NCBI GenBank assembly: GCA_007132975.1
Contig: SLNO01000046.1
Span: 1 to 64,000, forward strand
DNA length: 64,000 nt
Reading direction: 5' to 3'
Source of the DNA: Balneolales bacterium
Lineage (GTDB): Bacteria > Bacteroidota > Rhodothermia > Balneolales > Natronogracilivirgulaceae
Of this stretch, positions 1-64,000 are shown one piece after another; the first letter of the stretch is position 1, and each line of letters starts with the position of its first letter. Both the position numbers and the translations under genes were made by a program. The notes beneath the pieces were generated by a model, which was not told the origin of the DNA, did not search any database, and saw only the letters and a list, made by a program, of their open reading frames with translations.

Positions 1-1152
1 ATCAACTTCATTGTCACGCTGCACAAGCTCCGCAGTCCCGGGCTCACATGGAGCAGGATGCCACTGTTCCTTTGGTCGCTCTACGCTACGGCCATTATCC
101 AGATCCTCGCCACACCCGTACTTGCGATCACAGTGCTGCTGCTTGCCATGGAGCGGATATTTGGTATCGGCATTTTTGACCCGACCATGGGTGGCGACCC
201 GGTACTTTACCAGCACTTCTTCTGGTTTTATTCGCATCCAGCCGTGTACATCATGATCGTTCCGGCATTCGGGATCATCTCCGAGCTGATCTCAACGTTC
301 TCCCGCAAGACCATTTTCGGCTATTGGGCCATTGCCCTCTCGAGTCTGGCCATTGCGTTTATCGGGTTTCTTGTCTGGGGCCACCATATGTTCGTTTCGG
401 GGCAGTCGGAGCTGTCCTCAGTGGTCTTTTCATTTCTGACGTTCTTCGTCGGTGTTCCCACAGGCATTAAGATCTTCAACTGGGTAGCCACCATGTACAA
501 GGGTTCCATTGATCTGAAAACGCCCATGCTTTATGCACTGGCGTTTCTGTTCCTTTTCACGATTGGCGGTCTCACCGGCATCATGATCGGCGCGCTATCC
601 GTCAATGTCCACTTGCATGATACCTACTACATTGTGGCTCACTTTCATTACGTTATGATGGGTGGAACCGTGATCGCCCTCCTTGGCGGACTGCATTACT
701 GGTGGCCGAAGATGACCGGGCGCATGTACAACGAGGTGATGGGAAAGATCACTTGCGGAGTGATTTTCGTCTCATTCAACATGACCTTCCTGCCACAGTT
801 TATTATGGGCAGCCAGGGAATGCCGCGCAGGTACTTCAACTATGTGGATCAGTTCCAGGGCCTGCATCAGTTTTCCACTATCGGATCCTATATTCTTGGA
901 CTAGGTTTTGTCATGATGGCCGTCTATCTGGTCTGGTCACTTTTCAAGGGTCCGAAAGCTCCCTCCAACCCTTGGCGATCCCGCTCACTTGAATGGATGA
1001 CATCCTCGCCTCCACCCCATCACAATTTCGAATATACGCCGGTCATCCTTCACGGCCCATATGACCATCACAAACCCATGAAAGAGTTCCGTATGGGAGT
1101 GATCAGGGAAGCGGCAGGACATGGAGAAACCGTTGAAAGCGATAAAATCTGA
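1..1152 (+). CDS. ctaD: Cytochrome c oxidase subunit I, C-terminal part (5' truncated by window edge)
   Basis: Frame open from base 1 ([23 protein letters not shown]...); motifs HHMFVSG, FSHPAVYI and [13 protein letters not shown] typical of heme-copper oxidase subunit I. Confidence 0.95.
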
Positions 1153-1281
1153 CAAATATCTTACAATAAAGGGGATTGGACAGCATCCCGCCGGATCCAT
1201 TCAGCAGACTCATTCTGGTGGAGCGTCCAGACGTAAACAGAGTAAATAACGAGGCAAACGCACTATACCAAATATCGAGCT

Positions 1282-1938
1282 ATGGGGAATCAAATAGCAG
1301 AAGCAGAAAAACCAGCGCACCTTCAGCACCATTTCGTAGACAGTGATCAGCAGTTCGAGTCTTCCAAATTTGGCATGTGGATCTTTCTGGTCACGGAAGT
1401 GCTCATGTTCGGCGGGCTGTTTGTAGCCTATATCATCTACAGGTCATGGCATCCAGATCTGTTCTATCTGGCGGCCAAGGAGCTGGATACGGCGCTTGGA
1501 GCCACCAACACCGTGGTCCTTATTGCCAGCAGTCTTACAATTGCGCTGGCCATACGTGCCGTGCAGCTGGACAAGATCAAGGCGGCCATAAACTACATGG
1601 CGGCTACCGTAGCCCTTGCCGGCACGTTCATGGTCATAAAATACTTCGAGTATACCGACAAGTTCGCCAAGGGGATATTTCCGGGCGCCGGATACACCTA
1701 TGACGGCATAGCCCACGATATGGCCGCGAATTTCTTCAGCATCTACTATATGATGACAGGCCTTCATGGCATCCACGTTGTGGTTGGCATGGGGCTTATT
1801 ACATGGATGATCATAAAAGCAAAAAAAGGATCCGTCCATAGCGGCTACTACACGCCGGTTGAAAACACCGGCCTGTTCTGGCACCTTGTTGACATTATAT
1901 GGATCTTCCTGTTCCCGTTGCTTTATCTGATTGACTGA
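1282..1938 (+). CDS. ctaE: Cytochrome c oxidase subunit III
   Basis: Multi-TM protein with the subunit III pattern (FGMWIFLVTEVLMFGGLF, GLHGIHVVVG, YWHLVDIIWIFLFPLLYL-like end); follows ctaD. Confidence 0.93.
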   Translation: MGNQIAEAEKPAHLQHHFVDSDQQFESSKFGMWIFLVTEVLMFGGLFVAYIIYRSWHPDLFYLAAKELDTALGATNTVVLIASSLTIALAIRAVQLDKIKAAINYMAATVALAGTFMVIKYFEYTDKFAKGIFPGAGYTYDGIAHDMAANFFSIYYMMTGLHGIHVVVGMGLITWMIIKAKKGSVHSGYYTPVENTGLFWHLVDIIWIFLFPLLYLID

Positions 1939-2091
1939 TCCGGCCTGCCTGTTGTTGCCTGGCTCGCTGCCCTCTGCGGCATGAGGCAGCCCAGCAAACC
2001 GTAACACGACCTCAGATTAGAAAAGCTGCATACCACAAATGCACAATTGATTCCGACAGTTCTACCTTTCACGACAAGCAAAACCGATACT

Positions 2092-2394
2092 ATGAGCTCC
2101 CATCACATATCCTCCAATTTCACACTGTTCGGCGTCGCCGGCGCGTTGCTTGTGCTCACTTTTCTCACGGTGGCCGTCACCTGGATCAACATTCCGGAAC
2201 CGTTTAACATAATCGTTGCTATCGCCATTGCCGTGGTCAAGGCGGCACTAGTTGCCATGTTTTTCATGAACCTGTATTGGGACACCAAATTCAATACGGT
2301 TGTTTTTCTATTGTCGATCCTGTTCCTCATCATTTTTGTCAGCATCACTCTTTTGGACACGATGTTCCGGGATGCGGGGCTTCCTGTCTACTGA
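2092..2394 (+). CDS. Cytochrome c oxidase subunit IV family protein
   Basis: Small 3-TM protein (VKAALVAMFFMNLYWDTKFN) directly after subunit III; ORF track start 2047, internal ATG 2092 preferred. Confidence 0.8.
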   Translation: MSSHHISSNFTLFGVAGALLVLTFLTVAVTWINIPEPFNIIVAIAIAVVKAALVAMFFMNLYWDTKFNTVVFLLSILFLIIFVSITLLDTMFRDAGLPVY

Positions 2395-2883
2395 TGGCCT
2401 GGACATAGCTGCACTCCGTGTGAGTTATCTGTTTTTCATGGTGTAAATTGACCAGGTTTTTTCTCGTCATCTGACTTGCCTTGATCCCTTCGTTTTACCT
2501 CAAAGCGTAGATGGCGTCTGAGCAATTTGGTGTCATAAGCAGTCAGGCTTTATGTTTGTTGTCACTTTGTGGAAACACTCCCGCTGATGATACGTAATAA
2601 CCATAAGGAGTGAGAAATACTGTTTTTTCAGATTGGCACATCTTCGTGGCAACTACCTTTTCCACACTGATCATGAGGTCTCTGAAACAGGAATGAAGCT
2701 CTCCATGCCATTAACACCACTTTTCTTTTCCTAAAAAGTTTATGCAAAAAATACCAAGGTTAAAATATGGTTAATAATGCACCATATGGAGGCTTTAATA
2801 CTTGTTGTTTCTTTTTTTTTTGATTATAATGTTGCAGATTTGCATAAAATTTACATTATTTGCCTGACTACAACTTCCTGCCA

Positions 2884-3906
2884 ATGAAAGTCACCCTTAA
2901 GGATATTGCAAAAGAAACCGGTTATTCCATTTCAACTATTTCGCGGGTGCTTAGCAATGTTGGAAAAATAAGCTCCAAGGCTCGAGAGGAAATTCTGCAG
3001 GCGGCTCACAAGCTGAACTACCCGACATCGAGGATTGCCGGTTACGAGCTGCGAAAAAAACATCTCAACATAGCATTGATCACAGATTTTCACGAAGGTG
3101 AATTCTATGCCTCCTATTATCTGGGCATGGACCGGGCGGCCACAGCTGAAAAGGCCCGGCTTTCACTTATCAATGTTCCTGATCCATCCAAAAACATAAA
3201 GAAAGTCCTCTCTGAGCTGATAGCAGAAAAATACTATGACTGCGCCATAATTTTTGCACCCGAATTGCTCATGAAAGATTATGAGGATTTGCTGGATGAA
3301 ATACCGGACCATTTCCCGGTGGTATCAAACGCACTCATAGAAAACTCTGTCCTGTCAACTATTACCTTTGACGGGTATAGTGGCGGACATCAGGCGGCAA
3401 GGTTGTTTTACAAATCCGGATATCGCAGAGTAGGAATTGTGAAAGGCCCCGTAACCAAAGCGGAAAGCCGTTTCCGGTACAATGGATTTAAAGATTATGT
3501 AGACAGCCATCCGGATATGGATCTGGTTTGGGAATTCCAGGGTGACTTTCAATTCAATTCAGGAGTTCAGAGCTTCCATGATATGGTGGAAAGCGGCAAA
3601 CACCCTGAAGCCGTCTTCCTCTGCAATGACCTTATGGCAACTGCCTTTGTGGACACTGCCATGGTGAATAATGTATCGGTACCTGATAACATTGCCGTCC
3701 TCGGCTATGACGACCTTCCTATGTGCCGGCATAACAATCTGACCATTTCGTCGGTTCGCACCGATTTCCGTCAACTGGGGTTTGCTACTATCCAGGCCCT
3801 CAAGAATCGTTTCCCTGACAACGGGAACCAGCATGGTATTTTAAGCCTGATACCGGTTACGGTTATTGAAAGAGAATCCATTGGAGTTAAAATCGCTGTA
3901 GCCTGA
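2884..3906 (+). CDS. LacI family transcriptional regulator
   Basis: N-terminal HTH VTLKDIAKETGYSISTISRVLSN followed by a periplasmic-binding-like domain; ATG 2884 fits the HTH start (track ORF starts 2860). Confidence 0.93.
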   Translation: MKVTLKDIAKETGYSISTISRVLSNVGKISSKAREEILQAAHKLNYPTSRIAGYELRKKHLNIALITDFHEGEFYASYYLGMDRAATAEKARLSLINVPDPSKNIKKVLSELIAEKYYDCAIIFAPELLMKDYEDLLDEIPDHFPVVSNALIENSVLSTITFDGYSGGHQAARLFYKSGYRRVGIVKGPVTKAESRFRYNGFKDYVDSHPDMDLVWEFQGDFQFNSGVQSFHDMVESGKHPEAVFLCNDLMATAFVDTAMVNNVSVPDNIAVLGYDDLPMCRHNNLTISSVRTDFRQLGFATIQALKNRFPDNGNQHGILSLIPVTVIERESIGVKIAVA

Positions 3907-3918
3907 AATTGGCACGAG

Positions 3919-5229
3919 ATGAAACTCTCTATTATCATCATTGTGAGCTTTACAGCGCTGATGATGCTGGTGCTGACCGCTGTTTCTTGTGTCGATGACG
4001 GACCTGTCTCCGGGCCCACTCCTACTACAGTGGAACAGGATAAGCACGGTAATTACAGAATTTTTCGCGGTGGTGAACCCTATTTCATTAAAGGAGCCGG
4101 AGGCACCACCAGGCTTGACCTTCTTGTGGAATCCGGGGCTAACTCTATCCGTACATGGAATACCCGGGATGCCGACCGCATCATGGATGAAGCGCATAAA
4201 CACGGACTGACAGTGATGCTGGGAATATGGCTTCAGCATGAACGCCATGGTTTCGATTACGACGACGAGGAGGCTGTCGCGCGACAGAAAGCGGAAGTAC
4301 GTGAAAAGGTTTTACGCTACCGGGATCATCCAGCCCTTCTGGCCTGGGGGCTTGGCAACGAAGTGGATCTGATGTATACCAATACCCGGGTCTGGCACGC
4401 CGTGGAAGATATCGCCCGGATGGTCAAGGAACTGGATCCTAATCACCTTGTCACAACAGTGGTAGCCGGGATCAACGAGGAAAAAGCGCGTCTCATCAGC
4501 GAAAAAGTGCCCTCCATAGACTTTTTGAGCATTAATACCTATGGTGGACTAAGCCATCTTCCTGAGCGGGTACGGGAGACGGGGTGGAATAGGCCCTATG
4601 TCGTTGCTGAGTGGGGTCCGACGGGACACTGGCAGGTCAGCAGGACTCAGTGGGACGTGCCCATTGAAGAGACAAGCACACAGAAATCCGAGGTATACAG
4701 GTCCCGTTATCACAGCAGCATTATTGCCGACACATCACATTGCCTCGGTTCATATACATTTCTTTGGGGTCAAAAGCAGGAGACTACGCCTACATGGTAT
4801 GGATTGTTCCTGGAGACCGGGGAGATTACCGAAGTGGTGGATGCCATGCATTACAACTGGACTGGAGAGTGGCCTGAAGAACGCGCCCCGTCCATAGTCA
4901 GCTTCACAATCGAAGGACAGACGGCGCATCACAATGTGTATCTGACTCCGGGCGGTACCTATGAAGCGATAGTCAAGGGGACTCATCCGCACAGTGTGAC
5001 CTACGACGTGCGCTGGGAGTTCCTTCCGGAAAGCACCGACATCAGGGCAGGTGGTGATTTCGAGGAACGCCCCGAAACCATTCACGGCCTTATAATAGAG
5101 CAGGACGGAGGAAACCTGGTGTTCCGTGCGCCGGATACCCCGGGACCCTATCGTCTGTTCACGTACCTGGTAACCGATCAGAATCGTGCCGCTACGGCAA
5201 ACATCCCGTTCTATGTTCGTGAGCCATGA
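3919..5229 (+). CDS. Secreted/lipoprotein clan GH-A glycoside hydrolase with C-terminal Ig-like domain (GH2_C/GH158-like)
   Basis: Signal/lipobox-like N-terminus (ALMMLVLTAVSC); TIM-barrel motifs GLGNEVD (acid/base) and VVAEWGPTG (nucleophile); C-terminal ~110 aa beta domain. Confidence 0.7.
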   Translation: MKLSIIIIVSFTALMMLVLTAVSCVDDGPVSGPTPTTVEQDKHGNYRIFRGGEPYFIKGAGGTTRLDLLVESGANSIRTWNTRDADRIMDEAHKHGLTVMLGIWLQHERHGFDYDDEEAVARQKAEVREKVLRYRDHPALLAWGLGNEVDLMYTNTRVWHAVEDIARMVKELDPNHLVTTVVAGINEEKARLISEKVPSIDFLSINTYGGLSHLPERVRETGWNRPYVVAEWGPTGHWQVSRTQWDVPIEETSTQKSEVYRSRYHSSIIADTSHCLGSYTFLWGQKQETTPTWYGLFLETGEITEVVDAMHYNWTGEWPEERAPSIVSFTIEGQTAHHNVYLTPGGTYEAIVKGTHPHSVTYDVRWEFLPESTDIRAGGDFEERPETIHGLIIEQDGGNLVFRAPDTPGPYRLFTYLVTDQNRAATANIPFYVREP

Positions 5230-5235
5230 CGAAGA

Positions 5236-6575
5236 TCACTGAATCAGCGTCATTTTTCGTTTAATACTGAACCCGTCTGCCTCCGTCCGGTATACGTAAA
5301 CTCCACTGGACAATCGGGATGCTTCAAACTCCACCGCATGCCTTCCTGCCTGGTGGATGCCATCAGCGAGCGTGGCCACCCGCTGCCCCATAACATTAAA
5401 CACATCAAGCCTGATATCTGTCAATTGTGGAAGTTCAAACATGATGACTGTTATAGGGTTGAACGGTTTCGGATAGTTTTGATGCAATACATGTTTCACC
5501 GGGATCTCTGCCCCCTTTTCTTCAGTGGATGTCGGCGCATCTAAAGCAAAGACATGCAAGTCATCAAAATACCAGGTAAAGTCTTCACTGCCGTCACCAA
5601 CCTGGCCCTGTGTAAAATCAAAGATCAGTGTGATGATGTCCCACTGGTTTTCGAATCCGGCACCGCTCATATCCCAGGTCATCTCCTCCCACTTGCCGCT
5701 GGTGGTGGTAGGTTCGGCAATTTCATAAAACAGTGTCCCATTCTGCTGCTCTACCTTCATCAGGACCTGTACATCTTCCCTGGGTGACCAGACTTTCATG
5801 GTAATCTCGTCATGGTCATCGCTGAACGAGAACGGACGCTCCACCTCGAACCAGGCTCCGCCCCAGTATTCGCCGCCGTCCTTGACCATACTGCCGACCC
5901 GGCTGGTGCTGTTGACGTCATCGGGATCGGGGTTCTCAACTACCGTGACACTACCGCCGTCAAAGCCGGTGAACGCATCCTCCCAGTTGAAATACAAGTC
6001 TTCAAATATCAGCGGATCTCGCCATTTTCCCACTCAATGGCAAAGGTGTTGAAATCATCGCTGAAATCACCGGAATAGAGGGTGTAATAACCATTGGTGT
6101 AGGTATGCGGAGGACCGTAGTGGATGGTACCGAAGATGACATCGGGCTCGTGTCCGACCAGTTCCATGATGTCAATCTCTCCGCTGGCTGGCCACCCGCC
6201 ATATAGAGCGTCCGTGGGCATCATCCAGATGGCAGGCCAGAGACCCTGTCCTTTTGGTAGTTTGGCCCTGATTTCGAAATGGCCATATCTCCAGTCGCCT
6301 TGATGGATGCTGCGGATGCGGGCTGAAGTGTAGTTCATACCACCGTGCGACTATTCCCGGGCAACAATGTGCAGTCTGCCATCCTGCACATAGATGTTTT
6401 CGGGACGATCGGTGTAGTACTGCAACTCGGCGTTGCCCCATCCGGAAAGTCCTTCGGAAGCGCCGGTCCCGTACTGGAAGGACCATTTTGATTCGTCCAG
6501 TTCGGTCCCTTCAAATTCATCGGACCAGACCAACTCCCAGTTTTGGGCTTGCAATCCACTGGTTGCCGTTACCAT
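5236..6575 (-). pseudogene. Degraded GH16 beta-glucanase joined to CBM-like domain and T9SS sorting domain
   Basis: GH16 N-terminal half (WELVWSDEFEGTELDESKW) has an in-frame TAG after HIVARE, resumes in the same frame (SHGGMNYTSARIRS...GEIDIMELVGHEP...AIEWENGEIR*), then breaks and continues in another frame as a CBM-like domain with a CTD (NYPKPFNP...). Confidence 0.8.
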
Positions 6576-6690
6576 AGTAATGAACCAGATAAACAGGAAA
6601 AGAAGATATTCTTGCTCATAGTATTCCCCAGCAGTTTGAAATATTATTGAGTATGGAACAATACATCGAGTTGAACTTTAACAGTGAATA

Positions 6691-6733
6691 AAAAAAAGGG
6701 TCGAAAGTGGGATGACCACCAACGACCCTTTTG
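6691..6733 (-). terminator. Rho-independent terminator
   Basis: GGGTCG...CGACCC stem flanked by an A/T run, downstream of the 6763 gene on the minus strand. Confidence 0.7.
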
Positions 6734-6762
6734 TATGTAATTCACATCTGCTACATCAGGCG

Positions 6763-7677
6763 TTATTTGACAAGAGTAAGAGTGCGTGTCATTACCTGGT
6801 CGCCAGCCTGGAGGCGATACAGGTAGATTCCGCTCGAAAGGTCGGACGCATCAAAGGAAATGCTGTGTTGTCCGGCTGAGAGAAAACCATCTTCCAAAGT
6901 AGCAACCTGCTGACCAAGCATGTTGTAGACACTCAGGGTAACCTGGGAGGCTTCCGGAAGAGCAAAATCTATTCTTGTCGATGGGTTGAACGGGTTTGGA
7001 TAATTTTGGCTCAGTTCGAGAGACTGAGGAACATCCGAACTGATCAGTTCACTGCTGGTGTCTTCATCCTTCTCGAGGCGAAAATCATCAAGGAACCAAG
7101 TATAATTCAGACCGCCACCAGCTGTCTCACCCAGCGCCATGATGATGACTACTCTGTCATAAGGCGCCGGATCAGCAAGTGAGAGATCCCATTCAAGCTG
7201 AACCCACTCTTCTGCGGCCGGTATTGGAATTTGAAACTCATCGGTCTCAACGTCCGTACCAATCATTTCAAGTTTCAACATGGCCTGCAGGCCTTCTCGC
7301 GGAGACCAGACTTTCAATCTGAAAACCATTTCCTCGATTTCGTCCATATCAACTGGTTCTTCCAGATCATAGAAGAATCCCGCCCATGGGTCTCCGCCGC
7401 TCTGCTTTTCGTATTGCAATACAAAATCAGATTCATTAATCCCGGATTTGTCCGGATTATCTATTCTCTCCAGTGCGGCACCGGCAAAAGGCCAAAGGGT
7501 GACTTCATCGCCCCAGGGAAACTCACTATCCATATCGAAGACGTGAGGGAGAAGAAATTGATCAAATTCTTCGCCTTCAGGCTCGCCCAATACTTGCGCA
7601 GCTACATTGCTGAACATGTATACAGGCAGGAGCAGAACAAATACCAGACATTTCAATGTAGTAGCTTTGAAATTCAT
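6763..7677 (-). CDS. Secreted carbohydrate-binding-like protein with T9SS type A sorting domain
   Basis: ATG 7677 gives a signal peptide (MNFKATTLKCLVFVLLLPVYMFSNVAAQ); domain IDNPDKSGINESDFV...KVWSPREGLQ...YTWFLDDF; CTD QNYPNPFNPSTRIDFALP...LYRLQAGDQVMTRTLTLVK. Confidence 0.75.
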   Translation of the reverse strand: MNFKATTLKCLVFVLLLPVYMFSNVAAQVLGEPEGEEFDQFLLPHVFDMDSEFPWGDEVTLWPFAGAALERIDNPDKSGINESDFVLQYEKQSGGDPWAGFFYDLEEPVDMDEIEEMVFRLKVWSPREGLQAMLKLEMIGTDVETDEFQIPIPAAEEWVQLEWDLSLADPAPYDRVVIIMALGETAGGGLNYTWFLDDFRLEKDEDTSSELISSDVPQSLELSQNYPNPFNPSTRIDFALPEASQVTLSVYNMLGQQVATLEDGFLSAGQHSISFDASDLSSGIYLYRLQAGDQVMTRTLTLVK

Positions 7678-8285
7678 AATATCCTCATTATTTCGTCGAT
7701 TGTTTTTAGATGGGTTTAATACTATGCATGTCAGCTTTCTGATTAACAGATAAGCATCATAATACAATAAAAATATACAATGGGCTCTCTTAAAAAGCAA
7801 TTATTTTTCTTTTTTAAAACAAATAGTTTTCATTAATAGAATGCGTACGTAATTGGACTATTCAGACTCCAGAGCACACTGAACAATTTTCCTTTTATTC
7901 AGATAAAATCGCTTTTTTATATGTATTTCAACTATTCCAATACTCAATTCGATAAAATTTCAGCGGTAACTTGAACAATGAATGAAATAAAAAAACATCA
8001 GTCATGGTGCTATTGCCAATAGAATTGACTCTTTGGCATGATCGTTTAAGGCAATTATTTTGCAATATTAATGAATATTTTACATGTCTCTGCTCATTTA
8101 TATTGCACTTCGTCTTTTTGCGATTTCAAACTGTTTCGAGCTGTCTATACTGAACACCACAATCAACAATTGAATATCTATGCCCCAATGATCGGAACTA
8201 TTTTTGTACTGCTGGTCACATCGGTTTAGATGGATTGCAAGCCAAGGTTTCTCACTTAAAGTATCATTTGTTTTGTCCAGTCAAT

Positions 8286-8460
8286 TTAAGCTGTCTGGAT
8301 ACGGTACAGATACAAACCGCTGGCTAATTCGGTGGCATAAAAGTTGACTGTATGCAACCCGGCATCTTTGTGCCCGTCTACAAGTGTTGCCGCCTTTTGT
8401 CCAATCGAATTGAAAACCATCAAAATAACATCACTCCTGAACTTTAATTTAAAAAAATAA
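8286..8460 (-). pseudogene. Orphan T9SS C-terminal sorting domain remnant
   Basis: Minus-strand reading YFFKLKFRSDVILMVFNSIGQKAATLVDGHKDAGLHTVNFYATELASGLYLYRIQTA* matches the CTD consensus of neighbours; too short for the ORF track. Confidence 0.7.
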
Positions 8461-8474
8461 GTGTAGATGCTTTT

Positions 8475-9653
8475 TTACTTCAACAGGATCATGTGACGCG
8501 ACTCCTGAAATGATTCCGTTGAAATCCGGTAGACATAAGTACCTGAAACCATTCCATCAGCATCAAACCGAACGGTGTGTGTTCCCGCTTCAAAATATTT
8601 ATCTGCAACAATTTCGATTTGCCGTCCCATAATGTCATATACGGCAAGTTGCACCTGCTGTGGTTTCGGAATATCGAATGAGATATTTGTTGTTGGATTG
8701 AACGGATTGGGATGGTTTTGATGAAGTTTGAAAGAGCCGGGAGCTTCATGCTGCTCATACTCTGATGAGGTGTCTTCGGAGAACTCATAGACGCGCACAT
8801 AATCAACGATCATTTCCTGGGGAAACTCTGTGGTATGGTCGGGGTAGCCCGGCCAGTTGCCACCAACGGCAACATTGAGGATCATATGGAATTTCTGGTC
8901 GAACGGGGCCGGAAAGGGGTGCCTTTCGGTGTACCAGTCATTCTGCGTTTGATAATGCTCACCGTTCACATACCACCTCATCTCGCCATACTCCCATTCC
9001 AGGGTGAACGTATGGAAGTCTTCATGGAATGTGCCAGACGGCAGGTCGTAATGGGTGCCGGTATGTACATTATTAGGGTGAGCACCGCCATAATGTAATG
9101 TTCCATGCACTCTGTGGGGCTCATGTCCAAGATATTCCATGATGTCGATTTCCCCGCTGGCAGCCCATCCACCGTAGACATTGTCAGTGGGCATCATCCA
9201 GATAGCCGGCCATATACCTTGTCCGATTGGCATTTTTGCCCGGATCTCGAATTTGCCATAGCGCCAGTCACCCTTGTTAATGGTCCTTATACGGGCAGAG
9301 GTGAAAATGCTTTCTTCGTAAATCTCATCCTGGGCAACAATATGCAGTTTCCCGTCCTTTACGAAGATATTCTCTTGCCGGTCTGTATAGTGCTGCCATT
9401 CATTGTTGCCCCAGCCATGCAGACCTTCGGATTCTCCTGTGCCGTACTGGTAAGACCACTTGGACTCATCCAGCTCATCTCCATCAAACTCATCAGCCCA
9501 GACCAGTCGCCAGCCCTGTGCATTTATGTTGCTGAACAAAATCCCAACTACAATGATGCACAATGAAGCACGAAAGACTATTTTTCTCAAATTCATTTTA
9601 TTATCCATTGGGATGAGGGTTTTCAGGAGGTTATATCCGAAAAGCGCAAACAC
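8475..9653 (-). CDS. GH16 family beta-1,3(4)-glucanase (laminarinase-like) with T9SS sorting domain
   Basis: GH16 motif GEIDIMEYLGHEP, WPAIWMMP, MILNVAVGGNWPG; C-terminal HQNHPNPFNPTTNISFDIP...; likely start ATG 9596 or 9608. Confidence 0.92.
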   Translation of the reverse strand: MFALFGYNLLKTLIPMDNKMNLRKIVFRASLCIIVVGILFSNINAQGWRLVWADEFDGDELDESKWSYQYGTGESEGLHGWGNNEWQHYTDRQENIFVKDGKLHIVAQDEIYEESIFTSARIRTINKGDWRYGKFEIRAKMPIGQGIWPAIWMMPTDNVYGGWAASGEIDIMEYLGHEPHRVHGTLHYGGAHPNNVHTGTHYDLPSGTFHEDFHTFTLEWEYGEMRWYVNGEHYQTQNDWYTERHPFPAPFDQKFHMILNVAVGGNWPGYPDHTTEFPQEMIVDYVRVYEFSEDTSSEYEQHEAPGSFKLHQNHPNPFNPTTNISFDIPKPQQVQLAVYDIMGRQIEIVADKYFEAGTHTVRFDADGMVSGTYVYRISTESFQESRHMILLK

Positions 9654-9736
9654 GTTGTTTCAACCAGTGTGGTGAAGATTATCGCGACTGCGGATTGGTA
9701 ATTGCGACTACCTGTTGCTTTCTGACAAAATGAAAA

Positions 9737-9772
9737 GGTTGCCGGCACCTGATCCAGGTTTGTCGGCAACCC
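9737..9772 (-). terminator. Hairpin, terminator-like
   Basis: GGTTGCCGgCA...TGtCGGCAACC stem followed on the minus strand by TTTTCATTTTG. Confidence 0.5.
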
Positions 9773-9896
9773 TGAGAGTTACGTTTAAAAAAGGTGTTTG
9801 GTGCCTTAAATACTGATCAGCTGTAAGTACCTCTCGTAAAAAAAGAGAATCGTAAATTTCAGACATTACCTCCAATGGTTGATGCTGCATTAGAGG

Positions 9897-9938
9897 CCTG
9901 CGACCCGTGATATGCCAACTATCACCTTGGGCCGCAGG
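9897..9938. other. Long two-tier inverted repeat downstream of SusD
   Basis: CCTGCGaCCC...GGGcCGCAGG outer arms and GTGATA/TATCAC inner arms. Confidence 0.6.
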
Positions 9939-9954
9939 TTATTTCTGAATAAAA

Positions 9955-11505
9955 TCAGTAGTTAGGGTTTTGCACAAGTGTGCGGTCCGATAGATTTATT
10001 TCGGACTGCGGGATTGGCAAGAGACCAAGACGATCCGTTCGGAAATTGATATTGATATCCTGAATTGCCTGTGCGTTGATCTTCTGAGCGGCTGTATCCA
10101 GTCCCATTCGAAGAAGATCCCAATAACGCTTGCCTTCACCGGCAAATTCGCGCCTTCGCTCTTCCATGATGTTGTCACGGTTGACCGGAACCTGAACAAA
10201 GTTGTCACCGTACGCCCGCATCCTGACCTGGTCGAAATAGTCCTGGGCATTCGGTGAGCCGAGTTCGGCAGCCATCAGCAAAACGTCCGCAAAACGAATT
10301 ACGGGTCGATTGTAAGGCCAGTTGAAGGGCTGGTTGACAGACGGGTTATCGGGAAAACGCGGATAGAATTTTTTAAATGCGAAACCCTGCCACTGGTACA
10401 TTTCATTGGGACGATGTCTGACATTCTCTGCATCGGGCGATGGATCCAGAATGCTGTAGAAATATCTGGAGTCGTTATCCCTGTCAAAGGCTGCCACAAG
10501 GTCCGGGGTTACAGGTTGAAAGGACCACCCGGAGGCATACTGCGGATGGAACCCAACACCTCGCATTCCGCTCATTGTGGATGACCAGTTTCCGATGGAA
10601 CCATTCAAAAAGCCCCAGTCTCCAAATGCCGTTTCGATATGCTGTACCGAGAATATGGCTTCCGCATTATTATTGCCGGCAACTCCCCAAAGCGCACTGA
10701 AGTCATCGAGCAATCTGTGCGGGCTGTTGTTAATGACATCCTCAAGATGTCCCAGCACTACACTCTCCGAAACAGGGAGCGGACCGGCGCCAAGCACTGG
10801 CTGGGCATAATCGCGGTGGTAGAGGTAGATACGCCCAAGTAAAGATTTGGCGGCCCACGAAGATGCCCGTCCAACCTGCGCACCTGGTATGACATCACGG
10901 AGATCAGGGATGATATCCAGCAATTCCGTGACCAGGAATTCGTACACTTCTCCGGGGTCGTTCTGTGGGACTCTGATGTCTTCAGCAACCAAAGGCCGCT
11001 CAAAGAACGGTATGTTCCCGAACAACCTTACCAGCTCAAAGTAGAATATCACCCTCAGAAAACGAGCTTCTGCAGCGATGATGGCGCGGTCCTGTTCGTT
11101 CTCAAAGAGCACACCGTCAATGTTTTCAAGGAGAAGGTTGGCCCGGTATATTCCTGTATATCGATCCGACCACAGCCCCAGAACCTTGCCGTTGGTTACC
11201 GATATGTTATGGGCATTAAACTCAAGGATTTCGGGCTGGTCACCAGGGCCCGATCCCCCACCGTAAGCATCATCAGATAGTACGTTGGACATCAGGTCAA
11301 TGGGATGAAATCCGGCGTTTTGACGTCCATGGTGGAATGTCAGTATTTCGTAAATGGCAAACAGTGCCTGTTCTGCATCGGCCTGGGACTGGAAGAAGTT
11401 ATCCTGGGTCCGTTGAACCGGCGGTGTGTGGTCCAGAAAATTGTCCATACACCCGGCAATTACTAAAAGGCCAAGTATGGGAATAATTAAAGTTGTTCTT
11501 TTCAT
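9955..11505 (-). CDS. SusD/RagB family outer-membrane nutrient-binding lipoprotein
   Basis: Lipobox LGLLVIAGC; SusD-type sequence (FLRVIFYFELVRLFGNIPFFERPL; RRREFAGEGKRYWDLLRMG; LLPIPQSEI). Confidence 0.95.
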   Translation of the reverse strand: MKRTTLIIPILGLLVIAGCMDNFLDHTPPVQRTQDNFFQSQADAEQALFAIYEILTFHHGRQNAGFHPIDLMSNVLSDDAYGGGSGPGDQPEILEFNAHNISVTNGKVLGLWSDRYTGIYRANLLLENIDGVLFENEQDRAIIAAEARFLRVIFYFELVRLFGNIPFFERPLVAEDIRVPQNDPGEVYEFLVTELLDIIPDLRDVIPGAQVGRASSWAAKSLLGRIYLYHRDYAQPVLGAGPLPVSESVVLGHLEDVINNSPHRLLDDFSALWGVAGNNNAEAIFSVQHIETAFGDWGFLNGSIGNWSSTMSGMRGVGFHPQYASGWSFQPVTPDLVAAFDRDNDSRYFYSILDPSPDAENVRHRPNEMYQWQGFAFKKFYPRFPDNPSVNQPFNWPYNRPVIRFADVLLMAAELGSPNAQDYFDQVRMRAYGDNFVQVPVNRDNIMEERRREFAGEGKRYWDLLRMGLDTAAQKINAQAIQDININFRTDRLGLLPIPQSEINLSDRTLVQNPNY

Positions 11506-11523
11506 AACAGCGTAATTATGGAA

Positions 11524-14500
11524 TTAGAAATCAAGATTGATGCCCATCGTGAAGGTACGAGCCTGCGGATAGATGTTACGGTCAATACTGACATTGAGCG
11601 CACCATATGCACCTATTTCAGGATCGTGTCCCGAATATCCGGTGATGGTAAAGAGGTTTTGGGCAGCAAGATAGACACGCATGCGGGAAGCGCCTGCGCG
11701 GCTGACAAGACTTGCTGGCAGGGTATAACCCAGGCTGATGTTCCGAAGCCGCACAAAACTGCCATCTTCGATAAAGAAATCAGACGGTCTGCTGTAGTTG
11801 CCGTTGGGGTCATCTATGGTTACGCGCGGATGTGAAGTGGACGGATTTTCCTCGGTCCACCTGTCAAGCACATCATCTTTCCAGTTGGGCATGGGCAGAT
11901 CATGCCGGCGGGTTCCACCGGTGAAGATATCCTGGCCAAATGCACCATACCAGAACATGTTCAGATCCCAGCTTTTATAATCGAGGTCAATGTTGAATCC
12001 CATGGTGAAGTCGGGATAGGGATTGCCGATCTTGACACGGTCTTCATCGGTGATTTCTCCATCGTCGTTATGGTCCACAAAGATCAGGTCACCTGGACGC
12101 GCATTTGGCTGGATAACCACACCCTCGGAATTCACGTGATTCATCACTTGATCCATGGACTGGAAAATACCTGCTGTTTCGAAGCCCCAGAAGAAGGCAA
12201 TCGGCTTGCCAACCATGGCCATTGCCACATGGTTCATGGAAGTGGAAACTCCGGCTCCAAAGAGCCTGCCTTCGTCATTGTCGATCGCGGTGACCTCATT
12301 CTGGTTGTAGGTACCAGTGAGGCTGAGGCTCACGCGCCAGTCACCGATAATCTGGCGGAAACCGGACTCAAACTCGAATCCTCTGTTGCGAACAGTTCCA
12401 CCGTTTACAACAGGCGGGGCATTCCCGATAAAGGCCGGGATGGGCGCCGCCAGCAAGAGACCTTTGGTTTGCTTGTTATAGACGTCAAAGTTGAAATAGA
12501 GGCGGTGGTCCAGAAATGCCGTCTCAAGACCAATGTTCGCCTGCTCGGAGGTTTCCCATTTGAGCCCGGGATTCGCAATCTGTGACGGATAGGCACCTGT
12601 CACTACGGAAGGTGTGGTACCGAAACCGTAACCCGCATGCGTGGTTATCAGCGGGGTGTAGGTGAACTGACCAATGTTGTCACTTCCATTCTGGCCCCAG
12701 CCAGCTCGAAGCTTCAGGAAGCTGATGAAATCCTGATCCCGCAGGAATTCCTCACGGGTAAGTACCCAGCCAACTGAGAAGGCTGGAAATATAGCCCAGC
12801 GATTGTCTGGTCCGAATTTTGAGGAACCGTCATAGCGCAGCACACCTTCGAGCATGTATCGGTTGTCATAGTCATAGTTTACACGACCGAAATAGGATGC
12901 CAGGGATTCCAGACCCTGCCCGCCGAAGTTCGTCTGGTTTTCCTCGTCTGTTCCAACCGAAAGCCAGGCATGCCGGAATGACTCCATGGTAAGGTTGAAA
13001 GCAACACCGCCAAGGAATTCGTTGCGGAAATCCAGCAACTCGAAACCACCCAAAACGCTGAAGTTGTGATCATTTATCTGGTCACGATACTGCAAAACAT
13101 GGCTGGTCTGCCAGGTAAACCACCTGTTCTGCTCCTGGAATGCGGAGCTTGTCGTGTTGAAAACATTTCCACCAAGATCATAAACCGGGTTGAATGACCG
13201 GTTGCGGCCGTAAGCCAGATCGATATCAAGGGTGGAACGCAAGCTGAGCTTGTCGGTCAGGTTGAAGCTTCCGAAGATACCGCCAACGATTTTATCCTCG
13301 TTCCATTCGGAATTGATGATGTCGATAGATGCAACCGGGTTGACCACTTCCTGCGAAGCAAATGGTGAGCTGGCGAAGTTTCCGTCCTCATCAAAGACCG
13401 GTGTCACCGGGTCGATGTTAACAGCGCGGGCCATGATACCGCCGAATTCTTCGTTGGGATCGATACCCCTGGTCGTCTTTCTGGTATAGGTAAGACGTGT
13501 TCCATAGTCGAGGCGGCCACGCTTGTGGTTGGAGTTTACGCGGAATGAAAGCCGTTCGAAATTAGACTTGCCCTGGGCTACGATACCGTCCTGCTGACGG
13601 TAGGACATGGATGCCATGTAGGTCGATGTTTCCGAACCGCCGGAAAGGCTCAGGGAGTGGTCGGCCACGGGAGCATTGTAGTAGAAAACTTCTTCCTGCC
13701 AGTTAGTTCCTGAACCGATCTGAGCTATCCGGTCTTCGATATCCGGGAACGGAATAGTGCGGCCGTCGTTGGCATAGCTTTCGTTCATGATCCTCATGTA
13801 GTCCGGTGCATCCAGCAAATCAACTTCACGCCAGGGGTTCTGGAATCCGACATACCCAGTGTAGTTAACCTGGATAGGCCCCGGGCTGCCCTGCCGCGTG
13901 GTGATCATTACCACGCCATTGGCTCCACGTGCGCCATAAATAGCCGTTGCCGAAGCATCTTTGAGAACCTCAATGGACGATATGTCAGCGGGGTTTAGAT
14001 AGTCAATACCACCGACCGGCATGCCGTCAACGACGTACAGCGGATCTGCGTTTCCTGTGGTACCAACACCCCGTATGCGCACTGTGGCTCCGGAGCCCGG
14101 CTGACCGGAGTTCTGGATGACAGTTACGCCGGCTGTCCGGCCCTGGAGCGCCTGCTCAAGGCGAAGTGGAGCCGCCTGCTCAATATCACGGGATTCGATC
14201 CGGGAGATAGCACCGGTTACAAGACTTCGCTGCTGGATGCCGTATCCCACCACGATTAGCTCATCTCCGTAAATGATATCCGGATCCAGACTGACATCGA
14301 TCACTTCGCGGCCGCCTACTTCAACCCGCTTTGTCACGAAGCCAACATACCGAAATACCAGCGTACCTTCGCGATCGGGGACGTTCAGGGAAAAATCACC
14401 ATCAATACCGGTTGTAGTGCCAATGTTGGTTCCCTGCAGCATTATGTTGACACCGATCAGCGTTTCGCCAGTCTCGGAGTCAACAACAGTACCTCTGACG

Positions 14501-14577
14501 GTTTGTGCATCGGCGTTGACCACACCGAAAAACAGCATCGCCAGCAAGATAATTGGTAAAGATTTGTAATTATACAT
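11524..14577 (-). CDS. SusC/RagA family TonB-linked outer-membrane transporter
   Basis: Signal peptide, carboxypeptidase-like domain (VRGTVVDSETGETLIGVNIMLQGTNIGTTT), plug (DPLYVVDGMPVGGIDYLNPADISSIEVLKDASATAIYGARGANGVVMITTRQG), beta-barrel. Confidence 0.97.
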   Translation of the reverse strand: MYNYKSLPIILLAMLFFGVVNADAQTVRGTVVDSETGETLIGVNIMLQGTNIGTTTGIDGDFSLNVPDREGTLVFRYVGFVTKRVEVGGREVIDVSLDPDIIYGDELIVVGYGIQQRSLVTGAISRIESRDIEQAAPLRLEQALQGRTAGVTVIQNSGQPGSGATVRIRGVGTTGNADPLYVVDGMPVGGIDYLNPADISSIEVLKDASATAIYGARGANGVVMITTRQGSPGPIQVNYTGYVGFQNPWREVDLLDAPDYMRIMNESYANDGRTIPFPDIEDRIAQIGSGTNWQEEVFYYNAPVADHSLSLSGGSETSTYMASMSYRQQDGIVAQGKSNFERLSFRVNSNHKRGRLDYGTRLTYTRKTTRGIDPNEEFGGIMARAVNIDPVTPVFDEDGNFASSPFASQEVVNPVASIDIINSEWNEDKIVGGIFGSFNLTDKLSLRSTLDIDLAYGRNRSFNPVYDLGGNVFNTTSSAFQEQNRWFTWQTSHVLQYRDQINDHNFSVLGGFELLDFRNEFLGGVAFNLTMESFRHAWLSVGTDEENQTNFGGQGLESLASYFGRVNYDYDNRYMLEGVLRYDGSSKFGPDNRWAIFPAFSVGWVLTREEFLRDQDFISFLKLRAGWGQNGSDNIGQFTYTPLITTHAGYGFGTTPSVVTGAYPSQIANPGLKWETSEQANIGLETAFLDHRLYFNFDVYNKQTKGLLLAAPIPAFIGNAPPVVNGGTVRNRGFEFESGFRQIIGDWRVSLSLTGTYNQNEVTAIDNDEGRLFGAGVSTSMNHVAMAMVGKPIAFFWGFETAGIFQSMDQVMNHVNSEGVVIQPNARPGDLIFVDHNDDGEITDEDRVKIGNPYPDFTMGFNIDLDYKSWDLNMFWYGAFGQDIFTGGTRRHDLPMPNWKDDVLDRWTEENPSTSHPRVTIDDPNGNYSRPSDFFIEDGSFVRLRNISLGYTLPASLVSRAGASRMRVYLAAQNLFTITGYSGHDPEIGAYGALNVSIDRNIYPQARTFTMGINLDF

Positions 14578-14686
14578 GCCTTATTGACTTAGGGTTAAGT
14601 TACTGTTGGGATCGCACCACTGAAAACTTTTCCTCTTATATCCAGTTTTAAGGATTGCGCGATCTTTGGTTATTGTGTCACAGTTT

Positions 14687-14700
14687 TGGAAACGCTTCCA
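14687..14700. promoter_or_regulatory. LacI-family operator candidate (TGGAAACGCTTCCA)
   Basis: Near-perfect palindrome with central CG about 110 bp upstream of susC; identical 14-mer at 34062. Confidence 0.75.
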
Positions 14701-15345
14701 TGTTTGCTTGTCCGAGTATGGTGAGTTTGTTAATAGTAATTCCTCAACAATTTACAAGTACTGAGCGAGGGAATAAGCTGTCAGCATTAATTTCAGTGAG
14801 TGGCACTCGGAAAAAAATAGAAAGCGTGGGCCAATCAGAGTCATCAATACTTTCAATATATATAAAAATCCAATTTTAGTGCAACTTTTGAGAAATTTTT
14901 TTTCACAATAAACTCTTTTTTTTCAATATTGCATTGTCACGATCTGACACAACCTACGCACAGGACCACAAAACACATCAATGAAACCGGTACATCCAAG
15001 AGTGAGCATCATTGCTGTCTAAATTGTTTGGAAGCTTAAGTCCAAATCAGCATGTATCCATATATATTGCTACAATTCCAATGGTATAGCCTAATTATTA
15101 TAGCCCGGGCAACCAACATATGGTAACTTTTTAAATTTTCTTCAAGCTTTGTTTCGGGGCCGGGTTCCATATCTTTATTACAATTTATTTTAAAATAAAA
15201 AATGTTTGCATTATATTTCCCATAATTACATGTTATATTCCTGTTTGAAGATCAGATATCTCCTCTTTTTGTGTGTATACTCAGGTAAAATAATGATGGA
15301 TTTGCCTTGATAATCTTACTTATGTCCCTGTAAAATAAGATGAAA

Positions 15346-15381
15346 CTCGTTTGTCTTGACTGGCAAACGGGTTTTTTTTTT
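15346..15381 (+). terminator. Intrinsic terminator-like hairpin in the leader of the sugar porter gene
   Basis: CTCGTTTG-TCTTGACTGG-CAAACGGG then a 10-T run; 38 bp upstream of the ATG at 15419, with no plus-strand gene before it. Confidence 0.75.
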
Positions 15382-15418
15382 ATATACTGGTTTCTAACTG
15401 TCAATTAACCCCACAACC

Positions 15419-17002
15419 ATGGACAGCAAACAACTTCTTATTACCCGGATTACGGTCATAGTAGCTCTGGGAGGGTTTCTGATGGGATTCGATGCATCCG
15501 TAATTTCAGGTGTTGTCCGGTTCATTGAGCCGCAATTCGGCCTCTCGAAACTGGAGCTCGGATGGGCTGTCGGCTCACTTACATTGACCGCAACTCTGGG
15601 AATGCTGTTTGCCGGTCCGCTGAGCGACCGCTTTGGGCGACGTGCCATCCTCAAGACAGCAGCCGTTCTGTTCGGGGTTTCGGCAATTGCATCGGCGCTT
15701 GCACCAACGTTTTTTATTCTGGTGCTTGCCCGGATGATTGGGGGGCTGGGTGTGGGTGCTTCCCTGATCGTGGCGCCCATGTTCATCGCTGAAATTTCAC
15801 CTCCGAAAATGAGGGGAAAGATGGTCAGCGTCAACCAGCTGAATATTGTCATTGGCATCTCTACAGCCTTTTTTACCAACTATCTGATATTGCGCTGGGG
15901 GCAATCGGATGCGGCTTGGGCGCAGGCCCTTATGTTCAATGAATACAATTGGCGCTGGATGCTCGGCCTTGAGACACTGCCGGCAATCATCTATTTCATT
16001 GGCTTGATGTTTGTACCTCAAAGCCCCAGATGGCAGATAATGACGGGCAGAGTTGACGAAGCAAGGGTTACCATGAACCAACTCTATGGCGAACATGAAG
16101 CCGACAAGCAGATTCAGGAAGTGGTAACCAGCCTTGAAAAAGACATAGATAAAGACAAAACATCCGTTCGTGAACTTTTCCAGCCTGCCCTGCGGCTGGT
16201 TTTAACCATAGGAGTAGCATTAGCCATACTGCAACAGATCACAGGCATCAACGCCGTTTTCTTCTACGCCCCGATGATCTTCGAACAGTCTGGTATCGGA
16301 ACGGACGCATCTTTCATGCAGGCTATCCTGGTGGGATTGACAAACCTCGTCTTCACCATTCTGGCCATCATGTTCATCGACCGCCTCGGACGCAAACCAT
16401 TATTGATATTTGGAATGACGGGTATTGCCCTGATGATGTTCCTGCTCGCCTACGGATTCCATTCCGCATCCTACCAGCTTACGCCGGAAAGCATCCATTC
16501 ACTGGATGAGACCATCGACAGGGTCGCGCTGGCCGAGAACATGGGTGGCGTTACCTACGCCAACGATCTGTTGTTCAAACAGGCCCTTGCCGAGACCATC
16601 GGATACGAAGCTGCAATCGAGCACGAATCAGCCATCATCACCGCAGCAATCGATATGAATCCGACGCTGATACTGCTGGGCATCCTGGGTTTCGTAGCAT
16701 CATTCGCCATATCCATCGGGCCCGTTATGTGGGTCATGTTCTCAGAGCTCTTTCCGCTTCGGGTGCGGGGAATTGCCATATCCTTTACAGGTTTCATCAA
16801 TTCCGGCGTCAGCTTCCTCGTGCAGCTTGTATTCCCCTGGGAACTGGCCACCATCGGCAACAGCATGACCTTCCTGATATATGGACTGTTTGCAGTCGCA
16901 GGCCTTATTTTCGTCTGGAGGATCGTACCTGAAACCAAGAACAAGTCACTTGAAGAGCTTGAAGAGCTGCTGGTTAGAAAACGCCCCGACAATTTTCCTT
17001 GA
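15419..17002 (+). CDS. MFS transporter, sugar porter family
   Basis: 12-TM pattern with GPLSDRFGRRAI, PQSPRW, IDRLGRKPLL, PETKNKSLEELEELL signatures. Confidence 0.93.
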   Translation: MDSKQLLITRITVIVALGGFLMGFDASVISGVVRFIEPQFGLSKLELGWAVGSLTLTATLGMLFAGPLSDRFGRRAILKTAAVLFGVSAIASALAPTFFILVLARMIGGLGVGASLIVAPMFIAEISPPKMRGKMVSVNQLNIVIGISTAFFTNYLILRWGQSDAAWAQALMFNEYNWRWMLGLETLPAIIYFIGLMFVPQSPRWQIMTGRVDEARVTMNQLYGEHEADKQIQEVVTSLEKDIDKDKTSVRELFQPALRLVLTIGVALAILQQITGINAVFFYAPMIFEQSGIGTDASFMQAILVGLTNLVFTILAIMFIDRLGRKPLLIFGMTGIALMMFLLAYGFHSASYQLTPESIHSLDETIDRVALAENMGGVTYANDLLFKQALAETIGYEAAIEHESAIITAAIDMNPTLILLGILGFVASFAISIGPVMWVMFSELFPLRVRGIAISFTGFINSGVSFLVQLVFPWELATIGNSMTFLIYGLFAVAGLIFVWRIVPETKNKSLEELEELLVRKRPDNFP

Positions 17003-17603
17003 GGCTGACCGTGATCCTGTCAACTTCGTTTGCTGAAGCAGGGATCTCTTCGTCCGTGAGCCCGGGGTAAAACAGATTGCGCTTCCACTCTTCGATCGTT
17101 TCCGTGAAGAATTCAGAGGCTGCCTCATCAGCTTCATACACGATAAGATCATATAGCTCATCTTGCGACCCCCCAAACCGGGTGATAACCTGCCACTCGC
17201 CATTCCGCTTGAAGGAGGTATTCGTGTGGTCTGATTGAGGATAGTACATGTTGTCGGATGGACGCAGCAAGACCCAGATATCCTTATCGTGCCCTTCAGG
17301 ATATACGCCCATCGTCAGTACCCGGCAGCGGACACGTTCACTTTCCACAGGAGAGATTACCTGTACCCGTTGAACAGGGTGCTCTACTTCAAGTACGGTC
17401 CCTCTTGAAACCTGTTCCGTATGTCCCATTTGATTAAGCAAGCCCCAGGTAAATCCACCGTAGCTTACCAGGCTGATTCCGATCACTCCCAGCGATACGA
17501 TGAAAAAAACCCCGGCAGGCTTCAGGTTAAGCTTGATGCCGCCCAGAATCGAGAGTAACACGAGAACGATCCCAATGAGGAGTAATAATAGTTCGAAGCT
17601 CAT
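16974..17603 (-). CDS. Membrane protein of unknown function (two N-terminal TM segments)
   Basis: MSFELLLLLIGIVLVLLSILGGIKLNLKPAGVFFIVSLGVIGISLVSY then soluble domain; no family recognised. Confidence 0.6.
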   Translation of the reverse strand: MSFELLLLLIGIVLVLLSILGGIKLNLKPAGVFFIVSLGVIGISLVSYGGFTWGLLNQMGHTEQVSRGTVLEVEHPVQRVQVISPVESERVRCRVLTMGVYPEGHDKDIWVLLRPSDNMYYPQSDHTNTSFKRNGEWQVITRFGGSQDELYDLIVYEADEAASEFFTETIEEWKRNLFYPGLTDEEIPASANEVDRITVSLKENCRGVF

Positions 17604-17702
17604 ATCATCTTTGTTTAGAGTGTTTGAAAGTTAATTTCAACTACAACGTACCACCTATTCTAACTATCAATAAAGTTTTCGATACCCGGCACGGTAGTCT
17701 TG

Positions 17703-18647
17703 TCATGTGCCTTGATTTTTATCTTTATAAGGTCGCATTGCCAATTTGGGTGTACGGTCAATTTTGTACAGGCCCCAGTGTTTTTCAGGTTCAAACGGTT
17801 CCGGCGAACCTTTCCATGATTCATCAAATGCTTCGAAGAAAAATGTCAGGATCCCTTCTTTCTCTGCCCACGTAGTCAACTTTTCGAAATACATCTTCTG
17901 GTAGGTTTCATTGACGTGTTCAGGGTCAATTCCGCGGCCATTTGATTTGGTAGCCCACCCTGCTTCTGTTATAACTACCGGCTTATGTGGATATTTTTTG
18001 GCAACGGCATAATAGTTCTCTTTGGTGTAGCCCAGTGCTTCATCGATATGCTTGTATTCCCAAACCGGATACGTATGGACAGAAATGAAATCAACCGCAT
18101 CTGCAAGTTTTTCCAGCTTATGCAGCCAGGGAACATAATTCTCACAGAAAGTCACTGGCAGTTCAACCGCGTTCCTGACCTCATGGACATACTCCATAAC
18201 CTTGTCTTCGTGAACGTAGTGGTCGGTCCATTCAACACAAGCTTCATTTCCAACCGACAAGGAGAATACGATATCCGGATATTGATGTGCCAGTTCAATC
18301 AGGCGCCTGATTTTACCCTTGTTCAACGCCTTGTTCGACTCAATCTCCTCTTCCGTAAAAACTCCCCCGCCCCATGGGCAGTTGAAGTTGTTCATTTCCC
18401 CTTCGATATAGGCACCAAGCAACAATTTGAAATCAAGCTTTTCTTTTCGGATTACTTCAAGAGTTGTTGTTGCATGTTCATCGACGTCATACATGCGAAG
18501 ATACTTCCAGCGGGACTGCAATATTAGCAGGTCTTCCAGAACCTGATCGTATGTCGGGTAGCTGCCACCGGGATATTGCCCGTCGCGAAATCCGGAATAG
18601 CAGATACCTGCCGCCGGCAGGATTCCCAGCCTTTTAAACGTATCCAT
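17703..18647 (-). CDS. GH17-like beta-1,3-glucanase, no signal peptide
   Basis: SVGNEACVEW (acid/base) and VVITEAGWATKS (nucleophile) motifs; start overlaps upstream stop (TGATG). Confidence 0.82.
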   Translation of the reverse strand: MDTFKRLGILPAAGICYSGFRDGQYPGGSYPTYDQVLEDLLILQSRWKYLRMYDVDEHATTTLEVIRKEKLDFKLLLGAYIEGEMNNFNCPWGGGVFTEEEIESNKALNKGKIRRLIELAHQYPDIVFSLSVGNEACVEWTDHYVHEDKVMEYVHEVRNAVELPVTFCENYVPWLHKLEKLADAVDFISVHTYPVWEYKHIDEALGYTKENYYAVAKKYPHKPVVITEAGWATKSNGRGIDPEHVNETYQKMYFEKLTTWAEKEGILTFFFEAFDESWKGSPEPFEPEKHWGLYKIDRTPKLAMRPYKDKNQGT

Positions 18648-19555
18648 CAGAAAAATTTTGGCCTCCCCTTGCTATCCCAAATTCCCCAGAAAGCGCCTAC
18701 ATCCCCCTCATTGCCGACTTTCCAGTCTTCATCAAATGAAGAGAAATAGAACGTTTCTATGTCGTTCGCTTTGGCCCACAAATGGGTATGGATAAAGTAC
18801 TTGATCGCGTTGATCTCAGATGGCTGGGCGCCACCAAGTGACTGCCCGGCACTTGGCCAGCCGGTTTCCGTAATGATCACCCGTTTGCCATTGCCGGCAT
18901 CGGCAGCAAGCTGAAACATGTGTCTCATGTGATCGAGCGAGTGTTCAAGGGCGGTCCCTTCCCAAAAGGGATAACAATTGCAGAGGATTACGTCCGACGC
19001 TTCCGCCAGTCTGGGCCTTCTGAAAAACTCATAATAGGCATCAACATACCCCACCGGAATATCAGGCAGCGCACTTTTGACCTCGGCTATGAATCCAAGC
19101 AATTCGTCTTCGGACAGATCCTGCCGGTACAGCACCTCATTGCCTACGGCGGCTACATCCACATATCCTTGCTTCGCCAGTTGGATCAAGGCATCGATCT
19201 CTTCCCGGTTTTTTTCCGGCTCCGTTCCCAGCCATGCACCTACCAGCGTCTTCATTCCCATATCCCTGGCAATTTTGGGGATGTTCTCGTTGCCTTCAAT
19301 GCAGGAAAAAGAGCGGATCCAGCTTGTATGAGGCTGAAGGATAGTCATCCTTCTCCGTATCTGCTCAGCTGAAATGGTATCGCCGGGTTTTTGGCCCTCT
19401 TCATACAGGCTGTAACAAAAACCGTGCACTCCTTCTTCAAGGATTTCTTTGAGCAGTTTCTGGAGTTCGGCCTCTGACAACTCATTTAAAAGGCGAATTT
19501 GATCGGGAACGTCGGTTCCCCTGAAACTTTGAAATCTTTCTTTTCTGTATGACAT
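18647..19555 (-). CDS. GH17-like beta-1,3-glucanase, no signal peptide
   Basis: AAVGNEVLYR and VIITETGWPSAG motifs; YSLYEEGQKPGDTIS start region typical of bacterial GH17. Confidence 0.85.
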   Translation of the reverse strand: MSYRKERFQSFRGTDVPDQIRLLNELSEAELQKLLKEILEEGVHGFCYSLYEEGQKPGDTISAEQIRRRMTILQPHTSWIRSFSCIEGNENIPKIARDMGMKTLVGAWLGTEPEKNREEIDALIQLAKQGYVDVAAVGNEVLYRQDLSEDELLGFIAEVKSALPDIPVGYVDAYYEFFRRPRLAEASDVILCNCYPFWEGTALEHSLDHMRHMFQLAADAGNGKRVIITETGWPSAGQSLGGAQPSEINAIKYFIHTHLWAKANDIETFYFSSFDEDWKVGNEGDVGAFWGIWDSKGRPKFF

Positions 19556-19585
19556 TTACTTGAATTTTTAGGTTAATGGCTACTA

Positions 19586-21016
19586 CTAAATTACGCCTCT
19601 GCGGCTGACAAGTTCTTTCTTTATTGCTTTTGCTTTCTCCTCGGTCAGATCGTAACCCCACATTACCCAAATAGCCAAACCTGCGGTGATTGCTGGAATG
19701 AATATATCAGCGAGACGAAGATTTGTGAGCGTTGAAACAGTCTGGGTGGCGGCATTTTGATCGAAGCCGACAAGTTTAAGGACCAGTCCACCCAGTACAA
19801 GAGCCAGGGCTTGCCCGACTTTCACCATCCACCAGTAAATGGCTCCGAAGGTGCCCTCTTTTCGCGGCATGCCGTTTCTGAGTTCATCAAGGTCACAGAC
19901 GTCTGCCGTCATACTCAGCATGAGCGTGAACAATCCTCCAAGACCAAAAGCCATGAATGGAATGGGCATGAACATGAGCCATGGGTTATCCGGAGTAAAG
20001 CCCCACCATTTGAGGATGTACCCAATAATGGAAAGGGCTGTGGAGATAATGAACGCGTTTCTTTTTCCAGTGAGGTCTGCAATTTTAGAAACGATGGGAA
20101 TCACCAGAAAAGCTGTGGTTAAGGCAGTAACAGTAGAAAACCATGCCGGCCAGTTTCCAGCCATTCCATAATCGCCGTTGAACATGTAGAAAACTATAAT
20201 GAAAAAGCTGAAGGATGCAACCATTTGAAACCCGTTAAATACAAGGAATGTTGCTCCACAGAGTCTGGCAAAGGGTTTGTTTTTTGCAATTAATAATATG
20301 CCGCTGAGAAGGTCTTTCAGATTTGATAGAATTGTTCTGAATGAGAGTTCTTTTCTGTTCTTGATTTTTTCACTGTCTATTCCTCTGCAGAATATTGCCG
20401 GTAACAAGCCCAGAAGCATGCAGGTAACACCCACTGCTATGGAAAGCTGCCTGACACCGGTGGCTTGATCCGCGAACAGATTGGGATTTGCAACCAGCAC
20501 CCAGAACCATGGAACGATCATCCATGCAATCTGGCCAATAGTCTGGGAAAAGGCCATCAGCTTGGTACGCTCATTGTAATCGTCCGTCATTTCATAACCA
20601 AGACCGATCAATGGAGTTGCAAACATGGTATTTCCTACCAGAAAGACCATGGACATAATCAGGAAATACCAGAAATTGTATGTGACGGAATTTGTTTCAT
20701 CAAGCTGCCACAAAAGGATGAAAAATATTCCGCTTAAAATGGCTCCAATAAAAACATAAGGGCGACGACGGCCCCAGCGCGTATTCGTATTGTCAGATAT
20801 GAAACCCATGATAGGGTCAGAAAGGGCATCGAATATCCTTGGCAATCCACCCAGCAAACCGGCAAGAAACGGGTCCATGCCAAACGCCGTAAGCAGAAAA
20901 AACATGAATACACCCAGGGCCCCTGGCAAAAGGTTCAATATGAAGTGGCCGGTCCCGAAGGACACTTTTTGTACGATCGGTACCTTGCCCCTCATCGTGG
21001 TAACTGATTTTTCCAT
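19586..21016 (-). CDS. GPH/MelB-type MFS sugar:cation symporter
   Basis: SDPIMGFISDNTNTRWGRRRPYVFIGAI and LRNGMPRKEGTFGAIYWWMVKVG motifs; paralogue of 34563..35993. Confidence 0.9.
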   Translation of the reverse strand: MEKSVTTMRGKVPIVQKVSFGTGHFILNLLPGALGVFMFFLLTAFGMDPFLAGLLGGLPRIFDALSDPIMGFISDNTNTRWGRRRPYVFIGAILSGIFFILLWQLDETNSVTYNFWYFLIMSMVFLVGNTMFATPLIGLGYEMTDDYNERTKLMAFSQTIGQIAWMIVPWFWVLVANPNLFADQATGVRQLSIAVGVTCMLLGLLPAIFCRGIDSEKIKNRKELSFRTILSNLKDLLSGILLIAKNKPFARLCGATFLVFNGFQMVASFSFFIIVFYMFNGDYGMAGNWPAWFSTVTALTTAFLVIPIVSKIADLTGKRNAFIISTALSIIGYILKWWGFTPDNPWLMFMPIPFMAFGLGGLFTLMLSMTADVCDLDELRNGMPRKEGTFGAIYWWMVKVGQALALVLGGLVLKLVGFDQNAATQTVSTLTNLRLADIFIPAITAGLAIWVMWGYDLTEEKAKAIKKELVSRRGVI

Positions 21017-21175
21017 TGCTTTACGTTGTGTTTTTAATAAATAAAAGCTTTGAACTGCCCATCAGGTCTTAAATATTTTGGTGAAATTTAGACACCTTGA
21101 AAGTTTATAGCTAACAGACGGGATTCTTGAGTGCAATTTGTTCCTCATTAGTAGCCGGACTCTATCCTGCTGGCT

Positions 21176-22465
21176 TTACCTTTCTTCCAGGCGAGCCCTG
21201 ATCTCGGCATCGGTTGGAGGCACAAGTACATCCTGAAGCAAAGAATCCAGATCGCCGTCGTACGTTTTCGTGATGGGCATGCCATCCCTCGTCAATCCAT
21301 CGAAAATGCCTGCATCCACGTAATCCCATATGGCAAACTTTGCCTGAGCCTGCAAGTTTATCAATCCGAAATGATTTTCGGATCCCAGCGGGTTCTGCGC
21401 GTCTTTCCAGGGCTCGTCAAACGCTGAGAAATAGAAAACGGACACATTGTTCTCGTCAGACCAATCTCTGATCAACCGGTGATAAATGCCTGCTTTGTAT
21501 TCATCTATGGCATTAGCCCCGCCCTCGCCATAATATTCATTCGAAACGGTGGCCCATCCGGTTTCACCGATATGAACCGGTTTGTCAGCCCCTACACTTC
21601 TCATATAATCGATGACGCTCTCAAACTGCATCACGGCATAATCGAGTGACCTGTCCATGGCGGAATGCACTTTCTCAAGATCCGAAAGATGCTCTTCTTC
21701 TTCAGGCACCCCCCAAAACAGCGGGTTGTAATGCGTGTCATGCATGGGATAGGTATGCATTGAAATGAAATCAACGGCGTGAATCAGTGCATCCAGATCC
21801 TCATTGTGGTATTCTTCTCCGCCGCCTCCCCAAGACGCGAAGTTATCGGAGCTGGTTATCCAGAGTGTTTCGGGCAGCTCGCCACGGGCTTTCATATCCT
21901 GGAGGTGGTTGACCCAATAGAGTATGATGGAAGGCTCCACATAATATTCTGTAGCCCAGTGCACCATCGCTTCGTTGCCTACGGCAATGACTTTGATGAT
22001 ATCGGGATATTCTTGAGTAAGCTCGGCAGCCTTTGCAATTTCAACGGCATTCCGCGGGGCATCCACATCCCGGATGCGCTCCGGCTCATCGGTCCAGGAG
22101 TGTTTTGCGTCAATCCATGCTCCAAGCATCACGTACATCTCGAATTCCGGATCTTCGTCCTTGAACTCCCTGATTACCTTCAGAAGATTTTCAGCTTCAT
22201 CGAGATGCACATTGTAGGTTCTCAAAAAACGTATCCCCATGGCATGGAGCAATTTGACATCCTCTCTGAGCTGAGGCAAAGTCGGTTGGATATCCCTTGT
22301 GGTCTCCCGGTAAGCTCCGAATGAAATTGCCCTGTAATAGGGATCGCCAAGAATTTCCTCTGCCGTTATGGTAATGGTTGAGAAGTCGCGGTCCGGTTGA
22401 TTGGCACAGGAAGACATGACAAGAAGTATAAATAGCGTGGCTGAAGTTATTATCTTGGCTTTCAT
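21176..22465 (-). CDS. GH17-like lipoprotein
   Basis: Lipobox LVMSSC; IAVGNEAMVHW and HIGETGWATVS motifs; sequence similar to 17703..18647 product. Confidence 0.85.
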   Translation of the reverse strand: MKAKIITSATLFILLVMSSCANQPDRDFSTITITAEEILGDPYYRAISFGAYRETTRDIQPTLPQLREDVKLLHAMGIRFLRTYNVHLDEAENLLKVIREFKDEDPEFEMYVMLGAWIDAKHSWTDEPERIRDVDAPRNAVEIAKAAELTQEYPDIIKVIAVGNEAMVHWATEYYVEPSIILYWVNHLQDMKARGELPETLWITSSDNFASWGGGGEEYHNEDLDALIHAVDFISMHTYPMHDTHYNPLFWGVPEEEEHLSDLEKVHSAMDRSLDYAVMQFESVIDYMRSVGADKPVHIGETGWATVSNEYYGEGGANAIDEYKAGIYHRLIRDWSDENNVSVFYFSAFDEPWKDAQNPLGSENHFGLINLQAQAKFAIWDYVDAGIFDGLTRDGMPITKTYDGDLDSLLQDVLVPPTDAEIRARLEER

Positions 22466-22474
22466 GATCTTTTG

Positions 22475-25400
22475 TTATTGGTTTAGGTGAGATTCTTTCA
22501 GAAAAACGGTGATTTTTTTTACGTTACCGTTGCGCATGAATATTTCACTGCTTGTCGCCGCATCAAGTTCAAGCCCTGGGAAATCTTTCGTCACTGCGTT
22601 ATCAAATGTGACCTGGATGGCATCAGAATCTGAGACTTTGTAGATGACTGGCACCTGACAAATTGAAAAACAGACCGAATTTTGCGGGAGATCGAGCATT
22701 TCTCTTTTTTGACTTACGTTCACAAATTCCATTTTTTGCTGCGAATCAGTAAACTCACGCCTGGCAAGCATTTTCGGGATGAAGCCTAAAACACCATTAT
22801 CCATGGTCACTCCCAGTTCGGCTATGCTGACGAGTATGTCCTCTTTTACCTGCCCTGTCATACCAGGTTGCTGCGCGCCTCTGTGCTTTGGCGTGTGCGA
22901 ATAGGGGTCTGTTGGATAAGCGCCATACAACTCCGGCGTTTTGTGAATGCCAATTCCATCCCCGATATCCCTGAAATGGACAAGCAATCTCTTCAGCACT
23001 GATGCGTCCACCGGCTTTTCCGAGGCATCAAGATACACTTCCGCAACAGCCAGGTGGAGTTTTGAGACCATATGCCAGTATATGGATCCAAGCCCCTCAT
23101 ATGAAAAAAAAGTACCTGAGCGCCCTGTGAATGCTTTATGATGGAATACCTTCTCAAAAACATCCAACAGATACTCTTTTTCTTGCTCTGCAAGCGAACT
23201 GTATTCTGTTACTTTCAGAGCACGCAGCGCCGCCTTCAGGTCTGAGGCATTCCTGAAGTTTCCATTGAAGTGGTACTTGCCGTTGATGTCTTTTTGAATG
23301 ATGCTATTGTTGCGTTCCGCCGCCATTTTTGAGAGAAGCACGGAGCCTTCAACTGCGGCTTCAGGCACATTGTTTTTAGCGAGAAAACCGGGCAACTCCT
23401 TATCAGGATAAAGCAGATAGCTGTTTTGATCTTCGCGGAACAGCGCGCTTTCCTTTAACGCATCCAGGACCAGCACACTCTGATCCGGTGCAAGATACCC
23501 AGAACTGAGAACGGCAACCTGACCTTCAAGCATTTCGCTCAGATGGGAGATGGAGATACCGTTCTTACTGTAGCTGATCAGGTTGTAGGAGTGGAAGAGG
23601 TCATCACCGCGACGATTCGCCAGGATACTGTGCTCCAGGAATTTCAATGCGGATTGTATGCATTGTACTGTTTCCGAAAGTTTGAGTACGGCCATTTCAC
23701 CACTGAAACCCCGGTTGTAGACTTCCATCCTGAAATCGCTGCCGGCCTCACCAAGGGCATCCGTGAGGGCCTTGCGATGCTGATCGTCGATGGAAGCACC
23801 AAGCAGGTGCTCATGAGTACCTAAAGAGTTTGAAATCCTGTTAAAAAACTCCTTCAACTCCTTTGAAATATGAATCTCGGACGCGGTTTCGCTCATCAAT
23901 ATCTGCTCGAGAAACCTCAGGAACCTGCGGAGATAGTACAGAGTGACCATTGAGGCTCCGTTTCCGACCAGCGCGTTGTTTGCATCATTCCATTCGGGAC
24001 GCTGCGTGTTCAGCCAAATACCGGCCTCAGGTACAAAATTTGAAATTTTTGCCAGTACCGTCGCAAGGATCTTCTCCAGGAAATTGACACGGTGTATCTC
24101 ATCGCTTTTATTTGTCAGCAAGGCGCCGTCAGCACCCATTTCCACAACTCGGTCTCTGATCTGCTCATCAAGTGGTCCATCAAAAGAAATCGTATTCTGG
24201 GGATCTTCCGTTATTTTGGAATATTCCGCGATTCGATAGGGAACATTGGCATAGACAAAGCATTTCCTGTCAAGCAATCTGGAAAGTGCTTCCGGATCGT
24301 AACGATGATAAAATTCGAGAAACTTTAGCAGATAGATAATCTGATGGTCACCCCAGTAACCGATATACGACCAGGGATTGTCCGGTTCAATGGTTTCCCA
24401 GTCAAAGCCACTTTTAGTGATGCGGTACGGGTTGTACCCGTCAAAAGTGGAATTGTTCAGGAACTTGAAAATCATACCTTCAATAAAACCGGGGTATGAA
24501 TAGGCAAGCGCCTCCCAATTTTGAAAAATATCGCGCCAGTTGCCCTCATAGTCCAGGATCTTTGACCCGTCTTTTTCACTGTGAGTATTGATGGAGAACT
24601 GGTTCCAGGGCCTGCTTGGATCTCCGTGCCTGCGGCTGAATTTCAATGGCAGATATTCATAAGAGAGCCTGTAGAGATCCGGATCGTCAATTTCTTCTAT
24701 TTTCTGATACAGTTCTGTGTTGCTAAATTCCTTATCCAGGCTTACTATCACATCCCTGTTACGCTCATAAACATTACGTGATGCATTGAGGAGATATTCG
24801 GAGAAGTCTTTCTTTTCGATCTTGTAATTATGATCGAAAATCCCCCCCCTCATAATATTGAAGAGCACGTTGGAAAAATGCCTGGCATCCTTACGGTAGT
24901 CGCGTGACTTTCTCAGTCCGTCAGCACCGGCAACTAGTGCGTAAAGCTTGCGGCTCCCCGTTTGAATGTCCTCGTCGACTGTTTTTCCAATGTTCGGATT
25001 AGTCAGGATCTGGTGATTCAGCTCGGCTATTCCAGCGTGGTTTTGATTAACATTCGCAACAATGGTCCATTTTTTATCAGAGCCTGCAGGTATTCTCACA
25101 GTTTTCTTGATGAAATAAGCCCCCTTCTCGCCTTTCACATCCGTTTCAGTCGAAATGGTCTTATCCTCCCGGAAATTATCGAGCTGAAGTGAGGATAAGA
25201 GGTACTGCGGCTTTTCCAGCCCCATGGACCAGGCGACATTTGCTTTCAGGGCTTCACTTGGCTCTGCCTTGTCAACGATTATGGCACTCAATGCATAAAT
25301 GGCCATGCCGGTATCGGCGACCAGTTCGCTGCGCTTGTAAGCATCCACGAGGTTGCTTGACTTTATTTGCACATCAGGATCAACACCGAAGGGAAGGATA

Positions 25401-25891
25401 TTCTGAATGCCGTCGATGAATGTCAGATCATAGTCCCGGTCTGATTCGTTGATGATTTCGGCTTTCCTGACAAACCCGAAGAGATTGCTTGTGTTCCATT
25501 GGTAACGGAATATCAGACCAAAATGATGGTTGATCTCTTCAAAAAGTATCTTGTTACCATGAAAATTCTTGTACAGGTTGCGGGTCTTTTCATGTTTTGA
25601 AGAGCAGCGGTCTGAGAATGGCTCCCACAGCTCCGATTCCCCTCCGTTTTTTACTTTAATGATTGTTTTGCTGCCGGTGGTTTCAAAGGACTCCGTAATT
25701 TTGTCATCGGTGTAATACGGAAACAGGGAAAATTCGTTGTTCTTTCTGCCAGCCGTTAGGCCGCCGTTACTTGAAACAAACATCCAGTGGTTAGAATCAC
25801 TTACGATGCTCATAAAAAAAGGACGCATCGCATTATGGTTTGATATCTTAAACCACTCCCCCCCTTCGAAATTTTCTGTTGTTATTGACAA
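22475..25891 (-). CDS. GH149-like beta-1,3-glucan/oligoglucan phosphorylase (GH94-related)
   Basis: 1138 aa; KFSRRHGDPSRPWNQFSI, YEGNWRDIFQNWEALAYSYPGFIEGMIFKFLN, EPDNPWSYIGYWGDHQIIYLLKFLE, LNTQRPEWNDANNALVGNG; strong paralogue of 36187..39600. Confidence 0.7.
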   Translation of the reverse strand: MSITTENFEGGEWFKISNHNAMRPFFMSIVSDSNHWMFVSSNGGLTAGRKNNEFSLFPYYTDDKITESFETTGSKTIIKVKNGGESELWEPFSDRCSSKHEKTRNLYKNFHGNKILFEEINHHFGLIFRYQWNTSNLFGFVRKAEIINESDRDYDLTFIDGIQNILPFGVDPDVQIKSSNLVDAYKRSELVADTGMAIYALSAIIVDKAEPSEALKANVAWSMGLEKPQYLLSSLQLDNFREDKTISTETDVKGEKGAYFIKKTVRIPAGSDKKWTIVANVNQNHAGIAELNHQILTNPNIGKTVDEDIQTGSRKLYALVAGADGLRKSRDYRKDARHFSNVLFNIMRGGIFDHNYKIEKKDFSEYLLNASRNVYERNRDVIVSLDKEFSNTELYQKIEEIDDPDLYRLSYEYLPLKFSRRHGDPSRPWNQFSINTHSEKDGSKILDYEGNWRDIFQNWEALAYSYPGFIEGMIFKFLNNSTFDGYNPYRITKSGFDWETIEPDNPWSYIGYWGDHQIIYLLKFLEFYHRYDPEALSRLLDRKCFVYANVPYRIAEYSKITEDPQNTISFDGPLDEQIRDRVVEMGADGALLTNKSDEIHRVNFLEKILATVLAKISNFVPEAGIWLNTQRPEWNDANNALVGNGASMVTLYYLRRFLRFLEQILMSETASEIHISKELKEFFNRISNSLGTHEHLLGASIDDQHRKALTDALGEAGSDFRMEVYNRGFSGEMAVLKLSETVQCIQSALKFLEHSILANRRGDDLFHSYNLISYSKNGISISHLSEMLEGQVAVLSSGYLAPDQSVLVLDALKESALFREDQNSYLLYPDKELPGFLAKNNVPEAAVEGSVLLSKMAAERNNSIIQKDINGKYHFNGNFRNASDLKAALRALKVTEYSSLAEQEKEYLLDVFEKVFHHKAFTGRSGTFFSYEGLGSIYWHMVSKLHLAVAEVYLDASEKPVDASVLKRLLVHFRDIGDGIGIHKTPELYGAYPTDPYSHTPKHRGAQQPGMTGQVKEDILVSIAELGVTMDNGVLGFIPKMLARREFTDSQQKMEFVNVSQKREMLDLPQNSVCFSICQVPVIYKVSDSDAIQVTFDNAVTKDFPGLELDAATSSEIFMRNGNVKKITVFLKESHLNQ

Positions 25892-25958
25892 TGTTATAGA
25901 GATTTTTGGGATTTACAAGACACGCAAAAAATGGCGATTGGCCAGCAATACGAGCAAT

Positions 25959-26798
25959 CTACTCGGCATAAACTCTCACATAGTCTACCAGCATCGTTTG
26001 AGGAAACGGAGTCAGTTGATTGGGTGATCCAACAAAAGTTCCGCCCACTGCTACGTTCAGGATGATGTAGAACGTATTGTGATTAAAAACCCACTCATTG
26101 CTTCCTGTGTCTTCCGGGGTGAATGTGGCGTATTTGGTATCATCCACAAAGAAATCAATGAAATCAGGTCCCCATTCAATCGCAAAAACGTGGAATTTGG
26201 TATCAAACCTGGAGCCGGAAAGCCGGAAACTTCTTGTAATGGCATTACCTGCTGAATAACCGGGACCGTGAAGGCTTCCGTGTACGACGGTTGGCTCCTG
26301 ACCGCGGTACTCCATAATGTCAATTTCACCAATCTGAGGCCAGATAACCGTACCGTTTGAGTCATCACCGAGCAACCAGAATGCCGGCCAGATGCCTTGA
26401 CCGAAGGGCAGTTTTATACTGGCTTCAAAACGACCAAAGGTGGTTTCGAACAGACCTCTTGTGAGAATCTTGGCTGATGTGTATTCAGAACCTTCATAGG
26501 ATTCCCGGCGTGCCGTAATATGAAGCATGCCGTCTTCAACCTTGATATTTTCAGGTCTGTCAGTGTAGTACTGAAGTTCCTGGTTTCCCCAGCCGGGCTG
26601 ACCGAAAATCTCAACTCCGGTGCCAATATCGTGAATCCATTTTTCTGGATTAACACTACCGTCCACGTCAAATTCATCGGACCAGACAAGTCTTGGGAAC
26701 CTTTCATCGTCATCGTTTTGATTGCTGCATCCCCAAACAAGGGATGCAGCAATACATACGATGGCTGTAAACAAAAGAGAGGGATATTTCGATTTCAT
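25959..26798 (-). CDS. GH16 family beta-glucanase lipoprotein
   Basis: SLVWGC lipobox; GEIDIMEYRGQEP catalytic motif; ILNVAVGGTFVGSP. Confidence 0.93.
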   Translation of the reverse strand: MKSKYPSLLFTAIVCIAASLVWGCSNQNDDDERFPRLVWSDEFDVDGSVNPEKWIHDIGTGVEIFGQPGWGNQELQYYTDRPENIKVEDGMLHITARRESYEGSEYTSAKILTRGLFETTFGRFEASIKLPFGQGIWPAFWLLGDDSNGTVIWPQIGEIDIMEYRGQEPTVVHGSLHGPGYSAGNAITRSFRLSGSRFDTKFHVFAIEWGPDFIDFFVDDTKYATFTPEDTGSNEWVFNHNTFYIILNVAVGGTFVGSPNQLTPFPQTMLVDYVRVYAE

Positions 26799-26896
26799 CT
26801 GTTTAAATCAAATTAGATTTAAAAGGACAGAATGAATTCACATGGCAGGATTTAATCATGCTCCTGTGTGTCAGCCGGAGGCTGCCATGTTCATTT
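26796..26896 (-). repeat. Intercistronic leader element, copy 3 (divergent, ~101 bp)
   Basis: Shares CATCTGTTTAAA start, CTGTGTGTCAG core and terminal CAT-TGTTTAAAAT with the two copies at 28320-28513; stem arms changed on both sides. Confidence 0.7.
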
Positions 26897-26909
26897 CATG
26901 TGTTTAAAA

Positions 26910-28322
26910 TCATTCCGCATCTGCATTGAACAGGTAGATATTGTCTACCCAGATCGTTGCGCCTTGCAAAGCCGGACCCTCATCAGAATCAAAGATTATC
27001 TGTCCGAGGTTGGATCTGTTCGCCATACCTCTGATGTCGACAAGAACTCTTACCCACTCGCCTGACACCAGACCGGTATTGCTTCGAACAGTTGCAGATG
27101 CTGAGCTTTCATTCCCGCCGACATTATTCACGATCCTGGCCCTGAAAGCTGATCCCGGTGGAACATCATCAGGCAGGAAGATATGCAGGGAGAGGTGCGT
27201 CATGTTGCTACCATCGATGGTAGGCACATTCTGCCGGAACTCAATGCCTACAAAGTTGAAGTTTTCGTATCCCAGGATGCGATTACCCTCAATTTCAAAG
27301 TCATTTGACGTAGTGGTCTGGAACGGCTCGTAAAAACCGTTGTAGAAGTCCACCGGCACGTCATCATAGAAATCACTGAAGATGGAGATCACATTAGCTG
27401 GGTCCTCGGTGGGAGTGGGTGCAAAAATAAACTCACCCACTGATTCCAACTTAAGGGAACCAATGGCGGGTTGTCCGGCAACTGATGCCGTGATTTCAGC
27501 ATCACCGGCTCCGACAACTGTTACGCGACCTGACTCATCAACCGTTGCGACTGAGGGGTTCGAGGAGTTGAATGAAAAATATGACGGAGCAGCGATAATC
27601 GTCACATCCTGTCCATCCGCCTGATTGATGGTGTAGTTCAGACCTGTAACCTGGGTTCCGGATCCAATAAAGCTGGTCTGGGTAATATCCTGACCGTTAA
27701 AGATTGCTGGACGCGGCTGTGCCAGGGTTGCCAGGTTTTCATACTTCAGCTGGTCAATCCAGAATGTATACCCTTCACCGTTCTCAGGTCCCGCTGCATA
27801 CCAGAACAATCCCCGGCTTTCCCTAAGGAACGAGGCATCAGGAATGGGGATTATGTACTTCCGCCAGTTTGTGGTAAGTCTCAGATTCCTCCGTGATACT
27901 TCGAATCTGTTGCCCAGGAAATCCTGGCCAAAACCAATGTCGCCAAGCGTTCCGCCTCTTGTTGCTTTGGCATAGAAGGTCAGTGCATTGTATGAAGAAA
28001 GGTTTCTTCCTCCAAAATCATCCCTGAAAATGGCACCGGCAAACGCTCCGGCGGGATCTCCTACGTTAGGCACATCAAAGCGCATGGAAGCGCCTCTGTT
28101 GCCGAAAAATACATCCGAATCTACCGAGAAGGCATCTGCTACGGATCCTTCGTAGGGATAGTATTCAAGCCCCGGGCTAAAGCTGTTGATGAAGACTTCA
28201 GGATTGGAAGTAAGATCCGGTTCTGACAATCCATCAACAGAGCGTTCGCAGGCTGCGACGCTGAGCAGCAACAACAAACTTGCCGCCAGGACGGGTTTCA
28301 TATTGTTTATGACTGATTTCAT
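26910..28322 (-). CDS. Surface lipoprotein: two jelly-roll/CBM-like domains around a Big_2-type Ig domain
   Basis: Lipobox LLLLLSVAAC; FWIDQLKYENL and IWVDNIYLF domain ends; central SNPSVATVDESGRVTVVGAGDAEITA (Big_2). Confidence 0.75.
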   Translation of the reverse strand: MKSVINNMKPVLAASLLLLLSVAACERSVDGLSEPDLTSNPEVFINSFSPGLEYYPYEGSVADAFSVDSDVFFGNRGASMRFDVPNVGDPAGAFAGAIFRDDFGGRNLSSYNALTFYAKATRGGTLGDIGFGQDFLGNRFEVSRRNLRLTTNWRKYIIPIPDASFLRESRGLFWYAAGPENGEGYTFWIDQLKYENLATLAQPRPAIFNGQDITQTSFIGSGTQVTGLNYTINQADGQDVTIIAAPSYFSFNSSNPSVATVDESGRVTVVGAGDAEITASVAGQPAIGSLKLESVGEFIFAPTPTEDPANVISIFSDFYDDVPVDFYNGFYEPFQTTTSNDFEIEGNRILGYENFNFVGIEFRQNVPTIDGSNMTHLSLHIFLPDDVPPGSAFRARIVNNVGGNESSASATVRSNTGLVSGEWVRVLVDIRGMANRSNLGQIIFDSDEGPALQGATIWVDNIYLFNADAE

Positions 28323-28550
28323 CTGTTTAAAAAATTTTGATTTATGAGGTCAGATAGAATATTCATGACAATTTTGATCATACGACTGTGTGTCAGTGCT
28401 TCGATCATGAATATTTCATCTGTTTATAATCTTTTGATTTATTTGGTCACATAGAATATTCATGATGATTTTAGTCATAAGACTGTGTGTCAGTACTTCG
28501 ATCATGAATATTTCATCTGCTTAAAATGTTGGATTCATAAGGTTATCTGA
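28320..28550 (-). repeat. 97-bp tandem repeat (2 full copies 28320-28416, 28417-28513 plus partial from 28514)
   Basis: CATCTGTTTA..AATATTCATGA..GACTGTGTGTCAG..TCGATCATGAATATTT repeated head to tail; includes an 11-bp perfect inverted repeat per unit. Confidence 0.9.
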
Positions 28551-31500
28551 ATGTATGTCCTGAATTCCCATTCGTTACCGTTGCCAAAACCGGGAGCGGT
28601 GGGGTCAGGGACAGTTTCACCACTTGCGTCGGTTGTGAATGCCGGAGCATAGCGGGGCGAGAACTCATCCAGAGTACGGTATGTGCCACGTACACCAATG
28701 CGTGTTCGCGGCATGTTGAACCAATCCTGATTGATCAGTGCATAAGACACATCGGCCATGAGCTGCAACGGGAAAGTCAAGTTGAAGTCACGGTGGTAGT
28801 CGTAAGGCCCCCAGTCGTTGACGCGCGCAAATGAATTCAGCATGAGGTTGCGGTAAATGAGGCGCAGGTCACCGCCATAGCGGCTAACGGTACGCGGATC
28901 ACTGCCATTGGCCTGGGCATCACCGCCGTACATCCGGGCAATAATTCCAAAATCAGGGCTCAATCGCGACACAATTCTTGCGTGAACTTCCCACAAGTCT
29001 TTTGCCGGAGGTGCACCGGGGAACGCAAAAGTAGTACGTCCATCAGGAAGGATACCGATGGCAGCATCCTGTGTGGTGGGCAGGTGACGGTAAACAAAGC
29101 CGACACTAGCAGCAAACGGCGAATCCTCGCGGTAATCGTTGTTCCAGTCGAAGAAATAGGTGGCAGGGGTCGGGTCGAAAGTTATCAGCAACTCCCCGGC
29201 AACCATCTCACGGTTGGCACGCACTACAAACGGATCATCGAGGATGTTTCTCGGACGTGCCGCACCACCCGCATCGGCAGGAACGGGACCTTCAATGGGC
29301 TGCTGCCACATGAAGTTTGGTGCGATCTGGAAATTGCCCAACTGATAGGCAATACCCGTGAGTACATTGTACTGGTTACCACTGCCGGTATCCTTGAGCT
29401 GCCACCCTGTGAATGTCATGGTCTGATCATAACCGCCTTGTGCCACAAGGCCCATTATGGCCGACTGTGCATACCAGTTGAAGTTACCACGCTGGAATGT
29501 AAGTTTGATTTTACCACCCCAGTTATCCTCGGGCTTGATTTCGTCAACAAAAACGTTGCTGGATCCGTCGCTGTTTTCACGGTAAATCTGAAATTCACGG
29601 CTCACAAGTGGTCGTCCGGCCCAGATAACACCCGCTTCCACTCCCAGCGGACCGAAATCGCGGCCACCGGCAAAAGTTACACGGCGTGTTTGAGGCTGGG
29701 GAATGGCGAAAGAACTTTCTGCATCACCTTGACGGGCAATATCCTCGTGATAGATGACGGCCATATCCCAGGGGCCCGGCCGGTAGCGATACTTGAGAAG
29801 GAAACCTGGATTGGCACCCCACCAAAGCTGGGGACCAAATGCAAATTTCAAACCACTGAACTGCCTGCGGCCTTCAGCTTCAAAACCGAATGGTGCAATG
29901 CCGTTATAGATATCGATGTTATCGCCGTAATTGGCTTCTGGATAAAGCCCGAAAAAGTCACCTTCATATCCCCAATGATAGCGGCCGGTGCGATAGAATC
30001 CTTCAAGGTTGAAATAGCGGTGATTCCATCTGTAGCTGGCATTGTAAACTTTGAATCGGTTTACATCCTCAAACTCGGTAATGCCTTCAGGTGTAATGAC
30101 CTCTACCGGGCGACCCCTGTTTTCATAGAAAATTTCATCAATCGGGTTCTGAGCTACATTGCCAAGGATATTGAACTGGATTTCGGCATGCATGTCAGGA
30201 GTTGGTTCTGCTTCCAGGCCGATGTAGAAAGACTGCATGTGGTCGAAACCTTGTTCATTTGGAAAACGCCGCACATTCGGATCAGCACTTTCAGGGGTGG
30301 TAATCTTGTTCCCTCCGGTATTGAAGGTTGCAAAATCAGCTGTAAAACGGCTCAGTCGGATTCCGGACAGGCGGTCTACACGCAATGCCGCACGATCACC
30401 CCGGGCCCGCAGCTCCGCATCCATGATATTGATGTTAGCAAAATGACTGTTGATGCTTTCCATCGTGGTACCAGGGGCGTAGACATCAAGCCGATGGGCT
30501 TGCTGCAAAACATAGTAAGCAGCACGTGGGAAAAGCTCAAAATGACCGGCAGCGTTGGTTGGACCCTTGGCCGTGATGCCAAACCACTCTTCGTTCATGT
30601 TGTTTTCACCTTCCACATAATCCCATTGATAACCGCCATTTGCCCATGTGGCTTCTGTATTATGCACATCCAGATCTTCGGTCTGTCCGTGCTTCCACCA
30701 ACCGTCGCTCCACTGGAAAGTAAAGCCACCTATAGAGTTGTTCGCACGTCCCATGCCGGCAGCATTCTGATAAATATCAAGCCAGTTCAGGCGCTTGTAA
30801 TGGGCCTGCATAAGCTGATCTTCCTGGTTGGTCCTGGCATTGAATGAGTCGGAGCCAAATTCCGTCAACAGTACGGGCTTGCCATATTCTGCAGCAACCC
30901 GATCATACAAATCTGTAAAAGTTTCGCCTCTGTATGTGTTGGTGCCAAAAATATCCACATCAGGGGCCAGTTCGACAATCAGCTCCAAAAACAACAAGTC
31001 ACCGTTGCAAAGTGCTATCGGCACATTGTCATCAATCGCTTTCATGGCAACGGCTGCATCGTTGAAGAGCTCATACATTGCTCTGGCCCTGATTGTCGAC
31101 TGCTGATCTTCAACGGGAATATCTTCCGTTTCAGCGCCACCCCAGAACAGGCCGTAGTTGTTTTCATTTCCCAAGAGGAAAAGCAGCAATCCTCTGGTAC
31201 CTTTGAACTCCTCGACCAGTTCGGTTACCTCCCTCAGAAGCAGCTCTTGAACCCTTGGGTCTGAATATTCGGTATTGGCCATCCAGCCGTCATTCAGCAT
31301 CACACCATAGCGACCAAAGGAATGGTTCAGCATGGTATATATACCGAAGTTGTCATAGATGTATTCAACCCACTTTGGTGCAATACCTGTATAAACCCGG
31401 ATTGCGTTTACGTTCATATTACGCAGCAGGCCCATTTCATAGTCCAGAGCGTTTTTAATGAACTGGTCTGGCTTACCCCAGAAATCGTATTCATAGTTGG

Positions 31501-31678
31501 TGCCGATCGGGAAGTAATCCCAGTTCATACCGTTGATCATTAACGGCTCACCATCCACAAGCATGCGCCAACCATCAGCACGCTCTTCCAGTTCCACGCG
31601 GCTGGCCTGAGCCATCGTCGATGCAGATATGCATGTTATCATCGATAACATGAAAAATAGTTTGCTTAGTCTATTCAT
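28535..31678 (-). CDS. Clan GH-A glycosidase fused to a C-terminal outer-membrane beta-barrel-like domain
   Basis: Signal peptide; GH motifs LLGNENNYGLF and VLLTEFGSDSF; ~600 aa C-terminal half with alternating amphipathic strands (RWNHRYFNLEGFYRTGRYHWGYEG, GNFNWYAQSAIMGL, ...EWEFRTYIQITL). Confidence 0.7.
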   Translation of the reverse strand: MNRLSKLFFMLSMITCISASTMAQASRVELEERADGWRMLVDGEPLMINGMNWDYFPIGTNYEYDFWGKPDQFIKNALDYEMGLLRNMNVNAIRVYTGIAPKWVEYIYDNFGIYTMLNHSFGRYGVMLNDGWMANTEYSDPRVQELLLREVTELVEEFKGTRGLLLFLLGNENNYGLFWGGAETEDIPVEDQQSTIRARAMYELFNDAAVAMKAIDDNVPIALCNGDLLFLELIVELAPDVDIFGTNTYRGETFTDLYDRVAAEYGKPVLLTEFGSDSFNARTNQEDQLMQAHYKRLNWLDIYQNAAGMGRANNSIGGFTFQWSDGWWKHGQTEDLDVHNTEATWANGGYQWDYVEGENNMNEEWFGITAKGPTNAAGHFELFPRAAYYVLQQAHRLDVYAPGTTMESINSHFANINIMDAELRARGDRAALRVDRLSGIRLSRFTADFATFNTGGNKITTPESADPNVRRFPNEQGFDHMQSFYIGLEAEPTPDMHAEIQFNILGNVAQNPIDEIFYENRGRPVEVITPEGITEFEDVNRFKVYNASYRWNHRYFNLEGFYRTGRYHWGYEGDFFGLYPEANYGDNIDIYNGIAPFGFEAEGRRQFSGLKFAFGPQLWWGANPGFLLKYRYRPGPWDMAVIYHEDIARQGDAESSFAIPQPQTRRVTFAGGRDFGPLGVEAGVIWAGRPLVSREFQIYRENSDGSSNVFVDEIKPEDNWGGKIKLTFQRGNFNWYAQSAIMGLVAQGGYDQTMTFTGWQLKDTGSGNQYNVLTGIAYQLGNFQIAPNFMWQQPIEGPVPADAGGAARPRNILDDPFVVRANREMVAGELLITFDPTPATYFFDWNNDYREDSPFAASVGFVYRHLPTTQDAAIGILPDGRTTFAFPGAPPAKDLWEVHARIVSRLSPDFGIIARMYGGDAQANGSDPRTVSRYGGDLRLIYRNLMLNSFARVNDWGPYDYHRDFNLTFPLQLMADVSYALINQDWFNMPRTRIGVRGTYRTLDEFSPRYAPAFTTDASGETVPDPTAPGFGNGNEWEFRTYIQITL

Positions 31679-31960
31679 TACTTTTAGGCTTCTTTGATTA
31701 GAGTTGTTTACAGATTGTTGTTTGGAAAACAGTCTTTACGGCAGGTTTTCCCGAAGTCACATTTGAAGTTCACACGAAATTCAAGTGCAGGTTGTTGACG
31801 CAAAACAGTTATTGCTCCATAATTTTTCAGTGAGGCTTTCAGATAATATTTAACCCCATTAATAAATCATGAACTTTTTTACATTTTTTATAAAAATGTT
31901 TGTTCCAGAAAGGGTAATTGACATGCAGGTGGCTTTTATCCTATGCCTCATACCGGAATA

Positions 31961-32000
31961 AAAAATCCCCCCCGAATCCCTTGCAGACTCGGGGAGGATT
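31961..32000 (-). terminator. Rho-independent terminator
   Basis: AATCCtCCCCGA...TCGGGGgGGATT followed on the minus strand by a T-run; downstream of the 32016 gene. Confidence 0.85.
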
Positions 32001-32015
32001 CACTCATCACTATAA

Positions 32016-34037
32016 CTATTTGACCAGCATCATTTTGCGTGTGCTGACAAAATCACCGGCCACAAGGCGATAGATGTAGACACCCGACGTCAAGTTCATT
32101 GCGTCAAATGTCACCGTGTGGCTTCCGGCAGCCTGTTCCGCGTTCACCAGTGACATCACCCGCTGCCCCAGAACATTATACACATCCAGAGTCACATGGC
32201 TGGAATGCGGCAGCTGATAGGAAATGGCCGTGGTCGGGTTGAACGGGTTGGGATAGTTCTGATTCAGTGCGAATGCCTTCGGCGCATCGGGCTCAAATTC
32301 CGATGAAGTTGTTTCCAAGACTTCTACCTGGACATGGTCAATGTAGATAACACTGCCATCGTTCTCCTCGAAGTTCATCGCTATGCCGTAACGCATGGAG
32401 TGTTGCGCACTGGCAGCATCCACCTCGTGATCATAGCTGTACATGGTCCACTCATCACTGAGGGTAACCCCAACGCCCGGATGGCTCGGATAACGCGCCC
32501 ATCCGCCACTTTCCGGCAATCCAAGATAAATATTGGCCCGGCGGGTATCGGTATCTGCCTTCATCCAAAGAGTGACCCTGATAAGATCTCCTTCTGCGGC
32601 AAAGAAGGGCTCGTTTACAGCTTCCACGTGCCAGTCATTTTCTGTGTTTCCATCCCACTCACCGAAATCAACGCGCAGTGCGCGATCGCCTTCATGGGCA
32701 TCTTCGACGATTTCCATTGTAGCGTTGCCGGCTATATTGTTGAACGTCCAGGCGGGTACCTCAACATCATTGACATTGCCGGTGTCGCTTTCCCCAAAGC
32801 TGCCATTGAAATTGATGATATCACCGACGGAATGAGGGGGCTGCGGAATCGTCTCATCACCGTTCTCATCCACACCGACCACTGTAAAACCGTCAAATAC
32901 GATATTGTCGAAGTAGATGACGTTATCCTGTCCACGATTATCCTGGAAATCCGGGAACACGGAAATGCCGTTGAACGGTTCGCCATCAGGGTTGTTAATG
33001 CGATCGGAGAAATCAAGGACGATTTCTTCCCACACTTCGGTTTGGGTATTGGCCACTAAGATCTCTGGCTCCGCCCAGCCGGATGCGGTTTCCAGCTTGA
33101 TGCCGACATTGCTGATCTCGGTTTTCCAAACCATTATGGAAATGGTCGGGTTTTCATCGTCGATAAGGAATGTAAAGCCTCCTCTTCCTGTGGTTCCCGC
33201 CCAGGGAGCGCCACCGGAACGGGCCGTAAATGCCCCGACCCGCTCAGAGGTGTTAATACCGGAGGCATCCGGGTTGTCGATGATTTGAAGCGGGGGATTG
33301 TCTTCATTTTCGAATGTTATCCAGTTCCAGTCGGCTCCGCTGCCATCCACCTCAAAATCAACTGGTTCAACAGGATAACCTTCAAATCCTCCGTTGTCGC
33401 CGTTGTCGCCATTGTCTCCGTTATCACCATTATCACCGTTGTCGCTCAGTGAAAAACCTTCAAATACGATATTATCGAAGTAGACGACGTTTTCCTGTTC
33501 ACGATCATGGAAATCCGGGAACACGGAAATACCGTTGAAGGGTTCACCATTTGGGGGATTTTCACGGCCAGTGAAATCGATAACGATTTCTTCCCACTCG
33601 TTCACCTTGGTGTTAGCCACTTTGATTTCTCCTTGTGACCAGTCCGAAGCAGTTTCCAGTTTGATCCCGACATCGCTGATCTCAGTTTTCCAAACCATAA
33701 TTGATATGGTCCTGTTTTCTGCGTCAAAATAAAATGACTCCCCACCGGTCCCTCTTGATCCCGCCCAAGCGGCACCATCAGAGCGAGCCGTGAATTTGGC
33801 AACCCTGTCAGATGTGTTGATACCGGAGTCATCCGGGTTGTCGATGAACTCTAGCGGGGGGTTATCACCATTTTCAAATGTCACCCACTCCCAGTCGGCA
33901 CCATTACCATCCACCTCAAAATCGAGTGGTGCGACTTCATCCTGCGCCATGGCCTGATTGAACAGACCTGACGCTCCGAAGCCCATAAATAGTAAAATAA
34001 AAAGTTGAATTGACAAGCTATGTAGAGTCTTTTTCAT
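32016..34037 (-). CDS. Secreted multi-CBM-like protein: two near-identical domains, a CBM4/9-like domain and T9SS sorting domain
   Basis: Signal peptide; duplicated VDFEVDGxGADWxWxTFENxDNPPLxxIDNPDxSGINTSxRV...FDNIVF domain; third jelly-roll; CTD QNYPNPFNPTTAISYQLP. Confidence 0.8.
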   Translation of the reverse strand: MKKTLHSLSIQLFILLFMGFGASGLFNQAMAQDEVAPLDFEVDGNGADWEWVTFENGDNPPLEFIDNPDDSGINTSDRVAKFTARSDGAAWAGSRGTGGESFYFDAENRTISIMVWKTEISDVGIKLETASDWSQGEIKVANTKVNEWEEIVIDFTGRENPPNGEPFNGISVFPDFHDREQENVVYFDNIVFEGFSLSDNGDNGDNGDNGDNGDNGGFEGYPVEPVDFEVDGSGADWNWITFENEDNPPLQIIDNPDASGINTSERVGAFTARSGGAPWAGTTGRGGFTFLIDDENPTISIMVWKTEISNVGIKLETASGWAEPEILVANTQTEVWEEIVLDFSDRINNPDGEPFNGISVFPDFQDNRGQDNVIYFDNIVFDGFTVVGVDENGDETIPQPPHSVGDIINFNGSFGESDTGNVNDVEVPAWTFNNIAGNATMEIVEDAHEGDRALRVDFGEWDGNTENDWHVEAVNEPFFAAEGDLIRVTLWMKADTDTRRANIYLGLPESGGWARYPSHPGVGVTLSDEWTMYSYDHEVDAASAQHSMRYGIAMNFEENDGSVIYIDHVQVEVLETTSSEFEPDAPKAFALNQNYPNPFNPTTAISYQLPHSSHVTLDVYNVLGQRVMSLVNAEQAAGSHTVTFDAMNLTSGVYIYRLVAGDFVSTRKMMLVK
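33389..33448 (-). repeat. 9-bp microsatellite coding for (Asn-Gly-Asp)n linker
   Basis: ccgttgtcgccgttgtcgccattgtctccgttatcaccattatcaccgttgtcg encodes DNGDNGDNGDNGDNGDNGG. Confidence 0.9.
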
Positions 34038-34061
34038 ATAAATTCGGTGTTGTTGGGTTCT

Positions 34062-34075
34062 TGGAAACGCTTCCA
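34062..34075. promoter_or_regulatory. LacI-family operator candidate (TGGAAACGCTTCCA)
   Basis: Identical to the site at 14687; 25 bp upstream of the 34037 start. Confidence 0.75.
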
Positions 34076-34562
34076 GTTAGGATTGTTCTCACTATATATG
34101 CAATTATTTTTCATAAAACAAGTTTATTTTTCATAATTTTTGCTCTGCCAATTCAACAAACCACACAAGCATTCTCATGAAGAAAAACATGCCGCGCAGA
34201 TACTTCCAAATAGTGTCAAATCAACTATTATATTGTTTTACAGATAATTGGATACCGTTCATTCAGAATTGTGATTAAGCTTTCTTTTGGTTTTCTACCA
34301 GCCAATTCTGTCCATAAGACAATATCAGATGAATTAATCACGTCCATTCCGCGTGCCATGTAATTCATAATTATACAAAACAATGAAAATTTTTGCACTT
34401 CAACTTGAAGTGTCCCCTTGTTGTAAAAGTTATATTCAGCTGCATCCAAAGGATATTCGGCAACACGCCATCGCACAAAATGCTCCCAGTAGCACTGGAT
34501 ATGCTTGTCACAAATGCACAGCAGATTTATCGATTCAACCAGTAATGGCATTTAAAAGCGGA

Positions 34563-35993
34563 CTACAGCTCTCCCCTCCGACGAACCAGCTCATCCTTGA
34601 TCTCATTGGCACGCTCTTCCGTAAGGTCGTATCCCCACATGACCCATACTGCCAGAGAGGCTGTCACAGCGGGAATGATAATATCGGCCAGTCTGAGGTT
34701 TATCATGGTTTCCGCCGTCTGGACCGCGGCATTCTGGTCAAAGCCAACAAGTTTAAGCACAAGCCCGCTAAGTACCAGCGCCACACCATGACCCAGCTTC
34801 ACCATCCACCAGTATATGGCCCCGAAAGTCCCCTCTTTGCGCGGCATGCCGTTATGCAGCTCGTCAAGGTCGCAAACATCGGCCGTCATACTCATCATCA
34901 GGGTAAACAGTCCACCGATGCCAAAGACCATTAGCGGGATGGGCATGAACATAAGCCATGGGTTTTCTGGTGAAAAGCCCCACCACTTAAGGATATACCC
35001 CACAATCGAGATCAAGGTTGATATGACAAACGCATTGCGCTTGCCGACCCTGTTGGCTATCCAGGTGATCACCGGGATGACCAGAAAGGCTGTCATGGCC
35101 GCGCTCACCGTCGAGAACCAGGCCGGCCAGGACCCTGCGGCACCATAATCCCCGTTGAATATGTAGAAAAGGATGATGAAATAGCTGAAAGACGCGACCA
35201 TCTGAAAACCATTGAAGACCAGGAAGGTGGCACCGCAAAGCCGGACAAACGGTCTGTTTTTCGCAACTTCCACAATTTTTGATATCAAATCCTTGAAGTT
35301 TTTGGCAATGGATTTGAAATTGAGATCGGCGCGGTTGGTAATGCGAGTTTGATCCGCCTCCTTGCAGAACAGCCCGGGCAGGATCCCAAAGATCATGCAT
35401 GCAGCGCCGACCACAACCGCCAGACGGTGAACCCCTTCCGCCTGTGTTTCAAACAGGTCCGGATTGGCAATGATTACCCAGAACCAGGGCACGATCATCC
35501 ATGCCAGCTGCCCGATGGTCTGTGCAAACCCCATGAGCCGGGTCCGCTCGTTATAATCCGGGGTCATTTCATATCCCAAACCGATGAGCGGTGTCGAAAA
35601 AATGGTATTGGCCGTGATGAACAGGAGTGAAAAAAGCAGGAAATACCAGAAATTATATGTTTGGGATCCGTCCGGATCAAGTTGCCACAACAGAATGAAT
35701 ATCGTACCAGCCAAAATGGCACCTAAAAATATATACGGTCTTCTGCGCCCAAAACGCGACTTGGTGTTGTCAGAGATATATCCCATAATGGGATCCGTAA
35801 TGGCATCCCACAATCGTGGCAACCCACCGAGCAGACCGGCCAGGAACGGATCTATGCCAAAAGCTGTAAGCAGAAAGAACTGAAAGACACCAAGCGCGCC
35901 CGGAAGCAAATTATTGACAAGGTGTCCGGACCCAAACGCCGCTTTCTGAAGCACCGGTATTTTGTATTTCGAGGGTGTTGCATGGTCTGACAT
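34563..35993 (-). CDS. GPH/MelB-type MFS sugar:cation symporter
   Basis: TDPIMGYISDNTKSRFGRRRPYIFLGAI; same length (476 aa) and strong similarity to 19586..21016 product. Confidence 0.9.
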   Translation of the reverse strand: MSDHATPSKYKIPVLQKAAFGSGHLVNNLLPGALGVFQFFLLTAFGIDPFLAGLLGGLPRLWDAITDPIMGYISDNTKSRFGRRRPYIFLGAILAGTIFILLWQLDPDGSQTYNFWYFLLFSLLFITANTIFSTPLIGLGYEMTPDYNERTRLMGFAQTIGQLAWMIVPWFWVIIANPDLFETQAEGVHRLAVVVGAACMIFGILPGLFCKEADQTRITNRADLNFKSIAKNFKDLISKIVEVAKNRPFVRLCGATFLVFNGFQMVASFSYFIILFYIFNGDYGAAGSWPAWFSTVSAAMTAFLVIPVITWIANRVGKRNAFVISTLISIVGYILKWWGFSPENPWLMFMPIPLMVFGIGGLFTLMMSMTADVCDLDELHNGMPRKEGTFGAIYWWMVKLGHGVALVLSGLVLKLVGFDQNAAVQTAETMINLRLADIIIPAVTASLAVWVMWGYDLTEERANEIKDELVRRRGEL

Positions 35994-36186
35994 GTCTTTG
36001 ATCTATTTAGGTTGTTCAAAAGGTCAGATCTTCCGGCATTATCATTGCAAATCGTGCGAATTATTCGGAGGCCTGGCCGCCTCATGGCAGCACGAATCGC
36101 AGCTGTACAGCAGCAATGAATATGTTTGGCAGAACTGTATGCAAAGTCAAGAAGTTAATTTTTAGGAAATTCCTGCCTTTTTAAAT

Positions 36187-39100
36187 TCAGACAAGATGTT
36201 CTTGCTGCAAGGCGACACGGACTTCCGCAACCTCACCTGTCCTCTGGAATATTTTGTCACTTGTGCTTTCTTCCAGGCTCAATCCGCTGACTTGACGCAC
36301 CGTGCCATCTGCAAAAACTATTTGTGTCCGATCCTCAGAGCCGGTCTGGTACACCACCGGAACCTGACAAACTGAGAAGCATAGCGCATTTTGCGGAATT
36401 TCCATGCGACGAACCTCCTGCTCCACAGTTACAAAATCAAGGGAGCCGGGCTCCGTTGAGAACATTTTTTTGCGCAACAGGCGCGGACGGAACGACAACC
36501 GGCCCTGCTCCACAAATACGCCGAGTTCAAAGATACTCACAAGAATGTCTTCCTTGACCTGTCCTGTCATGCCAGGTTGCTGCGCGCCCCGGTGGAGTGG
36601 AGTATGGGAGTAGGGATCTGTTGGATAAGCGCCGTACTCTTCCGGGGATTTGTGGATTCCAATGCCCTCTCCGATTTCGTAATAATGGTTCCTGAGGCTA
36701 CGGATCGCAGCTTCATCATCGCGGCGTCTGACCGCCTCCAGACAAACCTCCTGGACAGCAAGGTGCAGTTTGGATACCATGTGCCAGTAAATGGAACCCA
36801 ACCCTTCATAAGCAAAAAAGGTGCCTGAGCGACCTGTGAAGGCCTTGTGGTTGAAAACCTTCTCAAAGATATCCAGCACTTTTCCCTTCTCTTTTTCGAC
36901 AAGTTCCCCGTACCCGGCAGATGCCAATTCCTTCAAAGCCGCTTTCAGGTCTCCGGCATTCCGGAAGTTGCCGTTGAAGTGGAAACCGCCGGATACATCC
37001 TTCAATATCACCATCAGATTGCCGTCATCCACGAGTTTTTGGAGAAGGCGGGATTCCCGGACCAGTGATTCCGGAATGTTGTTCCTCTCAAGGAAGCCGG
37101 GCAGTTCCTTATTGGGATACAGCATGAAGCTGTTCTGGTCTTCCCTGTACAGGGTACTGCGGCGCAGGGCATCCAGCAGTTTTACGGCTTGGTCAGACCC
37201 CAGATATCCCGAACTAAGCACGGCTACCTGACCTTCCAGCATTTCACTCAGATGGGAAATCGCAATCCCGTCACCTTCGAAACTCATGATATTATAGGCG
37301 TGATACAGATGGTCCGGCCTTCTGTTGGCATCAATGGAATGTTCCATCCAGTCGATCGACACATCCAGAAAAGCGGAAATCTGAGCAAGAGTAATCGTGG
37401 ATTTATGCCCTCTGAAACCGTGCTCGTAGATAAGGCTCCGGTAATCGCTGCCCGCACATCCGAGCGCGTCGGTCACGATTTTTCGGCTTTGGTTGTCAAT
37501 GGTACCATCAAGAAGTCCGCGATGCTCATTCAGTATCTGATGGATGCGATCAAAAAGGTCGCCAAGCTCGGTGGAAACCTTTACATCCTCGACGTCCGAA
37601 GTGTCAATGATCCCTTCGATGAATCTCAGGAAACGTCTCAGGTAGCACAGGGTCACCATGGAGACACCGTTGCCGACCAGTGCATTATTTGCGTCGTTCC
37701 ACTCCGGTCTTTGTGTGTTCAACCAGATCCCGCCTTCCGGAATAAAGTTGGATAACTTGGCAAGTACCGTGGCAAGGATCTTTTCCAGGAAGTTCACCCG
37801 GTGAATATCTTTGGTTTTATTGCCAAGCAGGGCTGAGTCGGCCCCGTCTTTTGCCATATTGGCCCGCAGCACACGATCCATTGTTTCATCAAAATCAATC
37901 GTGTTTTTTGGATCCTGGACAATCTCATCATATGGCTTGATGCGGTATGGCACGTTGGCATAGGCGAAGTAGTCACTGTTGAACAGCCCTTCAAGCGCAT
38001 CCGGCTGGTGCTTCTGGTAAAATTCAAGGAATTTGAGAAGATATATGATCTGATGGTCGCCCCAATACCCAATGTACGACCAGGGGTTATCCGGTTCTAT
38101 GGTCTCCCAGTCGAAGCCGTCCTTGGTCACACGGTAGGGATTGTACCCGTCAAAGGTGCTGGCGTTCAAAAATTTGAAGATCATCCCTTCGATGAATCTG
38201 GGATAGGAATGGACAAGCGCCTCCCAGTTCTGAAAAATGTCCCGCCAGTTGCCTTCGTAATCCAGGATTTTTGAACCGTCCAGTTCATTGTTGGTATTGA
38301 TGGAAAACCTGTTCCACGGACGACTGGGATCTCCGTGCCGCCGGCTGAATTTCAGGGGAAGATATTCCTTGCAGAGGCGATAGAGGTCGGGATCTTTACA
38401 GTCGGTGAGCAGGTCGTAGAGATCATTCGCATAAAAGGTTTCGGATAGCCGGCCCAGATGCGCACTATTGTTTTCCAGAACCTTTCTGCTTGCTTTTCGC
38501 AGATAGCTTACCAAGTCTCTTTTTTCGATCTGGTAGTTGTTGTCGAAGGTGCCCCCACGCATTATGTTGAACAGCACGTTCGAGTAGTGGCGGGCATCAG
38601 ATACCGGGTCGGCTGTAAGACGTTTTCCATCAGCTCCGGCTACAAGCTTTTCGAGTTCCCGGGATCCGTTCTGAATATCCTGCTCCACAAGCTGATCCAG
38701 ATCAGGGTCTTCCATGATCTTTTTGTTCAGTGCTATGACCTGGGCGCTGCTCTGGTTCACATTGGCAACAATTTTCCAGGAGCGGCTGGCCTTGGCCTTT
38801 AAAAGTATTTCAGTATGGATGAAGTAGGCCCCCTTTTCACCTTTGACGTCGTGCTCATCCACAAGAGGAACCTGATTGCGGAAATTGTCGAGTTGAAGTG
38901 ATGATAGCAGATACCCAGGCTGTTCCAGGCCAAGTGACCAGGCCACGTTGGCTTTGAGTGCTTCGCTTGGTTCAGCCCGGTCCACAATGATTGCGCTCAG
39001 GGCGTAAATTCCAAGACCGGAATCTTCCACAAGTTCGCTTCGCTTGTAGGCATCCACAAGGTTGCTCGAAGCGTTCTGCATCTCAGGCTCCACGCCGTAG

Positions 39101-39600
39101 GGCATTATGTTCTGAATCCCGTCGACCAGTGTTACACGGCAGTCACTGCCAGAATGGTTGAGCAGCTCGGACCTCCTGACAAAACCGAACAGGTTGCTGG
39201 AGTTCCACTGATACCGGAAAGTAAGACCCAGGTCGTGGTTGACCTCCTCAAACATCACCTTGTTACCATGGAAATTCTTGTAGAGATTTCTGCTGATGCT
39301 GTATTTGTCAGAAGACCTCACTGAGAAAGGTTCCCAGACGCGGGCCCGATCCCCGCTGTTGACCCGGAATATGGACTTGCTTCCCGTAAGTTCCGCCGAC
39401 TCCGTGATCTTATCGTCGGTATAGTACGGGAATAAGGCAAATTCACTGTTTTTGCGACCAGCTGTCATCCCTCCGTTGCTCGAAATGAACATCCAGTGGT
39501 TGGAATCACTTACAATACTCATGAAAAATGGGCGGATTTTGTCACAGTCAGCAATCCTGAACCATGTTTCCTTATCCAGAATGATCGTTTCTGTATTCAA
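36187..39600 (-). CDS. GH149-like beta-1,3-glucan/oligoglucan phosphorylase (GH94-related)
   Basis: 1137 aa; same motifs as 22475..25891 (RHGDPSRPWNRFSIN, YEGNWRDIFQNWEALVHSYPRFIEGMI, SYIGYWGDHQIIYLLKFLE). Confidence 0.7.
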   Translation of the reverse strand: MNTETIILDKETWFRIADCDKIRPFFMSIVSDSNHWMFISSNGGMTAGRKNSEFALFPYYTDDKITESAELTGSKSIFRVNSGDRARVWEPFSVRSSDKYSISRNLYKNFHGNKVMFEEVNHDLGLTFRYQWNSSNLFGFVRRSELLNHSGSDCRVTLVDGIQNIMPYGVEPEMQNASSNLVDAYKRSELVEDSGLGIYALSAIIVDRAEPSEALKANVAWSLGLEQPGYLLSSLQLDNFRNQVPLVDEHDVKGEKGAYFIHTEILLKAKASRSWKIVANVNQSSAQVIALNKKIMEDPDLDQLVEQDIQNGSRELEKLVAGADGKRLTADPVSDARHYSNVLFNIMRGGTFDNNYQIEKRDLVSYLRKASRKVLENNSAHLGRLSETFYANDLYDLLTDCKDPDLYRLCKEYLPLKFSRRHGDPSRPWNRFSINTNNELDGSKILDYEGNWRDIFQNWEALVHSYPRFIEGMIFKFLNASTFDGYNPYRVTKDGFDWETIEPDNPWSYIGYWGDHQIIYLLKFLEFYQKHQPDALEGLFNSDYFAYANVPYRIKPYDEIVQDPKNTIDFDETMDRVLRANMAKDGADSALLGNKTKDIHRVNFLEKILATVLAKLSNFIPEGGIWLNTQRPEWNDANNALVGNGVSMVTLCYLRRFLRFIEGIIDTSDVEDVKVSTELGDLFDRIHQILNEHRGLLDGTIDNQSRKIVTDALGCAGSDYRSLIYEHGFRGHKSTITLAQISAFLDVSIDWMEHSIDANRRPDHLYHAYNIMSFEGDGIAISHLSEMLEGQVAVLSSGYLGSDQAVKLLDALRRSTLYREDQNSFMLYPNKELPGFLERNNIPESLVRESRLLQKLVDDGNLMVILKDVSGGFHFNGNFRNAGDLKAALKELASAGYGELVEKEKGKVLDIFEKVFNHKAFTGRSGTFFAYEGLGSIYWHMVSKLHLAVQEVCLEAVRRRDDEAAIRSLRNHYYEIGEGIGIHKSPEEYGAYPTDPYSHTPLHRGAQQPGMTGQVKEDILVSIFELGVFVEQGRLSFRPRLLRKKMFSTEPGSLDFVTVEQEVRRMEIPQNALCFSVCQVPVVYQTGSEDRTQIVFADGTVRQVSGLSLEESTSDKIFQRTGEVAEVRVALQQEHLV

Positions 39601-40296
39601 AACTTTTCCTGTTTAAGTTGAAATTATACTATTGCAGCACGTTATCTGCACTCGTTCTGGTGATGCGAAATCATCAATGGAATCGCCCCCGGAAGCGGTG
39701 GCCAGGTCGACAATATCCAAGGAATTCACATCCATATCAGGCATTTGTTTTGTTTACGGAAAAATATTAATTACAGCGTTCCGTACCGGACTTGCCCGCG
39801 TTCCAAGAAAATTAAAAATAGCAACAGGGATTGCCTGAATCAGCAACTGCACATCAGGCATGACGTTGGAAAGTTACATTTTGAATGCAATCGATGCAAA
39901 TAGTTTCTTTATGTGATGAAAATTTATGCCTCTTCAACTTGTAAGGCATGTGGAAAAACCGGCGGTACGGCAGCAAACCTGCCTGTGTCAATCAAAACCG
40001 CTCGCTCTCAGCAAGTGTGTGTAATTTCGAATTTGGCTACAAAAAGCAAAATAACTCTGATTATTGATACCAGCTTTCTTAATGATCAAGCCCAGGTAAT
40101 TCATAATCCTTTAATCACAGATATTCGACTGGAGAAGATTTTTCTTTTCTTTATCTTGCAATTCTTTGCATCATACACGTGCCTTGCAGACCCGATAGTC
40201 CTGCATTAAGTTGGCGCCCGGGGCTGGGGTTTACATTTGCTTCAACGACGGCAGACGGCTATGCGCTGCCTGACTCACAGAATACAAAATGCTGTA

Positions 40297-42582
40297 ATGG
40301 AACACTTCCAATCGCAATCTGACCTGAATGTACTGAAAGATTCAAAGCTTGATGGTGGAGAAGCCTACCGAAATCCGAAACTGCCTGTCTTTGATCGTGT
40401 TGAAGATCTTCTCAATCGCATGACCCTTTACGAGAAAATCGGTCAGATGACCCAGCTTGATATTACCATGATCAATACTACCGGAGAGCAGAAAGATGTA
40501 GCCCTTGACCCCGTGAAAGCACGTGAGATGGTTTTGGAACACCATATTGGCTCTTTTTTGAATGGTGAGGCGGTTCCGGCCCGCACTTGGTTCGAGTACA
40601 TGCGGCAACTCACGCGTATTGCAGTGGAGGAGACGCGTCTGGGAATTCCTGTCATCTACGGCATCGATCACATCCACGGTGCCAGCTATCTGGAAGGAGC
40701 AACCATATTCCCGCAGAGTATCAACATCGGAGCCTCCTTCAATCCGGAGCATGCCAGATATACGGGCCTGGTCACGGCAATTGAAGTCGCAGATCTTGGA
40801 CACCACTGGATTTTTACACCCATTCTGGATTTGGGTGTTCAGCCACTTTGGCCGCGTCTCTGGGAAACATACGGTGAGGATCCGCATCTGGCCGGAACTA
40901 TGGGCGCTGCCTATGTTGACGGTCTGCAGAATTGCGAGGAGACCGCTCCCCGCAAACTGGCCGCGACCGGCAAACATTTTCTTGGATATTCCGATCCCAG
41001 ATCGGGCTGGGATCGCACCCCCGCACAGCTCTCCATGCAGCAGATCCACGAATTCCACCGCCCATCCTTCCAGAAAGCGGTGGATGCCGGACTGCGGACC
41101 ATTATGACAAACAGCGGTGAGATAAACGGCGTGCCTGTCGTGGCATCACATGACATCCTCACCAAACTGCTCCGCGACCAGATGGGTTTCGAGGGGGTGG
41201 TCGTGACGGACTGGGAGGATATCGGAAAGCTCGTCAATTTCCACTACACCGCTGAAAACTTCAAGAAAGCCACTTATGACGCTGTTATGGCCGGAGTTGA
41301 CATGAGCATGACACCGCTCCATCTCGATTTCAACTCTTCTCTGCTGGAACTGGTCGAAGAAGGACATATCCCGGAGCAGCGCATCGACGAATCCGTTCGG
41401 AGAATCCTCACACTTAAATTTGAATTGGGGCTGTTTGAAAATCCTTATCCCAGCGGTGACCGTTTCGAGTGTATCGGCAGCTCTGATCATCGCCGCAAGG
41501 CGCTGGAAGCCGCCCGTGAATCCATCGTGCTGCTCAAGAACGATCGCAACACGCTGCCGGCAAGCGAACCGCGCCGCATAGGCCTGTTTGGCATGTCGGC
41601 CGACAGCAAACGCAATTTGTGCGGTGGATGGACCCTTTCCTGGCAGGGCGGCCGTGAGGCTGAATATCCCGATGACATGCTCACCATTTACAGTGCATTG
41701 AAGGCAGAGTACCCTCAGGCCGAAATCATCCTGCATGGCCCGGAAGACATTCCAAACCAGAAGAGTGCATCAGATGCTGAAATGGCTGATTTCGTTAAAA
41801 TGCTGAACGGCATGAATATGCTGGTCTATGCCGGCGGCGAGGAACCCTACTGCGAATTTGCCGGAAATATCACCGACCTCCGGCTCCCGGGAAACCAGAC
41901 TGATGAACTGAAACTGCTCTCCGGTTCGGAATCCCCCCTCATTCTGGTACTGGTACAGGGCCGCCCCCGGCTGATCACCGATATTGTCGATGACATCGAC
42001 GCCATCATTTTTGCCGGCCTGCCCGGTCTTGAAGGCGCAACCGCCATCGCCAATGTCATAAGCGGCAAGGTTAATCCAAGTGGCAGGATGCCCGTATCCT
42101 ACCCAATGAGCCCGAACCACTACCTGCCCTACAACCACAAAAGAAGCAACCTCTACTTTGTCGATCCCCAAAAAGCCAACCAGATTGTGCAGGGAGGTGC
42201 GGCTGCATCCCCGTTTCCTTTTGGACATGGTCTTGGCTACACCACCTTTGAGTATTCCGAGCTGAAACTCAGCGATCGTTCCATCAGTCGCAACAGGCAT
42301 CTGACGGCAAGGGTGACCTTAACCAACACCGGCCAGGTTGAAGGAATGGAATCTGTCTTGTGGTTCACATCGACGCGCACCGGACGTATCACCCGCCCCG
42401 TCAAAGAGCTGAGACATTTTGAAAAAATCAGCCTCAAACCGGGGGAATCTGCAACACTTGAGTTTGTCTTGTCCGCTGAAATGCTTGCCTATCCCGATGA
42501 AAACGGAAAATTGATCCCCGCAAGTGGCTCCTGCGACATCATGACGGGCAACCTGAAGGAGAGTTTTCGAATCGATCTGTGA
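40297..42582 (+). CDS. GH3 family beta-glucosidase, no evident signal peptide
   Basis: GVVVTDWEDI nucleophile motif, KHFLGYSDPRSGWDRTPA, FPFGHGLGYTTFEYS; ATG 40297 preferred (track ORF 40237). Confidence 0.92.
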   Translation: MEHFQSQSDLNVLKDSKLDGGEAYRNPKLPVFDRVEDLLNRMTLYEKIGQMTQLDITMINTTGEQKDVALDPVKAREMVLEHHIGSFLNGEAVPARTWFEYMRQLTRIAVEETRLGIPVIYGIDHIHGASYLEGATIFPQSINIGASFNPEHARYTGLVTAIEVADLGHHWIFTPILDLGVQPLWPRLWETYGEDPHLAGTMGAAYVDGLQNCEETAPRKLAATGKHFLGYSDPRSGWDRTPAQLSMQQIHEFHRPSFQKAVDAGLRTIMTNSGEINGVPVVASHDILTKLLRDQMGFEGVVVTDWEDIGKLVNFHYTAENFKKATYDAVMAGVDMSMTPLHLDFNSSLLELVEEGHIPEQRIDESVRRILTLKFELGLFENPYPSGDRFECIGSSDHRRKALEAARESIVLLKNDRNTLPASEPRRIGLFGMSADSKRNLCGGWTLSWQGGREAEYPDDMLTIYSALKAEYPQAEIILHGPEDIPNQKSASDAEMADFVKMLNGMNMLVYAGGEEPYCEFAGNITDLRLPGNQTDELKLLSGSESPLILVLVQGRPRLITDIVDDIDAIIFAGLPGLEGATAIANVISGKVNPSGRMPVSYPMSPNHYLPYNHKRSNLYFVDPQKANQIVQGGAAASPFPFGHGLGYTTFEYSELKLSDRSISRNRHLTARVTLTNTGQVEGMESVLWFTSTRTGRITRPVKELRHFEKISLKPGESATLEFVLSAEMLAYPDENGKLIPASGSCDIMTGNLKESFRIDL

Positions 42583-42662
42583 TGTATCCTGTCTTGACAG
42601 TCAGTCATGAAGAATCACCGTCATGAGTAATGACGGAATATCCTCCAGGGAGTACGAAGAGT

Positions 42663-44228
42663 CTAGGAGGAATTCGTTTGCCCAGCGGCTGCCGTCTCAA
42701 TAAATCTCTCATACCGGGCAACCAGGGCGTCCGTGTATTCCGTTTCATGCTTCCTGATGAAATCCATGATTCCAGACCTCAAATACCTTCTGCCGTGTTC
42801 GTCTATTTGGGCGAAAATCCAACGCATGGTGTGCCTCAGGAATAGATCCGCGTCATCCACTGACACCAACCCGCCCAGCTCGTTGTCAGATACCTCCTTA
42901 TCCGACGGGAATTTCTGAACAGGCAATTCCAGCCCCGATTCTTCCTTCACCTGTTCCAACAGATTCCTTGAGCGCCTCCAGATATCCCTGAACATGTCCG
43001 GGGCCTTGTCGGCCATGCACTGCATAGCCGTTAGATAACTGATATCTTGCAGCACGCCGTGGAACCTGAGCCCGGAGGTTTCAAGAGGGATGGCATCAAT
43101 ATGGTGGATGGGACCTGACAATCCTGCCAGACCCGTATTCCGCGCAACGGCCCAGTGCTCCGGGGTCAAGTCGCCCGGGGCTACAAAGTCCACCCTGACA
43201 TCATGTCGTAACAATTCATTCACCAGGAAATAGAGTTCAAATGGTGTTAGTACACCCTCGGCACGTGCAAAGGAAACCTCGAGGATCAGATCATCACGGC
43301 GTCCCTCCTCCACAAGCACGCGTTCCATGGCAACTACACGGGCAATGATATCACCGAGCATTCCTATAGCCGCCAGCACATCTGCCTCACCGGGCATCAG
43401 GATCACCGGCTCCGGGGTATCCTCCTCTTCCGCAAAGCGTACCGGTCCCAGATCCACCCGGATCCCTTTGTAGCGGTGGAACATAAGCTCAAATTTCTCC
43501 TTCAGTTCAATCCATGGAACATCGAACACTTTATCCAGCAGCTCCCTTTTGGGCTTTTCCCGCAGCGAAAAGAGAGACGGGGAGAACGGCTCAAGTGAAA
43601 AACGGGTGTATCCGGCATCCAGCATGGTTCGTACCTGCTCCGGCGCGTCAAGGTGGCACGCTTCCGCGGCGTACCCGCCCTCGTAACCCTCTTGGAATGT
43701 AATGCGCGTCACAGCATCAATCGCATCCTCGGGATGGATATCCAATGATTCCAGCTGGTGGATGCATTGTCTTGAAAAGGCCAGTCCGGCTTTGCCTTTG
43801 AAAGCGCGAAGCTGGGCTTTCCCGGCAAATCCCAGAACATCCCCGAACGCTACGCTTACCCTGCCATTCTGCCGGGCAGTGGGCGCAAACTGGGGAAAGT
43901 CTTCCCGGGCCTTTCTGGCAACCATCCTGGTCCAGCGGCACTTCATAACGCTAAAATCGCTATGCCGGATCACAATGTCGCCGTCATACTCCTTCATGAC
44001 ACGCAGCCCCTCCTTCCCCAGTATGAACAGCGCGTCCCTGTCATTATACCTTCCAGAGAGAAAAACACCACCTTTGGGATGGCTGCGAACAGATCGGGGG
44101 TATACCTGGAGCGGACGACTTTCGCCCGGGAAATAAACTGAAACCGGTTCATTGTCACTGCTTTCACGGGCAGCGGCTTCCAACATTGAAACGAGGTCCC
44201 GACGGTTTGAAAAATTCTCAATCGTCAT
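42663..44228 (-). CDS. Tagaturonate epimerase (UxaE)-like protein, divergent
   Basis: FGDVLGFAGKAQLRAF, TFQEGYEGGYAAEACHL and AGYTRFSLEPF resemble the UxaE layout; ATG 44228 avoids overlap with ctaA. Confidence 0.5.
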   Translation of the reverse strand: MTIENFSNRRDLVSMLEAAARESSDNEPVSVYFPGESRPLQVYPRSVRSHPKGGVFLSGRYNDRDALFILGKEGLRVMKEYDGDIVIRHSDFSVMKCRWTRMVARKAREDFPQFAPTARQNGRVSVAFGDVLGFAGKAQLRAFKGKAGLAFSRQCIHQLESLDIHPEDAIDAVTRITFQEGYEGGYAAEACHLDAPEQVRTMLDAGYTRFSLEPFSPSLFSLREKPKRELLDKVFDVPWIELKEKFELMFHRYKGIRVDLGPVRFAEEEDTPEPVILMPGEADVLAAIGMLGDIIARVVAMERVLVEEGRRDDLILEVSFARAEGVLTPFELYFLVNELLRHDVRVDFVAPGDLTPEHWAVARNTGLAGLSGPIHHIDAIPLETSGLRFHGVLQDISYLTAMQCMADKAPDMFRDIWRRSRNLLEQVKEESGLELPVQKFPSDKEVSDNELGGLVSVDDADLFLRHTMRWIFAQIDEHGRRYLRSGIMDFIRKHETEYTDALVARYERFIETAAAGQTNSS

Positions 44229-44265
44229 GTGAAAAGCTTTTTTTTTGATTTCTGTTGGATGCAGA

Positions 44266-45228
44266 TTACACTCCGGAAGAGAGTCCTGCCCTGGAGCGGA
44301 GTACAATAAGCAGTGCAAAAAACGGCACGGCGGTCATGAAAGCGGCAATCCACAGGTGGAAGACTTGCGCTGCTGGCGGGATGCCAAGATAGACCAGGGA
44401 AGCGCCAAGAAGGATCTGCAGCACTGTTGCAGCGGTTGTAAGCCCGGCAAGGAACGGAAGCGGTGTACCGCCGCCGGCCTTCAGAGCCTGATATTGGAAA
44501 AGCAGCACTGATGCAAGAACCAGCCACGAAAAACTTCTGTGTATCATGTCAATACTGCCAACCCGATCGATCCACAAACTTCTGTCCAGACCCGGGTAAG
44601 CTGTCTTTACCATCTCCAGAGCCTCACGGACTTGCGAACCGAACACAACCTGTGTTATTACCACTATTAAAAGAACGACGAGGATGGCTGCCAGGTTCCG
44701 ACGGGACTTCCCCCCGAACGAATACCTCACGCGATCCTTGACAGATTGGAACCAGGTCCATACAAGCACGTTCAAAATAAGCACCGCAACAACCATGTGG
44801 ATTGTGATCATGCCGCTCTGGAGCCCGCTGCGAACGACCTGTCCTCCCAGCCAGCCCTGGAACAGCACCAGAAGCAAAGCTACTGCGGCACCCAAAAAAA
44901 CCAATGGTGCGCGCCACAGATATCTGGTCGATAATGCGAATGTGAGCAGAATCAGAAACCCAACCAGGACCCCCACCAGCCGGTTCACATATTCCATCCA
45001 GGTCTTGAACGCGTTGAACTGTTCCGGATCGTATGCTTCAGGCAGGTCAGCCACATTGGTTGGCGGTATCCACAAGCCAAAACACTTTGGCCAGTCCGGG
45101 CACCCCAGGCCGGCACCGGTGGCACGTACAAGTCCGCCAATGAATATCAGCAGAAAAGTGACACCAAGTGTGACCAGGGCTGTCTTTTGAAAACTGTTCA
45201 GTCCTTTGAAAAGGGAACGCAAAGCCAT
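44266..45228 (-). CDS. ctaA: Heme A synthase (COX15/CtaA)
   Basis: GGLVRATGAGLGCPDWPKCFGLWIPP, EYVNRLVG, HRSFSW motifs. Confidence 0.93.
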   Translation of the reverse strand: MALRSLFKGLNSFQKTALVTLGVTFLLIFIGGLVRATGAGLGCPDWPKCFGLWIPPTNVADLPEAYDPEQFNAFKTWMEYVNRLVGVLVGFLILLTFALSTRYLWRAPLVFLGAAVALLLVLFQGWLGGQVVRSGLQSGMITIHMVVAVLILNVLVWTWFQSVKDRVRYSFGGKSRRNLAAILVVLLIVVITQVVFGSQVREALEMVKTAYPGLDRSLWIDRVGSIDMIHRSFSWLVLASVLLFQYQALKAGGGTPLPFLAGLTTAATVLQILLGASLVYLGIPPAAQVFHLWIAAFMTAVPFFALLIVLRSRAGLSSGV

Positions 45229-45410
45229 GATAAAGTCCTTGTTTACAGAGATGGCGCTCCGGGTTTCAGCCCGACGAAAAGCCGGCTGCCGGCGCTGTTG
45301 CGCCTATCACTCCGAAGCAGCAATATTTTGGTCAAAAATAGCTCATTTTTTCGTATTTTTGGAACTTCTTTTAAGCCGGTCCGCATCACGGCGGACTTCA
45401 ACCATTTGCG

Positions 45411-46325
45411 ATGAACACAGCCCCTGTACAAACCGCAGCCCGAAACAGGATCGGAGCATCGGTTTCCGATTATCTTGAACTGACGAAACCCGGCATCACC
45501 ATGCTGGTGCTGGTCAGTATGAGTGTCGGTTTTGTGCTGGCTGCTGGCTCTGACTTTTCCCTTGCGCTGTTTCTGCATGCCGCCTTCGGCACCCTTTTGA
45601 TCGCGGGAGGCACCGCTGCCCACAACCAGTTCATTGAGCGTGACCTGGACAAGAAGATGATACGGACGGTCAAGCGACCCTTGCCCGCTCAAAAGATAAG
45701 GCCCACCCAGGCCCTGGTCTTTTCCGTTTCACTGATGCTCATCGGCTTTCTGTACCTGTTCTTTCTTGTCAACCCGCTGACAGGCGTCATTTCCGGGCTG
45801 ACATCCGTACTCTACCTCGCATTTTACACACCACTGAAAAGGGTCAGTTTTGTGAACGTCATGGTGGGCGCGGTCCCGGGCGCCCTTCCGCCTGTGGGTG
45901 GATGGGTGGCTGCATCCGGATCGCTGGCCGATCCAGTAGCATGGGTGCTGTTTGCCATCGTGTTTTTATGGCAGGTTCCCCACGTAATAGCCATAGCCTG
46001 GCTGTGCCATGATGATTACCGGAGTGCCGGTTTTTGCATGCTTCCGGAGAGTGACAAAAAAGGTATCATTTCGGCGCTCACGGTGACCGGGTGTCTGTTG
46101 CTCCTCTTCCCAGTCAGCATAGCGCTGTTCGTCTACGGTATGGGCGGCCTGCTCTACCTGCTCGGAGCGCTTCTTGCCGGCATGGTGTTCCTCTATTTCG
46201 GTCTGCGGTTTCAACTCTCCCGGACCAAGGACAACGCCCGCAAGGTCCTCTATGGCTCCCTGATCTATTTACCGGCCGTTTGGCTTCTGATTTTCGCCGA
46301 TCTGTTTGTCACCTGGCTTTTCTGA
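45411..46325 (+). CDS. ctaB: Protoheme IX farnesyltransferase
   Basis: AHNQFIERDLDKKMIRTVKRPLPAQKI UbiA-type motif; GAVPGALPPVGGWVA. Confidence 0.95.
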   Translation: MNTAPVQTAARNRIGASVSDYLELTKPGITMLVLVSMSVGFVLAAGSDFSLALFLHAAFGTLLIAGGTAAHNQFIERDLDKKMIRTVKRPLPAQKIRPTQALVFSVSLMLIGFLYLFFLVNPLTGVISGLTSVLYLAFYTPLKRVSFVNVMVGAVPGALPPVGGWVAASGSLADPVAWVLFAIVFLWQVPHVIAIAWLCHDDYRSAGFCMLPESDKKGIISALTVTGCLLLLFPVSIALFVYGMGGLLYLLGALLAGMVFLYFGLRFQLSRTKDNARKVLYGSLIYLPAVWLLIFADLFVTWLF

Positions 46326-46485
46326 TGTGAACCTCTTTGATGATGCAGGTGGCATTTCAGCAGGAAACGGGTGGATGGGTCTTACGGTGATGCGATTTCT
46401 GAACAAGAGTTCTAAGCTCATCCTATATTCGTCTCATTCACCGATCAAAACCAGCAACTCTCAAGCTGCGGCTTCGGATCCCAAA

Positions 46486-46530
46486 AATTAAAAAGCCCGG
46501 ACATCCGGTTATTACCGGTTGTCCGGGCCA
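46486..46530 (-). terminator. Rho-independent terminator
   Basis: GCCCGGACA-TCCGG-TTATTA-CCGG-TTGTCCGGGC with A/T tract; downstream of fumC on the minus strand. Confidence 0.9.
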
Positions 46531-46596
46531 GGCTCAAACTGGAATCCGCATTCGGGGGATTCCCTTTACATATGGATTCCGTTGACAGTTGGATTC

Positions 46597-48000
46597 CTAC
46601 TCGGTGAATCCGCCCTTGGTCATCTTGATCGGATCAAGCGCCTTGTCAAGCTCCTCCTCGCCAAGATCGGTCATCTCAAGGGCCACTTCTTTGAGCGGAC
46701 GGTTCTCGGCAAATGCCTTTTTGGCGATCTGTGCCGCCAGATCGTATCCGATGATCGGATTCAGGGCGGTCACAAGGATCGGGTTCTTGCCGATATTATC
46801 GGCGATCTCATCCTTTTTGACGATGAGTCCGGAAACCGACTGATTGGCGAAATTGCGGGCCACATTTGCCAGAAGAACGATGCTCTGGTTCAGGTTGTAT
46901 CCAACCACAGGCATCATCACGTTCAGCTCGAAGTTTCCTGACTGTCCGCCGATCATGATGGCCGCATCGTTGCCAATCACCTGAGCGCATACCATGGTCA
47001 CCGACTCCTCAATGACCGGGTTCACTTTTCCAGGCATAATTGAAGAACCTGGCTGAAGCGCCTTTAGCTGTACTTCTGCGAGGCCGCTGTTCGGGCCGGA
47101 GTTCATCCAGCGGAGGTCGTTGGCCATTTTCATCATGCCCACGGCAATGGTCTTCAGCTGGCCGCTTGTTTCCACCGGTGCATCCAGCGTGGCTTGCGCC
47201 TCAAAGTGGTCAACCGCCTCAACAAAAGACTCACCGGTCAGTTCGGAGATCTTTGCCGCAAATCGCTTGCCGAACTCCGCGTGCGTATTGATACCGGTGC
47301 CGATGGCCGTTCCACCCTGGGGAAGCTCACGGAGCCGCTCAAGAGCTGATTCCAGGCGCTCAATACCCAGCTGCAGCTGACGCTCATATCCGCCAAACTG
47401 CTGGGCTATTGTCAGCGGCATGGCATCCATAAGGTGCGTGCGGCCTGTCTTCACAACATCAGCGTACTCCTGCCCCTTGTCGTGGAACGTCTTTTGCAAG
47501 TGTTCCAGTGCCGGGACAAGCTGCTGCTGGACCGCAAGCAAGGCTGAAACGCGGATGGTTGTCGGGAAAACATCATTTGAGCTTTGCCCGAAGTTGACAT
47601 GGTCGTTTGGATGGATTTTTACATCCACACCATCCTGCTTTGCCAGGTAGTTAGCCCGGTTTGCAATCACTTCGTTGGCGTTCATGTTGGTCGAGGTCCC
47701 GGATCCGGTCTGGAAAACATCCACCACAAAATGGTCATCGAGCTCTCCGTCGACCACAAGCTGAGATGCCTTGACAATGTATTTCGCCACATTGTCGGGG
47801 AGCATGCCGAGGTCTTCATTAACCAGTGCGCATGCCTGCTTTACAAAGCCCAGCGCCTGGATAAAGGCGCGGTCGAAGCGCATGTTGCTGATGGGAAAAT
47901 TTTCTTTGGCCCGCTGGGTCTGTGCCGCGTAGAATGCGTTTTCGGGCACCTGCACTTCACCCATCGAGTCTTTTTCAATTCTGTATTTGGTCATAGTCAA
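46597..48000 (-). CDS. fumC: Class II fumarate hydratase
   Basis: GSSIMPGKVNP signature; TGSGTSTNMNANEV. Confidence 0.96.
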   Translation of the reverse strand: MTMTKYRIEKDSMGEVQVPENAFYAAQTQRAKENFPISNMRFDRAFIQALGFVKQACALVNEDLGMLPDNVAKYIVKASQLVVDGELDDHFVVDVFQTGSGTSTNMNANEVIANRANYLAKQDGVDVKIHPNDHVNFGQSSNDVFPTTIRVSALLAVQQQLVPALEHLQKTFHDKGQEYADVVKTGRTHLMDAMPLTIAQQFGGYERQLQLGIERLESALERLRELPQGGTAIGTGINTHAEFGKRFAAKISELTGESFVEAVDHFEAQATLDAPVETSGQLKTIAVGMMKMANDLRWMNSGPNSGLAEVQLKALQPGSSIMPGKVNPVIEESVTMVCAQVIGNDAAIMIGGQSGNFELNVMMPVVGYNLNQSIVLLANVARNFANQSVSGLIVKKDEIADNIGKNPILVTALNPIIGYDLAAQIAKKAFAENRPLKEVALEMTDLGEEELDKALDPIKMTKGGFTE

Positions 48001-48066
48001 AGTCCTTAATTGTGAACAGATTACTTGAATCTCTGAGAGTTACTGAAATTGCGGATTTCAGATGAA

Positions 48067-50139
48067 TTAATAATGAACGAGCGCGTCTACCGCTTCACGG
48101 ATGTCGCCGGCCTGAGGCAGCACGAACTCTTCCAGAGCCGGTGCAAAGGGAATGGGTGAAAACTTCGCGGCTACCCGCTTCACCGGGGCATCCAACAGTT
48201 CAAATGCTTTTTCGGCTATTTGGGCGGCTATTTCAGCACCAAATCCCATGAACTCCTGGTCTTCGTGCAACACAAGGACCCGGTGCGTCCTGGCCACCGA
48301 TTCCAGAATGGTTTCAGTGTCGAGGGGCAGCATCGAACGGATATCCACAACCTCTATCTCCACCCCCTGGTCAGCGTATTCCCTGGCGGCATTGAGTGCC
48401 TTCTGCACTAGTGCGCCCCATGTAATAATGGTGAGGTCCCGGCCATCTCTGGCTATGGCTGCCTTGCCAAGCGGAACCAGGTAGTCACTGTCCGGCTCCG
48501 GCCTGCGGGCAAAGCCCTGGCGGTAAAGTCCCTTGTGCTCGAGGAACAGAATGGGATCGTCACTGCGAATGGCGGTCTTGAGCATGCCCTTGGCGTCGGC
48601 GGCATGGCTGGGCATCACCACCTGGAAGCCCGGAAAATGTGCGAAGGTGGCTTCGATGTTCTGGCTGTGGCACAGTCCGCCATGGATATAACCGCCGATA
48701 GGCACCCGGATCACCATTGGACAGCTGAAGTTGTTGTTGGACCGGTAGCGCAGTGAGTCAATCTGGTTTTTGAGCATCTCCATGGCCGGCCAGATGTAAT
48801 CGCCGAACTGGATCTCGACTACGGGCTTCATGCCGTGAATGGCCAGGCCGCAAGCCGTGCCCAGTATGGAAGCCTCTGAAAGTGGCGAGTTGTAGCATCT
48901 ATGGCTTCCGAATTGCTCGGTGAGCCCTCGCGTGGCCGTAAACACGCCGCCCTTGCCGCCGGCCACATCCTCCCCGAAAACCACAATGCTCTCATCACGT
49001 TCCATCTCCTCCTTGAGGGCGTGGTTGATCGCATCCACCATCACTATCGGGCTGCCCGATGGTGTGGACTTTTCGTATTCCAGATCGGGCGGGTCTTCCG
49101 ACAGCACGTGACGCAGTGCATCGGAAGGATCGGGATCGGCCTGTTTGAGGCACCACTCCGTGTCTTTTTCCACTTGTTCGTGCACCTCCGCGGCCAGCTC
49201 ATCGAGCTCCTCCTGGGTCGCCATTTCCGAAGCCATCAGGCGCTGCCCAAGTTTTTCAAGCGGGTCGTGCCGAAGGTCGTTTTCCAGATCGTCAGAATTG
49301 CGGTATTTCTTCTGATCGTCGGAGGATGAGTGGGGCACGAGCCGGACCACATGTGCATGCACCACGGACGGGCCTTCCCCTTTTCTTGCCCGCTCCACCG
49401 CTTTTTTCATGGCGGCATGAGAATTGAAGAAATCGGTGCCATCCACCTCAAAAATTTCAAGGTTTTCAAAGCCCCGCACCGTTTTGGAGATGCTTTTGTT
49501 GCTTGTCTGCTCATCCACCCGGACACTGATGGCATATTTGTTGTCCTGGATGACGATGACCACCGGCGCCTTGCAACGGGTAGCCCAGTTCAGCAATTCA
49601 AAGAAGACTCCCTGGGAGGTCCCCCCCTCGCCTGTTGAAATGTATGTTACCTCGTCCATTCCCTTGTACATGGAAGCCTGCGCCAGACCCAGCCCCGGCA
49701 GAAAATTAGCTCCGATGGCACTCGAAGCGGAGACGATGCGGCACTCGCGACTGTTGAAATGGGAGGGCATCTGGCGGCCTCCGGAAGGGTCGGTGACCTT
49801 GCTGAGATGCGATGAAAGTATGTCCCGGGATGTGAGCCCGAAACCGACGGAAAAGGCGTGGTCACGGTAGTATGGAAACGCCCAGTCTTTCTTTTTTTCC
49901 AAAGCCATGGCTGCAGCAAGCTGAATGGCCTCGTGGCCGGCGCATCCTATATGGAAATGCCCGCGGCCCTGCTTGAGCAGGATGAGCATTTTTTCGTCCA
50001 GTCTCCTTACCAGAAGCATATCCCGGTAAACCCCCAGCAACTCCTCTTTGGAGTAGGAGGATATGGGAGCCGAGCGGACTTTGAAATCGGAATTGTTCTC
50101 TACCAGCGAAGGCAACCTGGTCAACGTCTTTACAGTCAT
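48067..50139 (-). CDS. 2-oxo acid dehydrogenase E1, fused alpha and beta subunits
   Basis: E1-alpha (GHEAIQLA, YYRDHAFSVGFG) followed by E1-beta (VVFGEDVAGGKGGVFTATRGL, LEHKGLYRQ). Confidence 0.92.
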   Translation of the reverse strand: MTVKTLTRLPSLVENNSDFKVRSAPISSYSKEELLGVYRDMLLVRRLDEKMLILLKQGRGHFHIGCAGHEAIQLAAAMALEKKKDWAFPYYRDHAFSVGFGLTSRDILSSHLSKVTDPSGGRQMPSHFNSRECRIVSASSAIGANFLPGLGLAQASMYKGMDEVTYISTGEGGTSQGVFFELLNWATRCKAPVVIVIQDNKYAISVRVDEQTSNKSISKTVRGFENLEIFEVDGTDFFNSHAAMKKAVERARKGEGPSVVHAHVVRLVPHSSSDDQKKYRNSDDLENDLRHDPLEKLGQRLMASEMATQEELDELAAEVHEQVEKDTEWCLKQADPDPSDALRHVLSEDPPDLEYEKSTPSGSPIVMVDAINHALKEEMERDESIVVFGEDVAGGKGGVFTATRGLTEQFGSHRCYNSPLSEASILGTACGLAIHGMKPVVEIQFGDYIWPAMEMLKNQIDSLRYRSNNNFSCPMVIRVPIGGYIHGGLCHSQNIEATFAHFPGFQVVMPSHAADAKGMLKTAIRSDDPILFLEHKGLYRQGFARRPEPDSDYLVPLGKAAIARDGRDLTIITWGALVQKALNAAREYADQGVEIEVVDIRSMLPLDTETILESVARTHRVLVLHEDQEFMGFGAEIAAQIAEKAFELLDAPVKRVAAKFSPIPFAPALEEFVLPQAGDIREAVDALVHY

Positions 50140-50217
50140 AGATCAAATCTGGTTGATAAACATGCAGCACCGAACTTTATGAAAGCCGGTAAATATCAGA
50201 AAACGGCCTGAAACAGA

Positions 50218-51378
50218 TCAGGCCAGCGACTGCCCGTACATACGGTAAGTCTTTTCTTTATAGCCACCTATGCGTTCAGCGACACGTAATATATCGGTAT
50301 TGGTTTCAAGAAGCCAGCCTACTTCAGCAGAAACAAAACCGCGCCCCAGTCCGTTTACTATGGACTCTCTTGTGAGCAGTGCATCGATTCCCCGGCCCTG
50401 GTACTCCGGAAGGACTCCCATGAGCGCTGTCCTGATCGTATTGATCTTTCTGCGGTACCACAGAAGCTTGATAAGCCCGGTGGGAAACAGGGTGCCATCC
50501 ATTCTGGCAAATACCTGGTTGTAATCGGGAAGCGCGATTGAAAAAGCCACCGGTTCTCCATCAACTTCAGCCACATGGGCATGATCCGTGTCGATGATCA
50601 TTTTGAGCTCTTTGCCAAGGTGGATGAAAGTCTCCAGGCTGATTTCATAGAAGCCCCAGTTTTTCGCCCAGGCTTTGTTGAATATATCGTGGATTATGTG
50701 AACCTCTTCGTCGAAATTCCGAAGGTTGACCTTTCGCACCTGTATACCCGGGGTTCGTTTGCGGACGATCTCCATGGCGCGGTCCATGCGGTCCACCCTG
50801 ACCGTGCTCGACAGCACCCGGTAAGCAAATAGGTCCATCGCCTTCTCCAACCCCGTTTTCCGGATCATTTCATCATAGTAAGGTTTGGAGTGAGGCATCA
50901 TGATGGCAGGCCGATGCTCGAATCCTTCTACCTGGATCCCGATCTCATCCAGCATACCGGGACTCATGGGCCCCAGCAGCTTGGTGCAACCGCGGGTTCG
51001 AAGCCAGTCTCGCACAACCCGGAAGAGCAGATCGGCTACAAACTGGTTGTCGATGCATTCAAAAAATCCAAAAAAACCGGCTGTATCGTTGTTATAGCGA
51101 TTGTATGCGTGATTGTGGATGGCGGCTATTCTGCCGGCCACCTTTCCGTCATCATAGGCGAGAAATAGCGCAACATCCGCATCTTTGAAAAACGGATTTT
51201 TATGGGGATTCAGAAGGTCTTTCTGCTGGATCTTGAGTGGCGGGACCCATACCGGGTCATCTTTGTAGTGGCGGTATGGAAAGTCTATGAACTGCTTGCG
51301 CTCCTCCTCTGTGGATACAAACGCCACCCCCTTGAGGTTGCCCGGTTCGCTTATGGCATCCTTGATGGGCTTTTCCAC
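50218..51378 (-). CDS. GNAT-fold protein, bacterial ceramide synthase-like candidate
   Basis: FIDFPYRHYKDDPVWVPPLKIQQKDLLNPHKNPFF...LAYDDGKVAGRIAAIHN; adjacent to SPT-like gene. Confidence 0.6.
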   Translation of the reverse strand: MEKPIKDAISEPGNLKGVAFVSTEEERKQFIDFPYRHYKDDPVWVPPLKIQQKDLLNPHKNPFFKDADVALFLAYDDGKVAGRIAAIHNHAYNRYNNDTAGFFGFFECIDNQFVADLLFRVVRDWLRTRGCTKLLGPMSPGMLDEIGIQVEGFEHRPAIMMPHSKPYYDEMIRKTGLEKAMDLFAYRVLSSTVRVDRMDRAMEIVRKRTPGIQVRKVNLRNFDEEVHIIHDIFNKAWAKNWGFYEISLETFIHLGKELKMIIDTDHAHVAEVDGEPVAFSIALPDYNQVFARMDGTLFPTGLIKLLWYRRKINTIRTALMGVLPEYQGRGIDALLTRESIVNGLGRGFVSAEVGWLLETNTDILRVAERIGGYKEKTYRMYGQSLA

Positions 51379-51382
51379 GAGA

Positions 51383-52624
51383 TCAGACCTGGATTAGGGA
51401 ATGCCCGTTGTGGTCTATGATGCCCCTGCGAATGCCGACCTTGCGGAAGGCATCCAGTATGCTATCAAGCTGATCATCGGTATGCGTTGCCATGTAACTG
51501 GTGCGAAGCAGCGACTGTCCGCGTGGGACGGCGGGTGGGACCACAGCATTGGCGTAGACCCCTTCTTCGAACAGATCCCTCCAGAAACGGAGGCAGTCCA
51601 TAAGGTCGCCTATAACAACTGGAATAATGGGCGACTGGCTGGTCCAGATATTGAAGCCGAGTTCCTTCAGGCCCTTGCGCATGTAGTTGGAAATCTCCTC
51701 AAGCCGCTCGAGACGCCAGGTTTCTGTCTGGAGGATTTCGAGTGCCTTGAGTACGGTGGCCACGTTTGCCGGAGGCATGGAAGCGCTGAAGATGTGAGCC
51801 GGCGAATGATGCCGTATGTATTCGATGACCTCGCGATCGCCCACAAGGAACCCGCCCAGCGATGCAAATGATTTCGAAAACGTGCCACTGATAAGATCTA
51901 CTTCATCAAGAAGGCCAAAGGCCGAAGCCGAGCCGCGTCCACCATCACCCAGCACTCCAATGGCATGGGCATCGTCAAGATAAAGCCGTGCATTGAATTC
52001 CTTTGCAAGTGAAACAAGTTCCGGGATCTTGGCCAGGGAACCCGACATGGAAAAGACTCCGTCACTGACAAGTATTTTTCCTGTGGATGGACTCTCGCGC
52101 TCCAGAAGCTTGCGCAGGTGATCCATATCGTTGTGATAATACCGTACGGTTCTGCCGTTTGAAAGCAGCGTTCCTGTCACAATGCAGGCATGGTTGTCCT
52201 TGTCAGAGAAAATGACATCATTGCGACCTGCAATGGTCTGGATGGCTCCCTCGTTGGTCTGATAGCCAGTGCTGAAAAGCACGCAATTGTCCTTGCCCAT
52301 GAAAGCGGCAAGCTTTTCTTCCAACTCCAGGTGCAGGTCAAGGGTCCCGTTGAGATAGCGGGATCCGGTACATCCGGTGCCGTATTTTGTAATAGCCTTT
52401 TGTGCCGCTTCCATCAGCCGGACATCATTGGTAAGTCCCAGGTAATTGTTGGAACCGGCCATAATGACCTCTTTCCCTTCAATTACAACGACATTGCCAT
52501 CCGTATCCGTCAGTGGTTTGAAGTAGGGATACAGACCCTGGGCTTTCACATCATCAGCTGCCGTGAACTGATATGCCTTGGCAAAGATGTCGGCGGGCTT
52601 GATTCTTTGATCGGATTGGGCCAT
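51383..52624 (-). CDS. Alpha-oxoamine synthase, serine palmitoyltransferase-like
   Basis: YPYFKPLTDTDGNVVVIEGKEVIMAGSNNYLGLT, GTGCTGSRYLNGTLDLHLELEEKLA, FSKSFASLGGF. Confidence 0.8.
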   Translation of the reverse strand: MAQSDQRIKPADIFAKAYQFTAADDVKAQGLYPYFKPLTDTDGNVVVIEGKEVIMAGSNNYLGLTNDVRLMEAAQKAITKYGTGCTGSRYLNGTLDLHLELEEKLAAFMGKDNCVLFSTGYQTNEGAIQTIAGRNDVIFSDKDNHACIVTGTLLSNGRTVRYYHNDMDHLRKLLERESPSTGKILVSDGVFSMSGSLAKIPELVSLAKEFNARLYLDDAHAIGVLGDGGRGSASAFGLLDEVDLISGTFSKSFASLGGFLVGDREVIEYIRHHSPAHIFSASMPPANVATVLKALEILQTETWRLERLEEISNYMRKGLKELGFNIWTSQSPIIPVVIGDLMDCLRFWRDLFEEGVYANAVVPPAVPRGQSLLRTSYMATHTDDQLDSILDAFRKVGIRRGIIDHNGHSLIQV

Positions 52625-52900
52625 TTAGATAGTGTGCAGTTTGGCTTTACAAAGTTTTAAAAATAAGCATTATTGAGGATATTGCGCAATAAAATCTGAT
52701 TATTAAACCGCTTAACTCCGTTCGGACAGCATTCACAAAGCTTTAATTGACAGAGAGCTATATCGCATTAGGAATAATATGCAATAAAATCACATTTAAT
52801 TCATGATGAGAATTCAAGAAGCTACTTGGTTGGCTTTCTGCAGAAGGCCTTTAGAGTAAACTTGCACTTCAGGCGGCATACTGCTGCAAGGCCTCATGCT

Positions 52901-54064
52901 TCAAGGAACTCTGATGGATGTGTTAACAGGAATGATTTCGTTGTAGTAGGAAATCAGCTGATCGAGGATCTTGTCCCAGTCATATGATTGGGCTTTCCCG
53001 CGAGAAGCGTCTGCCATTCTTGAGCGCAATTCATTGTTATCAATTATTTGCTGAAGGTACTGCGTGAATCGTTGTTCGTCAGTGGCTCCAACCAGATACC
53101 CGGTTCTCCCGTCATCCACAAGTGATATGCTGCCTACAGCTTTTGCCACTACAGCTGGCAACCCGGATGACATGGCCTCGAGTGTTACGTTTCCGAATGA
53201 TTCTGTGTCTGATGGAAAAAAGAATATATCTGCACTGGCGTAGGCTCTCGCAAGATCGCGCCCTGTGAGATATCCTGTAAAAACTGTTTCTGGAAGCACT
53301 TTTGAAAGGCTCTTTCTGGCAGGCCCGTCTCCCACAACCATAGTTCGAACAGACCGGGCAGCGTCGTTGAACTTGCCGAATATGCGCACCACCATGTCCA
53401 GATTCTTTTCCCATACCAGCCGGGAGACAAAGACGATCACCAGATCATCGTCGGAAAACCCGAGAGATTGACGCCACTGTGGATCCCTTTGACCCGGATT
53501 GAACAGTGCCGTATCCACCCCTCGGGACCACAGCTTGAGCTCGCAAGCCACACCTTCCTTGCGCAGTTCCTGCATGGTGGCCGGTGAGGGCACATACAAG
53601 TGCCTGCTGTTCCGGTAAAACCAGTGCAGATATTTCCAAAGAGGCCGCTCAAGCAACCCAAGCCGGTAATACTTCAGATAACTGGTGAAATGGGTATGGT
53701 AAGAGGACACAACCGGGATGTTATGCTTCATGGCATACCTGAGGGCACGAAAACCAAGCAAGTCGGGCGTGGCGATGTGAATCAGATCGGGATCAAAATC
53801 GCGCAACCTTTGCTTGTTGGCGGAGGGGAAACCCATGGTGATGCGGTATTCAGGTCGGCCAGGGGCGGGAATTGAGTAGACGGGCTCAAATTCTCCTACA
53901 TGCTCCATTGCAGGCCGGGGCGTCCAGGGACCGAAAACCAGCACCTCGTATCCCCGCTTGCCAAGATGGCCCACAAGCCGGTTCAGCGTGTTAGAAACGC
54001 CATCCCGGATGTGGTTGTAATTTCCTGTAAAAATGGCAATTCGGGGTTTGCGCATGGCATCCAA
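52901..54064 (-). CDS. GT4 family glycosyltransferase
   Basis: GDGPARKSL, FFFPSDTESFGNVTLEAMSSGLPAVV. Confidence 0.9.
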   Translation of the reverse strand: MDAMRKPRIAIFTGNYNHIRDGVSNTLNRLVGHLGKRGYEVLVFGPWTPRPAMEHVGEFEPVYSIPAPGRPEYRITMGFPSANKQRLRDFDPDLIHIATPDLLGFRALRYAMKHNIPVVSSYHTHFTSYLKYYRLGLLERPLWKYLHWFYRNSRHLYVPSPATMQELRKEGVACELKLWSRGVDTALFNPGQRDPQWRQSLGFSDDDLVIVFVSRLVWEKNLDMVVRIFGKFNDAARSVRTMVVGDGPARKSLSKVLPETVFTGYLTGRDLARAYASADIFFFPSDTESFGNVTLEAMSSGLPAVVAKAVGSISLVDDGRTGYLVGATDEQRFTQYLQQIIDNNELRSRMADASRGKAQSYDWDKILDQLISYYNEIIPVNTSIRVP

Positions 54065-54227
54065 GTATAAGGATATTTACTCGTTCACTACTTTATTCCC
54101 TGACAGGATCGCGATATATTCCAAAATGTTCCGGTCACTTCAAGCCAAAAGGCCGTACAGCTGTCCATGATGACTTTAGCCGGAATCCATAAATTTTTTC
54201 AAATTACGTAAAGTATACAAAATTTCT

Positions 54228-55199
54228 ATGAAAGCTTTTGTCACCGGAGGTACCGGATTTATCGGCAGCCATCTCGTCGATCGGCTTCTTAAAAACCAGA
54301 ATGACGAGATACGATGCCTGGTGCGATCCAGCGACAAATGGCTGAAGGACAAAGATTTCATACGTATTCAAGGCAGCCTGCACGATCTCACGGCACTGCG
54401 TGAGGGCATGGATGGTTCTGACGTGGTGTTCCACGTTGCCGGCATTGTCAAAGCCCCGTCGCAAAAAATCTTCCATCAGGCCAATGTGGCGGCCACCGAA
54501 AACATACTCCGCCTGGCCATGAAGCTGAAAATCCCAAAGCTTGTGGTGCTCTCCTCCCTTGCAGCCTGCGGACCCAGTTTCAAGCAGCCCCTCGCAGAAG
54601 ATGATCCGATGATGCCGGTAACCATGTACGGCGAATCCAAAAAGAAAATGGAAGAGATGATCGCCGAAGTGGCAGACGACTCGATCTCTGTAACAGTGAT
54701 ACGACCGCCAGCTGTCTACGGGCCCCGTGAAGACCAGATTTTCAGTGTTTTCCAGATGGCATCGTGGCGGATTTTCCCCATCATCGACAGCGGTCAAAAC
54801 TCCCGGGTCTCCCTCATCCATGTCCACGATCTGGTGGATGGCATCATTCTCTCCGCCGCTGAAAACAAACCCGGGGTGGTAACGTATTTTATCTCAAGCG
54901 AAGAGCTCTACACCTGGGAAGAGATACGCCAGGCTACCGGCCGCGTTTTTGGAAAAAAACTGCATGCCCTTAAAGTTTCACCACGTCTGGTGGAGGTCGT
55001 TGGCAATATCATGGAAACTGGTGCATCATTAATCGGCAGGTATCCCGTTATTAACCGTGACAAGGCCCGGGAACTGGGTATGCAGTGGACTTGCTCTGTA
55101 GATAAAGCAAAGGCAACTCTGGGCTTCCGGCAAAAAATGGACCTCGACAAGGGCCTTGCCGAAACCATTCAATGGTACAAGAAACATCACTGGCTATAA
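54228..55199 (+). CDS. NAD-dependent epimerase/dehydratase family (extended SDR)
   Basis: TGGTGFIGSHLVDRLL; YGESKKKMEE; possible ceramide reductase-like role from context only. Confidence 0.85.
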   Translation: MKAFVTGGTGFIGSHLVDRLLKNQNDEIRCLVRSSDKWLKDKDFIRIQGSLHDLTALREGMDGSDVVFHVAGIVKAPSQKIFHQANVAATENILRLAMKLKIPKLVVLSSLAACGPSFKQPLAEDDPMMPVTMYGESKKKMEEMIAEVADDSISVTVIRPPAVYGPREDQIFSVFQMASWRIFPIIDSGQNSRVSLIHVHDLVDGIILSAAENKPGVVTYFISSEELYTWEEIRQATGRVFGKKLHALKVSPRLVEVVGNIMETGASLIGRYPVINRDKARELGMQWTCSVDKAKATLGFRQKMDLDKGLAETIQWYKKHHWL

Positions 55200-55211
55200 G
55201 TAAAAAATTTT

Positions 55212-56855
55212 ATGCACCTGAAAGCGACCAAATCTTTTATTCAGCGATACGGAACAACCCTGAAAATCTCCAGGATCACACAATGGGTCTCTCCCCTGAT
55301 TATTTTCGCCATTTTCTTTCTGCCATTGATGCCAGCCGGAACATTGGACGCTGATGCCAGACCGCAGCCGGTGAGGGTCCATGAAACCCTCATGGAAATA
55401 CCGGACATCCAGGCGCTGACCAGCAGCGAAGCCCATTTGTATGTTCTCTCAGGACGGGAGGGGCTGGTGGTGTTCCGTACGGGAACCGAATCACTGCAAT
55501 GGCTCTATTCCTCGTCCGGCTTGTCAAACAGGGGCAATCGGCTGATAACCGACATCCGTTTTTCTTACCTCTTCGGCCGGGATGGCAGGTTGACGATCAT
55601 CGAACCAACATCCGTGCTCGGCGTGTACTCATCCACCCAGCTTGCCAACGACCCGAACGACCTGGTCCGAATCGGCAACGACCTGTTCCTTGCCGACGGT
55701 GAGGCCGGACTTCTCCGCATATCCCTGGAAACGCAGGAGTCGGTCGACCAGAATCCCCAGACCGCATTTTCCCACAGCAGGCCCATCCTCTCGCTGGAAC
55801 GCATTTCCAGCCAGCTTTTTGCCCTTGACGACCAGGCACGGCTGATGCTTTTCGAACACGGCGATGGCGAACTTTCTGAAAGCGGCAGTTTCCAGCTGCC
55901 TCGGGGCGCCTCGCAGCTTCACGTCATTGCAAACCGGCTCTACATGACCGCTGAAAACGGAACCGTTTACCGCATCCGGTCGGATGGCCGCACCGATGAG
56001 CTCTTCCGCATTGAAGAACCGGTAGCCGCACTGGAGCGCTGGAACGAGAACTACCTTATCCGTGGTGAAAGCAGCCGCATATGGATCGCCCGGCAGGGAC
56101 TGCGTCCCACACTCTTCCGCGAAGACCCTTCCGCCGGCAACCATATGACCGTCTTCAAAAACCAGCTTTGGATCAGCGAACACCGGCAGTTGAGCCGCTG
56201 GGATGATACCGGCCTCATCGCCACCATGCCGGATACCGCAATGGACGGCCCGGATGGCGCAACCACCCCTGTTCGCTCCGGTGACAGCGGCGATGCCCTG
56301 CGCATCACACCGGTTTCCGACCGCGTCATCCCCTATCCCCGTCCCCTGCTTATGCCCTTTTCGCTGGAGAGCGGCCACGACCTCAGCCAGGTCACTTTCC
56401 AGCAGCGGTCACGCATTGACGCCATTCGCATCCGCGGCAACGGCCTGTACTGGCAGCCCTCGTCATCTGATATCGGTTCGCACCCCGTCACGATCATCGC
56501 CAGCACTCCGGACGGCCAGACCGACAGCACCACGTTTTCCATCACCGTGCGGCCATTCAACAGCCCGCCTCGTTTCTCCCCGGTGCGCACTATTTCCATT
56601 CCTGTGGATGAAGAGTTCACCATCCCGATCCAGGCCAGGGACCCCGACGGCAGCGACGCCAGCCTGATCCGGTACATTGGCGTGGACCTCCCCGACGGCG
56701 CCTCCCTCAATGAGCAGAGCGGCCGTTTCCAATGGACCCCCACGCGCCGCCAGACAGGTGAGCACGAATTCCAGGTTATCGCCACCGACCAGTACGGGGC
56801 CGCATCCTCCATGAACGTCACCGTAGTGGTAGTAGACCTGAGCCGTGCTGACTGA
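55212..56855 (+). CDS. Secreted protein: beta-propeller-like region plus putative Ig/cadherin-like (He_PIG) domain
   Basis: Hydrophobic N-terminus; repeated YVLSGREGLVVFRTG / LFLADGEAGLLRIS blades; NSPPRFSPV...ARDPDGSDA...LPDGASLNEQSGRFQWTPTRRQTGEHEFQVIATD. Confidence 0.7.
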   Translation: MHLKATKSFIQRYGTTLKISRITQWVSPLIIFAIFFLPLMPAGTLDADARPQPVRVHETLMEIPDIQALTSSEAHLYVLSGREGLVVFRTGTESLQWLYSSSGLSNRGNRLITDIRFSYLFGRDGRLTIIEPTSVLGVYSSTQLANDPNDLVRIGNDLFLADGEAGLLRISLETQESVDQNPQTAFSHSRPILSLERISSQLFALDDQARLMLFEHGDGELSESGSFQLPRGASQLHVIANRLYMTAENGTVYRIRSDGRTDELFRIEEPVAALERWNENYLIRGESSRIWIARQGLRPTLFREDPSAGNHMTVFKNQLWISEHRQLSRWDDTGLIATMPDTAMDGPDGATTPVRSGDSGDALRITPVSDRVIPYPRPLLMPFSLESGHDLSQVTFQQRSRIDAIRIRGNGLYWQPSSSDIGSHPVTIIASTPDGQTDSTTFSITVRPFNSPPRFSPVRTISIPVDEEFTIPIQARDPDGSDASLIRYIGVDLPDGASLNEQSGRFQWTPTRRQTGEHEFQVIATDQYGAASSMNVTVVVVDLSRAD

Positions 56856-57927
56856 CGCTGACCGGAAAACGCTCCTTGACTGGTACCGTCGCATGCGCCG
56901 CGACCTGCCCTGGCGCCGGACCGGCGACCCCTACCGCATCTGGATCTCCGAGATCATGCTCCAGCAGACTCGGGTGGATCAGGTCCTGCCCTACTACCAG
57001 CGCTTCATGGCACGATTCCCCGATGTCACCTCGCTGGCCCGAGCCGACCTGGACGAGGTGCTCCGGCTGTGGGAAGGCCTGGGCTACTACTCCCGCGCGC
57101 GCAATATGCACAAAGCCGCCCGCCAGATCGTTGACCGACACGCAGGCCGCTTCCCCGACACCCACGAAGAGGCAATCGCCCTGCCGGGCATCGGTCCCTA
57201 CACCGCCGCCGCAATACTCAGCATCGCCTTTGGCCAGCCATGGCCCGTGGTGGACGGCAACGTCATACGCGTGATCAGCCGGCTGTTCGGCATCGGGGAG
57301 GATGTGCGGCTGGGTTCGGTGCAAAAGACCATCGCCCGTCACGCCGCGGAACTCCTTGACCGCGAAAATCCCGCCGATTTCAACCAGGCGATGATGGAAC
57401 TGGGCGCCACCGTGTGCACCCCGGCCGCCCCGTCCTGCTCGTCCTGCCCGCTTCAGGAGCGGTGCCACGCCTTCCGGCACAACGCCACTGATCAATACCC
57501 GTACAAATCCCCGGCCAGAAAACGTCCGCACCACCACATTGCCATTGGGGTGGTACGCGATACCAGCGGACGCCTGCTCATCGCCCGGCGCCCCGATCAC
57601 GCCATGCTGGGCGGACTCTGGGAGTTCCCCGGCGGCAAGCAGGAAAAAGGCGAGGCCCTGCGCGATACCGTGCGCCGCGAACTTGGTGAGGAACTCGGGG
57701 TGGATGTGGATGTGGCCCCCAAGCCGTTCCGGGTAGTTCGCCACGCCTACAGCCACTTTACCATCACGCTCCACGCATTCCACGCGACATTGAAGGACGG
57801 CTCCCCGCATCCCGAAGCACAAAACGGTGAACCGCTTCGCTGGGTGGCCTCCGATGAACTCACCGAGTACGCTTTTCCGAAAGCCAACCGCTTGATCACC
57901 GAGACACTTATGGAACAGGGCAGCTGA
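56845..57927 (+). CDS. mutY: A/G-specific adenine glycosylase
   Basis: GTG start; HhH LPGIGPYTAAAILSIAFG; FeS cysteine cluster; C-terminal NUDIX-like EFPGGKQEKGEALRDTVRRELGEELG. Confidence 0.95.
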   Translation: MLTDADRKTLLDWYRRMRRDLPWRRTGDPYRIWISEIMLQQTRVDQVLPYYQRFMARFPDVTSLARADLDEVLRLWEGLGYYSRARNMHKAARQIVDRHAGRFPDTHEEAIALPGIGPYTAAAILSIAFGQPWPVVDGNVIRVISRLFGIGEDVRLGSVQKTIARHAAELLDRENPADFNQAMMELGATVCTPAAPSCSSCPLQERCHAFRHNATDQYPYKSPARKRPHHHIAIGVVRDTSGRLLIARRPDHAMLGGLWEFPGGKQEKGEALRDTVRRELGEELGVDVDVAPKPFRVVRHAYSHFTITLHAFHATLKDGSPHPEAQNGEPLRWVASDELTEYAFPKANRLITETLMEQGS

Positions 57928-58982
57928 TGGCGACGCGCAGATCGGCCCGCAAACACGGCAACAAACGATCGGCCCGCAACGCCCGCGACGCTCGACCGGA
58001 TGAAGCCCGGCTCCTCCCGCTTCCGGACGAACGGCTTACGGAGTTGCGGCAGTTCCTGGATCCTGTGATCGGACAGGTGGAGGAACCGGGATACGTTGCC
58101 ACTGATCCGGTCGCTTTCATGCATCAGTTTGACAGCGCAGAGGACAAAAACCTCGCCGGCTTCCTCGCGGCGCTTATGGCCTGGGGGCGCCGCGATATCG
58201 TCATGGCCAAAGTCGGCAACCTGCTGGAACGCTTCGGAACCAATCCCGCCGATTTCATCGGCAATCTCACCAGCCGCGACGAGCAACGGCTCGAAGGGTT
58301 CCGGCACCGGACTTTCACCGCCGACGATGTGCGGTGGCTTCTTCGGGCGCTTTCACGGATTCTGAATCAATTTGGTAGTTTTGAACAGTTCTGGGTGGAT
58401 TGTCATTTCCAAAGCCTTGGCGACAGGCGCGCTGGAAACCGCGCTGAAAGCCGCAACATAATATCATCCACCGAAATCCACACTGCAAACCTCTCGGGAA
58501 GTCACACCGAAAGCCGCACCGCTATCCGCATCAGGAAGTCCACCAAAAGCCACATCCATATCCACCCTGAAGCTGCCAGGCTTCTCACCGAGTTCCATGA
58601 GCGCTTTTTTGAGCTGATCCCCGAAGGCCCGCAACGGGTCCGGAAACACCTGGCCACACCGGTGAAAAACAGCTCCTGCAAACGGTTATGGCTCTATCTG
58701 CGCTGGACACTCCGCCGGGAAAGCTGCGTGGATCCCGGGACCATGTCGTTCATGCCGCCCTCCGGGCTGATGATCCCGCTGGATGTGCACGTGGCCCGCT
58801 ACGCCCGTATGTTCGGCCTTATCACCCGCAGGGCCAACGACTGGAAGGCCGTGTCGGAACTCACAACGCGCCTGCGCCTGATGGATGCCGCTGATCCTGC
58901 GAAATATGATTATGCCCTGTTCGGCCTTGGCATCCGCGATATCCCCATCCCGCCCGAATTCGTGATCAACCCGCGTGTGTGA
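57927..58982 (+). CDS. TIGR02757/DUF2400 family protein
   Basis: SCKRLWLYLRWTLRR, LMIPLDVHVARYARMFGL, DPAKYDYALFGLGI; TGATG overlap with mutY. Confidence 0.88.
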   Translation: MATRRSARKHGNKRSARNARDARPDEARLLPLPDERLTELRQFLDPVIGQVEEPGYVATDPVAFMHQFDSAEDKNLAGFLAALMAWGRRDIVMAKVGNLLERFGTNPADFIGNLTSRDEQRLEGFRHRTFTADDVRWLLRALSRILNQFGSFEQFWVDCHFQSLGDRRAGNRAESRNIISSTEIHTANLSGSHTESRTAIRIRKSTKSHIHIHPEAARLLTEFHERFFELIPEGPQRVRKHLATPVKNSSCKRLWLYLRWTLRRESCVDPGTMSFMPPSGLMIPLDVHVARYARMFGLITRRANDWKAVSELTTRLRLMDAADPAKYDYALFGLGIRDIPIPPEFVINPRV

Positions 58983-59066
58983 CGGCACGGCCGTATCCAA
59001 TTTGGTCGACAGGACGTGTGGTGAATGGCCGGAGATGCCATTCTGCCAAACGGACGCGGCGTTCGG

Positions 59067-61133
59067 TTATGCCCTGGCCAGGACTTCCTCCAGAGCAGCA
59101 TCGAACCGGCCCTGGACCTCTTCCAGGCGGGCTGCGGCCTCCGTCCAGTTGTCCCAGCTGCGCTCCAGGCGGCGTTCCAGGTCGCCATGGCGCTTGAGCA
59201 CGGACTGGGCATCACCCGACTCATAAAATTCGGGATCGGCCAGCTGCTGTTCGATTTCGGCTTTCTCGTTTTCCATGAGGTCGATTTCCTCTTCCAGGCG
59301 CGCCAATTTCGTTTTGAGCGGTTTCATATCCCGGCTGAACCGGTTGCGCAGTTCAGCTTCGGCGCGCTTGAGTTCCCTGGACTTGGGTCCGCTGCCTCCC
59401 GCATCCTTTTCAACCCGGGATGCGCCCGGCTCGCGGCCCTGAGCGGCCTGTCCCTGAGCCGGATCTGCAGCCGCGGCCCCTCCGGTCTCCCCGGCCGCTT
59501 TCTGTTCGCGGAATTTCCACTCATAATAGCTGAAATCGCCCGGGTATTCGAACAGCCGGCCGTCGCCCACGCGCCAGACCTTGTTGGCGAACCCGCTGAG
59601 GAAGTAGCGGTCGTGGCTAACGGCCACAACCGTTCCCTGGTACTGCTCAAGCGCCCTGAGCAGTACCTTCTTGGAGCGAATGTCCAAGTGGTTGGTCGGC
59701 TCATCCAGAATGAGCAGGTTGGCCGGTTCCAGCAGGCTTTTGGCAAGCGCCAGACGGCTACGTTCGCCCCCGCTCAGCACCCCGACCTGCTTGAAGACAT
59801 CGTCGCCTGAAAACAGGAAGGCTCCGAGGATGCCACGGATCCGGGATCTCGCCTCTGAAGTCCTGGCCGAGGCCTCCATCTCCTCCAGCACTGTCCGTTC
59901 CGATGTGAGCACATCGGCCAGATGCTGGGCGAAGAAGGTCATGATGACATTGTGCCCGGGCACCCGTTCACCGTCAAACGGTTCGGTCCCGTTAATAATG
60001 CGGGCCAGTGTCGATTTTCCGGCGCCGTTTGCCCCAACCAAAGCAATCTTGTCACCGCGTTCGATGGCCACGTCCTGGTTTTGTGTAAAAACGGCAACCG
60101 GCTCCTCCCGGTCAGTTCGGTAGGTCTTGTTCAGACCGCGCAGCTCCATGACCTGCACTCCGCACGAAGGCGGATCGGGAAATCGAAAATCTATGGAGGT
60201 TGTGTCCTCCTCGGGCATTTCGATGCGCTCGGTCTTCTCAAGCTGCTTGATCCGGCTCTGCACCTGCCGCGCCTTGGTTGCCTTTGCCCGGAACCGGTTG
60301 ATGAACCGTTCGGCCTGCTCCAGTTCACGCTGCTGGTTTTCCCAAGCCTGGCGCTGCAGTTCAAGCTGCTGCTGATACTGCTTTTCATAGGCATCATAGT
60401 TGCCCTTGTAGAGCGAAAGGCGGCGGTTTTCGAGTGCAGCGATATGCGTGACCATTCGGTTCAGGAACATCTGGTCGTGGCTGACGATCCAGATAGCCCC
60501 GGGGTATCCAGGGAGGTACCGCTCCAGCCAGTCGATGCTGTCGATATCAAGGTGGTTTGTTGGCTCATCGAGAAGCAGGATATCAGGCGCCTCGAGAAGC
60601 AGCCGTGCCAGGAGCGCTCGCATCTGCCACCCGCCGCTGAAGGTATGCAGCGGCTCATCCAGTTCATCCGGTGCAAATCCCAGTCCTCTGAGCGTCTCCT
60701 CGACCCTTGCCTGGCGCTTGCCTCCATCCAGCATTTCGAAACGGTTCTGAAGGGCCTCCAGCGTCGACAGAAGTTTCGGGTACGCCGTGTCGTCATAAGA
60801 ATCCAGCTGACCGATGGCCGTTGTTGTTTCCGCAATCCTGCGCTCCAGGTCGTTGGCCTCTCCAAAAGCCTGCAGCACCATCGAACGCACCGTCTCCTGG
60901 CGTGAAACTTCCAATGATTCCTGCTGAAGATAGCCGATCCTGGTCCCCGAAGACCATTCGCAGGCGCCTTCGTCCGGTGTGAGCGCACCGGTCATGATGC
61001 GCAACAAGGTCGTTTTTCCCGCGCCATTTGGCCCGATCAGGCCGATCCGGTCCCCTTTTTTGAATGTGAGGGAAACCTTATCGAAAAGACAGCGATTTGA
61101 TATAAAAAATGTTATATTATGAAGTCTATACAT
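59067..61133 (-). CDS. ABC-F family ATPase
   Basis: Two ABC domains (GPNGAGKTTLL, GANGAGKSTLA; LLLDEPTNHLDI twice) and coiled-coil C-terminus. Confidence 0.93.
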   Translation of the reverse strand: MYRLHNITFFISNRCLFDKVSLTFKKGDRIGLIGPNGAGKTTLLRIMTGALTPDEGACEWSSGTRIGYLQQESLEVSRQETVRSMVLQAFGEANDLERRIAETTTAIGQLDSYDDTAYPKLLSTLEALQNRFEMLDGGKRQARVEETLRGLGFAPDELDEPLHTFSGGWQMRALLARLLLEAPDILLLDEPTNHLDIDSIDWLERYLPGYPGAIWIVSHDQMFLNRMVTHIAALENRRLSLYKGNYDAYEKQYQQQLELQRQAWENQQRELEQAERFINRFRAKATKARQVQSRIKQLEKTERIEMPEEDTTSIDFRFPDPPSCGVQVMELRGLNKTYRTDREEPVAVFTQNQDVAIERGDKIALVGANGAGKSTLARIINGTEPFDGERVPGHNVIMTFFAQHLADVLTSERTVLEEMEASARTSEARSRIRGILGAFLFSGDDVFKQVGVLSGGERSRLALAKSLLEPANLLILDEPTNHLDIRSKKVLLRALEQYQGTVVAVSHDRYFLSGFANKVWRVGDGRLFEYPGDFSYYEWKFREQKAAGETGGAAAADPAQGQAAQGREPGASRVEKDAGGSGPKSRELKRAEAELRNRFSRDMKPLKTKLARLEEEIDLMENEKAEIEQQLADPEFYESGDAQSVLKRHGDLERRLERSWDNWTEAAARLEEVQGRFDAALEEVLARA

Positions 61134-61179
61134 AAACGTTTTTCAACAACTGAAACAATCCTAGAATCACTGATACCAC

Positions 61180-61377
61180 ATGCTCGGAGTAAAAGTTAAA
61201 GATAACGAAAGCATCGATCGTGCCATAAACCGTTTCAAGAAAATGATGACCCGCTCCCGCATCCTCATGGAGTACAAAGAGCGCCAGCAGTTTCTGAAGC
61301 CCTCGGAACTGCGCCGTGAAGCGCACAAAAAGAGTGTCCGCGAAGAGCGCAAACGCCGCCGCGACGAATGGAGATGA
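61180..61377 (+). CDS. rpsU: 30S ribosomal protein S21
   Basis: MLGVKVKDNESIDRAINRFKKMMTRSRILMEYKERQQFLKPSELRREAHKKSVREERKRRRDEWR. Confidence 0.95.
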   Translation: MLGVKVKDNESIDRAINRFKKMMTRSRILMEYKERQQFLKPSELRREAHKKSVREERKRRRDEWR

Positions 61378-61529
61378 TCCTGACCCGGTTGGATGCGTAA
61401 TCTGGCCGGCTCGCCCCCAGCCTTTTCCATGCCATAGCATCCAAGCCATAGCGGCGACTGCCAAGTCGCCCGGCGCCCTTTCCCACAGTGCCCTTCAACT
61501 ATCGGGCTTTCAGGCCGCATTGCAGATAC

Positions 61530-62906
61530 CTAACCGCCATCCAGTCCACTTTTCCTCAGGGCATCGGTAATACCGGCAACAGCACTGACCCTGATTTTCC
61601 GCCTTTCTCCCTTGTAGCCGGACGGCACTACAGCCTGACTGAAGCCCATCGCTTCGGCCTCGTCCAGCCTTCTGTCCAGCTGCACAACCCTTCTTACTTC
61701 AGCTCCCAGCCCCACTTCACCGATCATCACCACCGGCTCGCCTGCCGCTTTTCCCGACAGAGAAGAGACCAGAGCGGCGGCAACGCCCAGATCGCAGGCT
61801 GTTTCGGTCAGTTTAAGTCCGCCCGCAACATTCAGAAAGACGTCGTGTTGCCCAAATTGCCATCCGCACCGTTTTTCAAGGACTGCCAGCAGCAGAGATA
61901 GCCTCCTGTGGTCAAAGCCGGATGCTGTGCGCTGAGGCATGCCATAGGATGTGGGGGTGACCAGGGCCTGGATCTCGATAAGCAGCGGACGGGTTCCCTC
62001 CATGGAACATACCACAGCGTTGCCGCTCACGGACGGATCGAACTCTGACAGAAAGAGCTCTGATGGATTTACGACCTCCCGCAGGCCACTGCTCTCCATT
62101 TCAAAAATTCCCACTTCCTGTGCGGGTCCAAACCTGTTTTTAAGCGTTCTGAGTATCCGGTGATGCGACTGCTTGTCACCTTCAAACTGCAGGACGGTAT
62201 CCACCATATGTTCAAGGATACGGGGGCCGGCAAGATCTCCTTCCTTGGTGACATGACCGATCGCTATCACGGTAATATTTTCCTGTTTGGCGAGCTGCAT
62301 GATCAGTGCGGCACACTCGCGGATTTGCGCCGTTGTGCCCGGCATGCTCTGCAAGGCGCTGTGGTAGACCGTCTGGATGGAGTCGATGATCAGCAATCCC
62401 GGTTTTTCTTTTCGCGCGGTTTCCACAACCTGCATGATCTCCGTTTCGGTATACAGGTGAAGATGGGCCGGGTTCACATCCAGCCGGCCGGCACGCTGCC
62501 TGATCTGTGCCAGTGACTCCTCGCCTGAGACGTACAGCGCCTTATGTCCGGAAAGCAGGGACACCCATTGCAGCGCAAGAGTGCTTTTCCCGATTCCGGG
62601 ATCCCCGCCCAGCAGAATGAACGATCCCGGCATCATTCCACCGCCTAACACCCGGTCCAGCTCCGCCATACCGGTAACCACGCGGTCTGCCTCGGTCGCG
62701 GGTATTTTATCAAGCGTCACCGGCACGGGGGCCGCCCTGCCGTCTGATCTGAGCCTTGCCTTGTGCTCCCGGTGCCCGTTTTCTTCAGGCAAAACTATCT
62801 CTTCAAGCGTATTCCATTGGGAGCAGGCTCCACAGGCGCCCAGCCACTGCGATGATTCCCATCCGCAGCTGGAGCAGACGTATCTGGTGCGTTTCTTCCG
62901 GGGCAT
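61530..62906 (-). CDS. radA: DNA repair protein RadA
   Basis: YVCSSCGWESSQWLGACGACSQWNT zinc finger; GGDPGIGKSTL Walker A; KNRFGPAQEVGIFEM. Confidence 0.96.
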   Translation of the reverse strand: MPRKKRTRYVCSSCGWESSQWLGACGACSQWNTLEEIVLPEENGHREHKARLRSDGRAAPVPVTLDKIPATEADRVVTGMAELDRVLGGGMMPGSFILLGGDPGIGKSTLALQWVSLLSGHKALYVSGEESLAQIRQRAGRLDVNPAHLHLYTETEIMQVVETARKEKPGLLIIDSIQTVYHSALQSMPGTTAQIRECAALIMQLAKQENITVIAIGHVTKEGDLAGPRILEHMVDTVLQFEGDKQSHHRILRTLKNRFGPAQEVGIFEMESSGLREVVNPSELFLSEFDPSVSGNAVVCSMEGTRPLLIEIQALVTPTSYGMPQRTASGFDHRRLSLLLAVLEKRCGWQFGQHDVFLNVAGGLKLTETACDLGVAAALVSSLSGKAAGEPVVMIGEVGLGAEVRRVVQLDRRLDEAEAMGFSQAVVPSGYKGERRKIRVSAVAGITDALRKSGLDGG

Positions 62907-62909
62907 GTG

Positions 62910-63998
62910 TCACTTCCTGTTATTACCGTTTTTTCTGGCGTTAACACTCTTATTGAAATACCAGCTCATGGCCATGAGTCCGGCCCCGACAACCAGGTAG
63001 AAGCTGATCAGGCGCCACATGAAAACGGCGATGCCCAGAAACTCGATCCGCGGCATCAACGAGCCCTGGAAAAGCGCAAAAAGTCCCTCCAGCCCCCCGC
63101 TTCCGCCCGGTGTTGGCATAAACATGCCTGCCAGGGTCATGGCCATCCCCCTGAGGAAGGACAGCACCACATCGGCCGGAACAAAACTCAGCACCACAAT
63201 GGCTGGAAGCAGCGCCTTGGCCAGCCAGGCAAGCGTTGAAAGGATAAAGGCTTTTACGACAAATGACTTCGGCTTCTTCCTGAGTTCATGGGAGTAGGCC
63301 TCCAGCTCCTCCGCCTCCCTTGCAACCTTGTAGCGGTACTTCCGCAGGAAAGGCAAACTGAAGACAAAATTGACCGCACGCTTGAGGATGTAGGGGTTCC
63401 GAAAGACACCGTAGGTAAGGAACAGTGAGTAAACCAGAAGCAGTACGTAGATTATGGCCATGGCGCCATGCCCGACCCATCCGGCATTTTCCGGAACTAC
63501 GGGTAGGAAAAAACCGACGATCATGAGCATGGGAATAATGAACACCAGCAGCAGCTGGTCCAGCATGATGCCGTAGATGACAATGGCGCTGGACTGTCCC
63601 AGCGAAAGGTTTTCCCGTGTCATGGTGTACGTGGCCATGGGTCCGCCACCGATAGTGGACGGGGTTACCGAGGAGGTAAACTCCCAGCTCAGCACCACCC
63701 GCAACGAAGCGATCCAGGAGAGGCGCTGTTCGGATAGATAACGGATCTTGGCACTCAGAAACCAAATTCGCAACCCCACCACAAACAGAGCTATGAAGAG
63801 GCCTGGGGTCCTGTTCCAGTAAAGCCTGTCGAAAAGCCCCGGCGAGTAGGTCCACCAGATAAGCAGTCCCATGCTGGTGAGGCTGAGCAGGATGGAAAAG
63901 ACCAGATATTTACCAGAAAGCTGGGGGGAAAAACGATCATTTACCTGCTCACCTTCGGCAGCCGTTGTCTGTGTGATATGGTTCTTATCAGTTGACAA
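62910..63998 (-). CDS. Lysylphosphatidylglycerol synthase-like / UPF0104 flippase-type membrane protein
   Basis: Multi-TM; SSVTPSTIGGGPMATYTM and PTPGGSGGLEGLFALF motifs; start close to window edge, may extend. Confidence 0.85.
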   Translation of the reverse strand: MSTDKNHITQTTAAEGEQVNDRFSPQLSGKYLVFSILLSLTSMGLLIWWTYSPGLFDRLYWNRTPGLFIALFVVGLRIWFLSAKIRYLSEQRLSWIASLRVVLSWEFTSSVTPSTIGGGPMATYTMTRENLSLGQSSAIVIYGIMLDQLLLVFIIPMLMIVGFFLPVVPENAGWVGHGAMAIIYVLLLVYSLFLTYGVFRNPYILKRAVNFVFSLPFLRKYRYKVAREAEELEAYSHELRKKPKSFVVKAFILSTLAWLAKALLPAIVVLSFVPADVVLSFLRGMAMTLAGMFMPTPGGSGGLEGLFALFQGSLMPRIEFLGIAVFMWRLISFYLVVGAGLMAMSWYFNKSVNARKNGNNRK

Positions 63999-64000
63999 AG

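Follow-up and report, generated by a model that had tools for sequence, protein, structure and literature searches.

Repeats at start codons of Balneolales genomes are very probably copies of a tiny, folded, non-autonomous mobile element

The window, that is the whole 64,000-nucleotide stretch of Balneolales DNA that was analysed, carries between 21176 and 36000 GH16, GH17-like and GH-barrel genes clustered with lipoprotein and MFS sugar-transporter genes, which probably form a locus for the utilisation of beta-glucan; within 56001-60000 its G+C content climbs from about 0.48 to 0.62. Genes encoding, according to Pfam, a GH2-barrel protein, a Big_2 lipoprotein and a GH16 enzyme are separated by repeats on the minus strand: two 97-nt tandem units and a third copy of about 101 nt, each terminating in TTTAAACAG-ATGAA of the downstream gene. 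They were found as the preliminary description had reported them, in position, size and ending at the downstream ATG. The features are the following.

28318-28322, minus strand: 3' ATGAA of the array, i.e. start codon and beginning of codon 2 of the lipoprotein gene (26910-28322)
28323-28414, minus strand: unit A, 92 nt between ATGAA copies (covariance model, 110.3 bits)
28415-28419, minus strand: ATGAA common to units A and B (direct reading)
28420-28511, minus strand: unit B, 92 nt, sharing 88% identity with unit A (sequence comparison; covariance-model match at 28414-28521)
28512-28516, minus strand: 5' ATGAA of unit B (direct reading)
28517-28544, minus strand: truncated 3' end of an additional, fourth unit, holding the TGA stop of the GH-barrel gene (28535-31678) (direct reading and comparison)
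26794-26798, minus strand: ATGAA at the 3' side of unit C, where the GH16 lipoprotein gene (25959-26798) starts
26799-26894, minus strand: unit C, 96 nt, CATGGCAG/CTGCCATG subtype (covariance model, 99.7 bits)
26895-26899, minus strand: 5' ATGAA of unit C (direct reading)
26900-26912, minus strand: remnant, about 13 nt, of a fifth unit's 3' end (TGATTTTAAACAC), holding the TGA stop of the lipoprotein gene (comparison with unit ends)

Read along the minus strand, the array at 28.3-28.5 kb is ordered stop-containing remnant, ATGAA, unit B, ATGAA, unit A, ATGAA of the gene, and the copy at 26.8 kb is ordered remnant, ATGAA, unit C, ATGAA of the gene. The partial unit earlier seen to run into the preceding stop corresponds to the truncated unit containing the GH-barrel stop; since the stops of both upstream genes (28535-28537 and 26910-26912) lie inside truncated remnants, old units have been turned into gene ends. 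The covariance model recovered the window units at E values of about 1e-17 to 1e-19, while no Rfam covariance model matched any of them at E<=1. A 23-bp hairpin, 87% complementary, is located at 26710-26765, in the part of the GH16 gene that encodes the signal peptide, with a weak Rfam match to mir-1824, far below the gathering score.

Comparison of the array with the whole genome produced 44 matches. A covariance model built from 65 units detected at least 145 units in the same genome (G000), a lower bound because scoring covered 150 candidates in each genome, along with 71 and 38 in G013 and G017, respectively, two relatives with better assemblies; the search of relatives advocated in the preliminary description did yield further copies. 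The genomes compared are mostly fragmented MAGs, whose contigs break in or beside units (L017, L018, L014, L015, L048, L190), so that copy numbers are underestimates. The element is present in all 10 genomes of the genus and in most of the family, and is almost absent elsewhere in the order. A conserved 22-base pattern, compared to GTDB genomes, matched Balneolales/Balneolaceae MAGs (isolates CSSed and DLM2, names which we take to indicate an origin in soda-lake sediment) and one contig labelled Nealsonbacteria, which is probably misbinned. No unit match was found in viral contigs, searched with the exact pattern, nor in plasmids and phages, and no earlier account of such repeats in Balneolales was found in the open-access papers searched.

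RNAalifold returned no structure on the raw alignment; the fold was written by hand and then scored by pair counts. The supported elements are a 10-pair outer stem, a short inner helix and a 3' hairpin of 8 pairs; this hairpin joins an internal TTC(T)AT[C/G]TG to the terminal CA[G/C]ATGAA, and its 3' arm holds the downstream start codon. Only at the 5' end does the outer stem begin 1-2 nt from the terminus; the partner of the 3' end is the internal arm. For the 65 units of the window's own genome, 90.6% of cells are paired and 93 are double-changed, against 38 in shuffles; pairing falls to 27-42% in slid controls. For 113 units from other genomes the corresponding values are 92.2%, and 127 against 51 in shuffles; the model was derived from the 65-unit set and then guided the alignment of the 113 units, which biases the 92.2% towards this structure. 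The strongest single signal is given by a pair of the 3' hairpin in which C-G and G-C replace each other (27:24 and 40:47); its C or G in the internal arm agrees with the downstream end of the same unit in 56 cases and disagrees in 13, and does not follow the upstream end. These counts bear out the earlier proposal that compensatory stem changes reflect a selected structure, and at the same time shift its location: a CUG-ACACA-CAG mini-hairpin had been taken as the conserved core, while the best support falls on the outer stem, the inner helix and the 3' hairpin, which had been missed. G-U and A-C mismatches are nearly equal (38:29 and 34:29) and do not single out the sense RNA; for this reason selection may act on the fold in DNA, in RNA or in both.

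Units end at the 3' side with TTTTAAACA[G/C]ATGAA, and ATGAA nearly always occurs at the 5' side too, single-unit sites included. The bases preceding the 5' ATGAA are unrelated between sites, those preceding the 3' ATGAA are constant. Among 374 units in 242 arrays the 5' copy is mostly ATGAA, and the orientation relative to ATGAA is always identical. The length of the duplication is fixed at 5 bp by the pfk locus, where the native sequence is ATGAACAGC, the 5' copy reads ATGAA/ATGTCC and the 3' copy is again ATGAACAGC; this locus shows A to be the first base of the element and ATGAA the duplicated sequence. A sixth base, as in ATGAAC on both sides at purQ, was considered and dropped, pfk and other loci having ATGAAA at the 5' side and ATGAAC or ATGAAT at the gene. 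The flanking pair may derive from a staggered-cut duplication or from an ATGAA brought by the element, and the comparison fits both.

A 19-20 nt extension, C[CT]GAA[GA]GTC[GA]CGAAG[CT]G, is interposed between ATGAA and some units (L178, L180, L217, L230 and G017:C3 near 417.7 kb), and its reverse complement is found in the 3' arm of other units (L214, L219, L230), hence the outer stem may have been longer in the past. L178 and G017 contain repeats of the extension. The outer stem of extended copies appears to run on to ATGAAC...GTTCAT, the two extended arms lying in different copies, which would place the target sequence at the foot of the stem.

At the purS-purQ junction G001, G003, G004, G005 and G009 have a short native spacer without a unit, while G000, G006, G007 and G008, as well as G012 and G013 from other genera, have 1-3 units, all ending exactly at the purQ start; within the genus five of the ten species listed are thus empty, four carry one to three different units and one is not assessable. 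The same presence/absence pattern is seen at topA and thrA, with the native upstream region still recognisable at the latter. At nine loci of the window's genome that carry a single unit, empty sites were reconstructed by fusing the two flanks at one ATGAA, and these were searched in nine sister species. Matches spanning the junction run unbroken into real sites at metK (nine sister-species loci) and, in several sister species, at mdh, gnd, pfk and a hydrogenase subunit gene; in the clearest cases (hydrogenase subunit, mdh, metK) zero native bases are missing. Both target-site duplication and empty sites, the hallmarks looked for in MITEs, are present.

Arrays were evaluated by comparing adjacent units, which are 77.5% identical against 76.0% for random pairs. 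Adjacent units being as dissimilar as random ones, arrays grow by new insertions and not by tandem duplication. Across genera, 6 of 19 sampled unit-bearing genes of G013 have unit-bearing orthologs among the 62 sampled in G000, and such sharing is commoner than chance; the best pairs of units at these sites are 61-76% identical, against a random between-genome mean of 64%. The lack of excess likeness at shared sites, together with the patchy purQ pattern, suggests hot spots or repeated retention; in general, the same genes carrying units in different genera could reflect hot spots, selective retention or old insertions.

In the window's own genome 60 of 85 assessable array ends (about 71%) open an ORF of at least 60 aa at the terminal ATG, as do 99 of 135 in other genomes; arrays at contig edges were left out and gene calls are simple ORF calls. 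As a baseline, 89 of 293 ATGAA pentamers outside coding sequence (about 30%) are located at gene starts, which makes starts over-represented more than two-fold. Loss of insertions landing in coding DNA accounts for part of the pattern, and the rest may reflect either preference or selection. The remaining 30% or so of array ends are away from any recognisable gene start. Downstream genes are unrelated (topA, thrA, metK, purQ, ispF, mdh, gnd, hydrogenase and others): 61 downstream proteins match 112 Pfam families, none of which occurs in more than two members. A four-codon ORF is created at the 5' ATGAA in 120 of the 168 arrays having one. This ORF and the 3' hairpin holding the start codon point to effects on translation, and a regulatory side effect on the genes landed on is likely.

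On this basis the leader repeat is one of at least 145 dispersed copies of a tiny folded mobile element, not a surface-protein leader. From genome comparison we infer mobility, and the unit, of about 92-100 nt, is very probably a non-autonomous, site-specific element aimed at start codons. It occupies ATGAA in a single orientation, with ATGAA on both sides and the native upstream sequence complete; the 3' ATGAA serves in about 70% of cases as start codon for the downstream gene, which keeps its start and gains a new leader. Repeated independent insertion at the same ATGAA generates arrays. We favour site-specific recombination or guided cleavage as the reaction, in which the internal TTCAT-containing arm would hold the ATGAA end and the same five bases would thus be common to the element's end and the target. 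After insertion, the native start would open a mini-ORF of four codons (ATG AAA TGT CCA TGA or similar), and the gene would be initiated from the 3' end of the element, with its ATG in a hairpin and its expression probably altered. The mobilising enzyme would act in trans: a half-unit search of the loci examined and of 0.79 Mb of G017 detected no autonomous copy, and no transposase or recombinase among those examined is tied to the element. A bolder and tentative proposal is that these repeats represent a class of folded elements whose complementary arm recognises ATGAA, homing to starts genome-wide and swapping host leaders wholesale, with a mobiliser not yet recognised as a transposase.

Other explanations have to be compared with this one. 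The preliminary description regarded the repeat as a control element for surface-protein genes; more generally, a cis-acting RNA leader controlling translation, stability or processing, kept at selected genes, would fit the fixed sense orientation, the covarying structure, the start codon within a hairpin and the presence of units at some genes in more than one genus. However, no gene class is shared downstream, units are missing at the same genes in sister species, ATGAA is duplicated on either side, some 30% of array ends are not at a recognisable gene start, units at orthologous sites are no more similar than random ones and the mismatch counts give no clear preference for RNA of one strand. 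The surface-protein role is not borne out, given the first three of these observations, and a cis-acting leader of any kind is unlikely. Local tandem duplication with gene conversion as the only process would explain the adjacency and the 88% identity of units A and B, but is hardly credible in view of the genome-wide dispersal, the clean empty sites, which already contradict it, and adjacent units as different as random ones.

Within the mobile-element explanation, a tyrosine recombinase, integron-like or other, may move the folded site with ATGAA as shared crossover. This is a rather doubtful candidate mechanism: in its favour are the 5-bp core that the target has in common with the element, the directionality of insertion, the growth of arrays at this core, the extended copies with ATGAAC...GTTCAT arms and the occurrence of integron integrases in the order, but few carriers have true integron integrases, which are also found in families without units, the carrier genome gives only Xer-like scores, and no unit adjoins the two complete family integrase copies inspected. 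IntI above cutoff is present in 2 of 13 family genomes (with contig-end fragments in a few more) and in non-carrier families; complete integron integrases of some Balneolales (L353 of G006, L356 of G012) are, as far as seen, unrelated to units. Quite unlikely is a REP-like element moved through single-stranded hairpins by a Y1 (IS200/IS605, RAYT) transposase, the internal arm guiding cleavage at ATGAA. Hairpins close to the end, an internal arm complementary to the terminal ATGAA, an orientation fixed relative to a short target and the absence of classical terminal inverted repeats would agree with it, but Y1_Tnp is absent from the carrier genome and from 11 of the 13 family genomes searched. 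Y1/RAYT transposases, as well as reverse transcriptases (RVT_1), were each found in none of the own genome's sequences and in 2 of 13 family genomes, these being incomplete MAGs. Y1 transposase, reverse transcriptase and integron integrase were all rejected as mobiliser, their distribution not fitting that of the units; a retroelement, either group II or RT-driven, was likewise set aside, the host reverse transcriptase that it calls for being absent from the window's genome.

The bcr1/BCR repeats of the Bacillus cereus group are interspersed non-coding sequences of 100-400 bp, confined to one bacterial group, with up to 130 copies for bcr1 (PMC6542083). They are nearest in kind, being likewise interspersed, non-coding, restricted to one bacterial group and flanked by repeats of one fixed short motif, TTTAT in bcr1 and ATGAA here. 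Comparing by description, sequence and host phylum differ, the target ATGAA coincides here with start codons and supplies the 3' arm of the covarying hairpin, and renewed insertion into one site produces head-to-tail arrays. Bacterial MITEs (Correia/NEMIS, RUP, ERIC) are non-coding, about 100-200 bp long and present in high copy, form stable transcript hairpins and mostly have target-site duplications (PMC2229807). Our units are similarly short, non-coding, abundant, hairpin-forming and flanked by a target-site duplication, but differ by having no TA-bounded terminal inverted repeats, a fixed 5-bp target, ATGAA, a fixed orientation and start-codon placement. REP elements are palindromic, present in high copy and often clustered (PMC3733652). 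These features are shared by the units described here; in contrast to REP/RAYT systems, most carriers have no Y1 transposase, there is no GTAG/CGTC tag and the 97-nt unit has two hairpins. MITEs and REPs thus share some traits but fail defining ones. Integron attC sites are imperfectly folded repeated sites growing in arrays, and folded repeated sites and array growth are found here as well; the units are not tied to an integrase or to gene cassettes, and lie upstream of resident housekeeping genes.

Small mobile repeats without coding capacity are common, but a start codon used as target and rebuilt by duplication is an elegant solution for life in a densely packed genome: insertions in coding DNA are lost, while those at start sites leave the protein intact and change the leader only. 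The finding raises a concrete question, namely which enzyme moves the element. It would also supply a natural, genome-wide set of leader swaps, in which filled and empty sister species can be compared at metK, purQ, topA and other genes.
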